From: Paracoccus sp. (in: a-proteobacteria)
GTDB lineage: Bacteria > Pseudomonadota > Alphaproteobacteria > Rhodobacterales > Rhodobacteraceae
Direction of reading: 5' to 3'
Length of the DNA: 47,564 bases
Assembly: GCA_030538705.1 (NCBI GenBank)
Contig: JAUNTL010000011.1
Coordinates: 1 to 47,564, forward strand
Shown: in pieces, positions 1 to 47,564 of the stretch
How the letters are laid out: each line of letters opens with the position of its first letter
Numbering within the stretch: position 1 is the first letter of the stretch
Translations under genes and position numbers: made by a program
The notes under the pieces: model-generated
Databases searched by the model: none
Seen by the model: only the letters and a program-made list of their open reading frames with translations
Told to the model about the DNA's origin: nothing

Positions 1-1
1 T

Positions 2-1267
2 CTGCCCACGCAGCGCCGCGTGGCCGAGGCTTTGGGCGTCGATCTGACCACCGTGACCCGCGCCTTTAACGAGGCGCATCGGCGCGGGCTGATCACCGCG
101 CAGATCGGGCGCGGCACCTTCGTGCGCGACCCGGCCGAGGCGCTGCTGACGCCCGAACAATCGCCCATCGACCTGAGCATGAATATCCCGCCGCAACCCG
201 CCGATGTGGATTTCCGCAAGCTGGTGACGCAGGGTATCGCGGAATTGCTGGCCGGGCCTGCGGGGCTGACGGCCCTGCATTATCAGCCAAGCGCCGGCAC
301 GGCGGCCGACCGTGCCGCCGGGTGCCGCTGGCTTTTGCCACGCCTGCCCGGCCTGACGCCGGACCGGGTTCTGGTGGCGGCAGGCGCGCAAGGCGCGCTG
401 TTTGCGATCTGCGCGCTTTTGATGCGGCGGGGCGATGTGCTTGCGGCACCGGCCATGACCTATCCGGGGCTGAAATCGGTGGCCACGCAGCAGGGGTTGG
501 TTCTGGCCCCGGTCGCGATGGACGAGGCTGGGATAGTCCCCGCCGCGTTTGAACATCTCTGTCAGACCGCCGCGCCAAAGGCGCTGTTCGTCACGCCCTC
601 GATCGACAATCCGACGACCGCCACGCTGCCGCCCGACCGCCGCCATGCCATCGCGGAGATCGCGCGGCGCCACCATGTCGCGCTGATCGAGGATGACCCC
701 TATTCGCCCCTTCTGCCCGATCCCGCCCGCGCGCTGGCGGCGATTGCACCCGACATAAGCTGGCATATCGCCACGCTGTCGAAATGCGCCACGCCCGCGC
801 TGCGCATCGCCTATGTCGCGGCGCCGGATGCCGAGGCCGCGCTGCAACTGGCAGGGGTGATGCGCAGCACGATGCTGATGCCGCCGCCCCTGATGGCAGG
901 GCTGGCCAGCCGCTGGATCACGGATGGCATGCTGACCCGGATCACCCGGGCGATCCGCGCGGAAAACATCGCCCGCCAAAGCATCGCCGCCCGCATCCTG
1001 CGCGGTGCCGATATGTCCGCCGATCCGCACGGCTCGCATCTGTGGTTGCGGCTGCCCGCGCATTGGCAGGCGCGCGATTTTGCCGATCACGCCGACCGCG
1101 CCGGGGTCTCCATCCTGCCCGCGACCGCTTTCGCCACCGGCCCCGAACCCGAGCAAGCGGTGCGCATTTCCCTTGGCGTCGTCCCCGACCGTGACGAGTT
1201 GCAACAGGGGCTTGAGCAGCTTGCCAGCCTCGCAAGGCTCTCGCTCGTCGAGCGTGCGGTGGTGTAA
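2..1267 (+). CDS. MocR/PdxR-type GntR regulator with aminotransferase-like domain (5' end outside window)
   Basis: The reading frame is open from the first bases of the window, starting with [20 protein letters not shown]. This is the recognition part of a GntR winged helix (roughly residues 1-45), so the start codon lies upstream and the internal GTG at 20 is not the start. The rest resembles a fold-type I aminotransferase: TPSIDNPTT near residue 200, EDDPYS near 225 and the PLP-lysine region [14 protein letters not shown] near 260. Family knowledge: MocR proteins bind PLP and regulate vitamin B6, GABA, taurine or transport genes. No target can be assigned because the upstream side is missing. 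The gene ends at TAA, and an IS66 remnant follows within 30 bases. Confidence 0.9.
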
Positions 1268-1292
1268 CCTTCTGCGCCGCCCATGAAGCGGG

Positions 1293-1690
1293 TTGGTAAA
1301 ACCGAACTCGTGGATTGATGCGGCGATCTGCCGATCATGGCGAAGAGATCATTGTAGCCGCCATAAGTGTCGGCCTTTAGGATCCCGGTCCAGCCCGCCA
1401 GATGCTGGGCTGGATGTTCCTTTCTGCGGTCGGTGGAAAAGCAGCAGAAGGCCGCAGGGGGTAAGGCTCCTCCATCACTTGCGGCATGAACCCGTCAGCC
1501 TCCGGCGCACCAAGTATCCTGCGGCGATACTCCCGCCGCCAGATCGAAAGCGGCGACCGCGAAATCCCATACCGCCGCGCCCTGCAGGTAGCCGCGCAGG
1601 CTCGCTTCAACGATCCGCAACTTGTCATCATCCGCCCAGTGCCGACGGCGGCCGACCTCATCGGCAGCGAAAATCTCGATTGGTGAAACA
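1293..1690 (-). mobile_element. IS66-family remnant (tnpA fused to tnpC fragment, frameshifted)
   Basis: Read on the minus strand, 1683-1588 gives a TnpA (Orf1)-like start with RRRHWADDDKLRIVEA. A frameshift near 1585 leads into RRYGISRSPLSIWRREY, the helix-turn-helix part, ending near 1470. Immediately after, in yet another frame (about 1456-1300), comes CCFSTDRRKEHPAQHLAG and then LKADTYGGYNDLF, the stretch around the second catalytic aspartate of the IS66 TnpC transposase. All of tnpB and most of tnpC are missing, so the element is dead and internally deleted. It directly abuts the broken uvrB fragment, which suggests it inserted there. The family assignment is by recognition of these motifs; no terminal inverted repeats were identified. 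Confidence 0.75.
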
Positions 1691-1768
1691 ACTGAAGCGC
1701 ATGACATAAGGAAATGCCTTACGACCATTTGCACAATCAGAGCAGGCGGCCCGCACCTGAGGCTTAAC

Positions 1769-1985
1769 ATAAAACCGCGCGGTCAGTGTTTTATTCGGCG
1801 CAAGGATCAGCACTGGCCGCTTCAGGCGATGAATGAAATTCGCCATGGTGAAGGTCTTGCCGGACCCGGTTATGCCCTTGAGTGTCTGATGCGTCGCACA
1901 GGAATTGATCCCGGCAACAAGCCTTGTGATGGCTTCGGGCTGATCGCCTGCGGGGATGTTTTTGGGAATGCAGGATAAAACTGCC
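1769..1985 (-). pseudogene. uvrB: uvrB 5' fragment (excinuclease ABC subunit B, truncated)
   Basis: The minus-strand reading contains [16 protein letters not shown], then [15 protein letters not shown] (the UvrB Walker A P-loop), then [16 protein letters not shown]. This matches the first 75 or so residues of UvrB in order and spacing. The match stops abruptly at about 1769, where the IS66 remnant begins, so about 600 residues of a normal UvrB are missing. UvrB is the damage-verification helicase of nucleotide excision repair; this piece cannot function. A complete uvrB presumably exists elsewhere, since this looks like a redundant or horizontally acquired copy (inference). A uvrA scrap lies on the other side of the neighbouring gene. 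Confidence 0.8.
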
Positions 1986-2110
1986 GGCCGAGATGGAAAT
2001 ACCACCGAAATTATAGTTTCGTTGTCAGCTACGCACCTCAGGGTGCCGACAGCCCCAATAAGGCGCGCCATCTTAAACCAAAAGACCCGCCCGGGCGCGG
2101 GACCGGGAGA

Positions 2111-3475
2111 TCAGTGCCTGCCTTCACTATGTGACAGCCGGATCCTGCGCACCGTCCACCAGATCAGCAGAACGACAAAGGGGATCATCAATGTGACGGC
2201 AAAATACGGTTCGATCACCTCGTCCAGACCCGGTATGCCCCTGATAAAATAGCCTAAAAGACTGGTGATATAATAGGAAACCGCCGCGACCGACAGGCCT
2301 TCGACCGTTTGTTGCAGCCGAAGCTGCATCCGCGCGCGATCATTCATTGTTTTCAAAAGGTCGCTGTTTTGATGCTCCAGTTGCACGTCGATCCATGAAC
2401 TGAGCAAGGCAACAGCATCGCCGACCTTTTGTGACAGATCGGCAAGGCGTTTCTCGACCGAGCGGCAGGTTCGCATCATGGGCGCAAGCCGCCGGTGCAG
2501 GAAATTGCGCCAGCTCGTGCAGCCCGGGGCAGGGGCTTCGTCCAGTTCGGCAAGCCGCTCTTCAACGATTTCGTAATAGGATCGGCTGGCGCTGAAACGA
2601 TACAGGATCGCGACGCTGTCGGCCTCCATCTCTGCCGACAGATCGGTCAGGTCCGACAGCAGGTTTTCGCTGTCGCTGCGGGCCGAGGTCCGCATTTCCT
2701 CGGTGATGGCCGCCAGCCGCTGTTCCATCTTGCGGATGCGCGGGACGAGCGCGCGCGCGATCGGGCCGCCCAACAGCGCAAGGACGCGGTAAGTCTCGAT
2801 TTCCAGCAGGCGCTGAATCAGCGCGCCCAGCCGTGCGGGCGAAAGGCCGCGATCCAGCACCAGAATGCGCGTCAGGCCCTGCGCGTCCTGATGAAAATCC
2901 GTAGCGATCTGGGCCTTGCCGTTTTCCACCACCGACCGGCAGAGGCTGATGGGATCAAAGCGATCAACACGGCGGGCGTTTTCTGCCGTCCATGGCAGAA
3001 CGTCCAGACGAATGCCGCAAAACACCGGGCCCGGCGGGGTGAAGCCATCCCTGAACGGGTCCTCGCCCATCGGATCGCCGGTCCGGGGGTCCGGCGCGGC
3101 AGACCACAGATAGGTGGAAAACTCGATGTGCTTTTCGCAATGCAGCTTGCCCTGATCCCAGGTCAGCCCGTGAAACGGGCCATCCTGATCGGGGGCTGAC
3201 AGGCCGAAACGCCCGGCCATTTCGGCCATCGTGGCGTGGTCCTGCGCGCGGTCGCCATCATGCATGAAAACAAGCTGGGTCAGAACACGGGGCGGCTCGA
3301 TCAGCAGATGAGGACGGGCGTGAATGGCATCAACCGCTGCCGCCCGGCAACCATGCGCCGCCATGCCATAAACTGTGGCACCATCGGGGGGGCTGTTTTC
3401 ATGCGTATCCAAGTTGTTTTCCTTCGTAGCGTTCAGCGGCTGCGCCATGCTCGGGCCACGCCCCGACCTTGACAT
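2111..3475 (-). CDS. DUF3422 family membrane-anchored protein
   Basis: About 454 residues if the first ATG at 3475 is used; an internal ATG at 3448 is equally possible and neither has a strong ribosome site. Family hallmarks are visible: HARPHLLIEPPRVLTQLVF near residue 52, LHCEKHIEFSTYLW near 110, and a long helical middle part (about 230-390) likely to form coiled coils. The C-terminus has two hydrophobic stretches (about 400-420 and 428-446) followed by a basic tail (RRIRLSHSEGRH). DUF3422 proteins are widespread in proteobacteria and have no established function. The gene is intact but stands between two DNA-repair gene fragments, so it may be a survivor of a rearranged segment. No operon partner is visible. 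Confidence 0.85.
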   Translation of the reverse strand: MSRSGRGPSMAQPLNATKENNLDTHENSPPDGATVYGMAAHGCRAAAVDAIHARPHLLIEPPRVLTQLVFMHDGDRAQDHATMAEMAGRFGLSAPDQDGPFHGLTWDQGKLHCEKHIEFSTYLWSAAPDPRTGDPMGEDPFRDGFTPPGPVFCGIRLDVLPWTAENARRVDRFDPISLCRSVVENGKAQIATDFHQDAQGLTRILVLDRGLSPARLGALIQRLLEIETYRVLALLGGPIARALVPRIRKMEQRLAAITEEMRTSARSDSENLLSDLTDLSAEMEADSVAILYRFSASRSYYEIVEERLAELDEAPAPGCTSWRNFLHRRLAPMMRTCRSVEKRLADLSQKVGDAVALLSSWIDVQLEHQNSDLLKTMNDRARMQLRLQQTVEGLSVAAVSYYITSLLGYFIRGIPGLDEVIEPYFAVTLMIPFVVLLIWWTVRRIRLSHSEGRH

Positions 3476-3639
3476 CCCGGCGGACGCAACAAAATATTTT
3501 CAGCGGGTATGCCGCCGCCGCGATAACAAGCTGAATTGACGACAGACAGGGCACCGCGTCAAGTTTGCGCTGATCGTCGCTGAAGGCCGGGGCGCATCTC
3601 TAAATCACCATTGACCGCATTCACCCGCAAAGGCTTTGA

Positions 3640-3975
3640 CGTGACCAATACCACCACCTTGCCAACCGGCGCGCATGGCAGCAGGGTGATCTGTAACGGC
3701 CCCCTGCGGGGCTGGCCGAGGTCGAGGTCCCGATCATCCGCCGCTATCTGTTCTGTGTGGCCTGGCCTGACGCCCATGAACCCCGGTCCCCCGAAAGCTG
3801 ATTTCGGCTGAGAGGCGTCACGCGCGACAACCTGCGTGATCTGGATGTAGCCTTTCCCATCGGATGTTTTGCCGCCGTGACGGGCCTGTCCGGCCCTGTC
3901 AGTCCAGCCTTGTCAGTCAGGCTTTCGGTGTCGATGCCCGGACCCCGGTCACTGATCTTTGGGGCAGCGGCTGGG
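3640..3975 (+). pseudogene. uvrA: uvrA-like fragment around the C-terminal ATPase Walker A
   Basis: From about 3715 one frame reads AEVEVPIIRRYLF, meets a TGA, then gives [19 protein letters not shown] followed by FAAVTGLSG. This is the stretch leading into the second nucleotide-binding domain of UvrA proteins. After a frameshift near 3895 the sequence continues as [12 protein letters not shown], the expected continuation of the P-loop; the GSGK core is lost at the junction. Upstream bases (3640-3714) fit UvrA only weakly. The rest of the roughly 950-residue protein is absent. Together with the uvrB fragment at 1769-1985 this suggests a former extra set of uvr genes. Positions 3476-3640 and 3976-4049 hold nothing I recognise. 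Confidence 0.7.
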
Positions 3976-4049
3976 ATGTGCGGACTTTCCGGATTCTCGT
4001 TGTGTCGCTTTGGTCTGTGAATTATCGTCTCGCTATTGAGTGAAGAAAA

Positions 4050-5060
4050 ATGTCATTGGATTGCATTTCAGATTCTGGCGAAGGCGCGGTTCCGCTTGCC
4101 CGAACCGTGATTGACGCGCGCCTTGCCGAATCCCGGCCTGATCTGCCGTGGTGGGACAGGCCGTGGATCGCTCCGCCCCTGCAAAAGGCGCTTTTCGCAG
4201 CTGGTGCGCCAGTTTACTGGCTGGCCGATCCGACGCGCTATGCGCAAACCCTCGGGGGCGGGGAACTGGACGGGCCACAGACCATGACGCTTGGCGCGGC
4301 TGCTCTGCCCGGGATCGAGGCGGCTCTGCCGCGCCTGATCGGCCCGATCAATCCTGAGAGGCCGGGCCGTGTGATCCGGCAGGCGGTGACGCAATGTCTG
4401 GGTCATCGCGTCGGTCTGTTTCTGACAGCCGAGGTCGGGCGTGACCAGCTTGCACGGCATCTTCAGCGTTTCATCTTCATGCGCGGGGCAGGGCATGACC
4501 GGCCGCTGTTCTTTCGCTTTTGGGATCCGGCCGTTGCGCTGGCATTTCTGCGCATCAATCATGACCGCCCCGAACGGATCGGCCGCTTTCTCGGTGTGCC
4601 GGGCGGGCCGGTGCTGAACCTTGTCGCCGAGACGGGGCCGGACGCGGTCGAACTGGTCCAGCCCGCCCCCGATATTCCCCGCGCACCGGCCGAACCGGAA
4701 CTGGACATGGCCGAACTGGCCGCGTTCGGGGAACTTGAGATGGATCGTTTCGTTCAGGATGCCGCGGTCTGGCTGGTTGATACCTATGGCGGGACTGCCG
4801 CATCCCGCCACGGCATCGAAGCCGCGATCCGCAACCAGATCGGGCCCTTGCGTGCCATGGGGATTGTTTCGGAATATGCGACCAATTTCGCGCTTGCCGG
4901 GCTTTATATCCTTGGCGCCCATGCGGCAAACCTACCGGCAGAGGGCCGCGCGCTGCTGACCGGGCACGAGACAGAGGATGAGCGGGCAGCCCGGTTCCTG
5001 ACCTGGGCACAGCACCGCGCGGGCCATAGAGGCAACCGGGGCAAAGGGGATACGGGATGA
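4050..5060 (+). CDS. DUF4123-like type VI secretion adaptor/chaperone
   Basis: A 336-residue protein. Residues about 50-180 resemble the DUF4123 domain: VYWLADPTRY near 55, an arginine-rich helix RDQLARHLQRFIFMR near 131-145, and the FRFWDP motif at 155-160. Residues 185-225 form a Pro/Glu-rich linker, and a helical C-terminal part follows. Family knowledge: DUF4123 proteins (Tap-1/TEC type) load effectors onto VgrG spikes and are encoded beside their cargo. Here the stop overlaps the next gene as ATGA, so the two are translationally coupled, which supports cargo specificity. No VgrG or PAAR gene is in the window. The sequence diverges from the canonical family, so the call rests on the motif and the context. 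Confidence 0.75.
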   Translation: MSLDCISDSGEGAVPLARTVIDARLAESRPDLPWWDRPWIAPPLQKALFAAGAPVYWLADPTRYAQTLGGGELDGPQTMTLGAAALPGIEAALPRLIGPINPERPGRVIRQAVTQCLGHRVGLFLTAEVGRDQLARHLQRFIFMRGAGHDRPLFFRFWDPAVALAFLRINHDRPERIGRFLGVPGGPVLNLVAETGPDAVELVQPAPDIPRAPAEPELDMAELAAFGELEMDRFVQDAAVWLVDTYGGTAASRHGIEAAIRNQIGPLRAMGIVSEYATNFALAGLYILGAHAANLPAEGRALLTGHETEDERAARFLTWAQHRAGHRGNRGKGDTG

Positions 5061-5914
5061 ACGAGCGCGCAAATCTTCCAGCCAATCCCGGCAGCGGGCG
5101 GCAGGCCGGTGAGGCCGTGGGCAAATGCGTTGGCACATTGGTCGTCAATGTCCATTGGGGCAACGATCAGGATGACAGCGCGCCCTATATGAAGGACAGC
5201 CGCATCAGGGTCGGCGGCGAGGTCGCCATCGTGTTGCAAGGCCCGGCCGAGCGGACCGAGATCGTGACCACCGGAACCCATACCTTTAAGGATCTGCCTT
5301 GCGGCACCTACCAGATCGGTGTCGCGGTCCTTCGCAATAATCCTCTGGTGGATAAGGCGCTGAAACATGTGGGCATGTCACGCTGGTCCTATGCGAACTC
5401 GATCGATTCGCTGGATGGCAAGCTGTCGCTGCCGCGCAATACCAATAAGTGTAACTTTTTCATCTATGACATGGTCCAGCAGACCTATGGTCAGGCGCCG
5501 GTCTATTCCTATGCCCGGGGGGCGAGCTGGTCGCCGATCCGCAAGACGGTTCCGGCGCTTGCCGAAAGCTGGGCCAGATCCGACAATACCGCAACCGACC
5601 CGACGCCGGGCTGGCGGAACATCGGCTATAAGTTCTCGGGTGGGACGCCGGTGCCTCCGGGCGCGATCCTTGGCATTGCCGCGCGTTATGCCGATGCCAG
5701 CGGCCATGTGGGGATCATCAGCTATCCTGATGATGTGGGCGTGGTTGCGTTGCTGGCAGGCGGGCAGGTGACCGTTCCGGTCATCATGCCCGGCAAGACG
5801 ATTTCGGCGGCGGAAGATGTCGTGCGGCACAACAACTGGGGATTCCGCACCAGCCGCAACAAGGAAACGAGCAGCCTGAACGCGCCCGCCGCCGGGGTGG
5901 AGGTTCTGAAATGA
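5057..5914 (+). CDS. Candidate T6SS effector with Cys/His (CHAP/NlpC-P60-like) amidase domain
   Basis: 285 residues with no signal peptide, as expected for a T6SS cargo. Residues 24-95 look like a small beta-sandwich (GTLVVNVHWG, then TFKDLPCGTYQIGV). Residues 105-265 resemble papain-fold peptidoglycan amidases: NKCNFFIYDMV with Cys132 as the likely nucleophile, a W-rich substrate loop, P-PGAILGI, then SGHVGII with His217, and a possible third residue near H258/N259. Family knowledge: this Cys...GHVGI pattern is found in NlpC/P60 and CHAP cell-wall hydrolases, including T6SS effectors. The gene overlaps the DUF4123 gene upstream and the exported small protein downstream, both as ATGA. It could also be a related amidase of unknown target. 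Confidence 0.65.
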   Translation: MNERANLPANPGSGRQAGEAVGKCVGTLVVNVHWGNDQDDSAPYMKDSRIRVGGEVAIVLQGPAERTEIVTTGTHTFKDLPCGTYQIGVAVLRNNPLVDKALKHVGMSRWSYANSIDSLDGKLSLPRNTNKCNFFIYDMVQQTYGQAPVYSYARGASWSPIRKTVPALAESWARSDNTATDPTPGWRNIGYKFSGGTPVPPGAILGIAARYADASGHVGIISYPDDVGVVALLAGGQVTVPVIMPGKTISAAEDVVRHNNWGFRTSRNKETSSLNAPAAGVEVLK

Positions 5915-6501
5915 AATGGCTTGCCGCCCTGCTGGCAAGCTTTGCTCTTGGTGTGACGGCAGGCGTGATCGCCGGGCCGTTCGCCACCTCACGCATGGGA
6001 GAGATCCGGACGATGGCCGACCCGATGGAATACGCAGCCTTTCGCGACAAGGCCGTTGCCGAACTGGCGACGCATGAAGACCTGATCGGTTTCGACGCTC
6101 AGGCCCCGCTTTTGCAAGAGATGCGCGCCGATCCGCGTCTGTGGGCACCGCTGCTGCGCGAGTTGATGGCGGACCAGACCGTCGCGCTCGAGGTCAAGCT
6201 GGGCGCGCTGCCGGCCATATTCGACCTGCCCGCTGCTGAGCTGGTGGATTTTTCCGACCACCTCAACACGCTGAGCCTGATGGATCCGGGACTGTTCCGG
6301 CTGGTGATGCTGGCCGTCACGAACCCGTATCGCGGGGGCGGCTTTGTGCGGCCCGGCATGGTTGCGGATATGTCCCTGCTGGACCTTGAAACCCGGGTTG
6401 ATGCGCGCAGCGTCCTGACGAGAATCGCCAGAAATCCGGCGCTGGATCAGGAAATGCTGGCTCCGGGGATGCTTATGTCTGCCTATGCGCCGGCGCGGTG
6501 A
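5911..6501 (+). CDS. Exported small protein, probable immunity protein of the upstream effector
   Basis: 196 residues. The N-terminus (MKWLAALLASFALGVTAGVI) is a basic residue followed by a hydrophobic stretch, giving a signal peptide or N-terminal anchor that would place the rest in the periplasm. The remainder is mostly helical and Leu/Ala/Asp-rich with no catalytic motif I recognise (for example LLQEMRADPRLWAPLLREL near 65-85). The start overlaps the effector stop as ATGA. A peptidoglycan-targeting T6SS effector needs a periplasmic immunity protein encoded next to it, and this gene is the only candidate. The function is inferred from position, size and export signal, not from homology. Confidence 0.55.
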   Translation: MKWLAALLASFALGVTAGVIAGPFATSRMGEIRTMADPMEYAAFRDKAVAELATHEDLIGFDAQAPLLQEMRADPRLWAPLLRELMADQTVALEVKLGALPAIFDLPAAELVDFSDHLNTLSLMDPGLFRLVMLAVTNPYRGGGFVRPGMVADMSLLDLETRVDARSVLTRIARNPALDQEMLAPGMLMSAYAPAR

Positions 6502-7123
6502 GGTCGGGTAAACCGCAGGCAACCGGTCCGCGACCATAGCATGGGCGCCGCGTATATTGTGCGAGGCTGAGGCGAGACCGGCTGATCGCCCCGCCTCATG
6601 TATCCCGCCTCTGCCGACCCGCCAAGGCATGGACAAACCGGCCGGTGCGTGTTGCACAATTGGGGTGTCATGGACGTGGCGGGGGCTGGACATTCAGGCA
6701 GAACCTTGGCTGGGCGAATGTTTGTTGCGCCGGATCGGAACCGATCAGAGCTTCCGGTGTAAAGCGGCGGTCCGGGCCGGCGGCTATCATGAATGCGGCG
6801 TTCTTTTGGGTGATCACATCCGGGCCGTGGGGCTGAGCCTGCTTGAGATGCAGCGGTTCCACCCCGATGATGGTCAGCTGCGTCATCATGCCTGCGCGGA
6901 GTGGCGGATGCTTGCTGGAAACGTCAGCGCCGAAATCCCCGTTCTGCTGGGGGCGCTTGCATCTGCGGATGAGGCGGATACGCCTCAGGGCGGGCTGCGT
7001 GTCGAGCCGCTGCAAAAGTGGGGGGGCTGGCAGGATGGCGATCTGCCCAGAGCAATTGCAGATATCTTGTTCGCCCTGCCCGAGGCGGCGGATGGTGATC
7101 CCCTATGTGACGGCGCGACCGGC
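6502..7123 (+). other. Stretch with open frame but no recognisable gene
   Basis: From 6557 the plus strand is open for 189 codons in the same frame as the DUF4123 remnant that follows. The translation (for example LLGDHIRAVGLSLLEMQRF and GLRVEPLQKWGGWQDGD) contains no domain I recognise. It may be an N-terminal part of the following broken gene, remains of a deleted upstream gene, or chance openness in GC-rich DNA. No convincing ribosome site precedes 6557. Confidence 0.4.
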
Positions 7124-7603
7124 ATGCCGCCCTTGCAGACCTTTGCTATTCTCGATGCCGCGAAATTCGGAGGAGGGGCCAGTGAAATCGAGTGTTGCGA
7201 TATGCCGTTCCGGTGACTTTTCATCGGCAAGGCCGCCCGCGAGCTGGCGGATATTGCACCCTATATCGTGCTGCTTGACCCGCGAAAGCGTTTCACGCGG
7301 CGCCTGTTCAGATATGATCCCGACCTGCCCGAACAGATGACCAGTATGCATCTTTGGCATCGCGAACCCGGCATCTATATTCGGACGCGGCTGAGCATGG
7401 ATGCGCTGTGGCGCCACTTTCGCCGCTTTATCCGTGTCGGGGAGGATCATGGCGCGTGGTTCGTGCTGCGCTTTTATGATCCGAATGTTGTGTTGGACAT
7501 GGCCAGTCATCTGTCGCAAGCTAACAAGCAGCGGTTCTTTATACCTGATATTGAGGTTATCGCCCTTCGCAAAGACGGAAGCGGTTACAAAATCAGAGGA
7601 TAA
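7124..7603 (+). pseudogene. Second DUF4123 adaptor gene, interrupted by an in-frame TGA
   Basis: From the ATG at 7124 the frame reads LQTFAILDAAKF, a typical DUF4123 opening, and runs to a TGA at 7214. Immediately after the TGA, in the same frame, comes LFIGKAARELADIAPYIVLL, then LWRHFRRFIRVGEDHG and FVLRFYDPNV, the diagnostic DUF4123 core. The stop therefore sits inside a conserved stretch and not at a gene end, so a single base change has most likely destroyed the gene. The rest ends normally with TAA at 7601-7603, one base before the next start. A short restart product from the GTG at 7268 cannot be excluded. The gene belongs to the same secretion-cargo neighbourhood as 4050-6501. Confidence 0.7.
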
Positions 7604-7604
7604 G

Positions 7605-8137
7605 ATGCGAATTTTTATGATGTTGACAGCTGTGATGTTTCTGGCCTCCTGTTACAGGATGGCAAGCCCATTCTGAAGGGTGCATATTTCGTTTGATGAT
7701 TTTCTGACGGCGAAAGTTTGAGTTATTATTATTCACCCTGAAACGGTTGGAGGTGGTCGCGGAAATCCGGGCAGCATGACGCTAAATCTGGCGCAGCGGC
7801 TGGATAGTGATCTTCTTGTTATCGTCAGGGGTTCCCCGTCGGTGGCGACCCCTATACCGAGATCTATCGCCAGTCCGAGGTGATATATTGCGGCGTCAAT
7901 CCGGATTGACTTTATCCCGAAGGGTTTAACGGGCTGGACGGGTTCCAGAACTTTATCGACCGGAATATCATTGCCGAAGCCTATCATGACGTGATTATCG
8001 GCAGCGGTGATTTTCACCTGATGACCTTTCTGTCCCATAGCGTCAGTGCCAGCTATCCAAGCTGGGACCGGATCGTCTGGGCGGCCGCGTTCAACACGCA
8101 TGAAAGCAAGATGACCGACGAAGATATTCAGGCTTAA
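7605..8137 (+). pseudogene. Degraded lipoprotein-like gene after the second DUF4123 gene
   Basis: It begins with MRIFMMLTAVMFLASC, a lipoprotein signal with lipobox LASC, but hits a TGA after 23 residues. The same frame then gives VHISFDDFLTAKV, another TGA, and HPETVGGGRGNPGSMTLNLA up to about 7840. From about 7847 the protein-like sequence continues in a different frame (GDPYTEIYRQSEVIYCGVNP), meets a TGA at 7907, and runs on as FNGLDGFQNFIDRNIIAEAY to TAA at 8135-8137. So one former gene of about 175 codons carries at least three stops and one frameshift. I do not recognise the family. Its place right after an adaptor gene suggests a lost effector or immunity lipoprotein. Confidence 0.55.
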
Positions 8138-8376
8138 CCAATCTGATTCTGACGAAGGGTTTTGCGGTATCAATCGGGGGGGCGAAAAGCCATTTTGGGG
8201 AATAATACCATTATTCTATGGGTCATTAACACCCGGCCACGCATCTGCCGCCAGGTTTTCAGATTGAACTGGACGATCTCTCTCAGAGGCTCATCTTCGG
8301 ACCGATGTCCAGTTCGCGCTGTCCCTCACCGTTGTCTCATCGCCGCTGACAGAGGTGCCGCGCGGGCGCGCTCAGA

Positions 8377-9180
8377 TCACGCCCGCAGATCATCGCGCAG
8401 TTTGCGCGCAGCACCGATGAGCAGGCCAAGATCGACGCCGCCCGCGACAAAGGCATAGCCCCATTGCAGGTAACGCCGCGCATCCGCGCTGTTTGTTGCC
8501 AGGATTCCGCCCGGCACGCCCAGTTGTCGCAACTGCCTGATCGCATCCTCAAGCAATGCCTGCACCTCCGGGTGGCCGGGATTGCCCAGATGTCCCATCG
8601 AGGCCGCCAGATCTGAAGGCCCGATAAAAACACCATCGACGCCCGGCACGGTTGCGATTTCCTTCAGCCGCGCCAGTGCCTCGCGGGTTTCGATCTGAAC
8701 CAGAAGGCAGATTTCCTCATTGGCGATCTGAAAATAGTTCGAGGTCTGGCCAAAACGGCTGGCGCGGGTGCCCCCGGCCACGCCCCGGATACCATGTGGC
8801 GGATACAGACAGGCGGCGACAGCGGCCGCGGCTTCTTCGCGCGTCTGGACAAAGGGCACCAGAAGCGTCTGCGCGCCCATATCCAGCGTGCGCTTGATCA
8901 GCACCTTGTCGTTCCATGCCGGCCGCACGACATGGGCCGACAGCCCGGCCGATGCCGCTTGCAGCAAGGGTTGCAGCGAGGCCAGATCAACCGGAGAATG
9001 CTCGCTGTCAAAAAGCAGCCAGTCAAAGCCGACAAGGCTCAGCGCCTCGGCCGTCACCGGGCTGGGGATCGACATCCAAAGCCCGTGCAGCGCCTCGCCC
9101 GAGCGTAGCCGGGCCTTGAAGGTGTTGCGCGGTGCCGCGACGGGTGAGGAGGCTATCGGAATATGAGGCAGCCCGCTCAT
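8377..9180 (-). CDS. hpaI: HpaI-type class II pyruvate aldolase (4-hydroxy-2-oxoheptanedioate aldolase family)
   Basis: 267 residues, the usual length of HpcH/HpaI aldolases. Visible family motifs: FDSEH near residue 57 (catalytic His and acidic residues of the HpaI DGEH motif), the substrate-binding VRPAWND near 85, LLVPFVQT near 105, QIETREA near 162 (metal-binding Glu) and IGPSDLA near 187 (metal-binding Asp). The enzyme splits 4-hydroxy-2-oxo acids into pyruvate and an aldehyde (succinate semialdehyde for the classical substrate) using a divalent metal. The ATG overlaps the hydratase stop as ATGA and the gene is last in the operon. Substrate could be the C7 dioate or the C5 4-hydroxy-2-oxovalerate; HpaI enzymes are promiscuous. 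Confidence 0.88.
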   Translation of the reverse strand: MSGLPHIPIASSPVAAPRNTFKARLRSGEALHGLWMSIPSPVTAEALSLVGFDWLLFDSEHSPVDLASLQPLLQAASAGLSAHVVRPAWNDKVLIKRTLDMGAQTLLVPFVQTREEAAAAVAACLYPPHGIRGVAGGTRASRFGQTSNYFQIANEEICLLVQIETREALARLKEIATVPGVDGVFIGPSDLAASMGHLGNPGHPEVQALLEDAIRQLRQLGVPGGILATNSADARRYLQWGYAFVAGGVDLGLLIGAARKLRDDLRA

Positions 9181-9959
9181 GTGAATTGCACCGAAACCGA
9201 GCCGAGCGGACCGAAATCGGCATGCAGGGTATCGCCTTTTCTTGCATGAACGGGCCGGGTAAAGCTGCCCGACAGCATCATGTGACCGGGTTCCAGCACC
9301 GTGCCGAACTGCCCGACCTTATTGGCCAGCCAGGCGATCGCCATCGCGGGATGGCCCAATACGCCCGCGGCAAGCCCGGTCTCTTCGATCTCGGCGTTGC
9401 GATAGAAAATCGCGCCGATCCATCGCAGATCGACGTCATCGGGACGCATGGGGCGTCCGCCAAGGATGATCCCCGCCGCTGCGCCATTATCGGCCACCGT
9501 GTCATAGATCCGGCGCGGCTCAGTCACGCGGGCGTCAATGATCTCGATCGAGGGGACCACCCATTCGGTGGCCCTCAAAACGTCGATCAGCCCGATGCCC
9601 GGCCCTTTCAGCGGCTCTTTCAGGATAAAGGTCAGCTCCGGCTCGACCCGGGGCGCGCAAAAGCTGTCAAAGGCCACCCTGGCCCCGTCGTTCAGGACCA
9701 GATCATCGAAGATATAGCCGAAATCCGGCTCGTCGATCCTGGATGCCGCCTGCATCGCCTTTGAGGTCAGGCCGATCTTGTGGCCGATGATCTTTGCGCC
9801 CGCCTTTACCTTTGCCGCCGCGACGGCCGACGAGATGGCATAGCTGTCGTCAAGATCAATCTGCGCAAACCGCTCCGAGGGGCGGATGCCCTGTTGTCTG
9901 GTGCGATGGCTTTCCAGAAGCGAGGCGACGCATTGAGCCCGCTGTTGTTCAGTCAGCAT
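9177..9959 (-). CDS. hpaH: HpaH-type 2-oxo-hept-4-ene-1,7-dioate hydratase family protein
   Basis: 260 residues from the ATG at 9959, chosen because GAGG lies just upstream and it fits family length; the longer in-frame extension is inside the upstream gene. Conserved parts: [20 protein letters not shown] near 58-77, RVEPELTF near 107 (metal-ligand Glu), SIEIIDAR near 138, [15 protein letters not shown] near 155, and [13 protein letters not shown] near 235. Family knowledge: HpaH, the XylJ hydratase and the XylI 4-oxalocrotonate decarboxylase share this fold; the sequence looks closest to HpaH. It would add water to a 2-oxo-4-enoate and hand the product to the following aldolase. It sits 8 bases after the semialdehyde dehydrogenase. 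Confidence 0.85.
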
Positions 9960-9966
9960 GATATCC

Positions 9967-11421
9967 TCAGAGCTTGATGCAGATGTTACGGAGTTCGGTA
10001 TAGAACTCCATCGAATGGACCCCGCCCTCGCGCCCGATACCCGAGGCTTTCGCGCCCCCGAACGCTGTGCGCAGGTCACGCAGGAACCAGCAGTTCACCC
10101 AGGCGATGCCGACCTCGACCTGGCGGGCGGTGCGATGGGCGCGGCCGAGATTCTCGGTCCAGATCGAGGTGGCAAGCCCATAGCGCGAGTTGTTTGCCAG
10201 CGCGACGGCCTCTTCCTCGGTGTCGAAAGGTTGCAGATGGGTGCAGGGGCCGAAGATTTCTTCGCGGATGACCGGGCTGTCCTCGGGAAGGCCCGTCCAG
10301 ACCGTGGGCTGCACCCAATAGCCGCCCTCATAGCCCGGCACCACAGCCGCCCCGCCGCCGGCAAGGATGGCGGCGCCGCCAGCTCGGGCACGGTCGTAGT
10401 AATCCAGCACCTTGGCGCGGTGTCTGGCAGAAATGACCGTGCCCATGGTGGTGGCCGGATCGAAGGGATCGCCGAAGCGGTAAGCTGTGGCCCTGGCGGC
10501 CAGACCCTCGGCCACGCGGTCGAAAATGCCGCGCTGGACATAGATCCGTTCCGTGCCAAGGCAGACCTGCCCGGTATTGGCAAAGCAGGCGCGCCCGATG
10601 CCCTCCATGGTCTTGTCGAAATCGGCATCGTCAAAGATGATCCCGGCATTCTTGCCGCCCAGCTCCAGCGAGACCGGACGCACCCCTTTCGAGGCGGCGC
10701 GCATGATCGCTTCGCCGGTCCGGGTCTCGCCGGTAAAGGTGATGCCGTCGACATCCGGGTGCTGCGTCAGATATTCCCCGGCGGATCCGGCCCCATGGCC
10801 ATGAACCACATTATAGACGCCCGGCGGAATGCCGGCGGCGTTCATCACCTCGCCCAGAAGCGTCGCGGTGGCGGGGGTTTCCTCAGAGGGCTTGACCACC
10901 ACCGTATTGCCGCAGGCCAATGCGGGCGCCACCTTCCATGTCATCAGCAAAAGCGGCAGGTTCCACGGGCAGATCACCGCGATGACGCCGCGCGGGTCGC
11001 GGACCGTATAGTTCAATGCACCGGCCCCGTCCGGTGTCGCCATCTCAAAGCTTTCGCTGGCCAGCGTCGTCACCTGATCGGCGAAAACATTGAAATTGGC
11101 GGCGCCGCGCGGAATGTCGATATGGCTGGCGATCGCGCGCGGCTTGCCGGTGTCGCGGATCTCGGCGGCCAGAAAATCGTCGAAACGCGCATTGATGCCA
11201 TCGGCAAGCTTGCGGATCAGGCCGACGCGCTCGGTCAGCGACATCCGGCCCCAGGGGCCTTGCAATGCCCGGCGGGCAGCGCCCACGGCCTCGTTCACCT
11301 GATCGCGGTCAGCGGCGCGGATCTCGCCGATCACCTCGCCCGTCGCCGGAAAGTGATTGGCATAGGCCGGACCCCGGCCCGCGACATGGCGGCCGTCGAT
11401 AAAGTTCAGATAGTCAGTCAT
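9967..11421 (-). CDS. 2-hydroxymuconate-semialdehyde dehydrogenase (XylG/DmpC-type)
   Basis: 484 residues from the ATG at 11421, which overlaps the end of the class II aldolase gene by 8 bases. It is an NAD-dependent aldehyde dehydrogenase: ICPWNLPLLLMTWKVAPA near 155, SLELGGKNAG near 255 (general-base Glu) and ANTGQVCLGTERIYV near 285 (catalytic Cys). The C-terminal FGGAKASGIGREGGVHSMEF and HIDIPRGAANF near 102 are characteristic of the 2-hydroxymuconic/2-aminomuconic semialdehyde dehydrogenase branch and unlike HpaE. It oxidises the ring-cleavage semialdehyde to the dioic acid. The downstream hydratase and aldolase are nevertheless of the Hpa type. A 2-aminomuconate semialdehyde substrate is the main alternative. 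Confidence 0.85.
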   Translation of the reverse strand: MTDYLNFIDGRHVAGRGPAYANHFPATGEVIGEIRAADRDQVNEAVGAARRALQGPWGRMSLTERVGLIRKLADGINARFDDFLAAEIRDTGKPRAIASHIDIPRGAANFNVFADQVTTLASESFEMATPDGAGALNYTVRDPRGVIAVICPWNLPLLLMTWKVAPALACGNTVVVKPSEETPATATLLGEVMNAAGIPPGVYNVVHGHGAGSAGEYLTQHPDVDGITFTGETRTGEAIMRAASKGVRPVSLELGGKNAGIIFDDADFDKTMEGIGRACFANTGQVCLGTERIYVQRGIFDRVAEGLAARATAYRFGDPFDPATTMGTVISARHRAKVLDYYDRARAGGAAILAGGGAAVVPGYEGGYWVQPTVWTGLPEDSPVIREEIFGPCTHLQPFDTEEEAVALANNSRYGLATSIWTENLGRAHRTARQVEVGIAWVNCWFLRDLRTAFGGAKASGIGREGGVHSMEFYTELRNICIKL

Positions 11422-12046
11422 TCCCGTCCCCCTTCGGACCGCCCTCGGGATCACCCCATGTCAGATGGTCCCACATTCTTTCGAAAATCCTGCCCGATCT
11501 GGTGGCCCGCTCTGCCGCCGCATCGGGGTCGATCACCGGGGCGGTCTCTGCAAGGCCGCTGGCCAGAGCTGCCAGTTCGATCCGGCAGGCATCCTCAAGG
11601 TAAAAGGCAAGGCAAAGCGCCTCCTGGGGGCTGTCACCCGCCACAACGGCGCCATTGCCGCGCATCAAAAGACCGCGGCCGAGACCCATCGCCGAGATGG
11701 CGCCTCGGGCCTTTTCGTCATCGCGGATCAGTTGCGGATCATTCCAGAACCCCGGAGCCGGGGCGAAATAGGTGCCAAATCCGTGCCGTATCGCGGGAAC
11801 CCGGCCCAGTGCCGCCAGCGCCATCACCTGCGGACCCATGAAGCGGATGACGCCGCCGGTTTTCGGCCGCAGCGCATAAAGCCGCTGATGCAGCCGCACC
11901 TCGCCCAGGACCCCCGCGGGCAGCGGACCATGGACCGGCACCACGGTGCAGGGCGCGCCCACTGCCACCTGCGCAAGCGGCACCGAAGGCGCGACAAGGA
12001 AGTGATCCTCATCAATGCGGGCCGAGCAATGGCCATAAGCATGCAC
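11414..12046 (-). CDS. Class II aldolase/adducin-like decarboxylase, 5'-truncated
   Basis: About 210 residues from a GTG at 12046. Class II aldolase features: HAYGHCSARI (near residue 2-11; second metal His of the motif), GEVRLHQRLYAL near 49 (E/H motif), then GLLMRGNGAVVAG near 125 (third metal His replaced by Asn in HGNGA-like context) and LEDACRIELAAL. Family members include CmtD-type and HCOMODA-type decarboxylases that remove a carboxylate from a ring-cleavage product before semialdehyde oxidation, which fits this operon. Family proteins begin about 20 residues earlier. Here ALGRAGLV is read upstream without a start codon, and then the frame runs into dctQ sequence and a stop. The N-terminus was removed by a deletion, so activity is doubtful. 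Confidence 0.65.
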   Translation of the reverse strand: MHAYGHCSARIDEDHFLVAPSVPLAQVAVGAPCTVVPVHGPLPAGVLGEVRLHQRLYALRPKTGGVIRFMGPQVMALAALGRVPAIRHGFGTYFAPAPGFWNDPQLIRDDEKARGAISAMGLGRGLLMRGNGAVVAGDSPQEALCLAFYLEDACRIELAALASGLAETAPVIDPDAAAERATRSGRIFERMWDHLTWGDPEGGPKGDGND

Positions 12047-12063
12047 CAGCCCCGCCCGGCCAA

Positions 12064-12359
12064 GCGCGCTCGGGCAGCAGCGTCACCGCGATATGCTGGC
12101 GCGCATCCAGTGCGGCCGAGGCCCCCAGAAAGGCCGCCATCGCCATCAGAAGCACCGCAAGCTCATCCGCCCAGATCAGCGGCGCGCCGAGAAACCGGCT
12201 GATGACGTTGATCAGCAGCAGCGCAAGCAGCAGGAAGGTCAGCGTGCCTGCCGCAAGCAGCTCTGCCCGCGCCAGGGCCTTGCTCAACAGGCACAGCCGG
12301 GACGGGCGTGGATCCTGCCCTGGCGGTCGCTCTCCCTTGGCGTGCGGCATATTTTCCAT
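12064..12359 (-). pseudogene. dctQ: TRAP transporter small permease dctQ, 3'-truncated and fused into the aldolase gene
   Basis: From the ATG at 12359 the product starts with a polar tail, then has hydrophobic segments LLAAGTLTFLLLALLLINVI (about 34-53) and WADELAVLLMAMAAFLGASA (about 63-82), followed by ARQHIAVTLLPER. These are the first two membrane helices and the usual loop of DctQ. A normal protein goes on for 70-80 more residues with two more helices. Here the match ends near 12064 and the bases continue as class II aldolase sequence in another frame. The dctM and any other genes between were therefore deleted. The gene keeps its own promoter region facing the divergent GntR gene. Confidence 0.75.
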
Positions 12360-12379
12360 ATTTTTCTCCCCTCAAAAAT

Positions 12380-12395
12380 AAAATATAGATATTTT
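12380..12395. promoter_or_regulatory. AT-rich inverted repeat, candidate GntR operator
   Basis: Perfect 7-base arms AAAATAT and ATATTTT separated by AG, in the 130-base gap between the truncated dctQ and the divergent GntR/FCD gene. A second weaker dyad TCAA-N8-TTGA lies at 12403-12418. The position, 20 bases before the dctQ start, suits an operator that shuts off the catabolic operon. The link to this regulator is inference. Confidence 0.4.
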
Positions 12396-12489
12396 CGCCC
12401 TGTCAATTGAAAATTTGATTTCTTTCGCTAAGATCGGACCTCGCCCCGACCGCCATCGCGCCCCAACATGAAAGCTATCGGCAGCCACA

Positions 12490-13188
12490 ATGCAGCAAAC
12501 CGTCTCGCTCTTTCCCGACAATGATCCCGCAGGCGACAAGACGCAGGCGGAGCGCGCCTATCGCCTTTTGCGCGAGGATATTGTGGCCGGAAAGCTGGCG
12601 CCCGGGATGAAGCTCAAGATTGAAATGCTCCGTGACCGCTATAATCTGGGCGCCGGCCCGCTGCGCGAGGCGCTGGCGCGGCTTTCGGGGGACCATCTTG
12701 TCACCCTGCTGGGTCAGCGCGGCTTTCAGGTCGCACCGATGTCTGCGAAGGATGCACTGGAGATCGGCGATCTGCGCAAGCAGCTGGAGGCCGAAGCCGT
12801 GGCGCAGGCCATCCCCCAAGGCGGGCGTGTCTGGGAAGAGCGGCTGATCGCAAGCTGGTATCGGCTGGAACGGCTGGAGCGCACGCCCGAAACCAGCGAT
12901 CTGGCCGAATGGGAGGCGCTCAACTCGGCGTTTCATGAGGCGCTGGTGGCCTCTGCCAGCTCGGCCTGGCTTCTGCGGATGCGGGCCATGATGTACAAGC
13001 ACCACGAACGCTATCGTCAGCTGTCACGCAGTCGGACCGCGATGACCCGTGCCGTCCGCGAGGAACACAAGCTGCTTTTCGAAAGCGCGATGGACCGCAA
13101 TGTCGAGCGCGCGGTCGAGGTGACGCGGATGCATATCCAGCGCACGACCGATACGGTGATACGGGCGTTGGAGCAGGCCGCCGGCTGA
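12490..13188 (+). CDS. GntR-family regulator, FCD (FadR-like) subfamily
   Basis: 232 residues. A winged helix occupies about 18-80 (AYRLLREDIVAGKLAPGMKL, then LGAGPLREALARLSGDHLVT, then GFQVAPMS). The rest is an all-helical FCD effector domain with NSAFHEALVAS near 148, REEHKLLFESA near 190 and the metal-site helix VTRMHIQRT near 213. FCD proteins usually bind a carboxylic acid via a metal and repress an adjacent catabolic operon. The gene diverges from the truncated TRAP/meta-cleavage operon, so a ring-cleavage or organic-acid metabolite is the expected ligand (inference). It starts with an ordinary ATG. Confidence 0.88.
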   Translation: MQQTVSLFPDNDPAGDKTQAERAYRLLREDIVAGKLAPGMKLKIEMLRDRYNLGAGPLREALARLSGDHLVTLLGQRGFQVAPMSAKDALEIGDLRKQLEAEAVAQAIPQGGRVWEERLIASWYRLERLERTPETSDLAEWEALNSAFHEALVASASSAWLLRMRAMMYKHHERYRQLSRSRTAMTRAVREEHKLLFESAMDRNVERAVEVTRMHIQRTTDTVIRALEQAAG

Positions 13189-13952
13189 AGCCGCTGTCTT
13201 GCCGGTCCGCTGATCAGCCTTGCAGAAGTCCCGGATAGGCCCGCCAGAAAGCCGGCGCCACGGGCGGGTGAGCTGCCCCATATCCGAGGGATTGCTGGCC
13301 GGCGTGTTGCCGGGACCCATCACCGCATGATTGCGTGATATCGGTGGTGCGGTGGCGGGCCGCCCCGGCAGGCTCGGCGCAGATACCTGCGATTGTGAGA
13401 CGGCGAGGGCGGGCCATCGACGAAGATACGGACGAGACGGAAAAACCCGTGTCTGCGCAGTCTCGGCGGATATGACCGGGTCGTCGGATGCGCCGGCCGC
13501 GCAAGACGAACCAGAGCGTCAGGAATGCCCCATGGGCGAACCAAAGCCGAATTTATCGCTGAACCGGAGGCCAATGGCTATGTCGGCGCGAGCGCGGACA
13601 GTTTCAGGGAATGGTCTGGTATCGCGCGCATTCATGACGCTGGCCAGAAACGAGTGCTGAAGGAAATCCGGCGCTCTTTCGATCTCCCTGCGATGCATCC
13701 TGACTGAGAGGCCATTCACTTTGACGGAACCGGCAGCGTGAAGATACCAGAGGTCCGCGTTCCTGCCGGGGTGCTGATCATCAACCGCGGCCATCAGGCC
13801 CGGATGGCCAGAATCGGAGCGGGATCGGCGCGGCCCAGAAAGGGACGCGCGGCCATGTGTGGATACAGGATTTCAAATTGAGATCAGGTTCTTGCCACGG
13901 ATTTTCCCGCAGTGGCCGACCCGCCGGGCAGACCCTGCTTTCCGGCCGGTCA
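13189..13952. other. 764-base stretch without a recognisable gene
   Basis: It lies between the 3' end of the GntR gene and the 3' end of the ABC transporter operon. Short open frames occur on both strands (for example one at 13525-13707 on the plus strand with FIAEPEANGYVGASADSF), but none has a plausible ribosome site or a family I recognise. The protein-like texture in places suggests decayed genes. I see no clear terminator hairpin with a T-run. Confidence 0.5.
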
Positions 13953-14903
13953 TCAGGCCAGATGGCAGGCGACCGTCTGTTCCGGGGCGAGCTGGCGCAG
14001 GGCAGGCATCCGCTGGCGGCAGTCCTCGACCGCGATCGGGCAGCGCGAAGCAAAGCGGCAACCGCGCGGCAGGTTCACCGGGCTGGGCGGGTCGCCCTGC
14101 AACCGCGCGCCGCCTCCCCGGCGCCGATGCTCGGGCGCCAGCGAAGGCGCGGCCGCGATCAGGGCCTGTGTATAGGGGTGGCGCGGGCGGGCGAATATTT
14201 GCTTGACCGGTGCCTTTTCCACGATCTGTCCCAGATACATCACCGCGATTTCGTCGCAGACATGGCGCATGACGCCGAGGTCGTGGCTGATGAACAGATA
14301 GGTCAGCCCGGTCTGGCGTTGCAGGCGGCGGATCAGATTCAGGACCTGCGCCTGCACCGCCACGTCCAGCGCCGAGACGGGTTCATCAAAGACGATCAGG
14401 TCGGGCCTGGTCGCAAGCGCCCGTGCCAGACCGATGCGCTGCCGCTGCCCGCCCGAGAACTGGTGAGGATAGAGCGTTTTCAGTTCGGGGCGCAGGCCGA
14501 CCTGTGTCAGCAGTTCCTCGACGCGGGCGTCGCGGCCCGACGGCGCACCTAGGCCAAGCAGGTCCATGGGCTGGCGAATGATCCGCCCGACCCGGTCGCG
14601 CGGGTTGAGCGACGAGAACGGATCCTGAAACACCATCTGAAAGCGCGGGCGGGCGCGGCGCAGTTCTTCGCCGTCGATGCGGCTGATCGGGGTGCCATCC
14701 AGATCGACCTCTCCGCCGGTGATCGGGGCAAGGCGCATGACGGCCAGCGCGGTCGTGGTCTTGCCCGAACCGGATTCGCCGACGATGCCCAGTGTCTGAC
14801 CGCGCGGGATGTCAAAGCTTACGCCGTCGACGGCATGGACCGTGCCGCCATTACGGGTCGGGAAATGCACCTTGAGGTCGCGGACGGACAGAAGCGGCCT
14901 CAT
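13953..14903 (-). CDS. dppF: Oligopeptide/dipeptide ABC transporter ATP-binding protein (DppF-type)
   Basis: 316 residues. Walker A GESGSGKTT near 42, Q-loop QMVFQDP near 90, signature SGGQRQRIGLARAL near 150, Walker B DLIVFDEPVSALD near 168 and switch His FISHDLGV near 205. The C-terminal oligopeptide-type extension has GCRFASRCP and a further Cys, a pattern shared with DppD/OppF. It energises import through the two permeases encoded upstream. The ATG overlaps the DppD stop as ATGA. Last gene of the five-gene operon. Symbol denotes the family member; the substrate is not known to be a peptide. Confidence 0.93.
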   Translation of the reverse strand: MRPLLSVRDLKVHFPTRNGGTVHAVDGVSFDIPRGQTLGIVGESGSGKTTTALAVMRLAPITGGEVDLDGTPISRIDGEELRRARPRFQMVFQDPFSSLNPRDRVGRIIRQPMDLLGLGAPSGRDARVEELLTQVGLRPELKTLYPHQFSGGQRQRIGLARALATRPDLIVFDEPVSALDVAVQAQVLNLIRRLQRQTGLTYLFISHDLGVMRHVCDEIAVMYLGQIVEKAPVKQIFARPRHPYTQALIAAAPSLAPEHRRRGGGARLQGDPPSPVNLPRGCRFASRCPIAVEDCRQRMPALRQLAPEQTVACHLA

Positions 14904-15889
14904 GCGGGAACCTCGCAGGCTTGCAGCCGGATACAGGCGGCCGAGTGATCCCCGGATATGGGGATATGACCGGGCTGCGCGGCCAGACAGGCATCGGTGG
15001 CGAGCGCGCAGCGCGGCGCAAAGGCGCAGCCCCGGCCCAACTCGGTCAATGCCGGCACAATGCCGGGAATTTCCGGCAGGTCGGCATCGCGGTCGGCGTC
15101 GATGCGCGGGATGCTGGACAAAAGACCGCGGGTATAGGGATGGCCGGGATGGTCCAGCACCGCATCCGCCAGCCCGCGTTCGATGATGCGTCCGGCATAC
15201 ATGACCGCGACCTTGTCGGCCATTTCCGCCACTGCGCCCATGTCATGGGTGATCAGGATGATCGCGGTGCCGGTCTTCTGGCGCAACTCGTCCAGCAGGG
15301 CAAAGATCTGCGCCTGCACCGTCACATCCAGCGCCGTCGTCGGCTCGTCCGCGATCAGAAGCTTCGGCTCGCAAGACAGCGCCATGGCGATCATCACCCG
15401 CTGGCGCATGCCGCCGGATAGCTGATGCGGATAGGCCCGCGCGCGCAATTCCGGCTCGGGGATGCCGACGGTGCGCAGCATCTCCACGGCGCGGCTGAAT
15501 GCCGCCCTGGGGCTGACCTTCTGGTGCAGGCGCACGGCCTCGGCGATCTGCTCGCCGCAGGTAAAGACCGGATTCAGCGAGGTCATCGGTTCCTGAAAGA
15601 TCATGGCGATGTCGCCGCCACGGATTTCGCGCATCTCGGATTGACGCAATTTGGTCAGGTCGCGGCCCTGGAACAGAATGCTGCCGCCGACCACCTTGCC
15701 GGGGGGCGAGGGGATCAGGCCAAGGATTGACAGCGCGGTCATGCTTTTGCCGCAACCGGATTCGCCGACGATGGCCAGCAGTTCGCCCGGCGCGATGCTG
15801 AAGGACAGGTCGTCCAGCACATGTGCCACACCGCGCCGGGTGGCAAAATCCACCTTGAGGTTGCGGATGTCCAGAACAGGTTCTGTCAT
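14900..15889 (-). CDS. dppD: Oligopeptide/dipeptide ABC transporter ATP-binding protein (DppD-type)
   Basis: 329 residues. Walker [11 protein letters not shown] near 40, Q-loop [14 protein letters not shown] near 93, signature [15 protein letters not shown] near 155, Walker [13 protein letters not shown] near 175 and [13 protein letters not shown] near 207, followed by the C-terminal domain with [25 protein letters not shown] is the usual DppD/OppD form of the signature, and SGGQRQRI in the next gene is the DppF form, so the two proteins form a heterodimer. It starts just after the DppC stop. Confidence 0.93.
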
Positions 15890-15892
15890 GGC

Positions 15893-16771
15893 TCAGCGCT
15901 CTCTCATGCGGGGGTTAAAGGCGTCGTTCAGCCCGTCGCCGACCAGACTGACACCAAGGACGGTCAGGAAGATCATTGCACCGGGCAGCGTCACCAACCA
16001 CCAGGCGTCCAGCAGGTATTCCCGGCCCGAGCCGATCATCAGCCCCCATGACATGACATTCGGGTCCGAAAGGCCCAGAAAGCTCAACCCCGCCTCGAAC
16101 AGGATCGCCATGCCGATGGTCAGCGTGGCCGAGACAATCAGCGGCGGCAGGGCATTGGGCAGGATGACGCGCCAGATGATGTTGCCGTCGCCCGCACCTA
16201 TGGCGCGCATGGCGCTGACATATTCGAGCGTGCGGACACGGCGGAACTCCGAGCGGGTCAGCCGCGCGGTCTGCGGCCAGCTGACGATGCCGATGGCCAG
16301 CGCCACGTTGACCAGCGTCGGCTGAAACAGCGTGACAACGACCATGGCAAACAGCAGTGGCGGCAGAACCTGAAAGAATTCGGTGATGCGCATCAGGACG
16401 TCGTCAACCAAGCCGCCGTAAAAGCCGGCATAGGCGCCGATCACCACGCCGATCAGCATGGTAATCAGAGCCGCGGCAAAGCCGACGGCCAGGGTGGCGC
16501 GGCCGCCCTCGATCAGCCCCGCGAGGATGTCGCGGCCAAGGTTGTCGGTGCCCAATGGAAGGGTGGTCTCTTCGCCCGGTGGCGTCAGCGGTGCCCAGAC
16601 GATTTCAAACGGGTCGACCTGATAGAGAAAGGGGCCGGCAAAGGTCATCACGATGACCAGCCACAGCAGCAGCAGGCCCAGCATGGCCGAAGGGCTGCCG
16701 CGAAAGATATCCCAGGCTTCCGCCATGGGACTGCGGGCAACTGGAGCGGTGGTTCTGGCGGGTGCAGTCAT
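15893..16771 (-). CDS. dppC: Oligopeptide/dipeptide ABC transporter permease (DppC-type)
   Basis: 292 residues with an N-terminal cytoplasmic tail, a first membrane helix (MLGLLLLWLVIVMTFAGPFL near 30-50) and five more helices. The DppC-type signature LPLGTDNLGRDILAGLIEGG is at about 70-90, and the ATPase-contacting EAA-like loop is near VSAMRAIGAGDGNIIWRVIL (about 185-205). It forms the pore with DppB. It is packed three bases after DppB and four before DppD, so all five genes are one transcription unit. Confidence 0.93.
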   Translation of the reverse strand: MTAPARTTAPVARSPMAEAWDIFRGSPSAMLGLLLLWLVIVMTFAGPFLYQVDPFEIVWAPLTPPGEETTLPLGTDNLGRDILAGLIEGGRATLAVGFAAALITMLIGVVIGAYAGFYGGLVDDVLMRITEFFQVLPPLLFAMVVVTLFQPTLVNVALAIGIVSWPQTARLTRSEFRRVRTLEYVSAMRAIGAGDGNIIWRVILPNALPPLIVSATLTIGMAILFEAGLSFLGLSDPNVMSWGLMIGSGREYLLDAWWLVTLPGAMIFLTVLGVSLVGDGLNDAFNPRMRER

Positions 16772-16774
16772 TTC

Positions 16775-17746
16775 TCAGCGGCCTCCGGCAAGGCGCGGGT
16801 CCAGCAGACGCGAGACGAAATCTGTCAGCAGGTTCGCGATGATGACGATCAGGGTGGAAAAGAACAGGATGCCCAGCACGGTCGGATAGTCGCGCGCGAG
16901 GATCGACTGGAACGCCAGCGTGCCCAGGCCCGGCCAGCTGAACACCGTCTCGACCAGCACCGCGCCCGAGATGATGGCGCCGAACTGCATGCCCGCGACG
17001 GTCACCACCGGCAGCAGGGCGTTGCGAAAGGCGTGGCGGCCAAAAACCTGACGTTCGCTGACGCCCTTGGCGCGGGCGGTGCGAATATAATCCGCGCCCA
17101 GCACCTCGAGCATCGAGGCGCGGGTCAGCCGGCTGTATTGCGCCAGATAGACCAGCCCCAGCGTCAGGGCCGGCAGCACGAGGTGATGCGCGATGTCCAG
17201 CGCCCGGACCAGCGGGCCGCCCTGCTTGACCACGTCGATCATCCCGGCGATGGGAAACAGCGGGATGGTGGCGCCCAGCAGGATCACCAGCATCAGCCCG
17301 GTCCAGAACACCGGTGCCGAATAGCCGACCAGCGACAGGATGGTGATCAGCGCCGAAGCAATGCCGCGCGGGTTGCGCGCGGCGAGCATGCCCAGACGCG
17401 TGCCAAGGATCATCGCGAAGGCCAGTGCGCTTACCACCAGAAGCAGCGTCGGGCCGAGCCGCGACATGATGAGATCGACCACCGGGCGGTTGTAGAAATA
17501 GGACATGCCCAGATCACCTTGCAGCGCACGGCCCAGATACCGCGCCAGCTGGGTCAGCAGCGGCTTGTCCAGCCCATATTGCTCGCGGATCGCGGCCATG
17601 ACCTCGGCGCTGGCGCCGCCCATCTCGCCGGCGATGACCTCGGCAGGGTCGCCCGGCGCCAACTGGATCAGCAGAAAGTTCAGGACCAGCACGGCCAGGA
17701 TCAGCGCGGCTGCGTAGATCAGCCTGCGCAGGATAAGTCGAAACAT
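16775..17746 (-). CDS. dppB: Oligopeptide/dipeptide ABC transporter permease (DppB-type)
   Basis: 323 residues from the ATG at 17746; GGAGG lies 8 bases upstream, and the longer reading from a GTG at 17761 would overlap that ribosome site. Family features: N-terminal helix (AALILAVLVLNFLLIQLAPG with the conserved APGDPA), long periplasmic loop GLDKPLLTQLARYLGRALQG, then LGMLAARNPRG, the EAA-like loop YIRTARAKGVSERQVF near 225, and FSWPGLG near 270. It starts 22 bases after the binding-protein stop. Confidence 0.93.
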   Translation of the reverse strand: MFRLILRRLIYAAALILAVLVLNFLLIQLAPGDPAEVIAGEMGGASAEVMAAIREQYGLDKPLLTQLARYLGRALQGDLGMSYFYNRPVVDLIMSRLGPTLLLVVSALAFAMILGTRLGMLAARNPRGIASALITILSLVGYSAPVFWTGLMLVILLGATIPLFPIAGMIDVVKQGGPLVRALDIAHHLVLPALTLGLVYLAQYSRLTRASMLEVLGADYIRTARAKGVSERQVFGRHAFRNALLPVVTVAGMQFGAIISGAVLVETVFSWPGLGTLAFQSILARDYPTVLGILFFSTLIVIIANLLTDFVSRLLDPRLAGGR

Positions 17747-17767
17747 CGCGATTGCCTCCACCGGTTC

Positions 17768-19360
17768 TTACTGCGTCAGCCAGACCTCATCCATCGGCCC
17801 CAGCGCGCCCCAGATCGAGACGGGCGGGTTCTGGACGGCCTGCGACCAGACGGTGTGATAAGACACCTCGTTAATGAAATGGATCGGGATATCGCGGGTG
17901 ATCAGCTTGAACGCCTCGGCGTAAAGCGCCTTGCGCCGGGCGAGGTCCGGCTCGACCCCGGCGGCGTTCATCAACTCGTCGACCTGTTCATTGCAATATT
18001 GCTGGGTGTTGGACCAGATGATCCCCTCGCGGATATTCGAGCAAAGATAGGTCCGGTTGACCCCGATCACCGGATCACCCCAGTTAAAGACCTGATCCAT
18101 GGTCATGTCGAAATCATAAGAGGCCACGCGCTGCGCCCAGGTCGGGAAATCGGGCGAGGCGCGCACGGTGACCTCGACCCCGGCCTTGGCCAGTGCGGCC
18201 CTGATATATTCGGCGACGGTGCGCTGCTGTTCCTCGTTGTCGGGGATGTAGTCGATGCGCAGCCGGAGTTTCTCGCCACCCTCGCCGAAGCCCGCCTCGG
18301 CCAGCAGAGCCTTGGACTTGTCGAGGTCGAAATCATAGCGCTCGATATCTTCGGTGTGGAAAGGGCTGCCCTGCACGACCGGCTCGACCGCTGGTCTGGA
18401 CAGGCCGGAATGCAGCGCCTTGGTGATGAACTCTCGGTCGATGGCATAGCCGATCGCCCGCCGCACGCGCACATCTGACAGCGCCGGGTTCCGGGTGTTA
18501 AAGGCCAGCCAGTTCAGCGGCCCGATCCCGGCATACCCCTGATCGGTCACCGTCATGTTGCCGGATCTCTCCAGTCGCCGGATCAGCCGCGTCGAATCCA
18601 GCAGCGGGAAAAGCTGCGCCTCGCCCGATTCCAGCGCCAGAACGCCGGAATTGGCGTCCTGATATTGCCGGATCACGATGCGGTCCAGATAGGGCTTTCC
18701 CTCCAGAAAAAAGTTGTCATGGCGTTCCAGGATGATGTGCTGGCCCGGCTCGAAGGCGGTTACCTTGAACGGGCCGGAACCGACGGGCAGGTTGTTTTTG
18801 GGATTGGACCTGATGTCCTGGCCGTCGTCGAAGACATGTTTTGGCAGGATCGGCGTCAGCGCCGAGGACAGCACCAAGAGGATTGCAGGATGTGGCTGTC
18901 GCAGGCGGATCACCACGGTCTGCGGATCGGGCGCCTCGAAGGCTTCGACCGGCTCCAGCATGCTTGAAAAGGGGTGGTTCTCCTTGACCACATTCAATGA
19001 CCAGATCACATCCTCGGCGGTGATTGGCTGGCCGTCGTGAAAACGCGCGCCGTCACGCAGCTTCAGGGTAAGCATCCTGCTGTCATCGCTGAACTCCCAG
19101 CTCTCGGCCAGATAGGGCTGCGGCTCGAAATTCTCGCCATAGCGCAGCAGCGTGGCGAAGATCTGGGCCGCCGGCACGCCGGTGGCGATGCCCGATTGCA
19201 CGGCGGCATTCAGGTGGCGTGGCTTTTGGACAGAGGCGATGACAAGCGTGCCGCCCGGCTGGGCTTCTTGCGCAGAAAGGGCGGGGGTGGTGGCAAGTGC
19301 TGCCAGCGCGACGGCGCCGGCCAGCACGAAGCGGCGTGATGGGGCGGGGGGAAGGGTCAT
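17768..19360 (-). CDS. dppA: Periplasmic solute-binding protein, family 5 (peptide/opine/nickel type)
   Basis: 530 residues. The N-terminus carries a twin-arginine-like SRRFVLAGAVALAALATTPALS signal with cleavage after ALSA, so export may be by Tat. The mature part has the SBP_bac_5 pattern: GGTLVIAS, LAESWEFSDDSRMLTLKLRD near 103, FHDGQPITAEDVIWSL near 126, VGSGPFKVTAFEPGQ near 195, LNWLAFNTRNPALSDVRVRR near 287, and AEAGFGEGG near 355. Family 5 proteins bind peptides, opines, glycosides or metal chelates, so the ligand is open; the divergent amidohydrolase points to an amide-containing ligand (inference). First gene of the operon, preceded by a candidate LysR box. Confidence 0.9.
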   Translation of the reverse strand: MTLPPAPSRRFVLAGAVALAALATTPALSAQEAQPGGTLVIASVQKPRHLNAAVQSGIATGVPAAQIFATLLRYGENFEPQPYLAESWEFSDDSRMLTLKLRDGARFHDGQPITAEDVIWSLNVVKENHPFSSMLEPVEAFEAPDPQTVVIRLRQPHPAILLVLSSALTPILPKHVFDDGQDIRSNPKNNLPVGSGPFKVTAFEPGQHIILERHDNFFLEGKPYLDRIVIRQYQDANSGVLALESGEAQLFPLLDSTRLIRRLERSGNMTVTDQGYAGIGPLNWLAFNTRNPALSDVRVRRAIGYAIDREFITKALHSGLSRPAVEPVVQGSPFHTEDIERYDFDLDKSKALLAEAGFGEGGEKLRLRIDYIPDNEEQQRTVAEYIRAALAKAGVEVTVRASPDFPTWAQRVASYDFDMTMDQVFNWGDPVIGVNRTYLCSNIREGIIWSNTQQYCNEQVDELMNAAGVEPDLARRKALYAEAFKLITRDIPIHFINEVSYHTVWSQAVQNPPVSIWGALGPMDEVWLTQ

Positions 19361-19435
19361 TTGTCTCTCCGTGTTGGGCGCGCGTCGAATTCTGCGTTGA
19401 CGCTGCGTTCCTATGGATCGGTCATCGGCGGGCTT

Positions 19436-19448
19436 TGCGGCAAATGCA
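19436..19448 (-). promoter_or_regulatory. Candidate LysR-type box upstream of the ABC operon
   Basis: Minus-strand TGCATTTGCCGCA, a T-N11-A motif with TGC/GCA dyad arms, 75 bases before the binding-protein start. A 13-base sequence matching it at 11 of 13 positions lies upstream of the amidohydrolase at 20450-20462 in the same orientation relative to its gene. LysR proteins classically bind T-N11-A dyads; assignment to the adjacent LysR gene is inference. Confidence 0.5.
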
Positions 19449-19466
19449 TTTTTTCGTCCGAATTCC

Positions 19467-20411
19467 TCAGAAATCTTGTGGAAGGTAGGGGCGCACGAAG
19501 GCGCGGTCGAACTCGCCGCGCATCGCCTGCATTTCGCAAGTGGCGATGATTGCCTCGCAGACCGGCGTCAGTTGCACGTCGCGCCGGGTCAGCACGCCGG
19601 CGCGCGGCGCATCGTGTTCACCGGCCAGCGGCAGCCGCACCAGATCGCCGCTGGCATAGGTCTGCTTGCTCATTGGCCGGATGTTAAAGATGCCGTAACA
19701 CATGCCGGCCGCGATCAGGGCCCGCATCATGTCGGTCGATCGTGCGGAATAGACCACGTTCGGCTTGAGTCCGCGCGTCGCGAACAGGTCCATCAGATAG
19801 CGCCGTGAAAGTTCCAGATCCAGCACCACCAGCGGCTCGGGCGCAAGCTGTTCCAGCGTGACAAAGCGCCCGCTGGCCAGCGGATGTGTCGCAGGCAATG
19901 CGGCATGGGGATGACCGATGAAAAGTGGCAGGAAGCGATATGCCAGCTCGTTGATCAGCCCGTAGCAAAAGGCGAAATCGGCATCGCCCTTGTCGATGGC
20001 GCGCATGACCTCTTCCCAATTGCCTTCCATCACCTCGATCATCAGGTTTGGATAACGTTCGCGCACCGCGCTCAGGATAGTCGGAAGCAGGATCGGCGCC
20101 AGCGGCGTGAAGCAGGCGATGCGGGCGGTGCCGTCGATGCGCCGTTCGAGGTCGCCGATCTTGCTGTCAAAGCGCGCCTGGGCGACCAGCAGCAGGCGGA
20201 TTTCATCAATGATCTTGCGCCCGAAACTGGTCGGCGCGACCCCGCGCGACGGGACGCGGACAAAGATCGGCTGGCCCAGTTGCGCCTCGATATGGTCGAT
20301 GGCCGCGGCGATGGACGAGGGTGAAACCGCCAACGCCTCCGCCGCCGCAGTGATCAACTGATGCCGCTCGGCTGCCTCGATATAGCGCAGGTGTTTCAGT
20401 GTGTAATGCAT
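19467..20411 (-). CDS. LysR-type transcriptional regulator
   Basis: 314 residues from the ATG at 20411, preceded by GAGG; an upstream ATG at 20459 would add 16 atypical residues. The winged helix-turn-helix covers about 1-60 (LKHLRYIEAAERHQLITAAA, VSPSSIAAAIDHIEAQLGQP), followed by a linker helix and a two-lobed effector domain (ARIACFTPLAPILLPTILSA near 93, DADFAFCYGL near 143). It lies between the importer operon and the divergent amidohydrolase/GTPase pair, and both promoters share a LysR-box candidate. Activation of both in response to an imported compound is the likely role (inference). Confidence 0.9.
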   Translation of the reverse strand: MHYTLKHLRYIEAAERHQLITAAAEALAVSPSSIAAAIDHIEAQLGQPIFVRVPSRGVAPTSFGRKIIDEIRLLLVAQARFDSKIGDLERRIDGTARIACFTPLAPILLPTILSAVRERYPNLMIEVMEGNWEEVMRAIDKGDADFAFCYGLINELAYRFLPLFIGHPHAALPATHPLASGRFVTLEQLAPEPLVVLDLELSRRYLMDLFATRGLKPNVVYSARSTDMMRALIAAGMCYGIFNIRPMSKQTYASGDLVRLPLAGEHDAPRAGVLTRRDVQLTPVCEAIIATCEMQAMRGEFDRAFVRPYLPQDF

Positions 20412-20441
20412 CCTAACCTCAGCAAAATGAAGGAAATCCCC

Positions 20442-20462
20442 CATAATTATGCATTTCACGCA
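20442..20462 (+). promoter_or_regulatory. Divergent LysR/amidohydrolase promoter with palindrome and LysR box
   Basis: The palindrome CATAATTATG (20442-20451) is directly followed by TGCATTTCACGCA (20450-20462), a T-N11-A dyad with TGC/GCA arms. It sits 54 bases before the amidohydrolase ATG and about 40 bases before the LysR ATG on the other strand. Such a place is typical for a LysR protein that represses itself and activates the divergent gene. Confidence 0.5.
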
Positions 20463-20516
20463 GGATAGGTGTCACGGCTAATCTGCCCCTGAAGCCGCAC
20501 CCGACGGAGAAATTGC

Positions 20517-22151
20517 ATGATCCCGACCGTTTTTTCAGCACGCCGAATCATTACCATGGACCCGTCGAGGCCCGAGGCAACGCATGTGATGGTGTCCCAT
20601 GACGGGCGTATCCTCGCCGTTGGTGGTCCCGGGGAAATGCGCAGCCGGGGTGAGTTGCTTCATGATGACCGTTTCGCCGACAAAATCCTGATGCCCGGCT
20701 TTGTCGAGGGCCACGCCCATATGATGGAGGGTTCGGTCTGGCGCTTTACTTATCTGGGCCATTACGACCGCGTATCCCCGGATGGGCGGCTGTGGCGGGG
20801 TATCACCAGCGCCAATGCTCTGGTTGATCGCCTGCGCGAACGCGCCGAAGAACTGGGTTGTGGCCCGGTCGTCGGTTGGGGTTTTGACCCGCTTTTCGTG
20901 CCGGGTGACCGGCTGTCGCGGCTGGATCTGGATCGGGTTTCGACCACGCGGCCGGTGGTTGTGCTGCATTCGAACATGCATCTGCTGACCGCAAACAGCG
21001 CGGCGCTGGAGCTTGCGGGCTATGGCGAGAATACCGACGTTCCGGGCGTTCTCCATACCGAGGATGGCGCCCTGCATGGCGAGCTGCACGAGATGGGTGC
21101 CATGTTTCCGGTCGTGCGCCGTGTCGGGGCCAGTTTCCGCAGCCTGGGCGGCGATCCCGCAGCGATCTGGAACCTTGCGCGCTCGGCCTGCCGGGCGGGG
21201 GTGACGACCTCGACCGATCTGCTGAATGAACTGGCCGAGGAGACGCTGGCCGATCTGTTTGCGACCACGACCGAGGACGGATATCCTTTGCGGCTGGTGC
21301 CGATGCTTTCGGCTATGGCGCTGCCGCCCGAGGCGGTCGGCGCGCGGGCACGCGAACTGCGGGCGCGTTCCACCGACCGGGTCCGGCTGGGCGGGGTCAA
21401 GATCGTCACCGACGGCTCGATCCAGGGCTTCACCGCCCAGTTGAACGCGCCGGGCTATCATAGCGGTATCGACAGCGGGATCTGGAACATCGCGCCCGAG
21501 ACGCTGAACGCTCTGGTGGACGACCTGAACCGGCAGGGCATCCAGATGCATATCCATGTCAACGGCGACGGCGCCAGCCTTGCCGCCATCGAGGCGCTGG
21601 AGGCGGCGCTGTCAGGATATTTCCGTCCCGATCATCGCCATACCTTGCAGCATTGCCAGATGGCTGATCGTGCCCAGCTGCGCCGTATTGCGGCCCTGCA
21701 ATGCTGTGTGAACCTGTTTACCAACCACCTCTATTACTTTGGTGACAAGCATTACGAGATTACCATCGGCCCTGAACGTGCCTGCCGCATGAACCCTTGC
21801 GCCAGCGCGCTGGAAATGGGCATTCCGCTGGCCATCCATTCTGATGCGCCGATCACGCCGCTGGCGCCACTGGTCACCGCCTGGTGCGCGATCAACCGCC
21901 TGACAGACAGCGGCCGGCAGTTGGGCAGTTCAGAGCGCATTCCGCTAGATGCGGCGCTTTACGCTATTACCCTGGGCGCAGCCTATACGTTGAAGCTGGA
22001 TGGAGAACTGGGGTCGGTCGAGGTCGGCAAGCGCGCCGATTTCGCGGTGCTTGAGGACGATCCGCATCAGCTTGGCGCCGAGCGTCTGCGCGAGGCGCGG
22101 GTCTGGGGCACCATCTTTGGCGGCAGGCCAGTCGCGGCCGGGTCGTTCTGA
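20517..22151 (+). CDS. YtcJ-type metal-dependent amidohydrolase
   Basis: 544 residues, usual YtcJ/ExoP-like length. The metal ligands are visible: GFVEGHAHMMEG (H66 and H68), TDGSIQGFTA near 300, MHIHVNGDGA near 345, HTLQHCQMAD near 373 and IHSDAPITPLAPL near 440. The C-terminal VEVGKRADFAVLEDDP is the return strand of the composite beta-domain. No signal peptide, so it acts in the cytoplasm. Enzymes of this group hydrolyse N-acyl, carbamate or amide substrates; the exact substrate cannot be read from sequence. The COG0523 gene follows after two bases, and the peptide-type importer lies across the LysR gene, so the three probably form one uptake-and-hydrolysis route. Confidence 0.88.
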   Translation: MIPTVFSARRIITMDPSRPEATHVMVSHDGRILAVGGPGEMRSRGELLHDDRFADKILMPGFVEGHAHMMEGSVWRFTYLGHYDRVSPDGRLWRGITSANALVDRLRERAEELGCGPVVGWGFDPLFVPGDRLSRLDLDRVSTTRPVVVLHSNMHLLTANSAALELAGYGENTDVPGVLHTEDGALHGELHEMGAMFPVVRRVGASFRSLGGDPAAIWNLARSACRAGVTTSTDLLNELAEETLADLFATTTEDGYPLRLVPMLSAMALPPEAVGARARELRARSTDRVRLGGVKIVTDGSIQGFTAQLNAPGYHSGIDSGIWNIAPETLNALVDDLNRQGIQMHIHVNGDGASLAAIEALEAALSGYFRPDHRHTLQHCQMADRAQLRRIAALQCCVNLFTNHLYYFGDKHYEITIGPERACRMNPCASALEMGIPLAIHSDAPITPLAPLVTAWCAINRLTDSGRQLGSSERIPLDAALYAITLGAAYTLKLDGELGSVEVGKRADFAVLEDDPHQLGAERLREARVWGTIFGGRPVAAGSF

Positions 22152-22153
22152 GC

Positions 22154-23080
22154 ATGACCGCCCCGCTTCCGGTCAATATCCTGTGCGGCTATCTTGGCGC
22201 CGGCAAGACCACCTTGCTCAACCGGCTGTTGGAGGGGCGGGACGAGCGCATTCTGGTCATGGTCAATGATTTTGGCGCCATCGCGGTCGATGCGGCGCTG
22301 GTGTCGCATCGCTCGGCCGACACGATTCAACTCAGCAACGGTTGCATCTGCTGCGCGATGGGCAGCGGATTGTTCGACGCTTTCGAGCGGGCGTTGCTCC
22401 TGCGCGACAAGGTGGACCGGCTGGTCATCGAGGCCAGCGGCGTGGCCGAGCCGCGGCAACTGGCCCGCTTTGCCCTGGCCGAGCCTGATCTGGATTGCCG
22501 GGCGGTGATCGCGGTGGTTGATCCGCAAAGCCTGGCCGGATGGCTGGCAAATCCCAGGATCGGCAGGGTTGCAGAAAGCCAGATCCGCGGCGCCGATGCC
22601 GTCTTTATGTCGCGCGCCGATATCGCAGGGCGCGCGACCTTGCGCCGGGTGGCGCGGCTGACGGCAACGCTCAACCCGCTGGCAAGCCAGCATATGGCGC
22701 CGGACACCGGCTTCATGCAGGCATTGGCGGCACCGCATGATGGCCGCAGCCTTTCGGCCCTTGCCGGGGATCGCGACCATGGGCGGCTGTTCGCCAGCCG
22801 CACTATCAGCCTCGTTCCGCCCCCGGATCATGAGCAACTCGTTGCGGTCATGAAACGGCATTTGCGCGCGGTCCACCGGATCAAGGGCTATGTTTTGTTG
22901 TCTGGCTTGCCAAGCCCGCACCTGCTGCAACTGGCGGGGGGCGTTCTGTCGCTGGACCCGGTGGGACGGCCGGAAGGCATTGAAATGAACCGGCTGGTGG
23001 CGATTTCGCCGGATAGAGAAGCACTGGACCGGTTGGCCGCCGATCTCGGAGCAGCGCCATTCTGCGCGGCGCTGCCCTAG
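22154..23080 (+). CDS. COG0523 (CobW/YeiR-like) GTPase, putative metallochaperone
   Basis: 308 residues. P-loop CGYLGAGKTTLLNRLL at about 11-26, the family metal motif CICCAMG near 64-70 (CxCC), the switch region IEASGVAEPRQL near 95, and a CobW C-terminal domain from about 215. The usual NKxD guanine-specificity motif appears as SRAD (near 154-157), an unusual form. Family knowledge: COG0523 proteins hand zinc, cobalt, nickel or iron to client enzymes and are often encoded next to them. Here the gene starts two bases after the amidohydrolase, which makes that metalloenzyme the obvious client (inference). Positions 23081-23332 after it contain nothing recognised. Confidence 0.88.
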   Translation: MTAPLPVNILCGYLGAGKTTLLNRLLEGRDERILVMVNDFGAIAVDAALVSHRSADTIQLSNGCICCAMGSGLFDAFERALLLRDKVDRLVIEASGVAEPRQLARFALAEPDLDCRAVIAVVDPQSLAGWLANPRIGRVAESQIRGADAVFMSRADIAGRATLRRVARLTATLNPLASQHMAPDTGFMQALAAPHDGRSLSALAGDRDHGRLFASRTISLVPPPDHEQLVAVMKRHLRAVHRIKGYVLLSGLPSPHLLQLAGGVLSLDPVGRPEGIEMNRLVAISPDREALDRLAADLGAAPFCAALP

Positions 23081-23332
23081 GAGCCGCGTAAATCCGGCGG
23101 GAACATTCATCAATGCGATGCCCTAGCCGCGCGATGAGCCAATAGGGACGACCCTGTCGCGCCTTTCGGGTTCAGTCGATATGCATCATAGATCACCGCA
23201 CCGGTGCGAAGGCCGCAGTGGATGGACCCCATGCGGCGCGCAAACGGTGGCCTTGTCAATCACCCGACGTTCTTGTGATCGCGCAGCGGCGGTCGGTGAT
23301 CATGCGCATAGGCTGATCCACAGGCGCCGAAC

Positions 23333-24484
23333 TCAGGATACTTCCCTTGAAAGGGTAGCATGGACCAGCATCTCCTCTGGTATCCCGACGATGCCGAGCC
23401 CGCTCGTGTCTGGCATATGCCACTGACCGTCCCGGATTGATGAGCCAACCGGTATGAGCAGGTCACGCAACGGGTTGGGGTTAACGTCGATCTCCAGCAG
23501 GCCGGGTCCGCCGGCCGCTGCGAGAACATGGGCAGAGGCGACAAGCCCGATCCCGCCGCCCAGAAAATGCGGGCAATAGGTCGCGCCAGATTGCAATGTC
23601 TGGCGGGCGACATGGAGGCAGCCGGTCACGCCGCCCCACTTGCACAGATCAGGCTGGACATAGCGCAGGATGCGGCGGGCAAGCGTCTGGTCATAATCGG
23701 CGTGACCCGCGATGTTCTCGCCCGCCGCCAGCGGAACGGAAAGTGCTGCAAGTCTCGCCCAGTCACCTTCTGGGGCGTCAGCCGGGATCGGTTCCTCCAT
23801 CCAGCCGAGGCCGATATCGGCGGCGTCGGTCAGGAACATCTCCGCCTGATCGGCATTCCAGGCCTGGTTGGCATCCGCGAAAAGCCGATCGCCCGGTTCC
23901 AGCAGGCTTGCCACCTCGCGCAGCTTGCCGGGTTCGGCGGAATTGTCAAAACCGACCTTGACCTTGAAGGCACGGAAACCGGCTGTGCGGGCGCGGGTGA
24001 TTTCCGTCGCGGCCGCATTGATATGGATACCGCTGGCATAGGCGGGCACACGGCTGGGCGCCCCCGGCGCAAGCATGTCCTTCAGCGGCAGGCCGGCCCG
24101 CCGGGCGACCAGATCCCAGGCGGCGATATCCAGCGCGGCGATGACCTGCCGGAATGGCCCCGGCTCTCCGCATTGCAACGCGCGAATATGCGTTGCACGG
24201 CTGAGTTCGTGAAACATTGCCGGCGGATCGCACCAGTCGCGCCCGAAAAGCAGGTCGGAGACGTCCTGAACCAAAAGGTTCACCCGGTGTTCTGCCCCGG
24301 CTGCGGGCCAGTTCGTAAATGCCTCTCCCCAACCGAATGCGCCGTCGGTATCCTCGATCCGCAGAAAGACCGCCGGCCGGTTGCGCATCACCCCGAAAGA
24401 GGTGGCGACCGGCCGCGCAATCGGTGCCCGCATCGCCCAGGCCTGAACCCGTGCGATATGGAACGGCGCGCCATGCTCAGGCAT
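23333..24484 (-). CDS. Enolase-superfamily enzyme, mandelate racemase subgroup (probable sugar-acid dehydratase)
   Basis: 383 residues from the ATG at 24484; a GTG at 24490 is the alternative, and both lie inside the end of the aldolase gene. An N-terminal capping domain is followed by a barrel with KVKVGF near 173 (KxK), FADANQAW near 196 (first metal Asp), MEEPIP near 225 (Glu), LAAGENIAG near 250 (Glu), VQPDLCKWGG near 275 (Asp of a His-Asp dyad) and CPHFLGGGIG near 300 (His). This arrangement fits the mandelate racemase subgroup, which includes gluconate, galactonate and fuconate dehydratases. Last gene of a ten-gene operon. The exact sugar acid cannot be told from sequence. Confidence 0.8.
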   Translation of the reverse strand: MPEHGAPFHIARVQAWAMRAPIARPVATSFGVMRNRPAVFLRIEDTDGAFGWGEAFTNWPAAGAEHRVNLLVQDVSDLLFGRDWCDPPAMFHELSRATHIRALQCGEPGPFRQVIAALDIAAWDLVARRAGLPLKDMLAPGAPSRVPAYASGIHINAAATEITRARTAGFRAFKVKVGFDNSAEPGKLREVASLLEPGDRLFADANQAWNADQAEMFLTDAADIGLGWMEEPIPADAPEGDWARLAALSVPLAAGENIAGHADYDQTLARRILRYVQPDLCKWGGVTGCLHVARQTLQSGATYCPHFLGGGIGLVASAHVLAAAGGPGLLEIDVNPNPLRDLLIPVGSSIRDGQWHMPDTSGLGIVGIPEEMLVHATLSREVS

Positions 24485-25514
24485 AGGCACAGCTGAACGC
24501 GCCTTCGCGCCTGATATCGCCGAGGTCGAATTGCGGCTGCCAGGGCCGCGCCTGCTCTTGTGTCAGCCGGCAGAGCCTTTGCAGGATGTCCATGCCGCTG
24601 TTTTGCAGCGCATCGAAAACGGCCTGCTTGTCGGGGAAATGATTTTGGATCGCGTCCAGCCAAATGGTCCGGCCGGCCAGGAAACCCTGCGCACCCGCCG
24701 CATAGGAATAGGAAAGCACACGTTCGAACTGTTCGGGCGCAGCGCCGCCCGAGAGCAGCACCCACGGGATTGCGGCATCAGCGCAGATCTTGCCGATGGC
24801 CTCGAACTGAGCGGCGGCGGCACGGGATTCGGCACTGCCATCCAGCGGCGGCAGCGAGGCCGCAGGAAGCGGCGTTTCCAGTTTGTAAAGATCGACCCCA
24901 TATTCGGGCTTGGCGAATTCGCGCACGCTGTCGATTACCAGATCCGCGCGCTTGTCGGCACTTTCGACGTAATCAGTCGTATGCTTTGCACTGTCGGGAA
25001 AGGGATAGACCAGCAACTCCAGCACATAAGGAATATCGTGGCGGCGGCATTCCTCTCCGATGGTGCGGACGTAATCATGCTGATGGGCCAGCACCTCCTC
25101 ACTGGCATCGGGGCGATACCAGGCCAGAACCTTGACCGCATCGCCACCCATGCGGCGGATCTTCTCGACGCTCCAATTGTCGATAGAGCGTGATTTGCGG
25201 CCGCCGGGCGTATCGGCGAAGCGGTGTTCCTCCAGCGTTACGATCATGCCGGTCCGTGCCGGCAGCAGGTCGATCGCCGCAGGGATCGCGAAATTCGGGT
25301 CGAGCAGCATGGACGATGCCTCATGCGCCAGAGCCTCGACCAGCAGGCGCTTGGCGGCCAGCATATCGGCAAAAGCCACCTGATCGGGGGTGACGCCGCG
25401 TGCCGCGCCGATGGCCTGCGCCAGAGGCGGGCGCTGATCCAGCGCAACCATGGTGAAATAACCGTCCTGATCAGCCAGCCGGGCCAGCCCGCGCTGTTTT
25501 CCAATGCTTGTCAT
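24477..25514 (-). CDS. LacD/YihT-class (class I) ketose-phosphate aldolase
   Basis: 345 residues from the ATG at 25514, which overlaps the kinase stop as ATGA; a longer upstream reading lies in the kinase gene. It resembles the tagatose-1,6-bisphosphate aldolase family: FTMVALDQRPPL near 20, SSMLLDPNFAIP near 67, GGDAVKVLAWYRPD near 125, VDLYKLETPLP near 205 (Schiff-base Lys region), WVLLSGGAAPEQF near 248 and GFLAGRTIW near 275. It cleaves a ketose phosphate into DHAP and an aldehyde. The family includes YihT, the 6-deoxy-6-sulfofructose-1-phosphate aldolase. A YihV-like kinase next to it strengthens that possibility but does not prove it. Confidence 0.8.
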   Translation of the reverse strand: MTSIGKQRGLARLADQDGYFTMVALDQRPPLAQAIGAARGVTPDQVAFADMLAAKRLLVEALAHEASSMLLDPNFAIPAAIDLLPARTGMIVTLEEHRFADTPGGRKSRSIDNWSVEKIRRMGGDAVKVLAWYRPDASEEVLAHQHDYVRTIGEECRRHDIPYVLELLVYPFPDSAKHTTDYVESADKRADLVIDSVREFAKPEYGVDLYKLETPLPAASLPPLDGSAESRAAAAQFEAIGKICADAAIPWVLLSGGAAPEQFERVLSYSYAAGAQGFLAGRTIWLDAIQNHFPDKQAVFDALQNSGMDILQRLCRLTQEQARPWQPQFDLGDIRREGAFSCAYA

Positions 25515-26437
25515 CTTTTTGGTCTCCATAAGTCCAGCGTCTGTACGAAATCGGGAATGCCGCTGCGTCCGCCGCTGCGGGTGCATTTCAGGGCAGCAGC
25601 GGCCGAGGCAAAGCCGGCGGCGGCCGCAGTATCGGCACCGGCTGCGATGGCCATGGCCCAGGCCCCGTGGAACACGTCGCCCGCGCCGTTGGTGTCGACC
25701 ACCCTGACGTCGAAGGCCGGCATATGATGGCGCTTGCCGCCCTCGATCCAGTCGACGCCGGCCCCGCCCCGCGTCACCGCCGAGACGGCGCAGCCGAATT
25801 CAGCCACCTGCGCAAGGCCGTCATCCCCGCCCGCAAAGGCCCGAAGCGCCTGTTCGGAAAAGATCGCGTGATCGGTCAGCGGCAGCAGCGTTTCAAACAC
25901 GGTGCTGTCTGCCACTTCGGCATCCAGCACCGTTGCCACCCCCACCTTGCGCGCCGCCGTAAACAGGGCCACCGCGCCGTCGATCCAACGCGGATCCGCC
26001 AGCACGGCACCCACACCGCCGAGCTGATCGAGCGGTAGCCAGTCGGGGCTGTCCGGCAGATCGAGACCGCGGAAGTTCACGATGGTTCTTTCGCCATCGG
26101 GATCGACAAGGACGCAGGAAACCGAGGATCGTGCGCCCTCGAAAAGCCGGAACTGCGTGCAGTCGACGCCTGCGGCGGCCAGCTCCTGCCGCATCGCATG
26201 ACCTGCCGTATCCTCGCCCGCCCGGCCCCAGAACCGCGCATGCCCTCCAAGCCGGGCGATGGCGAAGGCTGCGGTCGCGGCCATTCCGCCGCCGCCTGAA
26301 GCATGATCGCGCGCCTGGGTCTTGCCGGCGCTGTGCGGCAGCTCGCTCACATCCCAGATATGGTCGAGCGCGGTAAGGCCAAGGCAGATGACAGTCGGGT
26401 CGGTCCGGGTCCAGCCCGGCGGCAGCACTGCCGTCAT
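25511..26437 (-). CDS. PfkB-family sugar kinase resembling YihV (sulfofructose kinase)
   Basis: 308 residues. Ribokinase fold with GGGGMAATAAFAIARLGG near 48-65, the strand pair VLADPRWIDGA and VATVLDAEV, DHAIFSEQAL near 193, and the catalytic DTNGAGDVFHGAWAMA near 250 (GAGD anion hole and base Asp). The C-terminal AALKCTRSGGRSGIP and the DPRW segment resemble YihV more than fructokinase or ribokinase, from memory of the family. It would phosphorylate a ketose using ATP. It overlaps the aldehyde dehydrogenase upstream and the aldolase downstream, both as ATGA. Alternative substrates are tagatose, fructose or a deoxyketose. Confidence 0.82.
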   Translation of the reverse strand: MTAVLPPGWTRTDPTVICLGLTALDHIWDVSELPHSAGKTQARDHASGGGGMAATAAFAIARLGGHARFWGRAGEDTAGHAMRQELAAAGVDCTQFRLFEGARSSVSCVLVDPDGERTIVNFRGLDLPDSPDWLPLDQLGGVGAVLADPRWIDGAVALFTAARKVGVATVLDAEVADSTVFETLLPLTDHAIFSEQALRAFAGGDDGLAQVAEFGCAVSAVTRGGAGVDWIEGGKRHHMPAFDVRVVDTNGAGDVFHGAWAMAIAAGADTAAAAGFASAAAALKCTRSGGRSGIPDFVQTLDLWRPKR

Positions 26438-27888
26438 AGTCCGGCGATGCAGAGATATTTCATCTCTACATATTCCTCGATGCCGTGGCGGCTGCCCTCG
26501 CGGCCGAGACCGGATTGCTTGACGCCTCCGAACGGTGCGGCCTCGTTCGCGATCAGGCCAGTGTTGATGCCGACCATACCGCTTTCCAGCCGCTCGGCCA
26601 CGCGGAAGACGCGGGCGAGATCGCGGCTGTAGAAATAGGCGGCCAGACCAAATTCGCTGTTATTCGCCATGGCGATGGCCTGATCGTCGGACGAGAACGG
26701 GATGATCGGTGCCAGCGGCGCAAAGGTTTCCTCGCGTGCGACCAGAGCGTCGGGGCTGACGCCCTTGATCACGGTCGGCTGGAACCAGCTTCCGCCGAGT
26801 TCATGCCGCGCCCCGCCGGTGACCAGCGTGGCACCACGGTCCAATGCGTCACGCAAATGCGCCTCGACCTTCTCGACGGCGGCAATGTCGATCAGCGGTC
26901 CTTGTTCTGTCCCGGCATCGGCGCCATTCCCGACGCGCAGCCTTTCCGCCGCCTGACCCAGCCGGGCAGCAAATTCATCGGCAATGCTGTCATGGACATA
27001 AATGCGGTTTGCACAGACGCAGGTCTGGCCGGAATTGCGGAACTTTGCGATCATGGCACCGGCGACGGCCGCGTCCAGATCGGCATCCTCAAAGACGATA
27101 AAGGGCGCGTTTCCGCCCAGCTCCAGCGACAGGCGCTTGATATCATCGGCGCTTTCACGGATCAGCCAGCGACCTACCTCGGTCGAGCCGGTGAAGCTGA
27201 TCTTGGCCACGGTCGGGCTTTTGCAGAAGATGCCGCCGATCATGCTGGCCTGGCCCGTCACCACCTGAAAGACGCCCGGAGGAATGCCGGCGCGTTCGGC
27301 CAGCACCGCCAGCGCCAGCGCCGAAAGCGGTGTCTGCGAGGCGGGCTTGACGATGATCGGACAGCCTGCGGCCAGTGCCGGACCGGCCTTGCGGGTAATC
27401 ATGCCATTGGGAAAATTCCACGGCGTGATCGCGGCGCAGACACCGATGGGCTGTTTCAGCACGATGATCCGGCGATCGGCGGCGGGCGCGGGGATGACCT
27501 CGCCATAGATGCGCTTGGCCTCTTCGGCGAACCATTCGAGATAAGCCGCATTGGCGACGATCTCGCCCTTGGCCTCGGCCAGCGGCTTGCCCTGTTCCAG
27601 CGTCAGGATCTGCGCGAGATCGTCGGCATTGGCGAGGATCAACTCATACCATTTGCGCAACAGCGCACCGCGTTCCTTGGCGGGCCGTGCGGCCCAGCCG
27701 GCACGCGCGGCCTCTGCCGCCGCGATGGCGGCCTCGATGGTGGCCGCGCCCAGTGATGGCACATGCGCGATAACCGCGCCATCTGCCGGGTTCGTGACGG
27801 CAATCCCGTCCTCACCGGCGGAAATCCAGCTGCCATCGACATAGGCATCGGCGCAAAGAAGGTGCGGGTCTTTCAAAGTAAGGGTCAT
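26434..27888 (-). CDS. GabD-like aldehyde dehydrogenase (succinate-semialdehyde/sulfolactaldehyde type)
   Basis: 484 residues. Rossmann part with ITPWNFPNGMITRKAGPALA near 155, NAD-binding FTGSTEVGRWL near 232, LSLELGGNAPFIVFEDADL near 255 (general-base Glu) and NSGQTCVCANRIYV near 288 (catalytic Cys). The second Cys two residues later and the FGGVKQSGLGREGSRHGIEE end are typical of the GabD group. In this operon it would oxidise the C3 aldehyde left after aldol cleavage, for example sulfolactaldehyde, lactaldehyde or glyceraldehyde. It overlaps the ABC ATPase gene by four bases and the kinase by four bases. Confidence 0.85.
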   Translation of the reverse strand: MTLTLKDPHLLCADAYVDGSWISAGEDGIAVTNPADGAVIAHVPSLGAATIEAAIAAAEAARAGWAARPAKERGALLRKWYELILANADDLAQILTLEQGKPLAEAKGEIVANAAYLEWFAEEAKRIYGEVIPAPAADRRIIVLKQPIGVCAAITPWNFPNGMITRKAGPALAAGCPIIVKPASQTPLSALALAVLAERAGIPPGVFQVVTGQASMIGGIFCKSPTVAKISFTGSTEVGRWLIRESADDIKRLSLELGGNAPFIVFEDADLDAAVAGAMIAKFRNSGQTCVCANRIYVHDSIADEFAARLGQAAERLRVGNGADAGTEQGPLIDIAAVEKVEAHLRDALDRGATLVTGGARHELGGSWFQPTVIKGVSPDALVAREETFAPLAPIIPFSSDDQAIAMANNSEFGLAAYFYSRDLARVFRVAERLESGMVGINTGLIANEAAPFGGVKQSGLGREGSRHGIEEYVEMKYLCIAGL

Positions 27889-28970
27889 GCGTTCTGCCTG
27901 CCTGAAATACTGATGCGTTCCTCAGTCTCGGGATTGAAGAGATGCGCCTTGCCCGCGACCGGTGACAAATACAGCCGCTGTCCCGTCTGCGGCCGCAGAT
28001 CGGGCGAGACGCGCGCGATGATGTCCTGCCCGGCGGCACGTGCATGGACAAGCGTGTCAGACCCGAGCGGTTCGACCAGATTGATCTCGGCGGCGAGGCC
28101 CTGACCTTCGGCAACCAGTTCGAAATGTTCCGGGCGAATGCCCAGCACGATATCCGCCGCATCGGTTGCGGTATCGGCCATCAGCCCGGCCGGCAGGCGG
28201 CTGCCATCGGCCAGCACGATCTGATCGCCTTTGATCCGTGCGGGCATGAAGTTCATCGAAGGCGCGCCGATGAAGCTGGCCACGAAGAGGTTGCGGGGGT
28301 TTTCATAAACCTCTTCGGGGCTGCCGACCTGCTGAATGACGCCCGATTTCATCACCACGATCCGGTCGGCCATGGTCATGGCCTCGACCTGATCATGGGT
28401 CACAAAAACCATCGTCGTCCTGAGCTTTTTCGACAGCGTCTTGATCTCGGCGCGGACCTGCCCGCGCAGCTTTGCATCAAGGTTCGAAAGCGGTTCGTCG
28501 AACAGAAAGACCTGAGGATCGCGCACGATGGCCCGGCCCATGGCGACGCGCTGGCGCTGCCCGCCCGACAATGCCTTGGGACGGCGGTCAAGATAGGGAT
28601 GGATGTCCAGAAGACGGGCCGCCTCCTCGACCTTTGGGGCGATCTCGGCGGGCGGCATGCCGCGCATTTCCAGGGCAAAATTCATGTTCTGGCGCACGGT
28701 CATATGCGGATACAGCGCGTAATCCTGAAACACCATCGCGATATCACGCCTGGCCGCGGGGATCTCATTCACGCGCTTTTCGCCGATCATCAGATCGCCG
28801 CCGTCAATCGATTCCAGCCCTGCCAGAACCCGCAGAAGCGTCGACTTGCCGCAACCGGAAGGTCCGACAAGGACGATGAATTCCTCATCCGCTATCTCCA
28901 GATCAAGGCCGGGGATGACGGTCAGGCCGCCATATTTCTTGACCAGACCGCGCATCGAGATCGAGGCCAT
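27885..28970 (-). CDS. Carbohydrate ABC transporter ATPase (UgpC/MalK-like)
   Basis: 361 residues from the ATG at 28970, which shares one base with the preceding stop (TGATG). Walker A GPSGCGKSTLLRVLAGL near 36, Q-loop MVFQDYALYPHMTV near 80, signature LSGGQRQRVAMGRAIVRDP near 133, Walker B VFLFDEPLSNLD near 154 and switch VFVTHDQVEAM near 188. The C-terminal TOBE-like regulatory domain includes GIRPEHFE near 285 and HLFNPETEERI at the end. This is the single ATPase serving the two permeases encoded upstream. UgpC-type proteins are often shared between sugar importers. Confidence 0.92.
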   Translation of the reverse strand: MASISMRGLVKKYGGLTVIPGLDLEIADEEFIVLVGPSGCGKSTLLRVLAGLESIDGGDLMIGEKRVNEIPAARRDIAMVFQDYALYPHMTVRQNMNFALEMRGMPPAEIAPKVEEAARLLDIHPYLDRRPKALSGGQRQRVAMGRAIVRDPQVFLFDEPLSNLDAKLRGQVRAEIKTLSKKLRTTMVFVTHDQVEAMTMADRIVVMKSGVIQQVGSPEEVYENPRNLFVASFIGAPSMNFMPARIKGDQIVLADGSRLPAGLMADTATDAADIVLGIRPEHFELVAEGQGLAAEINLVEPLGSDTLVHARAAGQDIIARVSPDLRPQTGQRLYLSPVAGKAHLFNPETEERISISGRQNA

Positions 28971-29971
28971 CAGAGATCTCCTTCGAAGGACAGGATGGGT
29001 TTGATGGATTTTCCGGCAGCGAAATCCGAGAATTTCGCGGGCAGTTCGGCCAGCGGAAAGGCGTCGTCGACCAGCCGGGCATAGCGCGCGCGATTGGCAC
29101 GCAGCAACTCTACATTGGCGTCGAAATCGCCCTTGGGAAAATAGAAGGTGCGCAACAGCGCAAAGTCCTTGCGGCGGAAGACCTTGTCCTCGGTCACCAG
29201 CCACGGGGCGGTGTTTTCGCCGACAAGCACGATAACCCCCCCGGGCATGACCAGCCGGATCGCCAGATCCCGCGCCGCGTGACTGCCAGAGCATTCGACA
29301 ATCAGGTCATAGCGCCTGTCCTCGCTGCCGACCGGCACGATATCTGCACCAAAATCTGCGGCCATTGCCGCGCGGGCCGGGTTCGGTTCTGCCACAAAGG
29401 TCCGGCCGTAGCCGAGCGCCTGCGCCGCAAGTACGACGCCCAGGCCCACCGGTCCGGCCCCCGTGACCAGAACCGAAGGCGTGTCCGTCGCCAGATGGCG
29501 CGCCGCCTCGCGCAGCGCATGGGCCGAGGTGCCGATGGTGTCGAGCAACAGGGGTGCCAGACGCGGACCGATATCCTCAGGCACCGGCAGCAGGCAGTTT
29601 TCCGGCACGCATAGATATTCTGCATAGCCGCCGTCACGATTCCAGCCGATCAGCGATGAAACCGTCAGGCAACTTTGGGTCGCGCCGCCCGCACAGGCCG
29701 TGCAGCGCCCGCAATGCAGCGGGATATAGACGGCGCATAGCTGACCATCCAGCGGGTGGCCGGGCTGTTGGACATGCCCGGCGATCTCATGCCCGGCGAC
29801 ATATTCGGCGCCGGCATGCCACAGCTTCAGGTCGGATCCGCAAAGCGCTGTGCTGGCGACCCGGACCAAGACCTCGCCCGGCGCCGGATCGGGACGCTCT
29901 ATCATGGCGATCTCGATCTGATCGTTGCCTCTGAAATCGGCCGCCCGCATCAGGGAAATGTTCTGGGACAT
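28970..29971 (-). CDS. Zinc-type medium-chain alcohol/polyol dehydrogenase
   Basis: 333 residues from the ATG at 29971, just after the permease stop. MDR family signs: ALCGSDLKLWHAG near 40 (catalytic zinc Cys), YVAGHEIAGHV near 58 (GHE), structural zinc cluster HCGRCTACAGGATQSC near 78-93, and the Rossmann motif VLVTGAGPVGLGVVLAAQAL near 158. Close to sorbitol, threonine and other polyol dehydrogenases. Together with the SDR in the operon it could oxidise a polyol or hydroxy-sugar to the ketose phosphorylated by the PfkB kinase (inference). Confidence 0.85.
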   Translation of the reverse strand: MSQNISLMRAADFRGNDQIEIAMIERPDPAPGEVLVRVASTALCGSDLKLWHAGAEYVAGHEIAGHVQQPGHPLDGQLCAVYIPLHCGRCTACAGGATQSCLTVSSLIGWNRDGGYAEYLCVPENCLLPVPEDIGPRLAPLLLDTIGTSAHALREAARHLATDTPSVLVTGAGPVGLGVVLAAQALGYGRTFVAEPNPARAAMAADFGADIVPVGSEDRRYDLIVECSGSHAARDLAIRLVMPGGVIVLVGENTAPWLVTEDKVFRRKDFALLRTFYFPKGDFDANVELLRANRARYARLVDDAFPLAELPAKFSDFAAGKSIKPILSFEGDL

Positions 29972-29973
29972 GG

Positions 29974-30801
29974 CTATCCTTTCACCGCGCCAAGGGTCAG
30001 GCCGGATATCAGCCAGCGTTGTACGATGGCGGCGAGGATCAGCGGTGGCAGCGCGATAATCGTCGCCGCGGCCATCAGCCCGCCCCAGTTGGTCGAGCCT
30101 TCGCCGATAAAGTTGAACGATGCCGCGATCAGGGTTTTCGTCTGCGAATTGCTGAGCACCAGCGAGAACAAAAAGAAATTCCACGAAAAGACAAAGGCGA
30201 GGATTGCCGAGACAGCAAGGCCGGAGGAAACCAGCGGCAGGGCGATGCGGCGAAAGATGCGGAAGGGCGAACATCCGTCGACCTGTGCGGCCTCAAAGAT
30301 CGAGCGCGGGATATTGTCGAAATAGGGCAGAAGCACCCAGGTCACGATGGGCACGGTGATGACCGCATGGGTCAGGATCAGCGCCCAATAGGTGCCGATC
30401 ATGTCGACCTGCCGGAACATCACATACCAGGGCAAAAGAAACAGCGTGCCGGGCGCCATCCGCGCCATCAGCGCAACAACCGCGGGCCAGGTGATCCGTG
30501 TCCATGACGCGACAAATGCCGCAGGCGTGCCAAGGGCCAGCCCCAACAGTGTTGATCCGCTTGTCACCAGCAGCGAGTTCAGCGTGTAGCGCACAAAGGG
30601 CGTCCGCTCGGTCAGGGTGACATAGTTCTCAATCGTGGGGTCGAAGATCAGTGTCGGCGGATAGGCTGTCACCTCGAATGAAGGCTTGAAGGATGACAGC
30701 ACCATCCACGCGGTCGGGGTCATCACGATCACCCCGGCCAGCACCAAAAGCACCAGATTTACCCAGTCGAGAAAGCGTGAATCCGAGGGTTTCGTGTTCA
30801 T
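29974..30801 (-). CDS. Carbohydrate ABC transporter permease (MalG-like)
   Basis: 275 residues and six predicted membrane helices, the first at about 15-35 (VNLVLLVLAGVIVMTPTAWM). The ATPase-coupling EAA loop is EAAQVDGCSPFRIFRRIALP near 180. The C-terminal end SGLTLGAVKG is the usual form for this permease type. It ends three bases before the dehydrogenase gene and starts two bases after the stop of its partner permease. Confidence 0.92.
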   Translation of the reverse strand: MNTKPSDSRFLDWVNLVLLVLAGVIVMTPTAWMVLSSFKPSFEVTAYPPTLIFDPTIENYVTLTERTPFVRYTLNSLLVTSGSTLLGLALGTPAAFVASWTRITWPAVVALMARMAPGTLFLLPWYVMFRQVDMIGTYWALILTHAVITVPIVTWVLLPYFDNIPRSIFEAAQVDGCSPFRIFRRIALPLVSSGLAVSAILAFVFSWNFFLFSLVLSNSQTKTLIAASFNFIGEGSTNWGGLMAAATIIALPPLILAAIVQRWLISGLTLGAVKG

Positions 30802-30802
30802 C

Positions 30803-31672
30803 TTACCACTCCACCGCGGCGCGCAGCCGGTTCAGGGCGATGACGGCACCCAGGACGATGACCGACAACGTAACCATCAATGCGCTTGCATAGCCAAGCT
30901 GAAAGAACTCGAACCCGGTGCGGAAACCATAGATGTTCAGCGTCATCGAATGGTTCGACGGGCCGCCCTGCGTGGTGATGTAAATCAGATCGAAAAAGCG
31001 CAGCAGATCGACCGAGCGCAGCACCATCGCCGTCACCAGCGTCGGCAGCAACAACGGCAGGGTGATGCGCCAGAACACCGCCCGGCGAGAGGCGCCATCT
31101 ATTTCGGCCGCCTCATAGACCGAGGGCGGCAGCGATTGCAGCCCGCCCAGTACGATCAGCGCGACATAGGGCGTCCATTGCCAGGTGTCGATCAGCGCCA
31201 AAGTCGGCACCACCCAGGCCGGAGAGGCCAGCCAGTCAGACGGCGGCAATCCCAGCGAGGTGAGTATCCAGTTCGCCGCCCCTAAAGACGGATCGAGAAT
31301 GACCAGCCACATCATTCCCGCCACGACTGGCGGCATCATGAAGGGCGAAATGAACAGCGAGCGCACGATCCCCGGCAGCCGCTTGGCGCGAAACAGCAGC
31401 ATCGCCAGCCCGGTGCCAAGCACCAGCTGCATGATCAGCGACAGGAAATACAGATAGAAGGTGACCCAGATCCCGTTCCAGAACTCGTCATCGGTGACCA
31501 TGCGCTGATAATTGCCCGCACCCCAGCCAATGACCTGCCCGGTCGAGGAATAGAGCTGAAAGCTCATCCAGATCGTATAGATGAACGGAAAGGCGATCAT
31601 GCCGACGGTGAAGATCAGTGCCGGCATTGACATGGCGGCCATCTGGCCGCGATGTTCATTGTTCACCTTCAT
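30803..31672 (-). CDS. Carbohydrate ABC transporter permease (MalF-like)
   Basis: 289 residues with six membrane helices (first at about 15-35, MPALIFTVGMIAFPFIYTIW). EAA loop EAAEIDGASRRAVFWRITLP near 195, followed by LLLPTLVTAMVLRSVDLLRF. It pairs with the MalG-like permease. Immediately upstream is the SDR gene, and the tight spacing places it in the same transcript. Confidence 0.92.
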   Translation of the reverse strand: MKVNNEHRGQMAAMSMPALIFTVGMIAFPFIYTIWMSFQLYSSTGQVIGWGAGNYQRMVTDDEFWNGIWVTFYLYFLSLIMQLVLGTGLAMLLFRAKRLPGIVRSLFISPFMMPPVVAGMMWLVILDPSLGAANWILTSLGLPPSDWLASPAWVVPTLALIDTWQWTPYVALIVLGGLQSLPPSVYEAAEIDGASRRAVFWRITLPLLLPTLVTAMVLRSVDLLRFFDLIYITTQGGPSNHSMTLNIYGFRTGFEFFQLGYASALMVTLSVIVLGAVIALNRLRAAVEW

Positions 31673-31687
31673 GACGCTCCTCCCTTC

Positions 31688-32425
31688 CTAGCCCGCCAGA
31701 AAGCCGCCATCGACGGTGGCAACGCTGCCGGTCACATAGCGGGCGGCAGGCATGCACAGATAGACGACCGTGGCGGACACTTCGTCGGCCTGACCCCACC
31801 GTCCCATCGCAGTGCGGCCGGCGATACGTTCGTAATGGGCGCGGTCGCGGCGCCCCTCGGCATTCAGCGGTGTCTCTATATATCCGGGTGCCACGGCATT
31901 GACGCGGATGCCGTCGGATGCCCAGGCATGGGCGAGCGAGCGCGTCAGCATCACGACCCCGCCCTTCGAGGCACAATAGGCAGGCAGGCGCGGCAGCGCC
32001 GCAAAGGCATTCATCGAGGCGATATTCACGATACAGCCCTGCCTTGCCGCCAGCTTTTCGCGGAACGCGAGGCAACAGCGCATTGTGCCGCTCAGGTTGA
32101 CGTCCAGAACCTTCTGGAACACGGCAATGTCATATTCCTCGTCGCGGCGCAGGATACCGGCGGCGTTGATCAGCGCGTCGACCCGGCCCGCCTGGTCCGC
32201 GAATGTGCGCACCATATCCTCATTCGTCACATCCAGCGGCGCCATGGTCAGCCCCGCATGACCGGTCAGCCGGCAGGCGTTGATTTCTGCCTGTGTTGCG
32301 CCGGTCGCGGTGACGCAAACGCCCTGAGCGAGAAACTCCTCGACGATTGCAGCGCCGATGCCGCCGGTGCCGCCAATGACGACAGCGTGAAAGCCGCTGG
32401 GCAGGCTGAATGCAGCGGATGGCAA
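31688..32425 (-). CDS. Short-chain dehydrogenase/reductase
   Basis: 245 residues. The cofactor motif reads VIGGTGGIGAAIVEEF (about 16-31; TGxxxGIG-like), then DVTNED near 65, INAAGIL near 86 (NAAG), NIASMNAF near 135 with the catalytic Ser region, and YCASKGGVVMLTRSLA near 149 (YxxxK). The end YVTGSVATVDGGF is classical. The substrate is unknown; in a sugar operon it is a likely polyol or sugar dehydrogenase, possibly acting with the zinc dehydrogenase. It lies between the binding-protein and permease genes. Confidence 0.9.
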   Translation of the reverse strand: MPSAAFSLPSGFHAVVIGGTGGIGAAIVEEFLAQGVCVTATGATQAEINACRLTGHAGLTMAPLDVTNEDMVRTFADQAGRVDALINAAGILRRDEEYDIAVFQKVLDVNLSGTMRCCLAFREKLAARQGCIVNIASMNAFAALPRLPAYCASKGGVVMLTRSLAHAWASDGIRVNAVAPGYIETPLNAEGRRDRAHYERIAGRTAMGRWGQADEVSATVVYLCMPAARYVTGSVATVDGGFLAG

Positions 32426-32506
32426 GACGTGATCTCCTGTCGGTCAGGTCCGGAAAGGAGACCGGCGGCGGTCACCGCCGGCCATTGCTGTTCATTGGCG
32501 CCGCGA

Positions 32507-33802
32507 TCAGTCGCGGGCGATCAATTCATTCAGGGCTGCGTCGGCGGTGGCGCAGGCCTCGTCGACGGTGACAGTGCCAAGCAGCAGATCACCGACTGCT
32601 CGCCCGATATACTGGCGCGATTCGGGGTTCGCGATGATCGGATAGCCGATCTCTGACGTGCCTGTATCGGCAAGGACAGCCAGTGCCTCCTGCCATTGCT
32701 GGCGCACCGGGCTTTCGGCCAGCCATGCCTTGTATCCTTCGGATTCCGAGACCGAGGTGCGCGGCGGCGCAATACCGGAGAGCGCGAATTTCTCCTGCAT
32801 TTCCGGGCTGGAGGCCCATTGAAGGAAATACCACGCCGCGTCCTGATTGCCGGAATAGGCCGAAATCGCCAGCGACCAGCCGATCACGGTCGGATGCGAC
32901 CCGCCCGGACCCGGCGGCAGCGGGATGATGGCCGTATCCTCCATCCTCGCGCCTCCGTCCATGATCGGCCCGAATTCGTTGGAGGACTGAAAGGACATTG
33001 CCGAGCGGCCTGCGCGATAGAGCGCGGTCAGCTGCTGGAAGCTGTAATTGATGACGCCGGGCGGGCCGTATTCCTTGAGCAGGTCCGAATAGAGTGTCAG
33101 TGCCGCCTTGCTGGCATCCGAACACATGGCCGATTGTCCATCGACAATATATTGCCCACCCATATTGTGCAGAAAGCCTGCAAAGGTATAGGGCGTTGCC
33201 GCCGCCAGCCCGCGCGAAGCAAAAGGCGTCACGTCTGAGCATTCTTTCAACCTGCCGGCGATCTCTGGCAGTTCATCCAGCGCGGCCGGCGGCTCCAGCC
33301 CGCATTCGGCGAAAATATCGGTCCGATAGTAAAGCAACGGCCCTTCAATATTAAGTGGCACACCGATCACCTTGCCATCGAAGGTCGAGGCATCCATCAA
33401 TGCCGGGCTGAGATCAGCCGCGTCATAATCCGGCGCTGCATTGTTATGAAGATTCTGACCCAGATCAGCATACCAGCCAGCCGCCGCAAATTGCATGCCT
33501 TCGCGAGAAGGAAGCGTCATGAACACGTCGACCTCGTCGCTGCGCGCATTCATCACCGTCATGAGGCGCTGGCGCATTTGCTGTTCCTGATAGCCATCAA
33601 CCACGAGGTTGATGCCGGTCAGCTCTCTGAACTCATCTGCGTGGTCGATCAGCAGTTGGCCCAAAGGATTGCTGTTGGCCAGAAAGGTCACCGTTTCGCC
33701 GGAATGGGCCTTCCAGTCAAAACTCTGTGCCGCGGCACTGCTCACCAAGGTGGTTGCCAGCGCAGTGGTCAGACAGGCAAACTTCATGCGTGTCATATTC
33801 AT
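32507..33802 (-). CDS. Carbohydrate ABC transporter substrate-binding protein (family 1)
   Basis: 431 residues with an N-terminal Sec signal (KFACLTTALATTLVSSAAAQ, cleavage after AAA or AAAQ). The mature protein follows the family 1 layout: VTFLANSNPLGQLLIDHADE near 38, VDVFMTLPSREGMQFAAAGW near 91, YYRTDIFAECGLEPPAALDE near 152 and AAWYFLQWASSPEMQEKFAL near 318. GGAGG is in front of the start. First gene of the ten-gene operon, immediately downstream of the LacI-type operator. The ligand is probably a mono- or small oligosaccharide or a derivative; it cannot be read from sequence. Confidence 0.9.
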   Translation of the reverse strand: MNMTRMKFACLTTALATTLVSSAAAQSFDWKAHSGETVTFLANSNPLGQLLIDHADEFRELTGINLVVDGYQEQQMRQRLMTVMNARSDEVDVFMTLPSREGMQFAAAGWYADLGQNLHNNAAPDYDAADLSPALMDASTFDGKVIGVPLNIEGPLLYYRTDIFAECGLEPPAALDELPEIAGRLKECSDVTPFASRGLAAATPYTFAGFLHNMGGQYIVDGQSAMCSDASKAALTLYSDLLKEYGPPGVINYSFQQLTALYRAGRSAMSFQSSNEFGPIMDGGARMEDTAIIPLPPGPGGSHPTVIGWSLAISAYSGNQDAAWYFLQWASSPEMQEKFALSGIAPPRTSVSESEGYKAWLAESPVRQQWQEALAVLADTGTSEIGYPIIANPESRQYIGRAVGDLLLGTVTVDEACATADAALNELIARD

Positions 33803-33835
33803 TCCTCCCTCCCCGATACATTCCCCTAAAAGGTC

Positions 33836-33849
33836 TGTAACCGGTTACA
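33836..33849. promoter_or_regulatory. Perfect LacI-family operator palindrome
   Basis: TGTAACCGGTTACA is a perfect 14-base palindrome with the central CG typical of LacI/GalR operators. It lies 34 bases upstream of the binding-protein start and about 100 bases upstream of the divergent LacI gene, so one site could control both promoters. Confidence 0.8.
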
Positions 33850-33951
33850 TATCATGCCGGGGCATGCCAAGTCAATTGCCCGTGGCGGCACCCCTGACTG
33901 GGTGCTTGTTCGTCGGGGCGAATGGGGTTTAGATGCACGTGAGAGGTGCAG

Positions 33952-35001
33952 ATGAGTAGGGATGAAGCCAGCGTCGGTCGGCCTGATAAAGGAAGATCTA
34001 CCGGAATTCGCGATATAGCCCGCCGCGCGGGCGTTTCGACCGCGACAGTGTCGCGTTTTCTGAACAAACCCGATTCGGTCGGTGCCGAGCTGCGTGACAA
34101 AATCAGCCGTGTGGTAAATGAAACCGGTTACATTCCACACGCTTCGGCGCGGGCGCTGTCGTCGCGCCGGACCCGGACCATCGGGGCGATCATTCCGACC
34201 GTTGACAATGCGATGTTTGCGCAGGGGCTACAGGCTCTGCAAAGCTATCTGGCGACCAAAGACTATCTGCTTTTGCTGGCGACCAACGAATATGACATTG
34301 ATATCGAGTTGCAGCAGGCGCGGAATCTGATTGCCCGTGGCATCGACGCCCTGATCCTTCGAGGGGATGAACGGCACCCTGACCTGAGACGTATTCTCAA
34401 CACAAATCGCATCCCTTTCGTCAATGTCGGCGTTTACGAGCCACACAAGCCATATCCCTCGGTCGGCGTCGATAATTCCGCCGCGGGGCGTGATCTGGCG
34501 CGATATGTCACGGGCCTGGGTCATCGCCGGATCGCAGTTGTCGCGGCGCGTCAGCGCAACAACGACCGGGCGCAGGCGCGATTGAGCGGTATCCTTGAGG
34601 CGTTGGCAGAGCATGGCTGCACACCTCCCGATGACTGGCAGATTGAGGTGGATTACCAGCTGGCCGACGCGGCAGACGCCGCGCGCGCGTTGTTGTTGGG
34701 AAAAGCGCCTCCGACCGCGATCATCTGCGGCAACGACGTTATCGCCTATGGTGTCATGCTTGCCGCGATACGCGCGGGGGTGCAGGTGCCGCGCGAGCTT
34801 TCCGTGGCAGGCTTCGACGACCTGGAATGGAGCCGCCACCTGATCCCCAGCCTGACAACCATCCATATGCCGACGAACGAAATCTGGGTTCGGGCCGGGC
34901 GCTATCTTGTGGATCTCCTGGCGGGGCAATCGTCGCTGCGCCATCAGAAGATGGATTACTCTCTTATTGTGCGTGAATCGACGACTCGACCTGAGGTATG
35001 A
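33952..35001 (+). CDS. LacI-family transcriptional repressor
   Basis: 349 residues from the ATG at 33952; GAGAGG stands five bases before it, which favours it over the GTG at 33946. The helix-turn-helix is at about 17-65: IRDIARRAGVSTATVSRFLN, then the hinge region with ETGYIPHASARAL. The periplasmic-binding-protein-like sugar domain follows (TIGAIIPTVDNAMFAQGLQA near 77, SVGVDNSAAGRDLARYV near 165, AIICGNDVIAYGVMLAAIRA near 262, SVAGFDDLEW near 287). It is divergent from the sugar operon, with a perfect LacI-type palindrome in between. The inducer is presumably the transported sugar or its phosphorylated intermediate. Confidence 0.93.
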   Translation: MSRDEASVGRPDKGRSTGIRDIARRAGVSTATVSRFLNKPDSVGAELRDKISRVVNETGYIPHASARALSSRRTRTIGAIIPTVDNAMFAQGLQALQSYLATKDYLLLLATNEYDIDIELQQARNLIARGIDALILRGDERHPDLRRILNTNRIPFVNVGVYEPHKPYPSVGVDNSAAGRDLARYVTGLGHRRIAVVAARQRNNDRAQARLSGILEALAEHGCTPPDDWQIEVDYQLADAADAARALLLGKAPPTAIICGNDVIAYGVMLAAIRAGVQVPRELSVAGFDDLEWSRHLIPSLTTIHMPTNEIWVRAGRYLVDLLAGQSSLRHQKMDYSLIVRESTTRPEV

Positions 35002-35424
35002 GCAATGGCAATCCTGCCAAGGGCATCAGGCAGCGGCAACAGCCGAGCGTATCAGCGCTGAGAGCGCCTGATGTATCACCCGCCCGCAAATATCGCGCCC
35101 CGTATCGTCCAGCCTGATCCCGGCAGTCGGTTCACGCGGTAATTGTTCCGCTACGCTCCGGTTCTTCCCCGCAAGGCGAATGCGCTACATTTCTTGCAGG
35201 GCAGGCCGCGCCTCCATATCCTTAGCCGGCGCCGCATGGGCGAGGTCCGGCGGCATCCCCGGCACCCCACACGGGCCGGAGGCGATTATGGTTCGCTCTG
35301 GGCTTTTGCGACCCTCAATTCCTGTAGGCATTGCGAAATACCCGAAGGAGCCTGAGTATGCCAATAGTGACCCGATCCTGTCATTGCCAAAGCCACCATA
35401 ACGCGGCCGCATCCGGGATCAGAT
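35002..35424. other. 423-base stretch without a recognisable gene
   Basis: It lies between the LacI gene and the TRAP dctP gene. Short frames exist on both strands (plus 35143-35355, minus 35185-35412) but their translations are arginine/proline-rich shadows with no family match I can see. It may contain decayed sequence at a junction between two gene clusters. Confidence 0.5.
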
Positions 35425-35447
35425 GCGGGCCGGGGTGCCCGGCCCGC
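35425..35447 (-). terminator. Strong GC hairpin after dctP
   Basis: Ten-base perfect stem GCGGGCCGGG/CCCGGCCCGC with a three-base loop, starting nine bases after the dctP stop codon on the minus strand. No T-run follows, so it may work as a 3'-end stabiliser or a non-canonical terminator. Confidence 0.55.
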
Positions 35448-35455
35448 AAGGCGCT

Positions 35456-36577
35456 TCAGTCGCCCAATGTTTCCGGGTCAAGCCCGTCATACAGGTTTTC
35501 GCGCACGATCACCGCAACGGCATCGGGGTCCGTGCGGTCGACATCCTTCATCAGCTCTTTCCATTTGGCTTCAAGTGTCAGGAAGTTCTCGATCAGCTCG
35601 CTTGGATCCTCGATCTGCCGCTCGGCCATCTCGCGTTGCGCCAGGTCGGATTTCAGTTCTTCGTTAAAGCTGTTCAGTCGCTGCTGCATCTCGGGCGTGG
35701 GTGCCTCGACCGTCAGCCCGCGCTCGAGCGAGCCCTTGAGCGCCTCCTGGACGCCGATATGATAGGCAACCTGCTGGCGGGCAATGCCCATCGCCATATG
35801 ATCCAGCATCAGGCGGCGATCGGCGGCGTCGAGGTCGGACCAGAACTGCTTGCTGACGACATAGGTCGCGCCGACAACCACGCCCATTGGCAGTGTATTG
35901 ACGGATTTGGCGACCTCCCAGAACTTGTTGCCCTTGTCGAGGTTGGTGGGATCCGACATCGTGCAGTCGATTGATCCGCGCTCCAGGCCGGAATAAACGT
36001 CACCGATCGGGACCGATACGGGAACCGCTCCAAGTGCTTCGACCCAGCGGGCCTGAGCGCCGCCGGCGGTGCGAATTTTCAGACCCCTTGCGCTTTCGGG
36101 TGAGGTGATCTTGCGCATGCAGATAAAGTTATAGACCGGCGTAGAGTATCCCCCGAGAAAAATACCGCCATTCTTCGACCATTCACCGCGGATATGATCG
36201 TTGGTCAGGCCGAGTTCTGTCCATGCAAGGGCGGCCGCAAAATCATCGTCAGACACAAAGGCAGTGTCATTGACAACATTGCTCAGCGGCAGTTCGGACG
36301 GTGTGTAGCCCGGATAGACGACACCCAGATGCACGACACCATCGGCGATACCCTGCATTGTGTTCGGCGCCGGCAAAAGAGATCCGCCGGAATAGATTTC
36401 GAACTTTATCCGTCCATCTGATGCTTCTTCGATATCCTTTGCAAACATCTGATAGGGAAACTCATTCAGGATATGAGCCGGTGCCATCCAGTTGCTGGCC
36501 TGATAGGTGTCCGCCGAGGCGAACCCGGCCGACAGCATAAGTGCCGCGAACCCCTTCGTGAGCACTGACGTATTCAT
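35456..36577 (-). CDS. dctP: TRAP transporter substrate-binding protein (DctP family)
   Basis: 373 residues from the ATG at 36577, chosen because it begins a clear Sec signal (TKGFAALMLSAGFASA) and a purine-rich stretch (GGAGG) precedes it; the longer reading adds 33 unrelated residues. Mature DctP features: MFAKDIEEASDGRIKFEIYS near 46, GVVHLGVVYPGYTP near 77, and SARGLKIRTAGGAQARWVEA near 157 with the conserved Arg that contacts the ligand carboxylate, followed by SVPIGDVYSGLERGSIDC. TRAP systems import organic acids. Its membrane partners DctQ and DctM are on the other strand across the GntR gene. Confidence 0.9.
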   Translation of the reverse strand: MNTSVLTKGFAALMLSAGFASADTYQASNWMAPAHILNEFPYQMFAKDIEEASDGRIKFEIYSGGSLLPAPNTMQGIADGVVHLGVVYPGYTPSELPLSNVVNDTAFVSDDDFAAALAWTELGLTNDHIRGEWSKNGGIFLGGYSTPVYNFICMRKITSPESARGLKIRTAGGAQARWVEALGAVPVSVPIGDVYSGLERGSIDCTMSDPTNLDKGNKFWEVAKSVNTLPMGVVVGATYVVSKQFWSDLDAADRRLMLDHMAMGIARQQVAYHIGVQEALKGSLERGLTVEAPTPEMQQRLNSFNEELKSDLAQREMAERQIEDPSELIENFLTLEAKWKELMKDVDRTDPDAVAVIVRENLYDGLDPETLGD

Positions 36578-36687
36578 TTCGTGTTTTCCTCCCATGGACG
36601 GCGATTTCACGCCTGTTGAAAGTTGGTAATTTGTTATGCGCGCCGGTGCCGTTCCCTCCATTGGCGCCGGCCGCATCGTGCTTTCCC

Positions 36688-37308
36688 TCAGCCCCTGGGG
36701 GCCGTCAGTATCAGGGATTCCCGGCGGCTGATTTCATCGAACCATTGGGCAAGCTGGGGCCGACCCTTGCGCCAGTCCCTTTCTGGAAAACGAAAGTCCA
36801 GATACCCAAGGGTCGCAGCGGTAGCGATCGCGCCGGCGTGGAACGGTCCGGTCAATTCCGGCATCCACCTGCCGGCGAGATCATCCAGACCCGAATCCAC
36901 TTTCTCCATCTGGGAATCTGCCCAGTCGGACCAGCGAAATTCTGCGGGGCGCAGCACGTCCTCGTAACGTCTCAGCAGGCAGGCATCGAGGATCGAATCT
37001 GCCAGTGCCTCAAGCGTCAGAATGCGAATTTTGTGTGATCCGGTTCCGTAGACGCTGCCCTCTGTTCCCGCGATCTGGTCGAGATACTGGCAGATCACGC
37101 GGCTATCAAAGACCGGTTCGTCATTTTCGATAAGCAGGCATGGAACCTTGCCGGACGCGTTATGCCGGACAATATTCATGTCGCGCCGGACCGGCCCTGC
37201 GGCGGCTTCCAGAAATTCGATCCTGTCCGCAATGCCACGTTCATAGGCGGTGATCATCACCTTGCGGACATAGGGTGATGCGGGAGAGTGAAACAGGCGT
37301 AGAGACAT
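36688..37308 (-). CDS. Glutathione S-transferase family protein
   Basis: 206 residues from the ATG at 37308. Thioredoxin-like N-terminal domain: LFHSPASPYVRKVMI near 4-18 (Ser as likely activating residue), NASGKVPCLL near 48 with the cis-proline, and FDSRVICQYLD near 63, the glutathione-binding DSxxI motif. An all-helical C-terminal domain follows. It is encoded between the GntR regulator and dctP with short gaps, so the three are probably co-transcribed. In catabolic clusters such GSTs act as isomerases or ether-cleaving enzymes; the role here is unknown. Confidence 0.85.
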   Translation of the reverse strand: MSLRLFHSPASPYVRKVMITAYERGIADRIEFLEAAAGPVRRDMNIVRHNASGKVPCLLIENDEPVFDSRVICQYLDQIAGTEGSVYGTGSHKIRILTLEALADSILDACLLRRYEDVLRPAEFRWSDWADSQMEKVDSGLDDLAGRWMPELTGPFHAGAIATAATLGYLDFRFPERDWRKGRPQLAQWFDEISRRESLILTAPRG

Positions 37309-37318
37309 GCGGTGATCC

Positions 37319-38047
37319 TTATGCATCTGTGGTTTTGGCTTGAGCGGTATCGCGGGAATAGATGTCCGGCGTGCGGCTCATCTCGCTCAGCAGATATTCT
37401 TGTGCAAAGATGACATGCTCGCGCATGATCGCGGCTGCGCGTTCCCCATTGCCGACCGACAGCGCACGGGTAATCCGGTGGTGATCATCATGCGAGCGCT
37501 GGATGATGTCCCAGTTGTCCCATAAAATGATCCGGTCAGAGCCGAGCGGAACGTTGTGCAGGCGTTCGATAAAGTCGATGATCCAGTGGGAACTGGCGGC
37601 GATCTGGATCAGGCGGTGAAAGCGCACGTTCATGTCACGATAGGGGGCGTGGTTTTCGGCGCGAAGGACGCCGCCCTCCAATAATCTGTCACCCAGAGCG
37701 ACCAGAGATTCCAGCTCGCTTGTCTCTGCTCTGGAGATGCGCCCGGCAGCCATCTTGCAGGCCAGTGCTTCCAGTTCGGCGCGGACGTGAAAGGAATCGC
37801 GGATCTGCGCGGGCGAGAACTCGCGCACACGATATCCGCGATTGCTTTCATAGGTCACCAGTCCTGAATGGGTCAGCGCCACAAGCGCCGCCCTCAGCGG
37901 TGTGCGAGATATCCCCAGTTGCTCGGAAAGGCCGGTCTGGTGCAGGCGCTCGCCCGGCGCAATCTCTCCGCGCAGGATGGCCTCGCGGATACGCGCGGCG
38001 GCGAGTTCGGTCGTGGTCTGGCTGTCGTCATGGCTGTCGCGGAGCAA
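37319..38047 (-). CDS. GntR-family regulator, FCD subfamily
   Basis: 242 residues if it starts at a TTG at 38047, preceded by AAGGA at eight bases. The frame is open up to 38194, but that extension (with an ATT/TTG-only start choice) is unlike the family. Winged helix from about 18 (ARIREAILRGEIAPGERLHQ, LGISRTPLRAALVALTHSGL). The FCD domain has FHVRAELEALACKMAAGRIS near 85, DMNVRFHRLIQIAASSHWI near 135 (D...H), DHHRITRAL near 187 and MREHVIFAQ near 208 (metal His). It diverges from the SDR/TRAP operon and leads gst-dctP, so it can control both directions. Confidence 0.85.
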   Translation of the reverse strand: MLRDSHDDSQTTTELAAARIREAILRGEIAPGERLHQTGLSEQLGISRTPLRAALVALTHSGLVTYESNRGYRVREFSPAQIRDSFHVRAELEALACKMAAGRISRAETSELESLVALGDRLLEGGVLRAENHAPYRDMNVRFHRLIQIAASSHWIIDFIERLHNVPLGSDRIILWDNWDIIQRSHDDHHRITRALSVGNGERAAAIMREHVIFAQEYLLSEMSRTPDIYSRDTAQAKTTDA

Positions 38048-38192
38048 TATCCGGGTTCCTTCTGCTGATGCATGTCGCCTTTGCGCAAGCCTCCCAATGA
38101 TTTTTATGAATGCAAAATTGCCAAACAACAACAAATTTCTTGATCGTATGGAAGTAATGGATACATTATTCGCAACTTTGAGGGGGGAGAGC
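38048..38192. promoter_or_regulatory. Divergent promoter region of the TRAP cluster
   Basis: This 145-base AT-richer gap separates the GntR gene from the SDR gene. It contains an imperfect dyad GTATGGA-N5-TGGATAC (38146-38164; arms match at 5 of 7) about 30 bases before the SDR start, a possible GntR operator. The SDR gene has a strong ribosome site (AGGGGGGAG) at 38181-38189. Confidence 0.4.
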
Positions 38193-38936
38193 ATGGCAAG
38201 ACGATGTCTGGTTACGGGTGCGGCCGGGGGGATAGGCCGTGCTGTCGTCAGGCGGCTGGCGGCGGACGGCTACGCCATCATCGCCACTGATCTTGATCTC
38301 GCGCGTGCCGAGAATGTGCTGAGCGAGGTAGAGGGTGAGGGCCATCGCGCCTTTGCTCTGGATGTGGCGGATGAGGGCCGTGTTGAAGAGCTTTTCTCAT
38401 CCGGTCCAATTGATTGTGTTGTCGCAGCGGCAGGGGTTCTTTTGTTTGGCCCTGACGGGCAGCGGCCGCCGCTGACCGAGATATCGCTGGCCGACTGGGA
38501 GATGACACAGCGGGTCAACTCGACCGGCACGTTTCTGCTGTTGCGGCAGTATCTGCGCGCCGCAAAGCGTGCTGCGGTCAATGATGGTCGTTTCGTGGGT
38601 TTTTCTTCTGTCGCGGCCCAGCTGGGCGGCTATCGGTCGAGCGCCGCCTATATCGCCTCGAAGGGTGCCGTTGCCAGTTTGATCAAGGCTGGCGCCCGCG
38701 AGGCCGCAACCTTGGGCGTAACGGTGAATGCCGTGGCGCCGGGGCTGATTGACGCGCCTATGCTGCGCCTTTCCCTGCCGCCCGAAAATGACGCGTCCGT
38801 TGCTGCGGCCATTCCGTTGGGGCGGATCGGATCGCCCGAAGAGGTCGCCGGCGCGGTATCGTTCCTGCTGGGGCCGGATGCGGCCTATATCACCGGCTCG
38901 GTGATCGACGTGAATGGCGGATATCGGATGCAATAG
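38193..38936 (+). CDS. Short-chain dehydrogenase/reductase (TRAP cluster, first)
   Basis: 247 residues from the ATG at 38193, right after a strong purine-rich ribosome site; longer readings run into the divergent GntR gene. TGAAGGIGRAVV near 8 (NAD(P) motif), DLDLARA with an Asp suggesting NAD preference, DVADEGR near 56, VAAAGVL near 75, FSSVAAQ near 132 (catalytic Ser), YIASKGAVASLIKAGA near 150 (YxxxK) and YITGSVIDVNGGY at the end. It leads the rightward operon with dctQM. A hydroxy group oxidised or formed during breakdown of the TRAP substrate is likely. Confidence 0.88.
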   Translation: MARRCLVTGAAGGIGRAVVRRLAADGYAIIATDLDLARAENVLSEVEGEGHRAFALDVADEGRVEELFSSGPIDCVVAAAGVLLFGPDGQRPPLTEISLADWEMTQRVNSTGTFLLLRQYLRAAKRAAVNDGRFVGFSSVAAQLGGYRSSAAYIASKGAVASLIKAGAREAATLGVTVNAVAPGLIDAPMLRLSLPPENDASVAAAIPLGRIGSPEEVAGAVSFLLGPDAAYITGSVIDVNGGYRMQ

Positions 38937-38968
38937 TCGCGGCACGTGGTCAGAAAGGAGCGCGAGAG

Positions 38969-39478
38969 ATGATAACGATACTCAGGTGGCTGACGACTTT
39001 ACTCGGGTGGATTGCCGGTCTGGCCGTTTTGCTGATGATGTTTCACGTCGTCGGTGACGTCGTCGGAAAGTATTTCTTTAACAGACCGATCCCGGGCACG
39101 GCTGAAGTGGTTGCGAATTACTATATGATCGCAACTGTCTTTCTGAGCCTTGCCTATATCGAAGCGAAGAATTCCGCCATTTCGGTTGAACTGGTCTATG
39201 AAATGGTCGGTCCACGGCTTCAGCAGGTCATGGTTCGCGTGGGGCAGGTGGTGACACTGATCTTTTTTGCGGGGCTGGGCTGGTTTTCCTGGGATATGGC
39301 GATGCGCGCCTATCGCATTAACGAGACCGTCGATGGTATATGGCGGGTTGTCATTTGGCCGGCCAAGTTCATGCTTCCGCTGGGGCTTGCAGTGGCCTGT
39401 CTTGTTCTGCTGATCAGGCTTTTCAGGGGTGATGACGCCCGGCTTGCCGACGACGCGCCCGCCGCGCTTATCGACTGA
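38969..39478 (+). CDS. dctQ: TRAP transporter small permease DctQ
   Basis: 169 residues, the usual DctQ size, with four hydrophobic segments at about 8-30, 45-70, 88-110 and 128-152. Typical features are DVVGKYFFNRPIPGTAEVVA near 33 and LSLAYIEAKNSAISVELVY near 63. It bridges DctP and DctM in the inner membrane. It sits between the first SDR and dctM and is intact, unlike the truncated copy at 12064-12359. Confidence 0.9.
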   Translation: MITILRWLTTLLGWIAGLAVLLMMFHVVGDVVGKYFFNRPIPGTAEVVANYYMIATVFLSLAYIEAKNSAISVELVYEMVGPRLQQVMVRVGQVVTLIFFAGLGWFSWDMAMRAYRINETVDGIWRVVIWPAKFMLPLGLAVACLVLLIRLFRGDDARLADDAPAALID

Positions 39479-39487
39479 GAGCGCAGG

Positions 39488-40795
39488 ATGGAACGCATAG
39501 AAATCGGTTTTATGGGAATTGCCGCACTGCTGGCCCTGATCGGGTTTCGTGTGCCGATCGGGGCGGCGATGGGGGGCACGGCCTTTGTCGGTATCTGGGC
39601 CATGATGGGCTGGAATCCCGCTGTCGGTATCAGTAAGGCGATCCCCTTCACGCTTATCGGAGACTGGAATCTTTCGGCGATTCCGATGTTCCTGCTGATG
39701 GGGTTTATCGCGGTCGAGGCTGGCCTGACCCGCGGTCTGTTCGGGGCGGCACGTGTCTTTCTGGCGTGGATTCCGGGCGGGCTGGCGTCATCAACCGTGG
39801 TTGCCAGCGCGCTATTTGCCTCGGCGTCGGGGTCTTCTGTCGCGTCTGCTGCGGCGTTCTCGCGCATCGCTGTTCCGGAAATGATGCGGGCCCGCTATCA
39901 CCCCGGTCTTGCGACAGGTTCGGTCGCGGCCGCCGGAACGCTGGGCGCGCTGATCCCGCCGAGCGTTCTGATGATTGTCTATGGCATGCTGACGGACAGC
40001 TCTATCAGCAGTCTCTTTATCGCCGGTATCATCCCCGGGCTGCTGACGGCTGCGATGTTCATCCTGCTGATCACGATGCGCTGCATGCTGAATCCATCGC
40101 TCGCGCCACGGATCGAGGTCAAGGCAACGAGCGCGGAAAAGCTTGAACTGCTCGCCGACGCCTGGCCGCTGCCTGTCCTGATCCTTGGCGTTGTCGGGGG
40201 TATTTTTGCGGGAATTTTTACCGCAACCGAGGCAGGCGCGGTCGGCGCTTTTCTGGCATTGGTCCTCGGGCTGTTGCGCGGGCGGATCAATCCGCGGCTG
40301 ATGGCCAAGGCGCTTCGCGAAACCGCGGCCGGCACAGCTGAAATTTTCATCGTTGTTCTGGGGGCGGCGCTGTTTGCGCGCTTCGTCGCCCTGGCGACGT
40401 TGCCGAACTTCCTCATTGCTTCGTTTGATGGCTACTCGACACTGACGATCCTGATGCTGATCTGCATATTGTTTCTGGTGCTGGGTGCGTTTCTCGAAAG
40501 CATTTCGATCATGTTGCTGTGCCTGCCGGTGCTGGGGCCGTTGCTGCACGCGCATGATATCAATCTGATCTGGTTTGGCGTGCTGACGATCAAGCTGCTG
40601 GAGATCGGGCTGGTTACGCCACCGATGGGGATGAACGTGTTTGTCATAAAGTCGGCTCTGGGGGGCAGGGTCAGACTGTCAGAGATATTCAAAGGCGTAT
40701 CCTGGTTCATTCTGATCGACCTTGTGACCCTCGGCTTGCTGATAGCCTTCCCACTGCTGAGCCTGTGGCTGCCCAATATGATGAATGCACGGTGA
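39488..40795 (+). CDS. dctM: TRAP transporter large permease DctM
   Basis: 435 residues, a normal full-length DctM with about twelve membrane helices. Conserved segments: PIGAAMGGTAFVGIWAM near 23, SAIPMFLLMGFIAVEAGLTR near 63, ASGSSVASAAAFSRIAVPEM near 110 (sodium-site region), GTLGALIPPSVLMIVYGMLT near 150, FTATEAGAVGAFLALVLGL near 248 and LKLLEIGLVTPPMGMNVFVI-like end near 375. It carries the sodium-driven transport of the DctP-bound ligand. It begins nine bases after dctQ. A 124-base gap with a good AAAGGAG site separates it from the next SDR. Confidence 0.93.
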   Translation: MERIEIGFMGIAALLALIGFRVPIGAAMGGTAFVGIWAMMGWNPAVGISKAIPFTLIGDWNLSAIPMFLLMGFIAVEAGLTRGLFGAARVFLAWIPGGLASSTVVASALFASASGSSVASAAAFSRIAVPEMMRARYHPGLATGSVAAAGTLGALIPPSVLMIVYGMLTDSSISSLFIAGIIPGLLTAAMFILLITMRCMLNPSLAPRIEVKATSAEKLELLADAWPLPVLILGVVGGIFAGIFTATEAGAVGAFLALVLGLLRGRINPRLMAKALRETAAGTAEIFIVVLGAALFARFVALATLPNFLIASFDGYSTLTILMLICILFLVLGAFLESISIMLLCLPVLGPLLHAHDINLIWFGVLTIKLLEIGLVTPPMGMNVFVIKSALGGRVRLSEIFKGVSWFILIDLVTLGLLIAFPLLSLWLPNMMNAR

Positions 40796-40919
40796 AACAG
40801 CGCCCATATCCCGGCCAGATCAGCCCCGTCAGAGGGCGTTTAGCACCTCCGGCAAGTAAAAGCGGGCGTGCCGCGCAGCATCCGAGCGGAACCGGGGCGC
40901 AGATGAAAGGAGAGCGCAG

Positions 40920-41657
40920 ATGACAGATGCAGATCTGCCAACGGCGATCATAACCGGTGCGGGCGGCGGCATCGGGCGTGCGATCGCACGACGGATCGCT
41001 GCTGCGGGTTACCGCGTGATCGCCGTCGACCGGGCACAGCGGGCGGTCGATGAAACGGTTGCAGTCATCCGCCAGAATGGTGATGCGGCCGTTGCCAGCG
41101 TGCTGGATATAACCGACGCAGAGGCGAGCGGGAAAATGATCGGTGAGGCGGGGGATCTGCGCCTGCTGGTCAATAATGCGGGCATATTCGATGTCATCGC
41201 CTTCGACAGCCTCACAGCGGATGATTTTCGCCGCATGTACGAGGTCAATGTGATCGCGATGGCTACGCTGTGCCAGCAGGCCGCGCGGCGGATGAGGCCG
41301 CAAAGCCGGATTGTCAATCTGGCGTCCCGCGCCGCGTTCGGCGCGCGTGACTATGCGCATTACGTCGCCTCAAAGGCGGCGGTCGCGGGGCTGACCAAAG
41401 CCCTCGCGCTGGAGCTTGCGGCAAAGCATATCACGGTCAACGCAATCGCGCCGGGGGTCATCGAAACCGACATGCTGAAGGCCCGGCCCGATGCGCTGGA
41501 CGATCTGCGCGCGCAGCAGCCGACAGGGCGACTGGGCTCGCCAGAGGATATCGCACATGCGGTTGCGTTCTTCGCGCATCCGCAAGCAGGGTTTGTCACC
41601 GGTCAGGTTCTCATAGTCGACGGCGGGCGGTCCGTCGGCGGAACCGCCGCATTCTGA
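40920..41657 (+). CDS. Short-chain dehydrogenase/reductase (TRAP cluster, second)
   Basis: 245 residues. ITGAGGGIGRAIARRIAAAG near 11, DRAQRAV with Asp near 38, LDITDAEA near 62, LLVNNAGIFD near 82 (NNAG), NLASRAAFGARDYAHYVASK near 128-147 (Ser-Tyr-Lys catalytic set) and FVTGQVLIVDGG at the end. An ordinary classical SDR of the FabG-like type. AAAGGAGAGCGCAG precedes the ATG. It is followed 12 bases later by a related SDR, perhaps an old duplication or two steps on similar alcohols. Confidence 0.9.
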   Translation: MTDADLPTAIITGAGGGIGRAIARRIAAAGYRVIAVDRAQRAVDETVAVIRQNGDAAVASVLDITDAEASGKMIGEAGDLRLLVNNAGIFDVIAFDSLTADDFRRMYEVNVIAMATLCQQAARRMRPQSRIVNLASRAAFGARDYAHYVASKAAVAGLTKALALELAAKHITVNAIAPGVIETDMLKARPDALDDLRAQQPTGRLGSPEDIAHAVAFFAHPQAGFVTGQVLIVDGGRSVGGTAAF

Positions 41658-41669
41658 GAGAGGCAGCAT

Positions 41670-42455
41670 ATGGAAGACCGGATATGCGATCTGACCGGAC
41701 GCACGGCGATAGTGACAGGCGCCGCACAGGGGATCGGGCGCGCCATCGTGAACGCGATGGCCGCGGCGGGGGCACGTGTCATTGCCGTCGATTTGCAGGC
41801 TGATGCAGTCACCCGGCTGGACAGGGAAATGCCCGGCGTCACCGCGCTTGCCGGTGATGTGACGGATGCCTCGCTCCCCTCTGCTCTGGATGCGATGCTG
41901 CAAAGTGCAAATCTTCGGCCGGATATTCTTGTCAATAACGCCGGGATTGCCCGTGGTGCGGATGCGCTGGACACCAGTGATGCTGAGTTTCAGCGCTATC
42001 TGGATGTCAACCTTGTCGCGCTGTTTCGCCTGTCGCGCTGGGCGGTGGGGCATATGGCGCGGCATTCTGGCGGCGCCATCGTCAATATCGCGTCAATCTT
42101 TGGGCAGGTCGGTGCCCAGAAAAGCTGTGGGTATTCGGCGTCAAAGGCGGCGGTGATCGGATTGACGCGACAGATGGCGACGGATTTTGGCCCCTCGGGC
42201 GTGCGTATCAATGCGGTCGCGCCCGGCCTGATCCATACGCCCCTGACGGAAGAGCGGATCAGGACCGAGACCTGGCGCCGTCAGATCATGATCGAGCAGG
42301 CTCCGCTGCGCCGGGCAGGAAGCGCGGGAGACGTTGCAAAGGCCGTGCGCTTTCTCGCCTCGGATGAGGCGGCGTATATAACCGGTCAGACCCTGGCGAT
42401 TGATGGCGGCTGGTCGGTCGGCCGCTATCCCCGCGAAGTGGCGCCTGATGTCTGA
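41670..42455 (+). CDS. Short-chain dehydrogenase/reductase (TRAP cluster, third)
   Basis: 261 residues. TGRTAIVTGAAQGIGRAIVN near 9, DLQADAV near 38, LAGDVTDAS near 60, ILVNNAGIARG near 86, NIASIFGQVGAQKSCGYSAS near 138 with YSASKAAVIGLTRQMA as the YxxxK segment, and YITGQTLAIDGGWSVG near the end. The last eight bases overlap the start of the flavoprotein gene, so the two are translationally linked and may act in sequence: oxidation of an alcohol to a ketone, then desaturation next to it (inference). Confidence 0.9.
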   Translation: MEDRICDLTGRTAIVTGAAQGIGRAIVNAMAAAGARVIAVDLQADAVTRLDREMPGVTALAGDVTDASLPSALDAMLQSANLRPDILVNNAGIARGADALDTSDAEFQRYLDVNLVALFRLSRWAVGHMARHSGGAIVNIASIFGQVGAQKSCGYSASKAAVIGLTRQMATDFGPSGVRINAVAPGLIHTPLTEERIRTETWRRQIMIEQAPLRRAGSAGDVAKAVRFLASDEAAYITGQTLAIDGGWSVGRYPREVAPDV

Positions 42456-44196
42456 GCAGGTGACACCCGGGCAATGTGATCTGCTGGTTGTCGGATCCGG
42501 TGCGGCAGGGATGACGGCCGCAATAACTGCGGCGGGTGGCGGCCTCAAACCCCTGATCATCGAGAAATCCGCGTATTTCGGCGGCTCGACCGCAGTGTCC
42601 GGCGGGGCCATCTGGATACCGGCGAACCCGCTGATGCGCCAGGCCGGCATGCAAGATGACGCCGGGCAGGCGCGCCGCTATATTGCCGGTCAGGCCGGCC
42701 ATAATTATCGCGATGACCTCGTCCGTGCCTTTCTTGAAGAGGGTCCGAAGGCCATTGCCTTTCTTCATGAAAATACCGCGTTGCAGTTCAGCTGCCGGGT
42801 GTTTTCCCCTGATTATCATCCTGACGAGGATGGGGCCGCGCAGGGCGGGCGGGTGCTTGACGCGCTCGACTATGATGGCCGGGCGCTGGGCGAGCATCTG
42901 CGGGATCTGCGCCCGCCCATCCGCGAGTTCACCATTCTGGGCGGCATGCAGCTGAACCGGCCGGACATTTATCATTTCCTGCGTATGACGCGCTCGATCA
43001 GATCCGCGGCCTTTGCGGCGCGTTCAATCGCCAGATATGCCTATGACCGTCTGGTTCTGGGCCGCTCTGGCCGGCTGGTTCTGGGTGCCGCGATCGCGGG
43101 GCGGCTGGCCCAGAGCGTATTTGACAAAAACATCCCGCTGCTTTTGCAGCATGATCTTTTGTCGCTTGAAACCGACCCGTCCGGCCGGGTCATCGGGGCA
43201 CAGGTCAGGACACCCGCGGGCAATCGCCGCATCCGCGCCACCCACGGGGTTGTTCTCGCAACCGGCGGATATCCCCAAAATGACGAGCGCCGCGCGAGGA
43301 CATTCGCCCATGTCAGGCAGGGATTACCCCATTTCTCGATGTCGCCACGGCCAAGTTCAGGCGGTGGCATCGAGGCCGCAGTCGCGGCCGGCGCCGCTTT
43401 TGTCACCTCGAACTCTAATGCGGCCTTCTGGGCGCCTGTGTCGCTGCTGCCCCAGCCGGAGGGGGGATATCGGCCATTCCCGCATCTTTTCATGGACCGC
43501 GCCAAGCCCGGTGTGATCGCGGTCGGGCATGACGGTCGCCGCTTTGTGAACGAGGCCCTCAGCTATCACGATTTTGTCCAGGGCCTGATCAGCAAGCTGC
43601 TTGCCGACGGGGACAGGTCGGCATGGCTCATCGCGGATCATCACGCGGTCAGACGCTATGGATTTGGTGCGGTTCCGGCCTTTCCGGGCGGATACAGGCG
43701 CCATATACGCAGCGGCTATCTGAAGTCCGCCGATACCGGAGATGAGCTTGCCCGGCTCTGCGGGATCGACCCGGCCGGGTTTGCCGAAACTCTGCGGCGC
43801 TTTAACGGCGATGCAGAGCGTGGAAAGGACGAGGAATTCGGCAAAGGCTCGACAAGCTATCAGACCTATCTCGGCGACCCCGGGAACCTGCCCAACCCCT
43901 GCCTGCGTGCGCTTGAGGGCAGGCTCTATGCGATCGAGATATTTCCCGGTGATATCGGAACCTCGATGGGGCTGGATATTGACGCCCAAGGGCGGGTGAG
44001 GCGCGGTGACGGCGGCGTGATTGATGGCCTGTTTGCCTGTGGCAACGACGTCAATTCGATCATGGGCGGTGCCTATCCCGGCGCGGGCATAACGCTCGGT
44101 CCGGCGCTGACCTTTGGCTTTATCGTCGGAAACACGGTTGCGGCTGATTTGCGCAATCTGTCAAAAACAGATCCGCTCCGGGAACCGGGCGCGTGA
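42448..44196 (+). CDS. FAD-dependent dehydrogenase of the 3-ketosteroid dehydrogenase/FrdA-like family
   Basis: 582 residues from the ATG at 42448, which overlaps the SDR stop. FAD-binding CDLLVVGSGAAGMTAAITAA near 10-29, then IIEKSAYFGGSTAVSGGAIW near 38 (KstD-type segment), VLATGGYPQND near 270, VGHDGRRFVNEALSYHDF near 360 and the C-terminal GGAYPGAGITLGPALTFGF near 548. In KstD the Tyr of that last segment takes part in catalysis. Such enzymes remove hydrogens next to a ring ketone or reduce an enoate. Cytoplasmic, no signal. Substrate: a cyclic ketone or related acid brought in by the TRAP system; not necessarily a steroid. Confidence 0.82.
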   Translation: MSEQVTPGQCDLLVVGSGAAGMTAAITAAGGGLKPLIIEKSAYFGGSTAVSGGAIWIPANPLMRQAGMQDDAGQARRYIAGQAGHNYRDDLVRAFLEEGPKAIAFLHENTALQFSCRVFSPDYHPDEDGAAQGGRVLDALDYDGRALGEHLRDLRPPIREFTILGGMQLNRPDIYHFLRMTRSIRSAAFAARSIARYAYDRLVLGRSGRLVLGAAIAGRLAQSVFDKNIPLLLQHDLLSLETDPSGRVIGAQVRTPAGNRRIRATHGVVLATGGYPQNDERRARTFAHVRQGLPHFSMSPRPSSGGGIEAAVAAGAAFVTSNSNAAFWAPVSLLPQPEGGYRPFPHLFMDRAKPGVIAVGHDGRRFVNEALSYHDFVQGLISKLLADGDRSAWLIADHHAVRRYGFGAVPAFPGGYRRHIRSGYLKSADTGDELARLCGIDPAGFAETLRRFNGDAERGKDEEFGKGSTSYQTYLGDPGNLPNPCLRALEGRLYAIEIFPGDIGTSMGLDIDAQGRVRRGDGGVIDGLFACGNDVNSIMGGAYPGAGITLGPALTFGFIVGNTVAADLRNLSKTDPLREPGA

Positions 44197-44234
44197 CGGC
44201 GCATCATACATTGGCCACTTGCATCATGCGCCGT
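44196..44234. repeat. Nine-base inverted repeat after the flavoprotein gene
   Basis: ACGGCGCAT and ATGCGCCGT are perfect arms separated by 21 bases, beginning at the last base of the flavoprotein stop codon. GCATCAT also occurs twice in it, 20 bases apart. It could be an operator for the following GST gene or a weak terminator; no T-run follows. Confidence 0.4.
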
Positions 44235-44301
44235 GGCGTGGATCTTGTATGTTACGGTGGTTGCGCGCGCGCCACTGCCGAACAAAAGTCAGGAGGTCCG
44301 C

Positions 44302-44931
44302 ATGACGACGCTTTTTTATGCCACCGGTGCCTGTTCGCTGGCACCGCATATCGTGCTGGAATGGATCGGCGCGCCCTATGAGGCCGTCAAGGTCGGCTTC
44401 GGCAGCAAGGAATTGCTGGCCGTGAACCCGGCGGGTGCGGTGCCGACCCTGCGCGAAGATGATGGCTGGCTGCTGACGCAGGCCGGTGCGATTCTGGATT
44501 ATCTGGCACATAAACACCCCGAGGCCGGGCTGTCAGGCGGCGAGACCCTGCGCGCGCGTGCCGAGGCGCATCGCTGGTCGGCCTTTTTCACCAGCGACAT
44601 GCACGCGGCGTTCTGGCCGATCTTCATGCCCTATCGCTATACGAGTGACGACAGCGATGCGGCCAAGAAAGCCGTGGTCGAGGCGGGGCACAAGCTGGTG
44701 CAGAAACAGATGGCCACGCTGAACACCCATCTTGAGGGGCGCGACTGGGTGCTGGGGTCGGGGCGCGGGGCGCGTTCGGTCATTGACGCCTATGCCTTTC
44801 CGATGATCCGCTGGGGGATCAAGATGCTGCCGGGCGGGATTGCGGATTACCCGAACGTGCAGGCGCTGCATGACCGGCTGGCCGGTGATCCGGCGGTGCA
44901 AAAGGTGCTTGCGCGCGAGGCCGGCAAGTGA
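44302..44931 (+). CDS. Beta-class glutathione S-transferase
   Basis: 209 residues from the ATG at 44302, with AGGAGG directly upstream; an earlier in-frame start at 44233 lacks a site. FYATGACSLAPHIVLEWIG at about 4-22 is the bacterial beta-class signature with the active-site Cys. NPAGAVPTL near 45 holds the cis-proline and LTQAGAILDYLA near 61 the glutathione contact. The C-terminal helical domain follows. It is coupled to the next gene by a GTGA overlap, so a role in the detoxification or breakdown of quinone-like compounds together with that enzyme is likely (inference). Confidence 0.9.
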   Translation: MTTLFYATGACSLAPHIVLEWIGAPYEAVKVGFGSKELLAVNPAGAVPTLREDDGWLLTQAGAILDYLAHKHPEAGLSGGETLRARAEAHRWSAFFTSDMHAAFWPIFMPYRYTSDDSDAAKKAVVEAGHKLVQKQMATLNTHLEGRDWVLGSGRGARSVIDAYAFPMIRWGIKMLPGGIADYPNVQALHDRLAGDPAVQKVLAREAGK

Positions 44932-46448
44932 CCAGCGGCATCCACCACGTCACCGCCATCACCCGCAACGTCCAGAAAAACGTCGATTTCTACGCCGGGT
45001 TTCTGGGGCTGCGGCTGGTTAAACAGACCGGCGGTTATGAGGATGCCGAACAGCTGCATCTGTTTTACGGCGATGCGTTGGGCAGCCCCGGATCTGTCGT
45101 GACCTTTCTGGTCTGGCAGGACGGGGCTGCGGGGCGTGTGGGTTTGGGGCAGGTCAGCGAAATCGCTTTTGCCGTCGCGCCCGGCTGTCTGGGCGAATGG
45201 ATGACGCGGGCGATGTCGGCGGGCGTGCCGGTCAGCGGCCCCCGGCAGGAGTTGGGCGAAAGCGTCCTGCGCCTGCGCGACCCGGACGGGATCATCGTCA
45301 AGCTGGTGGGCGCGGATATGCCCAGCCCCGCGCCGCTGGAGGATCCGAACGCGCCGAGCCGTATTCACAGCGTGACTATCCTGACCGATGACGCGCAGGC
45401 GGTGGCCGATTTCACCGCGCGCTTCGGCTATGCCGAACAGCTGCGCGACGGGCCGTTCATCCGCATGGCGTCCGATACGGATGTGGTCGACATTCGCGGA
45501 TCGGCCGGGTTTGTGACCGGCGGGCCGGGGGCCGGGGTGTTCGATCATGTCGCCTTTCGCGCCCCGGATGTGGATGCGGTGCGGCAAATGCGGCTGAGCC
45601 TGCGCGATCATGACGGCGCGACCTCGGTGCATGATCGCAAATATTTCATGTCGCTTTATGTGCGCGAACCCACCGGCACGCTGTTTGAATATGCAACCGA
45701 CGGGCCGGGATTTACCGTGGACGAGGACGCGGCGCATTTGGGCGAGGTGCTGATGATCCCGCCGCACGACGCGGGCCGCGCCGCCGATCTGCGGGTGATG
45801 TTGCCGCAATTCGCGCGGCCCGGCGCGGAAAGGATGCCGATGCGCGACCTGCCCTTTGTCCACCGCTTTCACACGCCGGATGATCCTGACGGGTCGGTTC
45901 TGGTGCTGCTGCATGGCACCGGCGGGTCGGAAACCGACCTGATGCCGCTGGCCGCGCGGATCAATCCGCGTGCGACTTTGCTGGGGGTGCGCGGGCGATC
46001 GACCGAGGAAGGCATCAGCCGCTGGTTCCGCCGCCTTGACCCCGTGACCTATGATCAGGCCGACATTGCTGCCGAGGCCGAGGCCTTTTCCGGCTTCATC
46101 GACGGCGCGCTGCGCGGCTATGGGCTGGACCGCGAGGCGCTGAGTTTCATCGGCTATTCCAACGGCGCGAACCTTCTGGGTGCGATCTTGCGCCTGCATC
46201 CGGGGGCGGTGCGCCGTGCGATCCTGCTGCGCGGGATCGAGGTTCTGGACGACGCGCCGCAGGCCGATCTGACCGGCACGCGGGTGCTGATGACCACCGG
46301 CGCGCGCGATCCCTACGGGCGCATGGCCCCGGCGCTGGAGCAATCGCTGCGGGCGGGCGGGGCCGATGTGGATGCGCGGCTGATCGAAGCGGGGCATGAA
46401 CTGGCGCCCGAGGATCTGACCGCCGCACAGGGCTGGCTGGCGGATTAA
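44928..46448 (+). CDS. VOC ring-cleavage dioxygenase-carboxylesterase fusion (MhqO-MhqD-like)
   Basis: 506 residues in two parts. Residues 1-310 are tandem VOC/glyoxalase modules: SGIHHVTAITRNVQKNVDFY (metal His), VFDHVAFRAPD near 206 (second His) and GTLFEYATDGPGF near 250 (metal Glu), like MhqO/LinE-type dioxygenases. Residues 312-506 are an alpha/beta hydrolase like MhqD: VLLHGTGGSETDLMPLA near 325, GYSNGANLLGAIL near 407 (nucleophile Ser), TGARDPYG near 458 (Asp) and EAGHELAPEDL near 486 (His). In Bacillus these are separate proteins of the methylhydroquinone response. The start is a GTG overlapping the GST stop. The stop overlaps the convergent MFS stop. Confidence 0.85.
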   Translation: MTSGIHHVTAITRNVQKNVDFYAGFLGLRLVKQTGGYEDAEQLHLFYGDALGSPGSVVTFLVWQDGAAGRVGLGQVSEIAFAVAPGCLGEWMTRAMSAGVPVSGPRQELGESVLRLRDPDGIIVKLVGADMPSPAPLEDPNAPSRIHSVTILTDDAQAVADFTARFGYAEQLRDGPFIRMASDTDVVDIRGSAGFVTGGPGAGVFDHVAFRAPDVDAVRQMRLSLRDHDGATSVHDRKYFMSLYVREPTGTLFEYATDGPGFTVDEDAAHLGEVLMIPPHDAGRAADLRVMLPQFARPGAERMPMRDLPFVHRFHTPDDPDGSVLVLLHGTGGSETDLMPLAARINPRATLLGVRGRSTEEGISRWFRRLDPVTYDQADIAAEAEAFSGFIDGALRGYGLDREALSFIGYSNGANLLGAILRLHPGAVRRAILLRGIEVLDDAPQADLTGTRVLMTTGARDPYGRMAPALEQSLRAGGADVDARLIEAGHELAPEDLTAAQGWLAD

Positions 46449-47563
46449 CGCTCCGCCAGCACCAGCGCCGCCAGCGCCGCAAAGATCAGCGCGGCCACGG
46501 CGACCAGGCGGAACCCGCCCGGATAGCCCATCGCGTCAAACAGCGGTCCGGTCAGCAGCGGCGACAGAAACTGACCGGTGAAAATCGCCGCCGTCATGGC
46601 GCCCGATACCGCGCCTCGGCGCTGCGCCGGGGCGGTGTTCAACGCGGCGGTCATGAAATTGGGCATGACCAGCCCCAGCCCGATCCCCAGCACCGCATTG
46701 GCCAGAACCAGTCCGGCAAAGCCGCTCGCCCCCGCCATCGCGCCAAAGCCAAGCGCGACCAGCACATAACCGGCCGCAGGGGTGATCCGCCCGCCCAGCC
46801 GCGCCCGCACCCGGCCAAAGAACAGCGCCGTCGCGCCTCCCGCGGCGGTGGTCGCGGCCATCAGCTGCGCTGTCACCGATGGATCGGGCAGGCCGATGCT
46901 GGCCAGATAGAAGGGCAGATGCACCGGCACGATGTAGAACATCACAAAGGTCATGCCCGACAGAAAGGCCAGCACCGCCACCCGCCCGGCCCAGCCCGGC
47001 GGCACCGGCGCATCAGCGGGCGGGGCAGCGGCATGGCCGGGGCTGGCGACCGGACGTTCGCGCAGAACCAATGCGATGAAGGGCAGATACAAAAACCCCA
47101 CCGCATAAAGCGCAAAGGGCCAGCGGGGCGAGATCGTGGCCAGCCAGCCCGCCAGCAGGATAAAGACGAACCCGCCGAAATTGGTCGCCGCCATCTGCCA
47201 GCCGATGAACCGGCCCCGGTCCGCGCCGCTGAAATAATCCCCGATCAGCGCCGTCTGCGCGGTCATGATCGCTGCAACCGACAGGCCCAGCACCAGACGG
47301 CTGATCAGGATGCCCTCCAGCGTCGGGAGGACCGCGCCCAGCGTTCCGGCAATCGCATAAAGCACGATCCCCGCGATCAGCAGGCGGCGGCGGCTGAAGC
47401 GGTCGGTGATGATGCCCGCGAAGGGCGCGATGATGGCAACCGCCAGCGCAGGCGCGGTCACCAGCAGCCGCACCAGATGGGCGGCGTTTTCGTGCCCCGC
47501 AAAGCTGGCCTCCAGCCCCGGAAGCGCCGGGCTGATGGTCGCGTTTGACAGGATCGTCAGCGT
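46445..47563 (-). CDS. MFS transporter (5' end outside window)
   Basis: 372 residues are visible and the frame stays open to the window edge, with TILSNATISPALPGLEASFA as the end of the first helix; only a few N-terminal residues are missing, so the internal GTG at 47473 is not the start. About eleven helices remain. The MFS loop motif is FAGIITDRFSRRRLL near 50-65, and GRFIGWQMAATNFGGFVFIL and RRGAVSGAMTAAIFTGQFLS are typical of drug-efflux type permeases. It converges on the dioxygenase-esterase gene with overlapping stops in the shared TTAA. Export of an aromatic or quinone is possible but unproven. Confidence 0.88.
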   Translation of the reverse strand, partial: TLTILSNATISPALPGLEASFAGHENAAHLVRLLVTAPALAVAIIAPFAGIITDRFSRRRLLIAGIVLYAIAGTLGAVLPTLEGILISRLVLGLSVAAIMTAQTALIGDYFSGADRGRFIGWQMAATNFGGFVFILLAGWLATISPRWPFALYAVGFLYLPFIALVLRERPVASPGHAAAPPADAPVPPGWAGRVAVLAFLSGMTFVMFYIVPVHLPFYLASIGLPDPSVTAQLMAATTAAGGATALFFGRVRARLGGRITPAAGYVLVALGFGAMAGASGFAGLVLANAVLGIGLGLVMPNFMTAALNTAPAQRRGAVSGAMTAAIFTGQFLSPLLTGPLFDAMGYPGGFRLVAVAALIFAALAALVLAER

Positions 47564-47564
47564 G

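What the first reader, a model, noticed from the sequence alone, without database searches (positions are those of the whole stretch)
4050..6501. Orphan adaptor-effector-immunity module with a divergent Cys/His amidase
Three genes are joined by ATGA overlaps: a DUF4123-like protein, a signal-less protein with a small beta domain plus Cys132...His217 amidase-like region, and a small exported protein. This is the expected layout of T6SS cargo, but no VgrG, PAAR or Rhs gene is next to it. The amidase domain and the N-terminal beta domain do not match a named Tae family I can recall, so this could be an undescribed effector family.
Basis: partly seen in the sequence, partly recalled or inferred. 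Interest (0 to 1): 0.75.

Follow-up and report, generated by a model that had tools for sequence, protein, structure and literature searches.

The report
Adaptor, toxin and immunity gene trio
Three overlapping genes look like a loading adaptor, a cell-wall-cutting toxin for injection into rival bacteria, and its membrane-bound antidote; the toxin family is rare and unnamed, and the same trio persists intact in two related bacteria in which the tested core genes of the injection machine were not found.

Summary
Three + strand genes (4050-5060, 5057-5914, 5911-6501) overlap by ATGA and recur in the same order, overlapping, in Jannaschia pohangensis and two species of one unnamed genus. Gene 1 is a DUF4123 adaptor; gene 2 a signal-less cargo toxin (N-terminal beta-type domain, then a Cys132/His217 domain); gene 3 an exported or anchored immunity candidate. 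The window's genome has two TssC, two TssK and VgrG genes; all nine DUF4123 hits lie on contigs without a VgrG hit, so the orphan layout is ordinary there. The catalytic domain stays below Pfam's CHAP cut-off in every member scanned, but related domains end an Rhs-core ORF (weakly supported), a phage portal protein, and a stand-alone toxin whose exported neighbour resembles the immunity protein: probably a polymorphic toxin-immunity cassette. Best reading: T6SS cargo peptidoglycan amidase/endopeptidase, a rare new family of a known kind. Unexpected: in a genus where TssC was found in 0 of 7 genomes, two species keep all three genes intact under purifying selection (dN/dS about 0.2). Structure prediction never ran, so the fold is inferred from sequence only.

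The parts
4050..5060 (+). DUF4123 (Tap/Tec-type) adaptor gene, 336 aa
   Evidence: PF13503 35.7 bits over cut-off 25.8; homologues at the same place: P0004 45%, L016 and L044 copies about 34%
5057..5060 (+). ATGA stop/start overlap between adaptor and effector
   Evidence: sequence; ATGA also in L016 and L044, 8-bp overlap in L014
5057..5914 (+). cargo effector gene, 285 aa, no signal peptide
   Evidence: 64% to J. pohangensis over 278 aa by BLASTP; 52-54% to the G823 and G1182 copies
5117..5332 (+). N-terminal beta-type domain (residues 21-92), possibly transthyretin/carboxypeptidase-regulatory-like, with conserved Cys24 and Cys82
   Evidence: only weak Pfam hits, in relatives: CarboxypepD_reg E 0.046, DUF4198 0.029, DUF2141 0.082; none for the window copy; both Cys invariant in 4 of 4
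5333..5914 (+). catalytic domain, CHAP/NlpC-P60-like, residues 93-285
   Evidence: PF05257 below cut-off at the same place in 3 of 3 family members scanned; related domains in L054, L055, L056
5450..5452 (+). Cys132 codon in NKCN motif, predicted nucleophile
   Evidence: invariant in 7 of 7 aligned catalytic domains; two of the seven were found by a pattern that holds this motif
5705..5707 (+). His217 codon in DA-S/T-GH motif, predicted catalytic His
   Evidence: invariant in 7 of 7
5911..5914 (+). ATGA overlap between effector and immunity gene
   Evidence: sequence; ATGA in L016 and L044, GTGA in L014
5911..6501 (+). predicted membrane-anchored or exported periplasmic immunity protein, 196 aa
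   Evidence: hydrophobic N-terminus, mean Kyte-Doolittle 2.05 at 4-22; homologues at the same place, 29-37% identity; resembles the neighbour of the L056 toxin
6557..7603 (+). remnant of a second DUF4123 adaptor, interrupted by an in-frame TGA; a neighbour, not part of the trio; its start is not known
   Evidence: PF13503 74.3 bits at 7142-7525 with 1 TGA; pieces 6557-7216 and 7268-7603; described only

Best explanation
A T6SS cargo module for killing neighbouring bacteria. The DUF4123 protein binds the effector in the cytoplasm and docks it on a VgrG spike encoded elsewhere in the genome (inferred from the DUF4123 family). The N-terminal beta-type domain is the likely docking part (inferred). 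After injection the C-terminal Cys132/His217 domain, a divergent member of the CHAP/NlpC-P60 papain-like group, cuts peptide bonds of peptidoglycan in the victim's periplasm (inferred). The third protein, made by translational coupling and held at the producer's inner membrane facing the periplasm, blocks the enzyme in self and sister cells (inferred). Shown: gene order, overlaps, conservation in four genomes, Cys and His invariant across seven aligned catalytic domains, T6SS core genes in two of the four genomes. The catalytic domain with its immunity protein looks like a polymorphic toxin cassette that also occurs on phage-linked and, less surely, Rhs carriers.
For: Same trio, same order, overlapping genes in 4 genomes. 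DUF4123 over cut-off for the window and G823 copies. Identity between the window and the others falls from effector (52-63%) to adaptor (34-45%) and immunity (29-37%). Own genome: 2 TssC, 2 TssK, 3 VgrG hits over cut-off plus a weak fourth, 9 DUF4123; J. pohangensis (G1176): 1 TssC, 1 TssK. CHAP below cut-off in 3 of 3 family members scanned and in L056, the match starting at or one residue before the conserved Cys. HMM of the four family domains against L054, L055, L056: 0 of 1000 shuffles as high for each. hhalign of the 7-row profile with eight lysin-type domains (TIGR02594 type by eye) puts both Cys and His in register, P 0.002. The neighbour of the L056 toxin resembles the immunity family: 0 of 2000 shuffles as high by hmmsearch, 0 of 200 by hhalign.
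Against: No structure could be predicted. No family cut-off is met for the effector, and the related L054 and L055 gave no CHAP hit at E up to 1. hhalign probabilities are low (13.7% at best; 2.2% and 0.9% with the narrower profiles). With the Cys motif masked the Moraxella match drops to shuffle level (1 of 1000 as high). G823 (no TssC, no TssK) and G1182 (no TssC) keep the module. The peptidoglycan target is an inference; an NlpC/P60 toxin that cuts lipids is known (PMC12994826, passages). Two of four immunity homologues have no 19-residue window above 1.6. DUF4123 of J. pohangensis scores 24.9, just under the cut-off of 25.8.
Confidence: 0.7

Rival explanations
1. The module does not need a T6SS everywhere: in the genus of G823/G1182 another phage-derived or contractile device, or release by lysis, delivers it.
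For: TssC in 0 of 7 genomes of that genus (4 of the 7 are at least 90% complete), G823 also lacks TssK; yet all three genes are intact with dN/dS 0.21, 0.19, 0.23 (upper 95% bootstrap limits 0.30, 0.30, 0.33). A related catalytic domain ends a phage portal protein in IMG/VR.
Against: The reviews read describe DUF4123 as a T6SS loading adaptor (passages). Genomes are drafts (99% and 97% complete for the two) and a plasmid-borne T6SS could be missing; TssK was not searched in G1182, VgrG, Hcp and other core genes in neither. Window and J. pohangensis genomes do have TssC and TssK.
Confidence: 0.12
2. In the genus without detected T6SS the cassette is kept for its immunity gene, as protection against neighbours that inject this toxin.
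For: Orphan immunity proteins may protect against incoming effectors (start of the abstract of PMC10539506 in the listing); intact immunity gene under constraint.
Against: Adaptor and effector show the same constraint as the immunity gene; without use they should decay.
Confidence: 0.1
3. The Cys/His domain acts on lipids or on a protein rather than on peptidoglycan.
For: A T6SS toxin with a permuted NlpC/P60 core is a phospholipase with a membrane-associated immunity protein (PMC12994826, passages). The related Moraxella domain has a weak hit to TseH (PF25218, E 0.084), and that paper places a TseH clade in its tree of permuted NlpC/P60 proteins.
Against: Cys precedes His here, the canonical order (that permuted enzymes have the reverse order is recalled); the other weak matches are cell-wall lysins: CHAP, TIGR02594, PDB 6ist 'Lysin' E 0.91.
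Confidence: 0.15
4. A house-keeping cell-wall enzyme with a regulator, unrelated to competition.
For: CHAP/NlpC-like domains are common cell-wall enzymes (recalled).
Against: No signal peptide on the enzyme; patchy distribution (own genome only, 1 of 101 relatives and 1 of 385 class genomes); coupled DUF4123 and exported partner.
Confidence: 0.03

Closest known systems
DUF4123 (Tap/Tec) adaptor - cargo effector - immunity operons of T6SS
   Same: DUF4123 gene directly upstream of a signal-less effector, followed by an immunity candidate; overlapping genes
   Different: No VgrG hit on the same contig; effector reaches no Pfam/NCBIfam cut-off; persists in two genomes without detected TssC
Tae1-4 T6SS amidase effectors (recalled)
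   Same: Predicted Cys/His cell-wall amidase with periplasmic immunity
   Different: Extra N-terminal beta-type domain and DUF4123 adaptor; no Tae model among the hits up to E 1 (window copy) or 5 (relatives)
Tox-NLPC/P60 and other papain-like domains of polymorphic toxins (PMC3482391, passages)
   Same: Cys/His toxin domain behind different carriers
   Different: The NKCN...DA(S/T)GH signature is not named in the passages that I saw; immunity family unnamed
TIGR02594 lysin / PAAR-linked effectors (one such ORF, by eye, on contig C16 of the same genome)
   Same: Cys and His in register with the 7-row profile
   Different: 15.4 bits against a cut-off of 70.55; with the narrow profiles only the GHVG block aligns

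Membership tests
DUF4123 T6SS adaptor | Pfam PF13503 score over 25.8 | tested here: met
   window copy 35.7, G823 copy 51.2; J. pohangensis copy 24.9 falls just short; L044 copy not scanned
DUF4123 T6SS adaptor | directly linked to an effector gene | tested here: met
   4 of 4 loci
DUF4123 T6SS adaptor | linked vgrG | tested here: not met
   no VgrG hit on C75; elsewhere only by eye: none seen in the 15-21 kb listed around the module in L014, L028, L044
DUF4123 T6SS adaptor | binds effector and VgrG | not testable with these tools
   needs co-purification or two-hybrid
T6SS effector | T6SS core genes in the genome | tested here: inconclusive
   TssC and TssK present in G000 and G1176; TssC absent in G823 and G1182, TssK absent in G823
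T6SS effector | T6SS-dependent secretion | not testable with these tools
   needs a secretion assay
CHAP (PF05257) | score over 26 bits | tested here: not met
   17.8, 20.8, 23.8 in 3 of 3 family members scanned, 21.4 in L056, no hit at E up to 1 in L054 and L055
CHAP/NlpC-P60 papain-like superfamily | conserved Cys followed by conserved His | tested here: met
   7 of 7 aligned domains; L055 and L056 were found by a pattern holding the Cys motif, so only their His is independent
CHAP/NlpC-P60 papain-like superfamily | papain-like fold | not tested
   no structure prediction ran (queue full at all attempts)
Tae1-4 | match to a Tae family model | tested here: not met
   no such hit at E up to 1 (window copy) or 5 (P0005, P0007) in Pfam and NCBIfam; that Pfam holds a Tae model is recalled
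TIGR02594 | score over 70.55 | tested here: not met
   15.4 bits; no hit for P0005 and P0007
Polymorphic toxin cassette | one toxin domain behind different carrier domains | tested here: met
   PF04860 portal in L055, beta-type domain in the DUF4123 trio; TIGR03696 Rhs core in L054, whose link to the family rests mainly on the Cys motif and on L056
Polymorphic toxin cassette | immunity gene next to the toxin | tested here: inconclusive
   trio 4 of 4 (position and export only); L056 neighbour resembles the immunity family; L055 runs into the contig end; the L054 neighbour was not compared
Transthyretin/CarboxypepD_reg-like domain | Pfam score over cut-off | tested here: not met
   weak hits in relatives only, none for the window copy

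The most novel reading that the evidence does not exclude
A DUF4123-adaptor/effector/immunity trio that is kept functional by selection in bacteria with no T6SS, so that the DUF4123 loading route serves some other injection device, while the same toxin-immunity cassette moves between T6SS cargo, Rhs and phage structural proteins.
Probability: 0.12. Interest if true: 0.75.

Novelty: new member of a known kind. Interest (0 to 1): 0.45.

Why it matters
It adds a rare, unnamed effector-immunity family with a testable active site, and links T6SS cargo to phage-carried and probably Rhs-carried toxins through one catalytic domain. The trio kept under purifying selection in a genus where TssC was not found makes it directly testable whether DUF4123 adaptors always serve a T6SS.

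Tried and rejected
Profile hits L017, L018, L020, L021, L022 (E 8.7e-4 to 0.008) were read and dropped as chance (frames without the motifs); L019 (E 0.009) and L015 (E 2e-4 among candidates) were dropped without reading. PDB sequence searches gave no usable match. Plasmid and phage searches with whole effectors gave none; the G1182 domain gave none in phages at E up to 10 and one plasmid place at E 2; the Moraxella domain found only itself in plasmids and nothing in phages. IMG/VR scans with P0002, A2 and the Moraxella domain confirmed no relative; the scan with L056 returned only L056 and L055 again. hhalign with the narrow profiles aligned only the GHVG block. PHROGs gave one weak hit of unknown function for P0007 (E 0.025). 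A direct Tae reading was rejected because no Tae model appeared among the hits. The listings showed no title or abstract start that describes this family; I saw passages of PMC5471719, PMC11148199, PMC10433429, PMC3482391 and PMC12994826 and only listings of the others.
Full report
Observation. The three + strand ORFs at 4050-5060, 5057-5914 and 5911-6501 are present, joined by ATGA overlaps. The window is bases 1-47564 of contig C75 (51,304 bases) of a 3.4 Mb draft genome in 205 contigs, 86.6% complete.

Gene 1 matches Pfam DUF4123 over its cut-off, the adaptor family that loads cargo effectors on VgrG (reviews PMC5471719 and PMC10433429, passages). Gene 2 has only weak matches: CHAP E 0.0048 and TIGR02594 E 0.018. 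Gene 3 has none.

Homologues. Effector searches matched only the own genome, 1 of 101 relatives and 1 of 385 genomes of the class. A scan of genome contigs found J. pohangensis DSM 19073 (L014, 64%) and a short match, L015, dropped unread. A two-row profile over 394 family genomes gave 5 matches at E up to 0.01: own, G823 and three weak ones; over 398 phylum genomes 4: own and three weak ones. Of the six weak ones five were read and dropped, one was dropped unread. In the genus of G823, 2 of 7 genomes have the effector, G823 and G1182. Plasmid and phage searches with whole effectors and IMG/VR scans with P0002 and A2 gave none.

Synteny. All four loci have DUF4123, effector and exported protein in this order with overlapping genes. 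In J. pohangensis, G823 and G1182 the trio lies between an erpA/hesB-like gene and dgt-argS (gene names by eye). In the window it lies between DUF3422 with uvr fragments on one side and the remnant of a second DUF4123 gene on the other, so the places differ. Between the window copy and the others identity is 52-63% for the effector, 34-45% for the adaptor and 29-37% for the immunity protein; between J. pohangensis and G823 it is 80.8% for dgt and 58.5% for the effector.

T6SS in the genomes. G000: 2 TssC, 2 TssK, 4 VgrG hits (3 over cut-off), 9 DUF4123 hits. The DUF4123 contigs (C133, C16, C129, C106, C75, C95, C96) and the VgrG contigs (C57, C147, C19, C115) do not overlap, in a fragmented assembly. 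Some DUF4123 genes lie beside other cargo-like genes by eye: a LysM/amidase-type protein, a DUF2235/Tle1-type lipase, a TIGR02594-type protein. One VgrG locus has a small DUF1795-like gene and a large Rhs-like gene by eye. J. pohangensis (G1176) has TssC and TssK. G823 has neither, and TssC was found in 0 of 7 genomes of its genus, of which 4 are at least 90% complete. TssK was not searched in G1182, VgrG and Hcp in none of these 7.

Selection in the genus without TssC. Between G823 and G1182 all three genes are open. dN/dS (NG86) is 0.21 for the adaptor, 0.19 for the effector and 0.23 for the immunity gene, against 0.056 for dgt, 0.067 for argS and 0.14 for a nearby monooxygenase-like gene. 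Bootstrap 95% ranges are 0.14-0.30, 0.12-0.30 and 0.15-0.33 (200 resamples each). The effector's two domains have the same ratio. The genes were thus under constraint in these lineages. Whether a T6SS was lost recently, lies on unsampled plasmids, or is not needed cannot be told from these data.

The catalytic domain. CHAP scores below its cut-off at the same place in 3 of 3 family members scanned (E 0.0048, 5.5e-4, 6.6e-5). A plasmid search with the G1182 domain at E up to 10 gave one hit (E 2): the end of an Rhs-core ORF on a Moraxella bovis plasmid. A scan of IMG/VR for a DNA pattern of the NKCN.F.YD motif gave two loci: L055, where the domain ends a phage portal protein (PF04860, E 1.3e-19), and L056, a stand-alone protein with CHAP E 3.5e-4. 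L054 and L055 themselves had no CHAP hit at E up to 1. L056 and the Moraxella domain match at E 2e-14, 43%, L056 and L055 at 54%. In the 7-row alignment the invariant columns include N-K-C-N, D-A, G-H and an Arg near the end. An HMM of the four family members scores L054, L055 and L056 at 23.2, 39.7 and 29.0 bits, 0 of 1000 shuffles as high for each; with the Cys motif masked 5.4, 22.7 and 12.6 bits, with 1, 0 and 0 of 1000 shuffles as high. So L055 and L056 are well supported, while Moraxella rests mainly on the motif and on its match to L056. The 7-row profile against eight lysin-type domains (TIGR02594 type by eye) puts Cys and His in register (P 0.002, probability 13.7%). The third catalytic residue is not assigned.

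Immunity. The window protein has a hydrophobic stretch at 4-22 (mean 2.05) and the J. pohangensis protein at 6-24 (2.57); the other two lack a window over 1.6, but start with Arg-Arg and a hydrophobic run by eye. The gene after the L056 toxin (start 3646, signal-like N-terminus by eye) resembles the immunity family over 43 columns: hhalign P 0.0024, 0 of 2000 shuffles as high by hmmsearch (8.0 bits, E 0.22) and 0 of 200 by hhalign. This is suggestive, not proof.

N-terminal domain. Cys24 and Cys82 are invariant in 4 of 4, a possible disulphide (inference). Pfam hints at beta-sandwich families (that they are such is recalled) only weakly and not for the window copy. A transthyretin-like domain of a VgrG binds T6SS cargo (passages); that the domain here does the docking is inference.

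Judgement. Most likely a T6SS-delivered peptidoglycan-cutting effector with adaptor and immunity: a rare family that reaches no Pfam or NCBIfam cut-off, built on a toxin domain used by more than one carrier. Ordinary in kind, new as a family; the constrained copies in a genus without detected TssC are the surprising part. The fold is untested because no structure job ran.

Noticed in passing
window 6557-7603: Second DUF4123 adaptor remnant with an in-frame TGA, preceded by a stretch that by eye resembles the N-terminal part of a Tritonibacter mobilis plasmid DUF4123-type protein (L046). Described only.
   Followed up: partly
window 1658-2071 (-) and 3802-3999 (+): Fragments of uvrB (63 aa matched, E 3e-23) and uvrA (31 aa, E 1e-4) lie on either side of the DUF3422 gene upstream of the trio, suggesting a rearranged zone.
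   Followed up: partly
L014, L028, L044: In J. pohangensis and in the genus of G823/G1182 the trio sits at the same place, between an erpA/hesB-like gene and dgt (names by eye).
   Followed up: partly
L055:72-2111 (-): A phage portal protein ends in a related Cys/His toxin domain.
   Followed up: partly
L054:865-1653: Moraxella bovis plasmid Rhs-core ORF with a LysM-like stretch (below cut-off) and the toxin domain, followed by a small protein with a hydrophobic N-terminus by eye; the rest of the Rhs part lies in another frame upstream.
   Followed up: partly
G000 contigs C133, C16, C129, C95, C96: Further DUF4123 islands with other cargo-like genes by eye, one on C16 followed by a 1009-aa open frame of unknown kind.
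   Followed up: no
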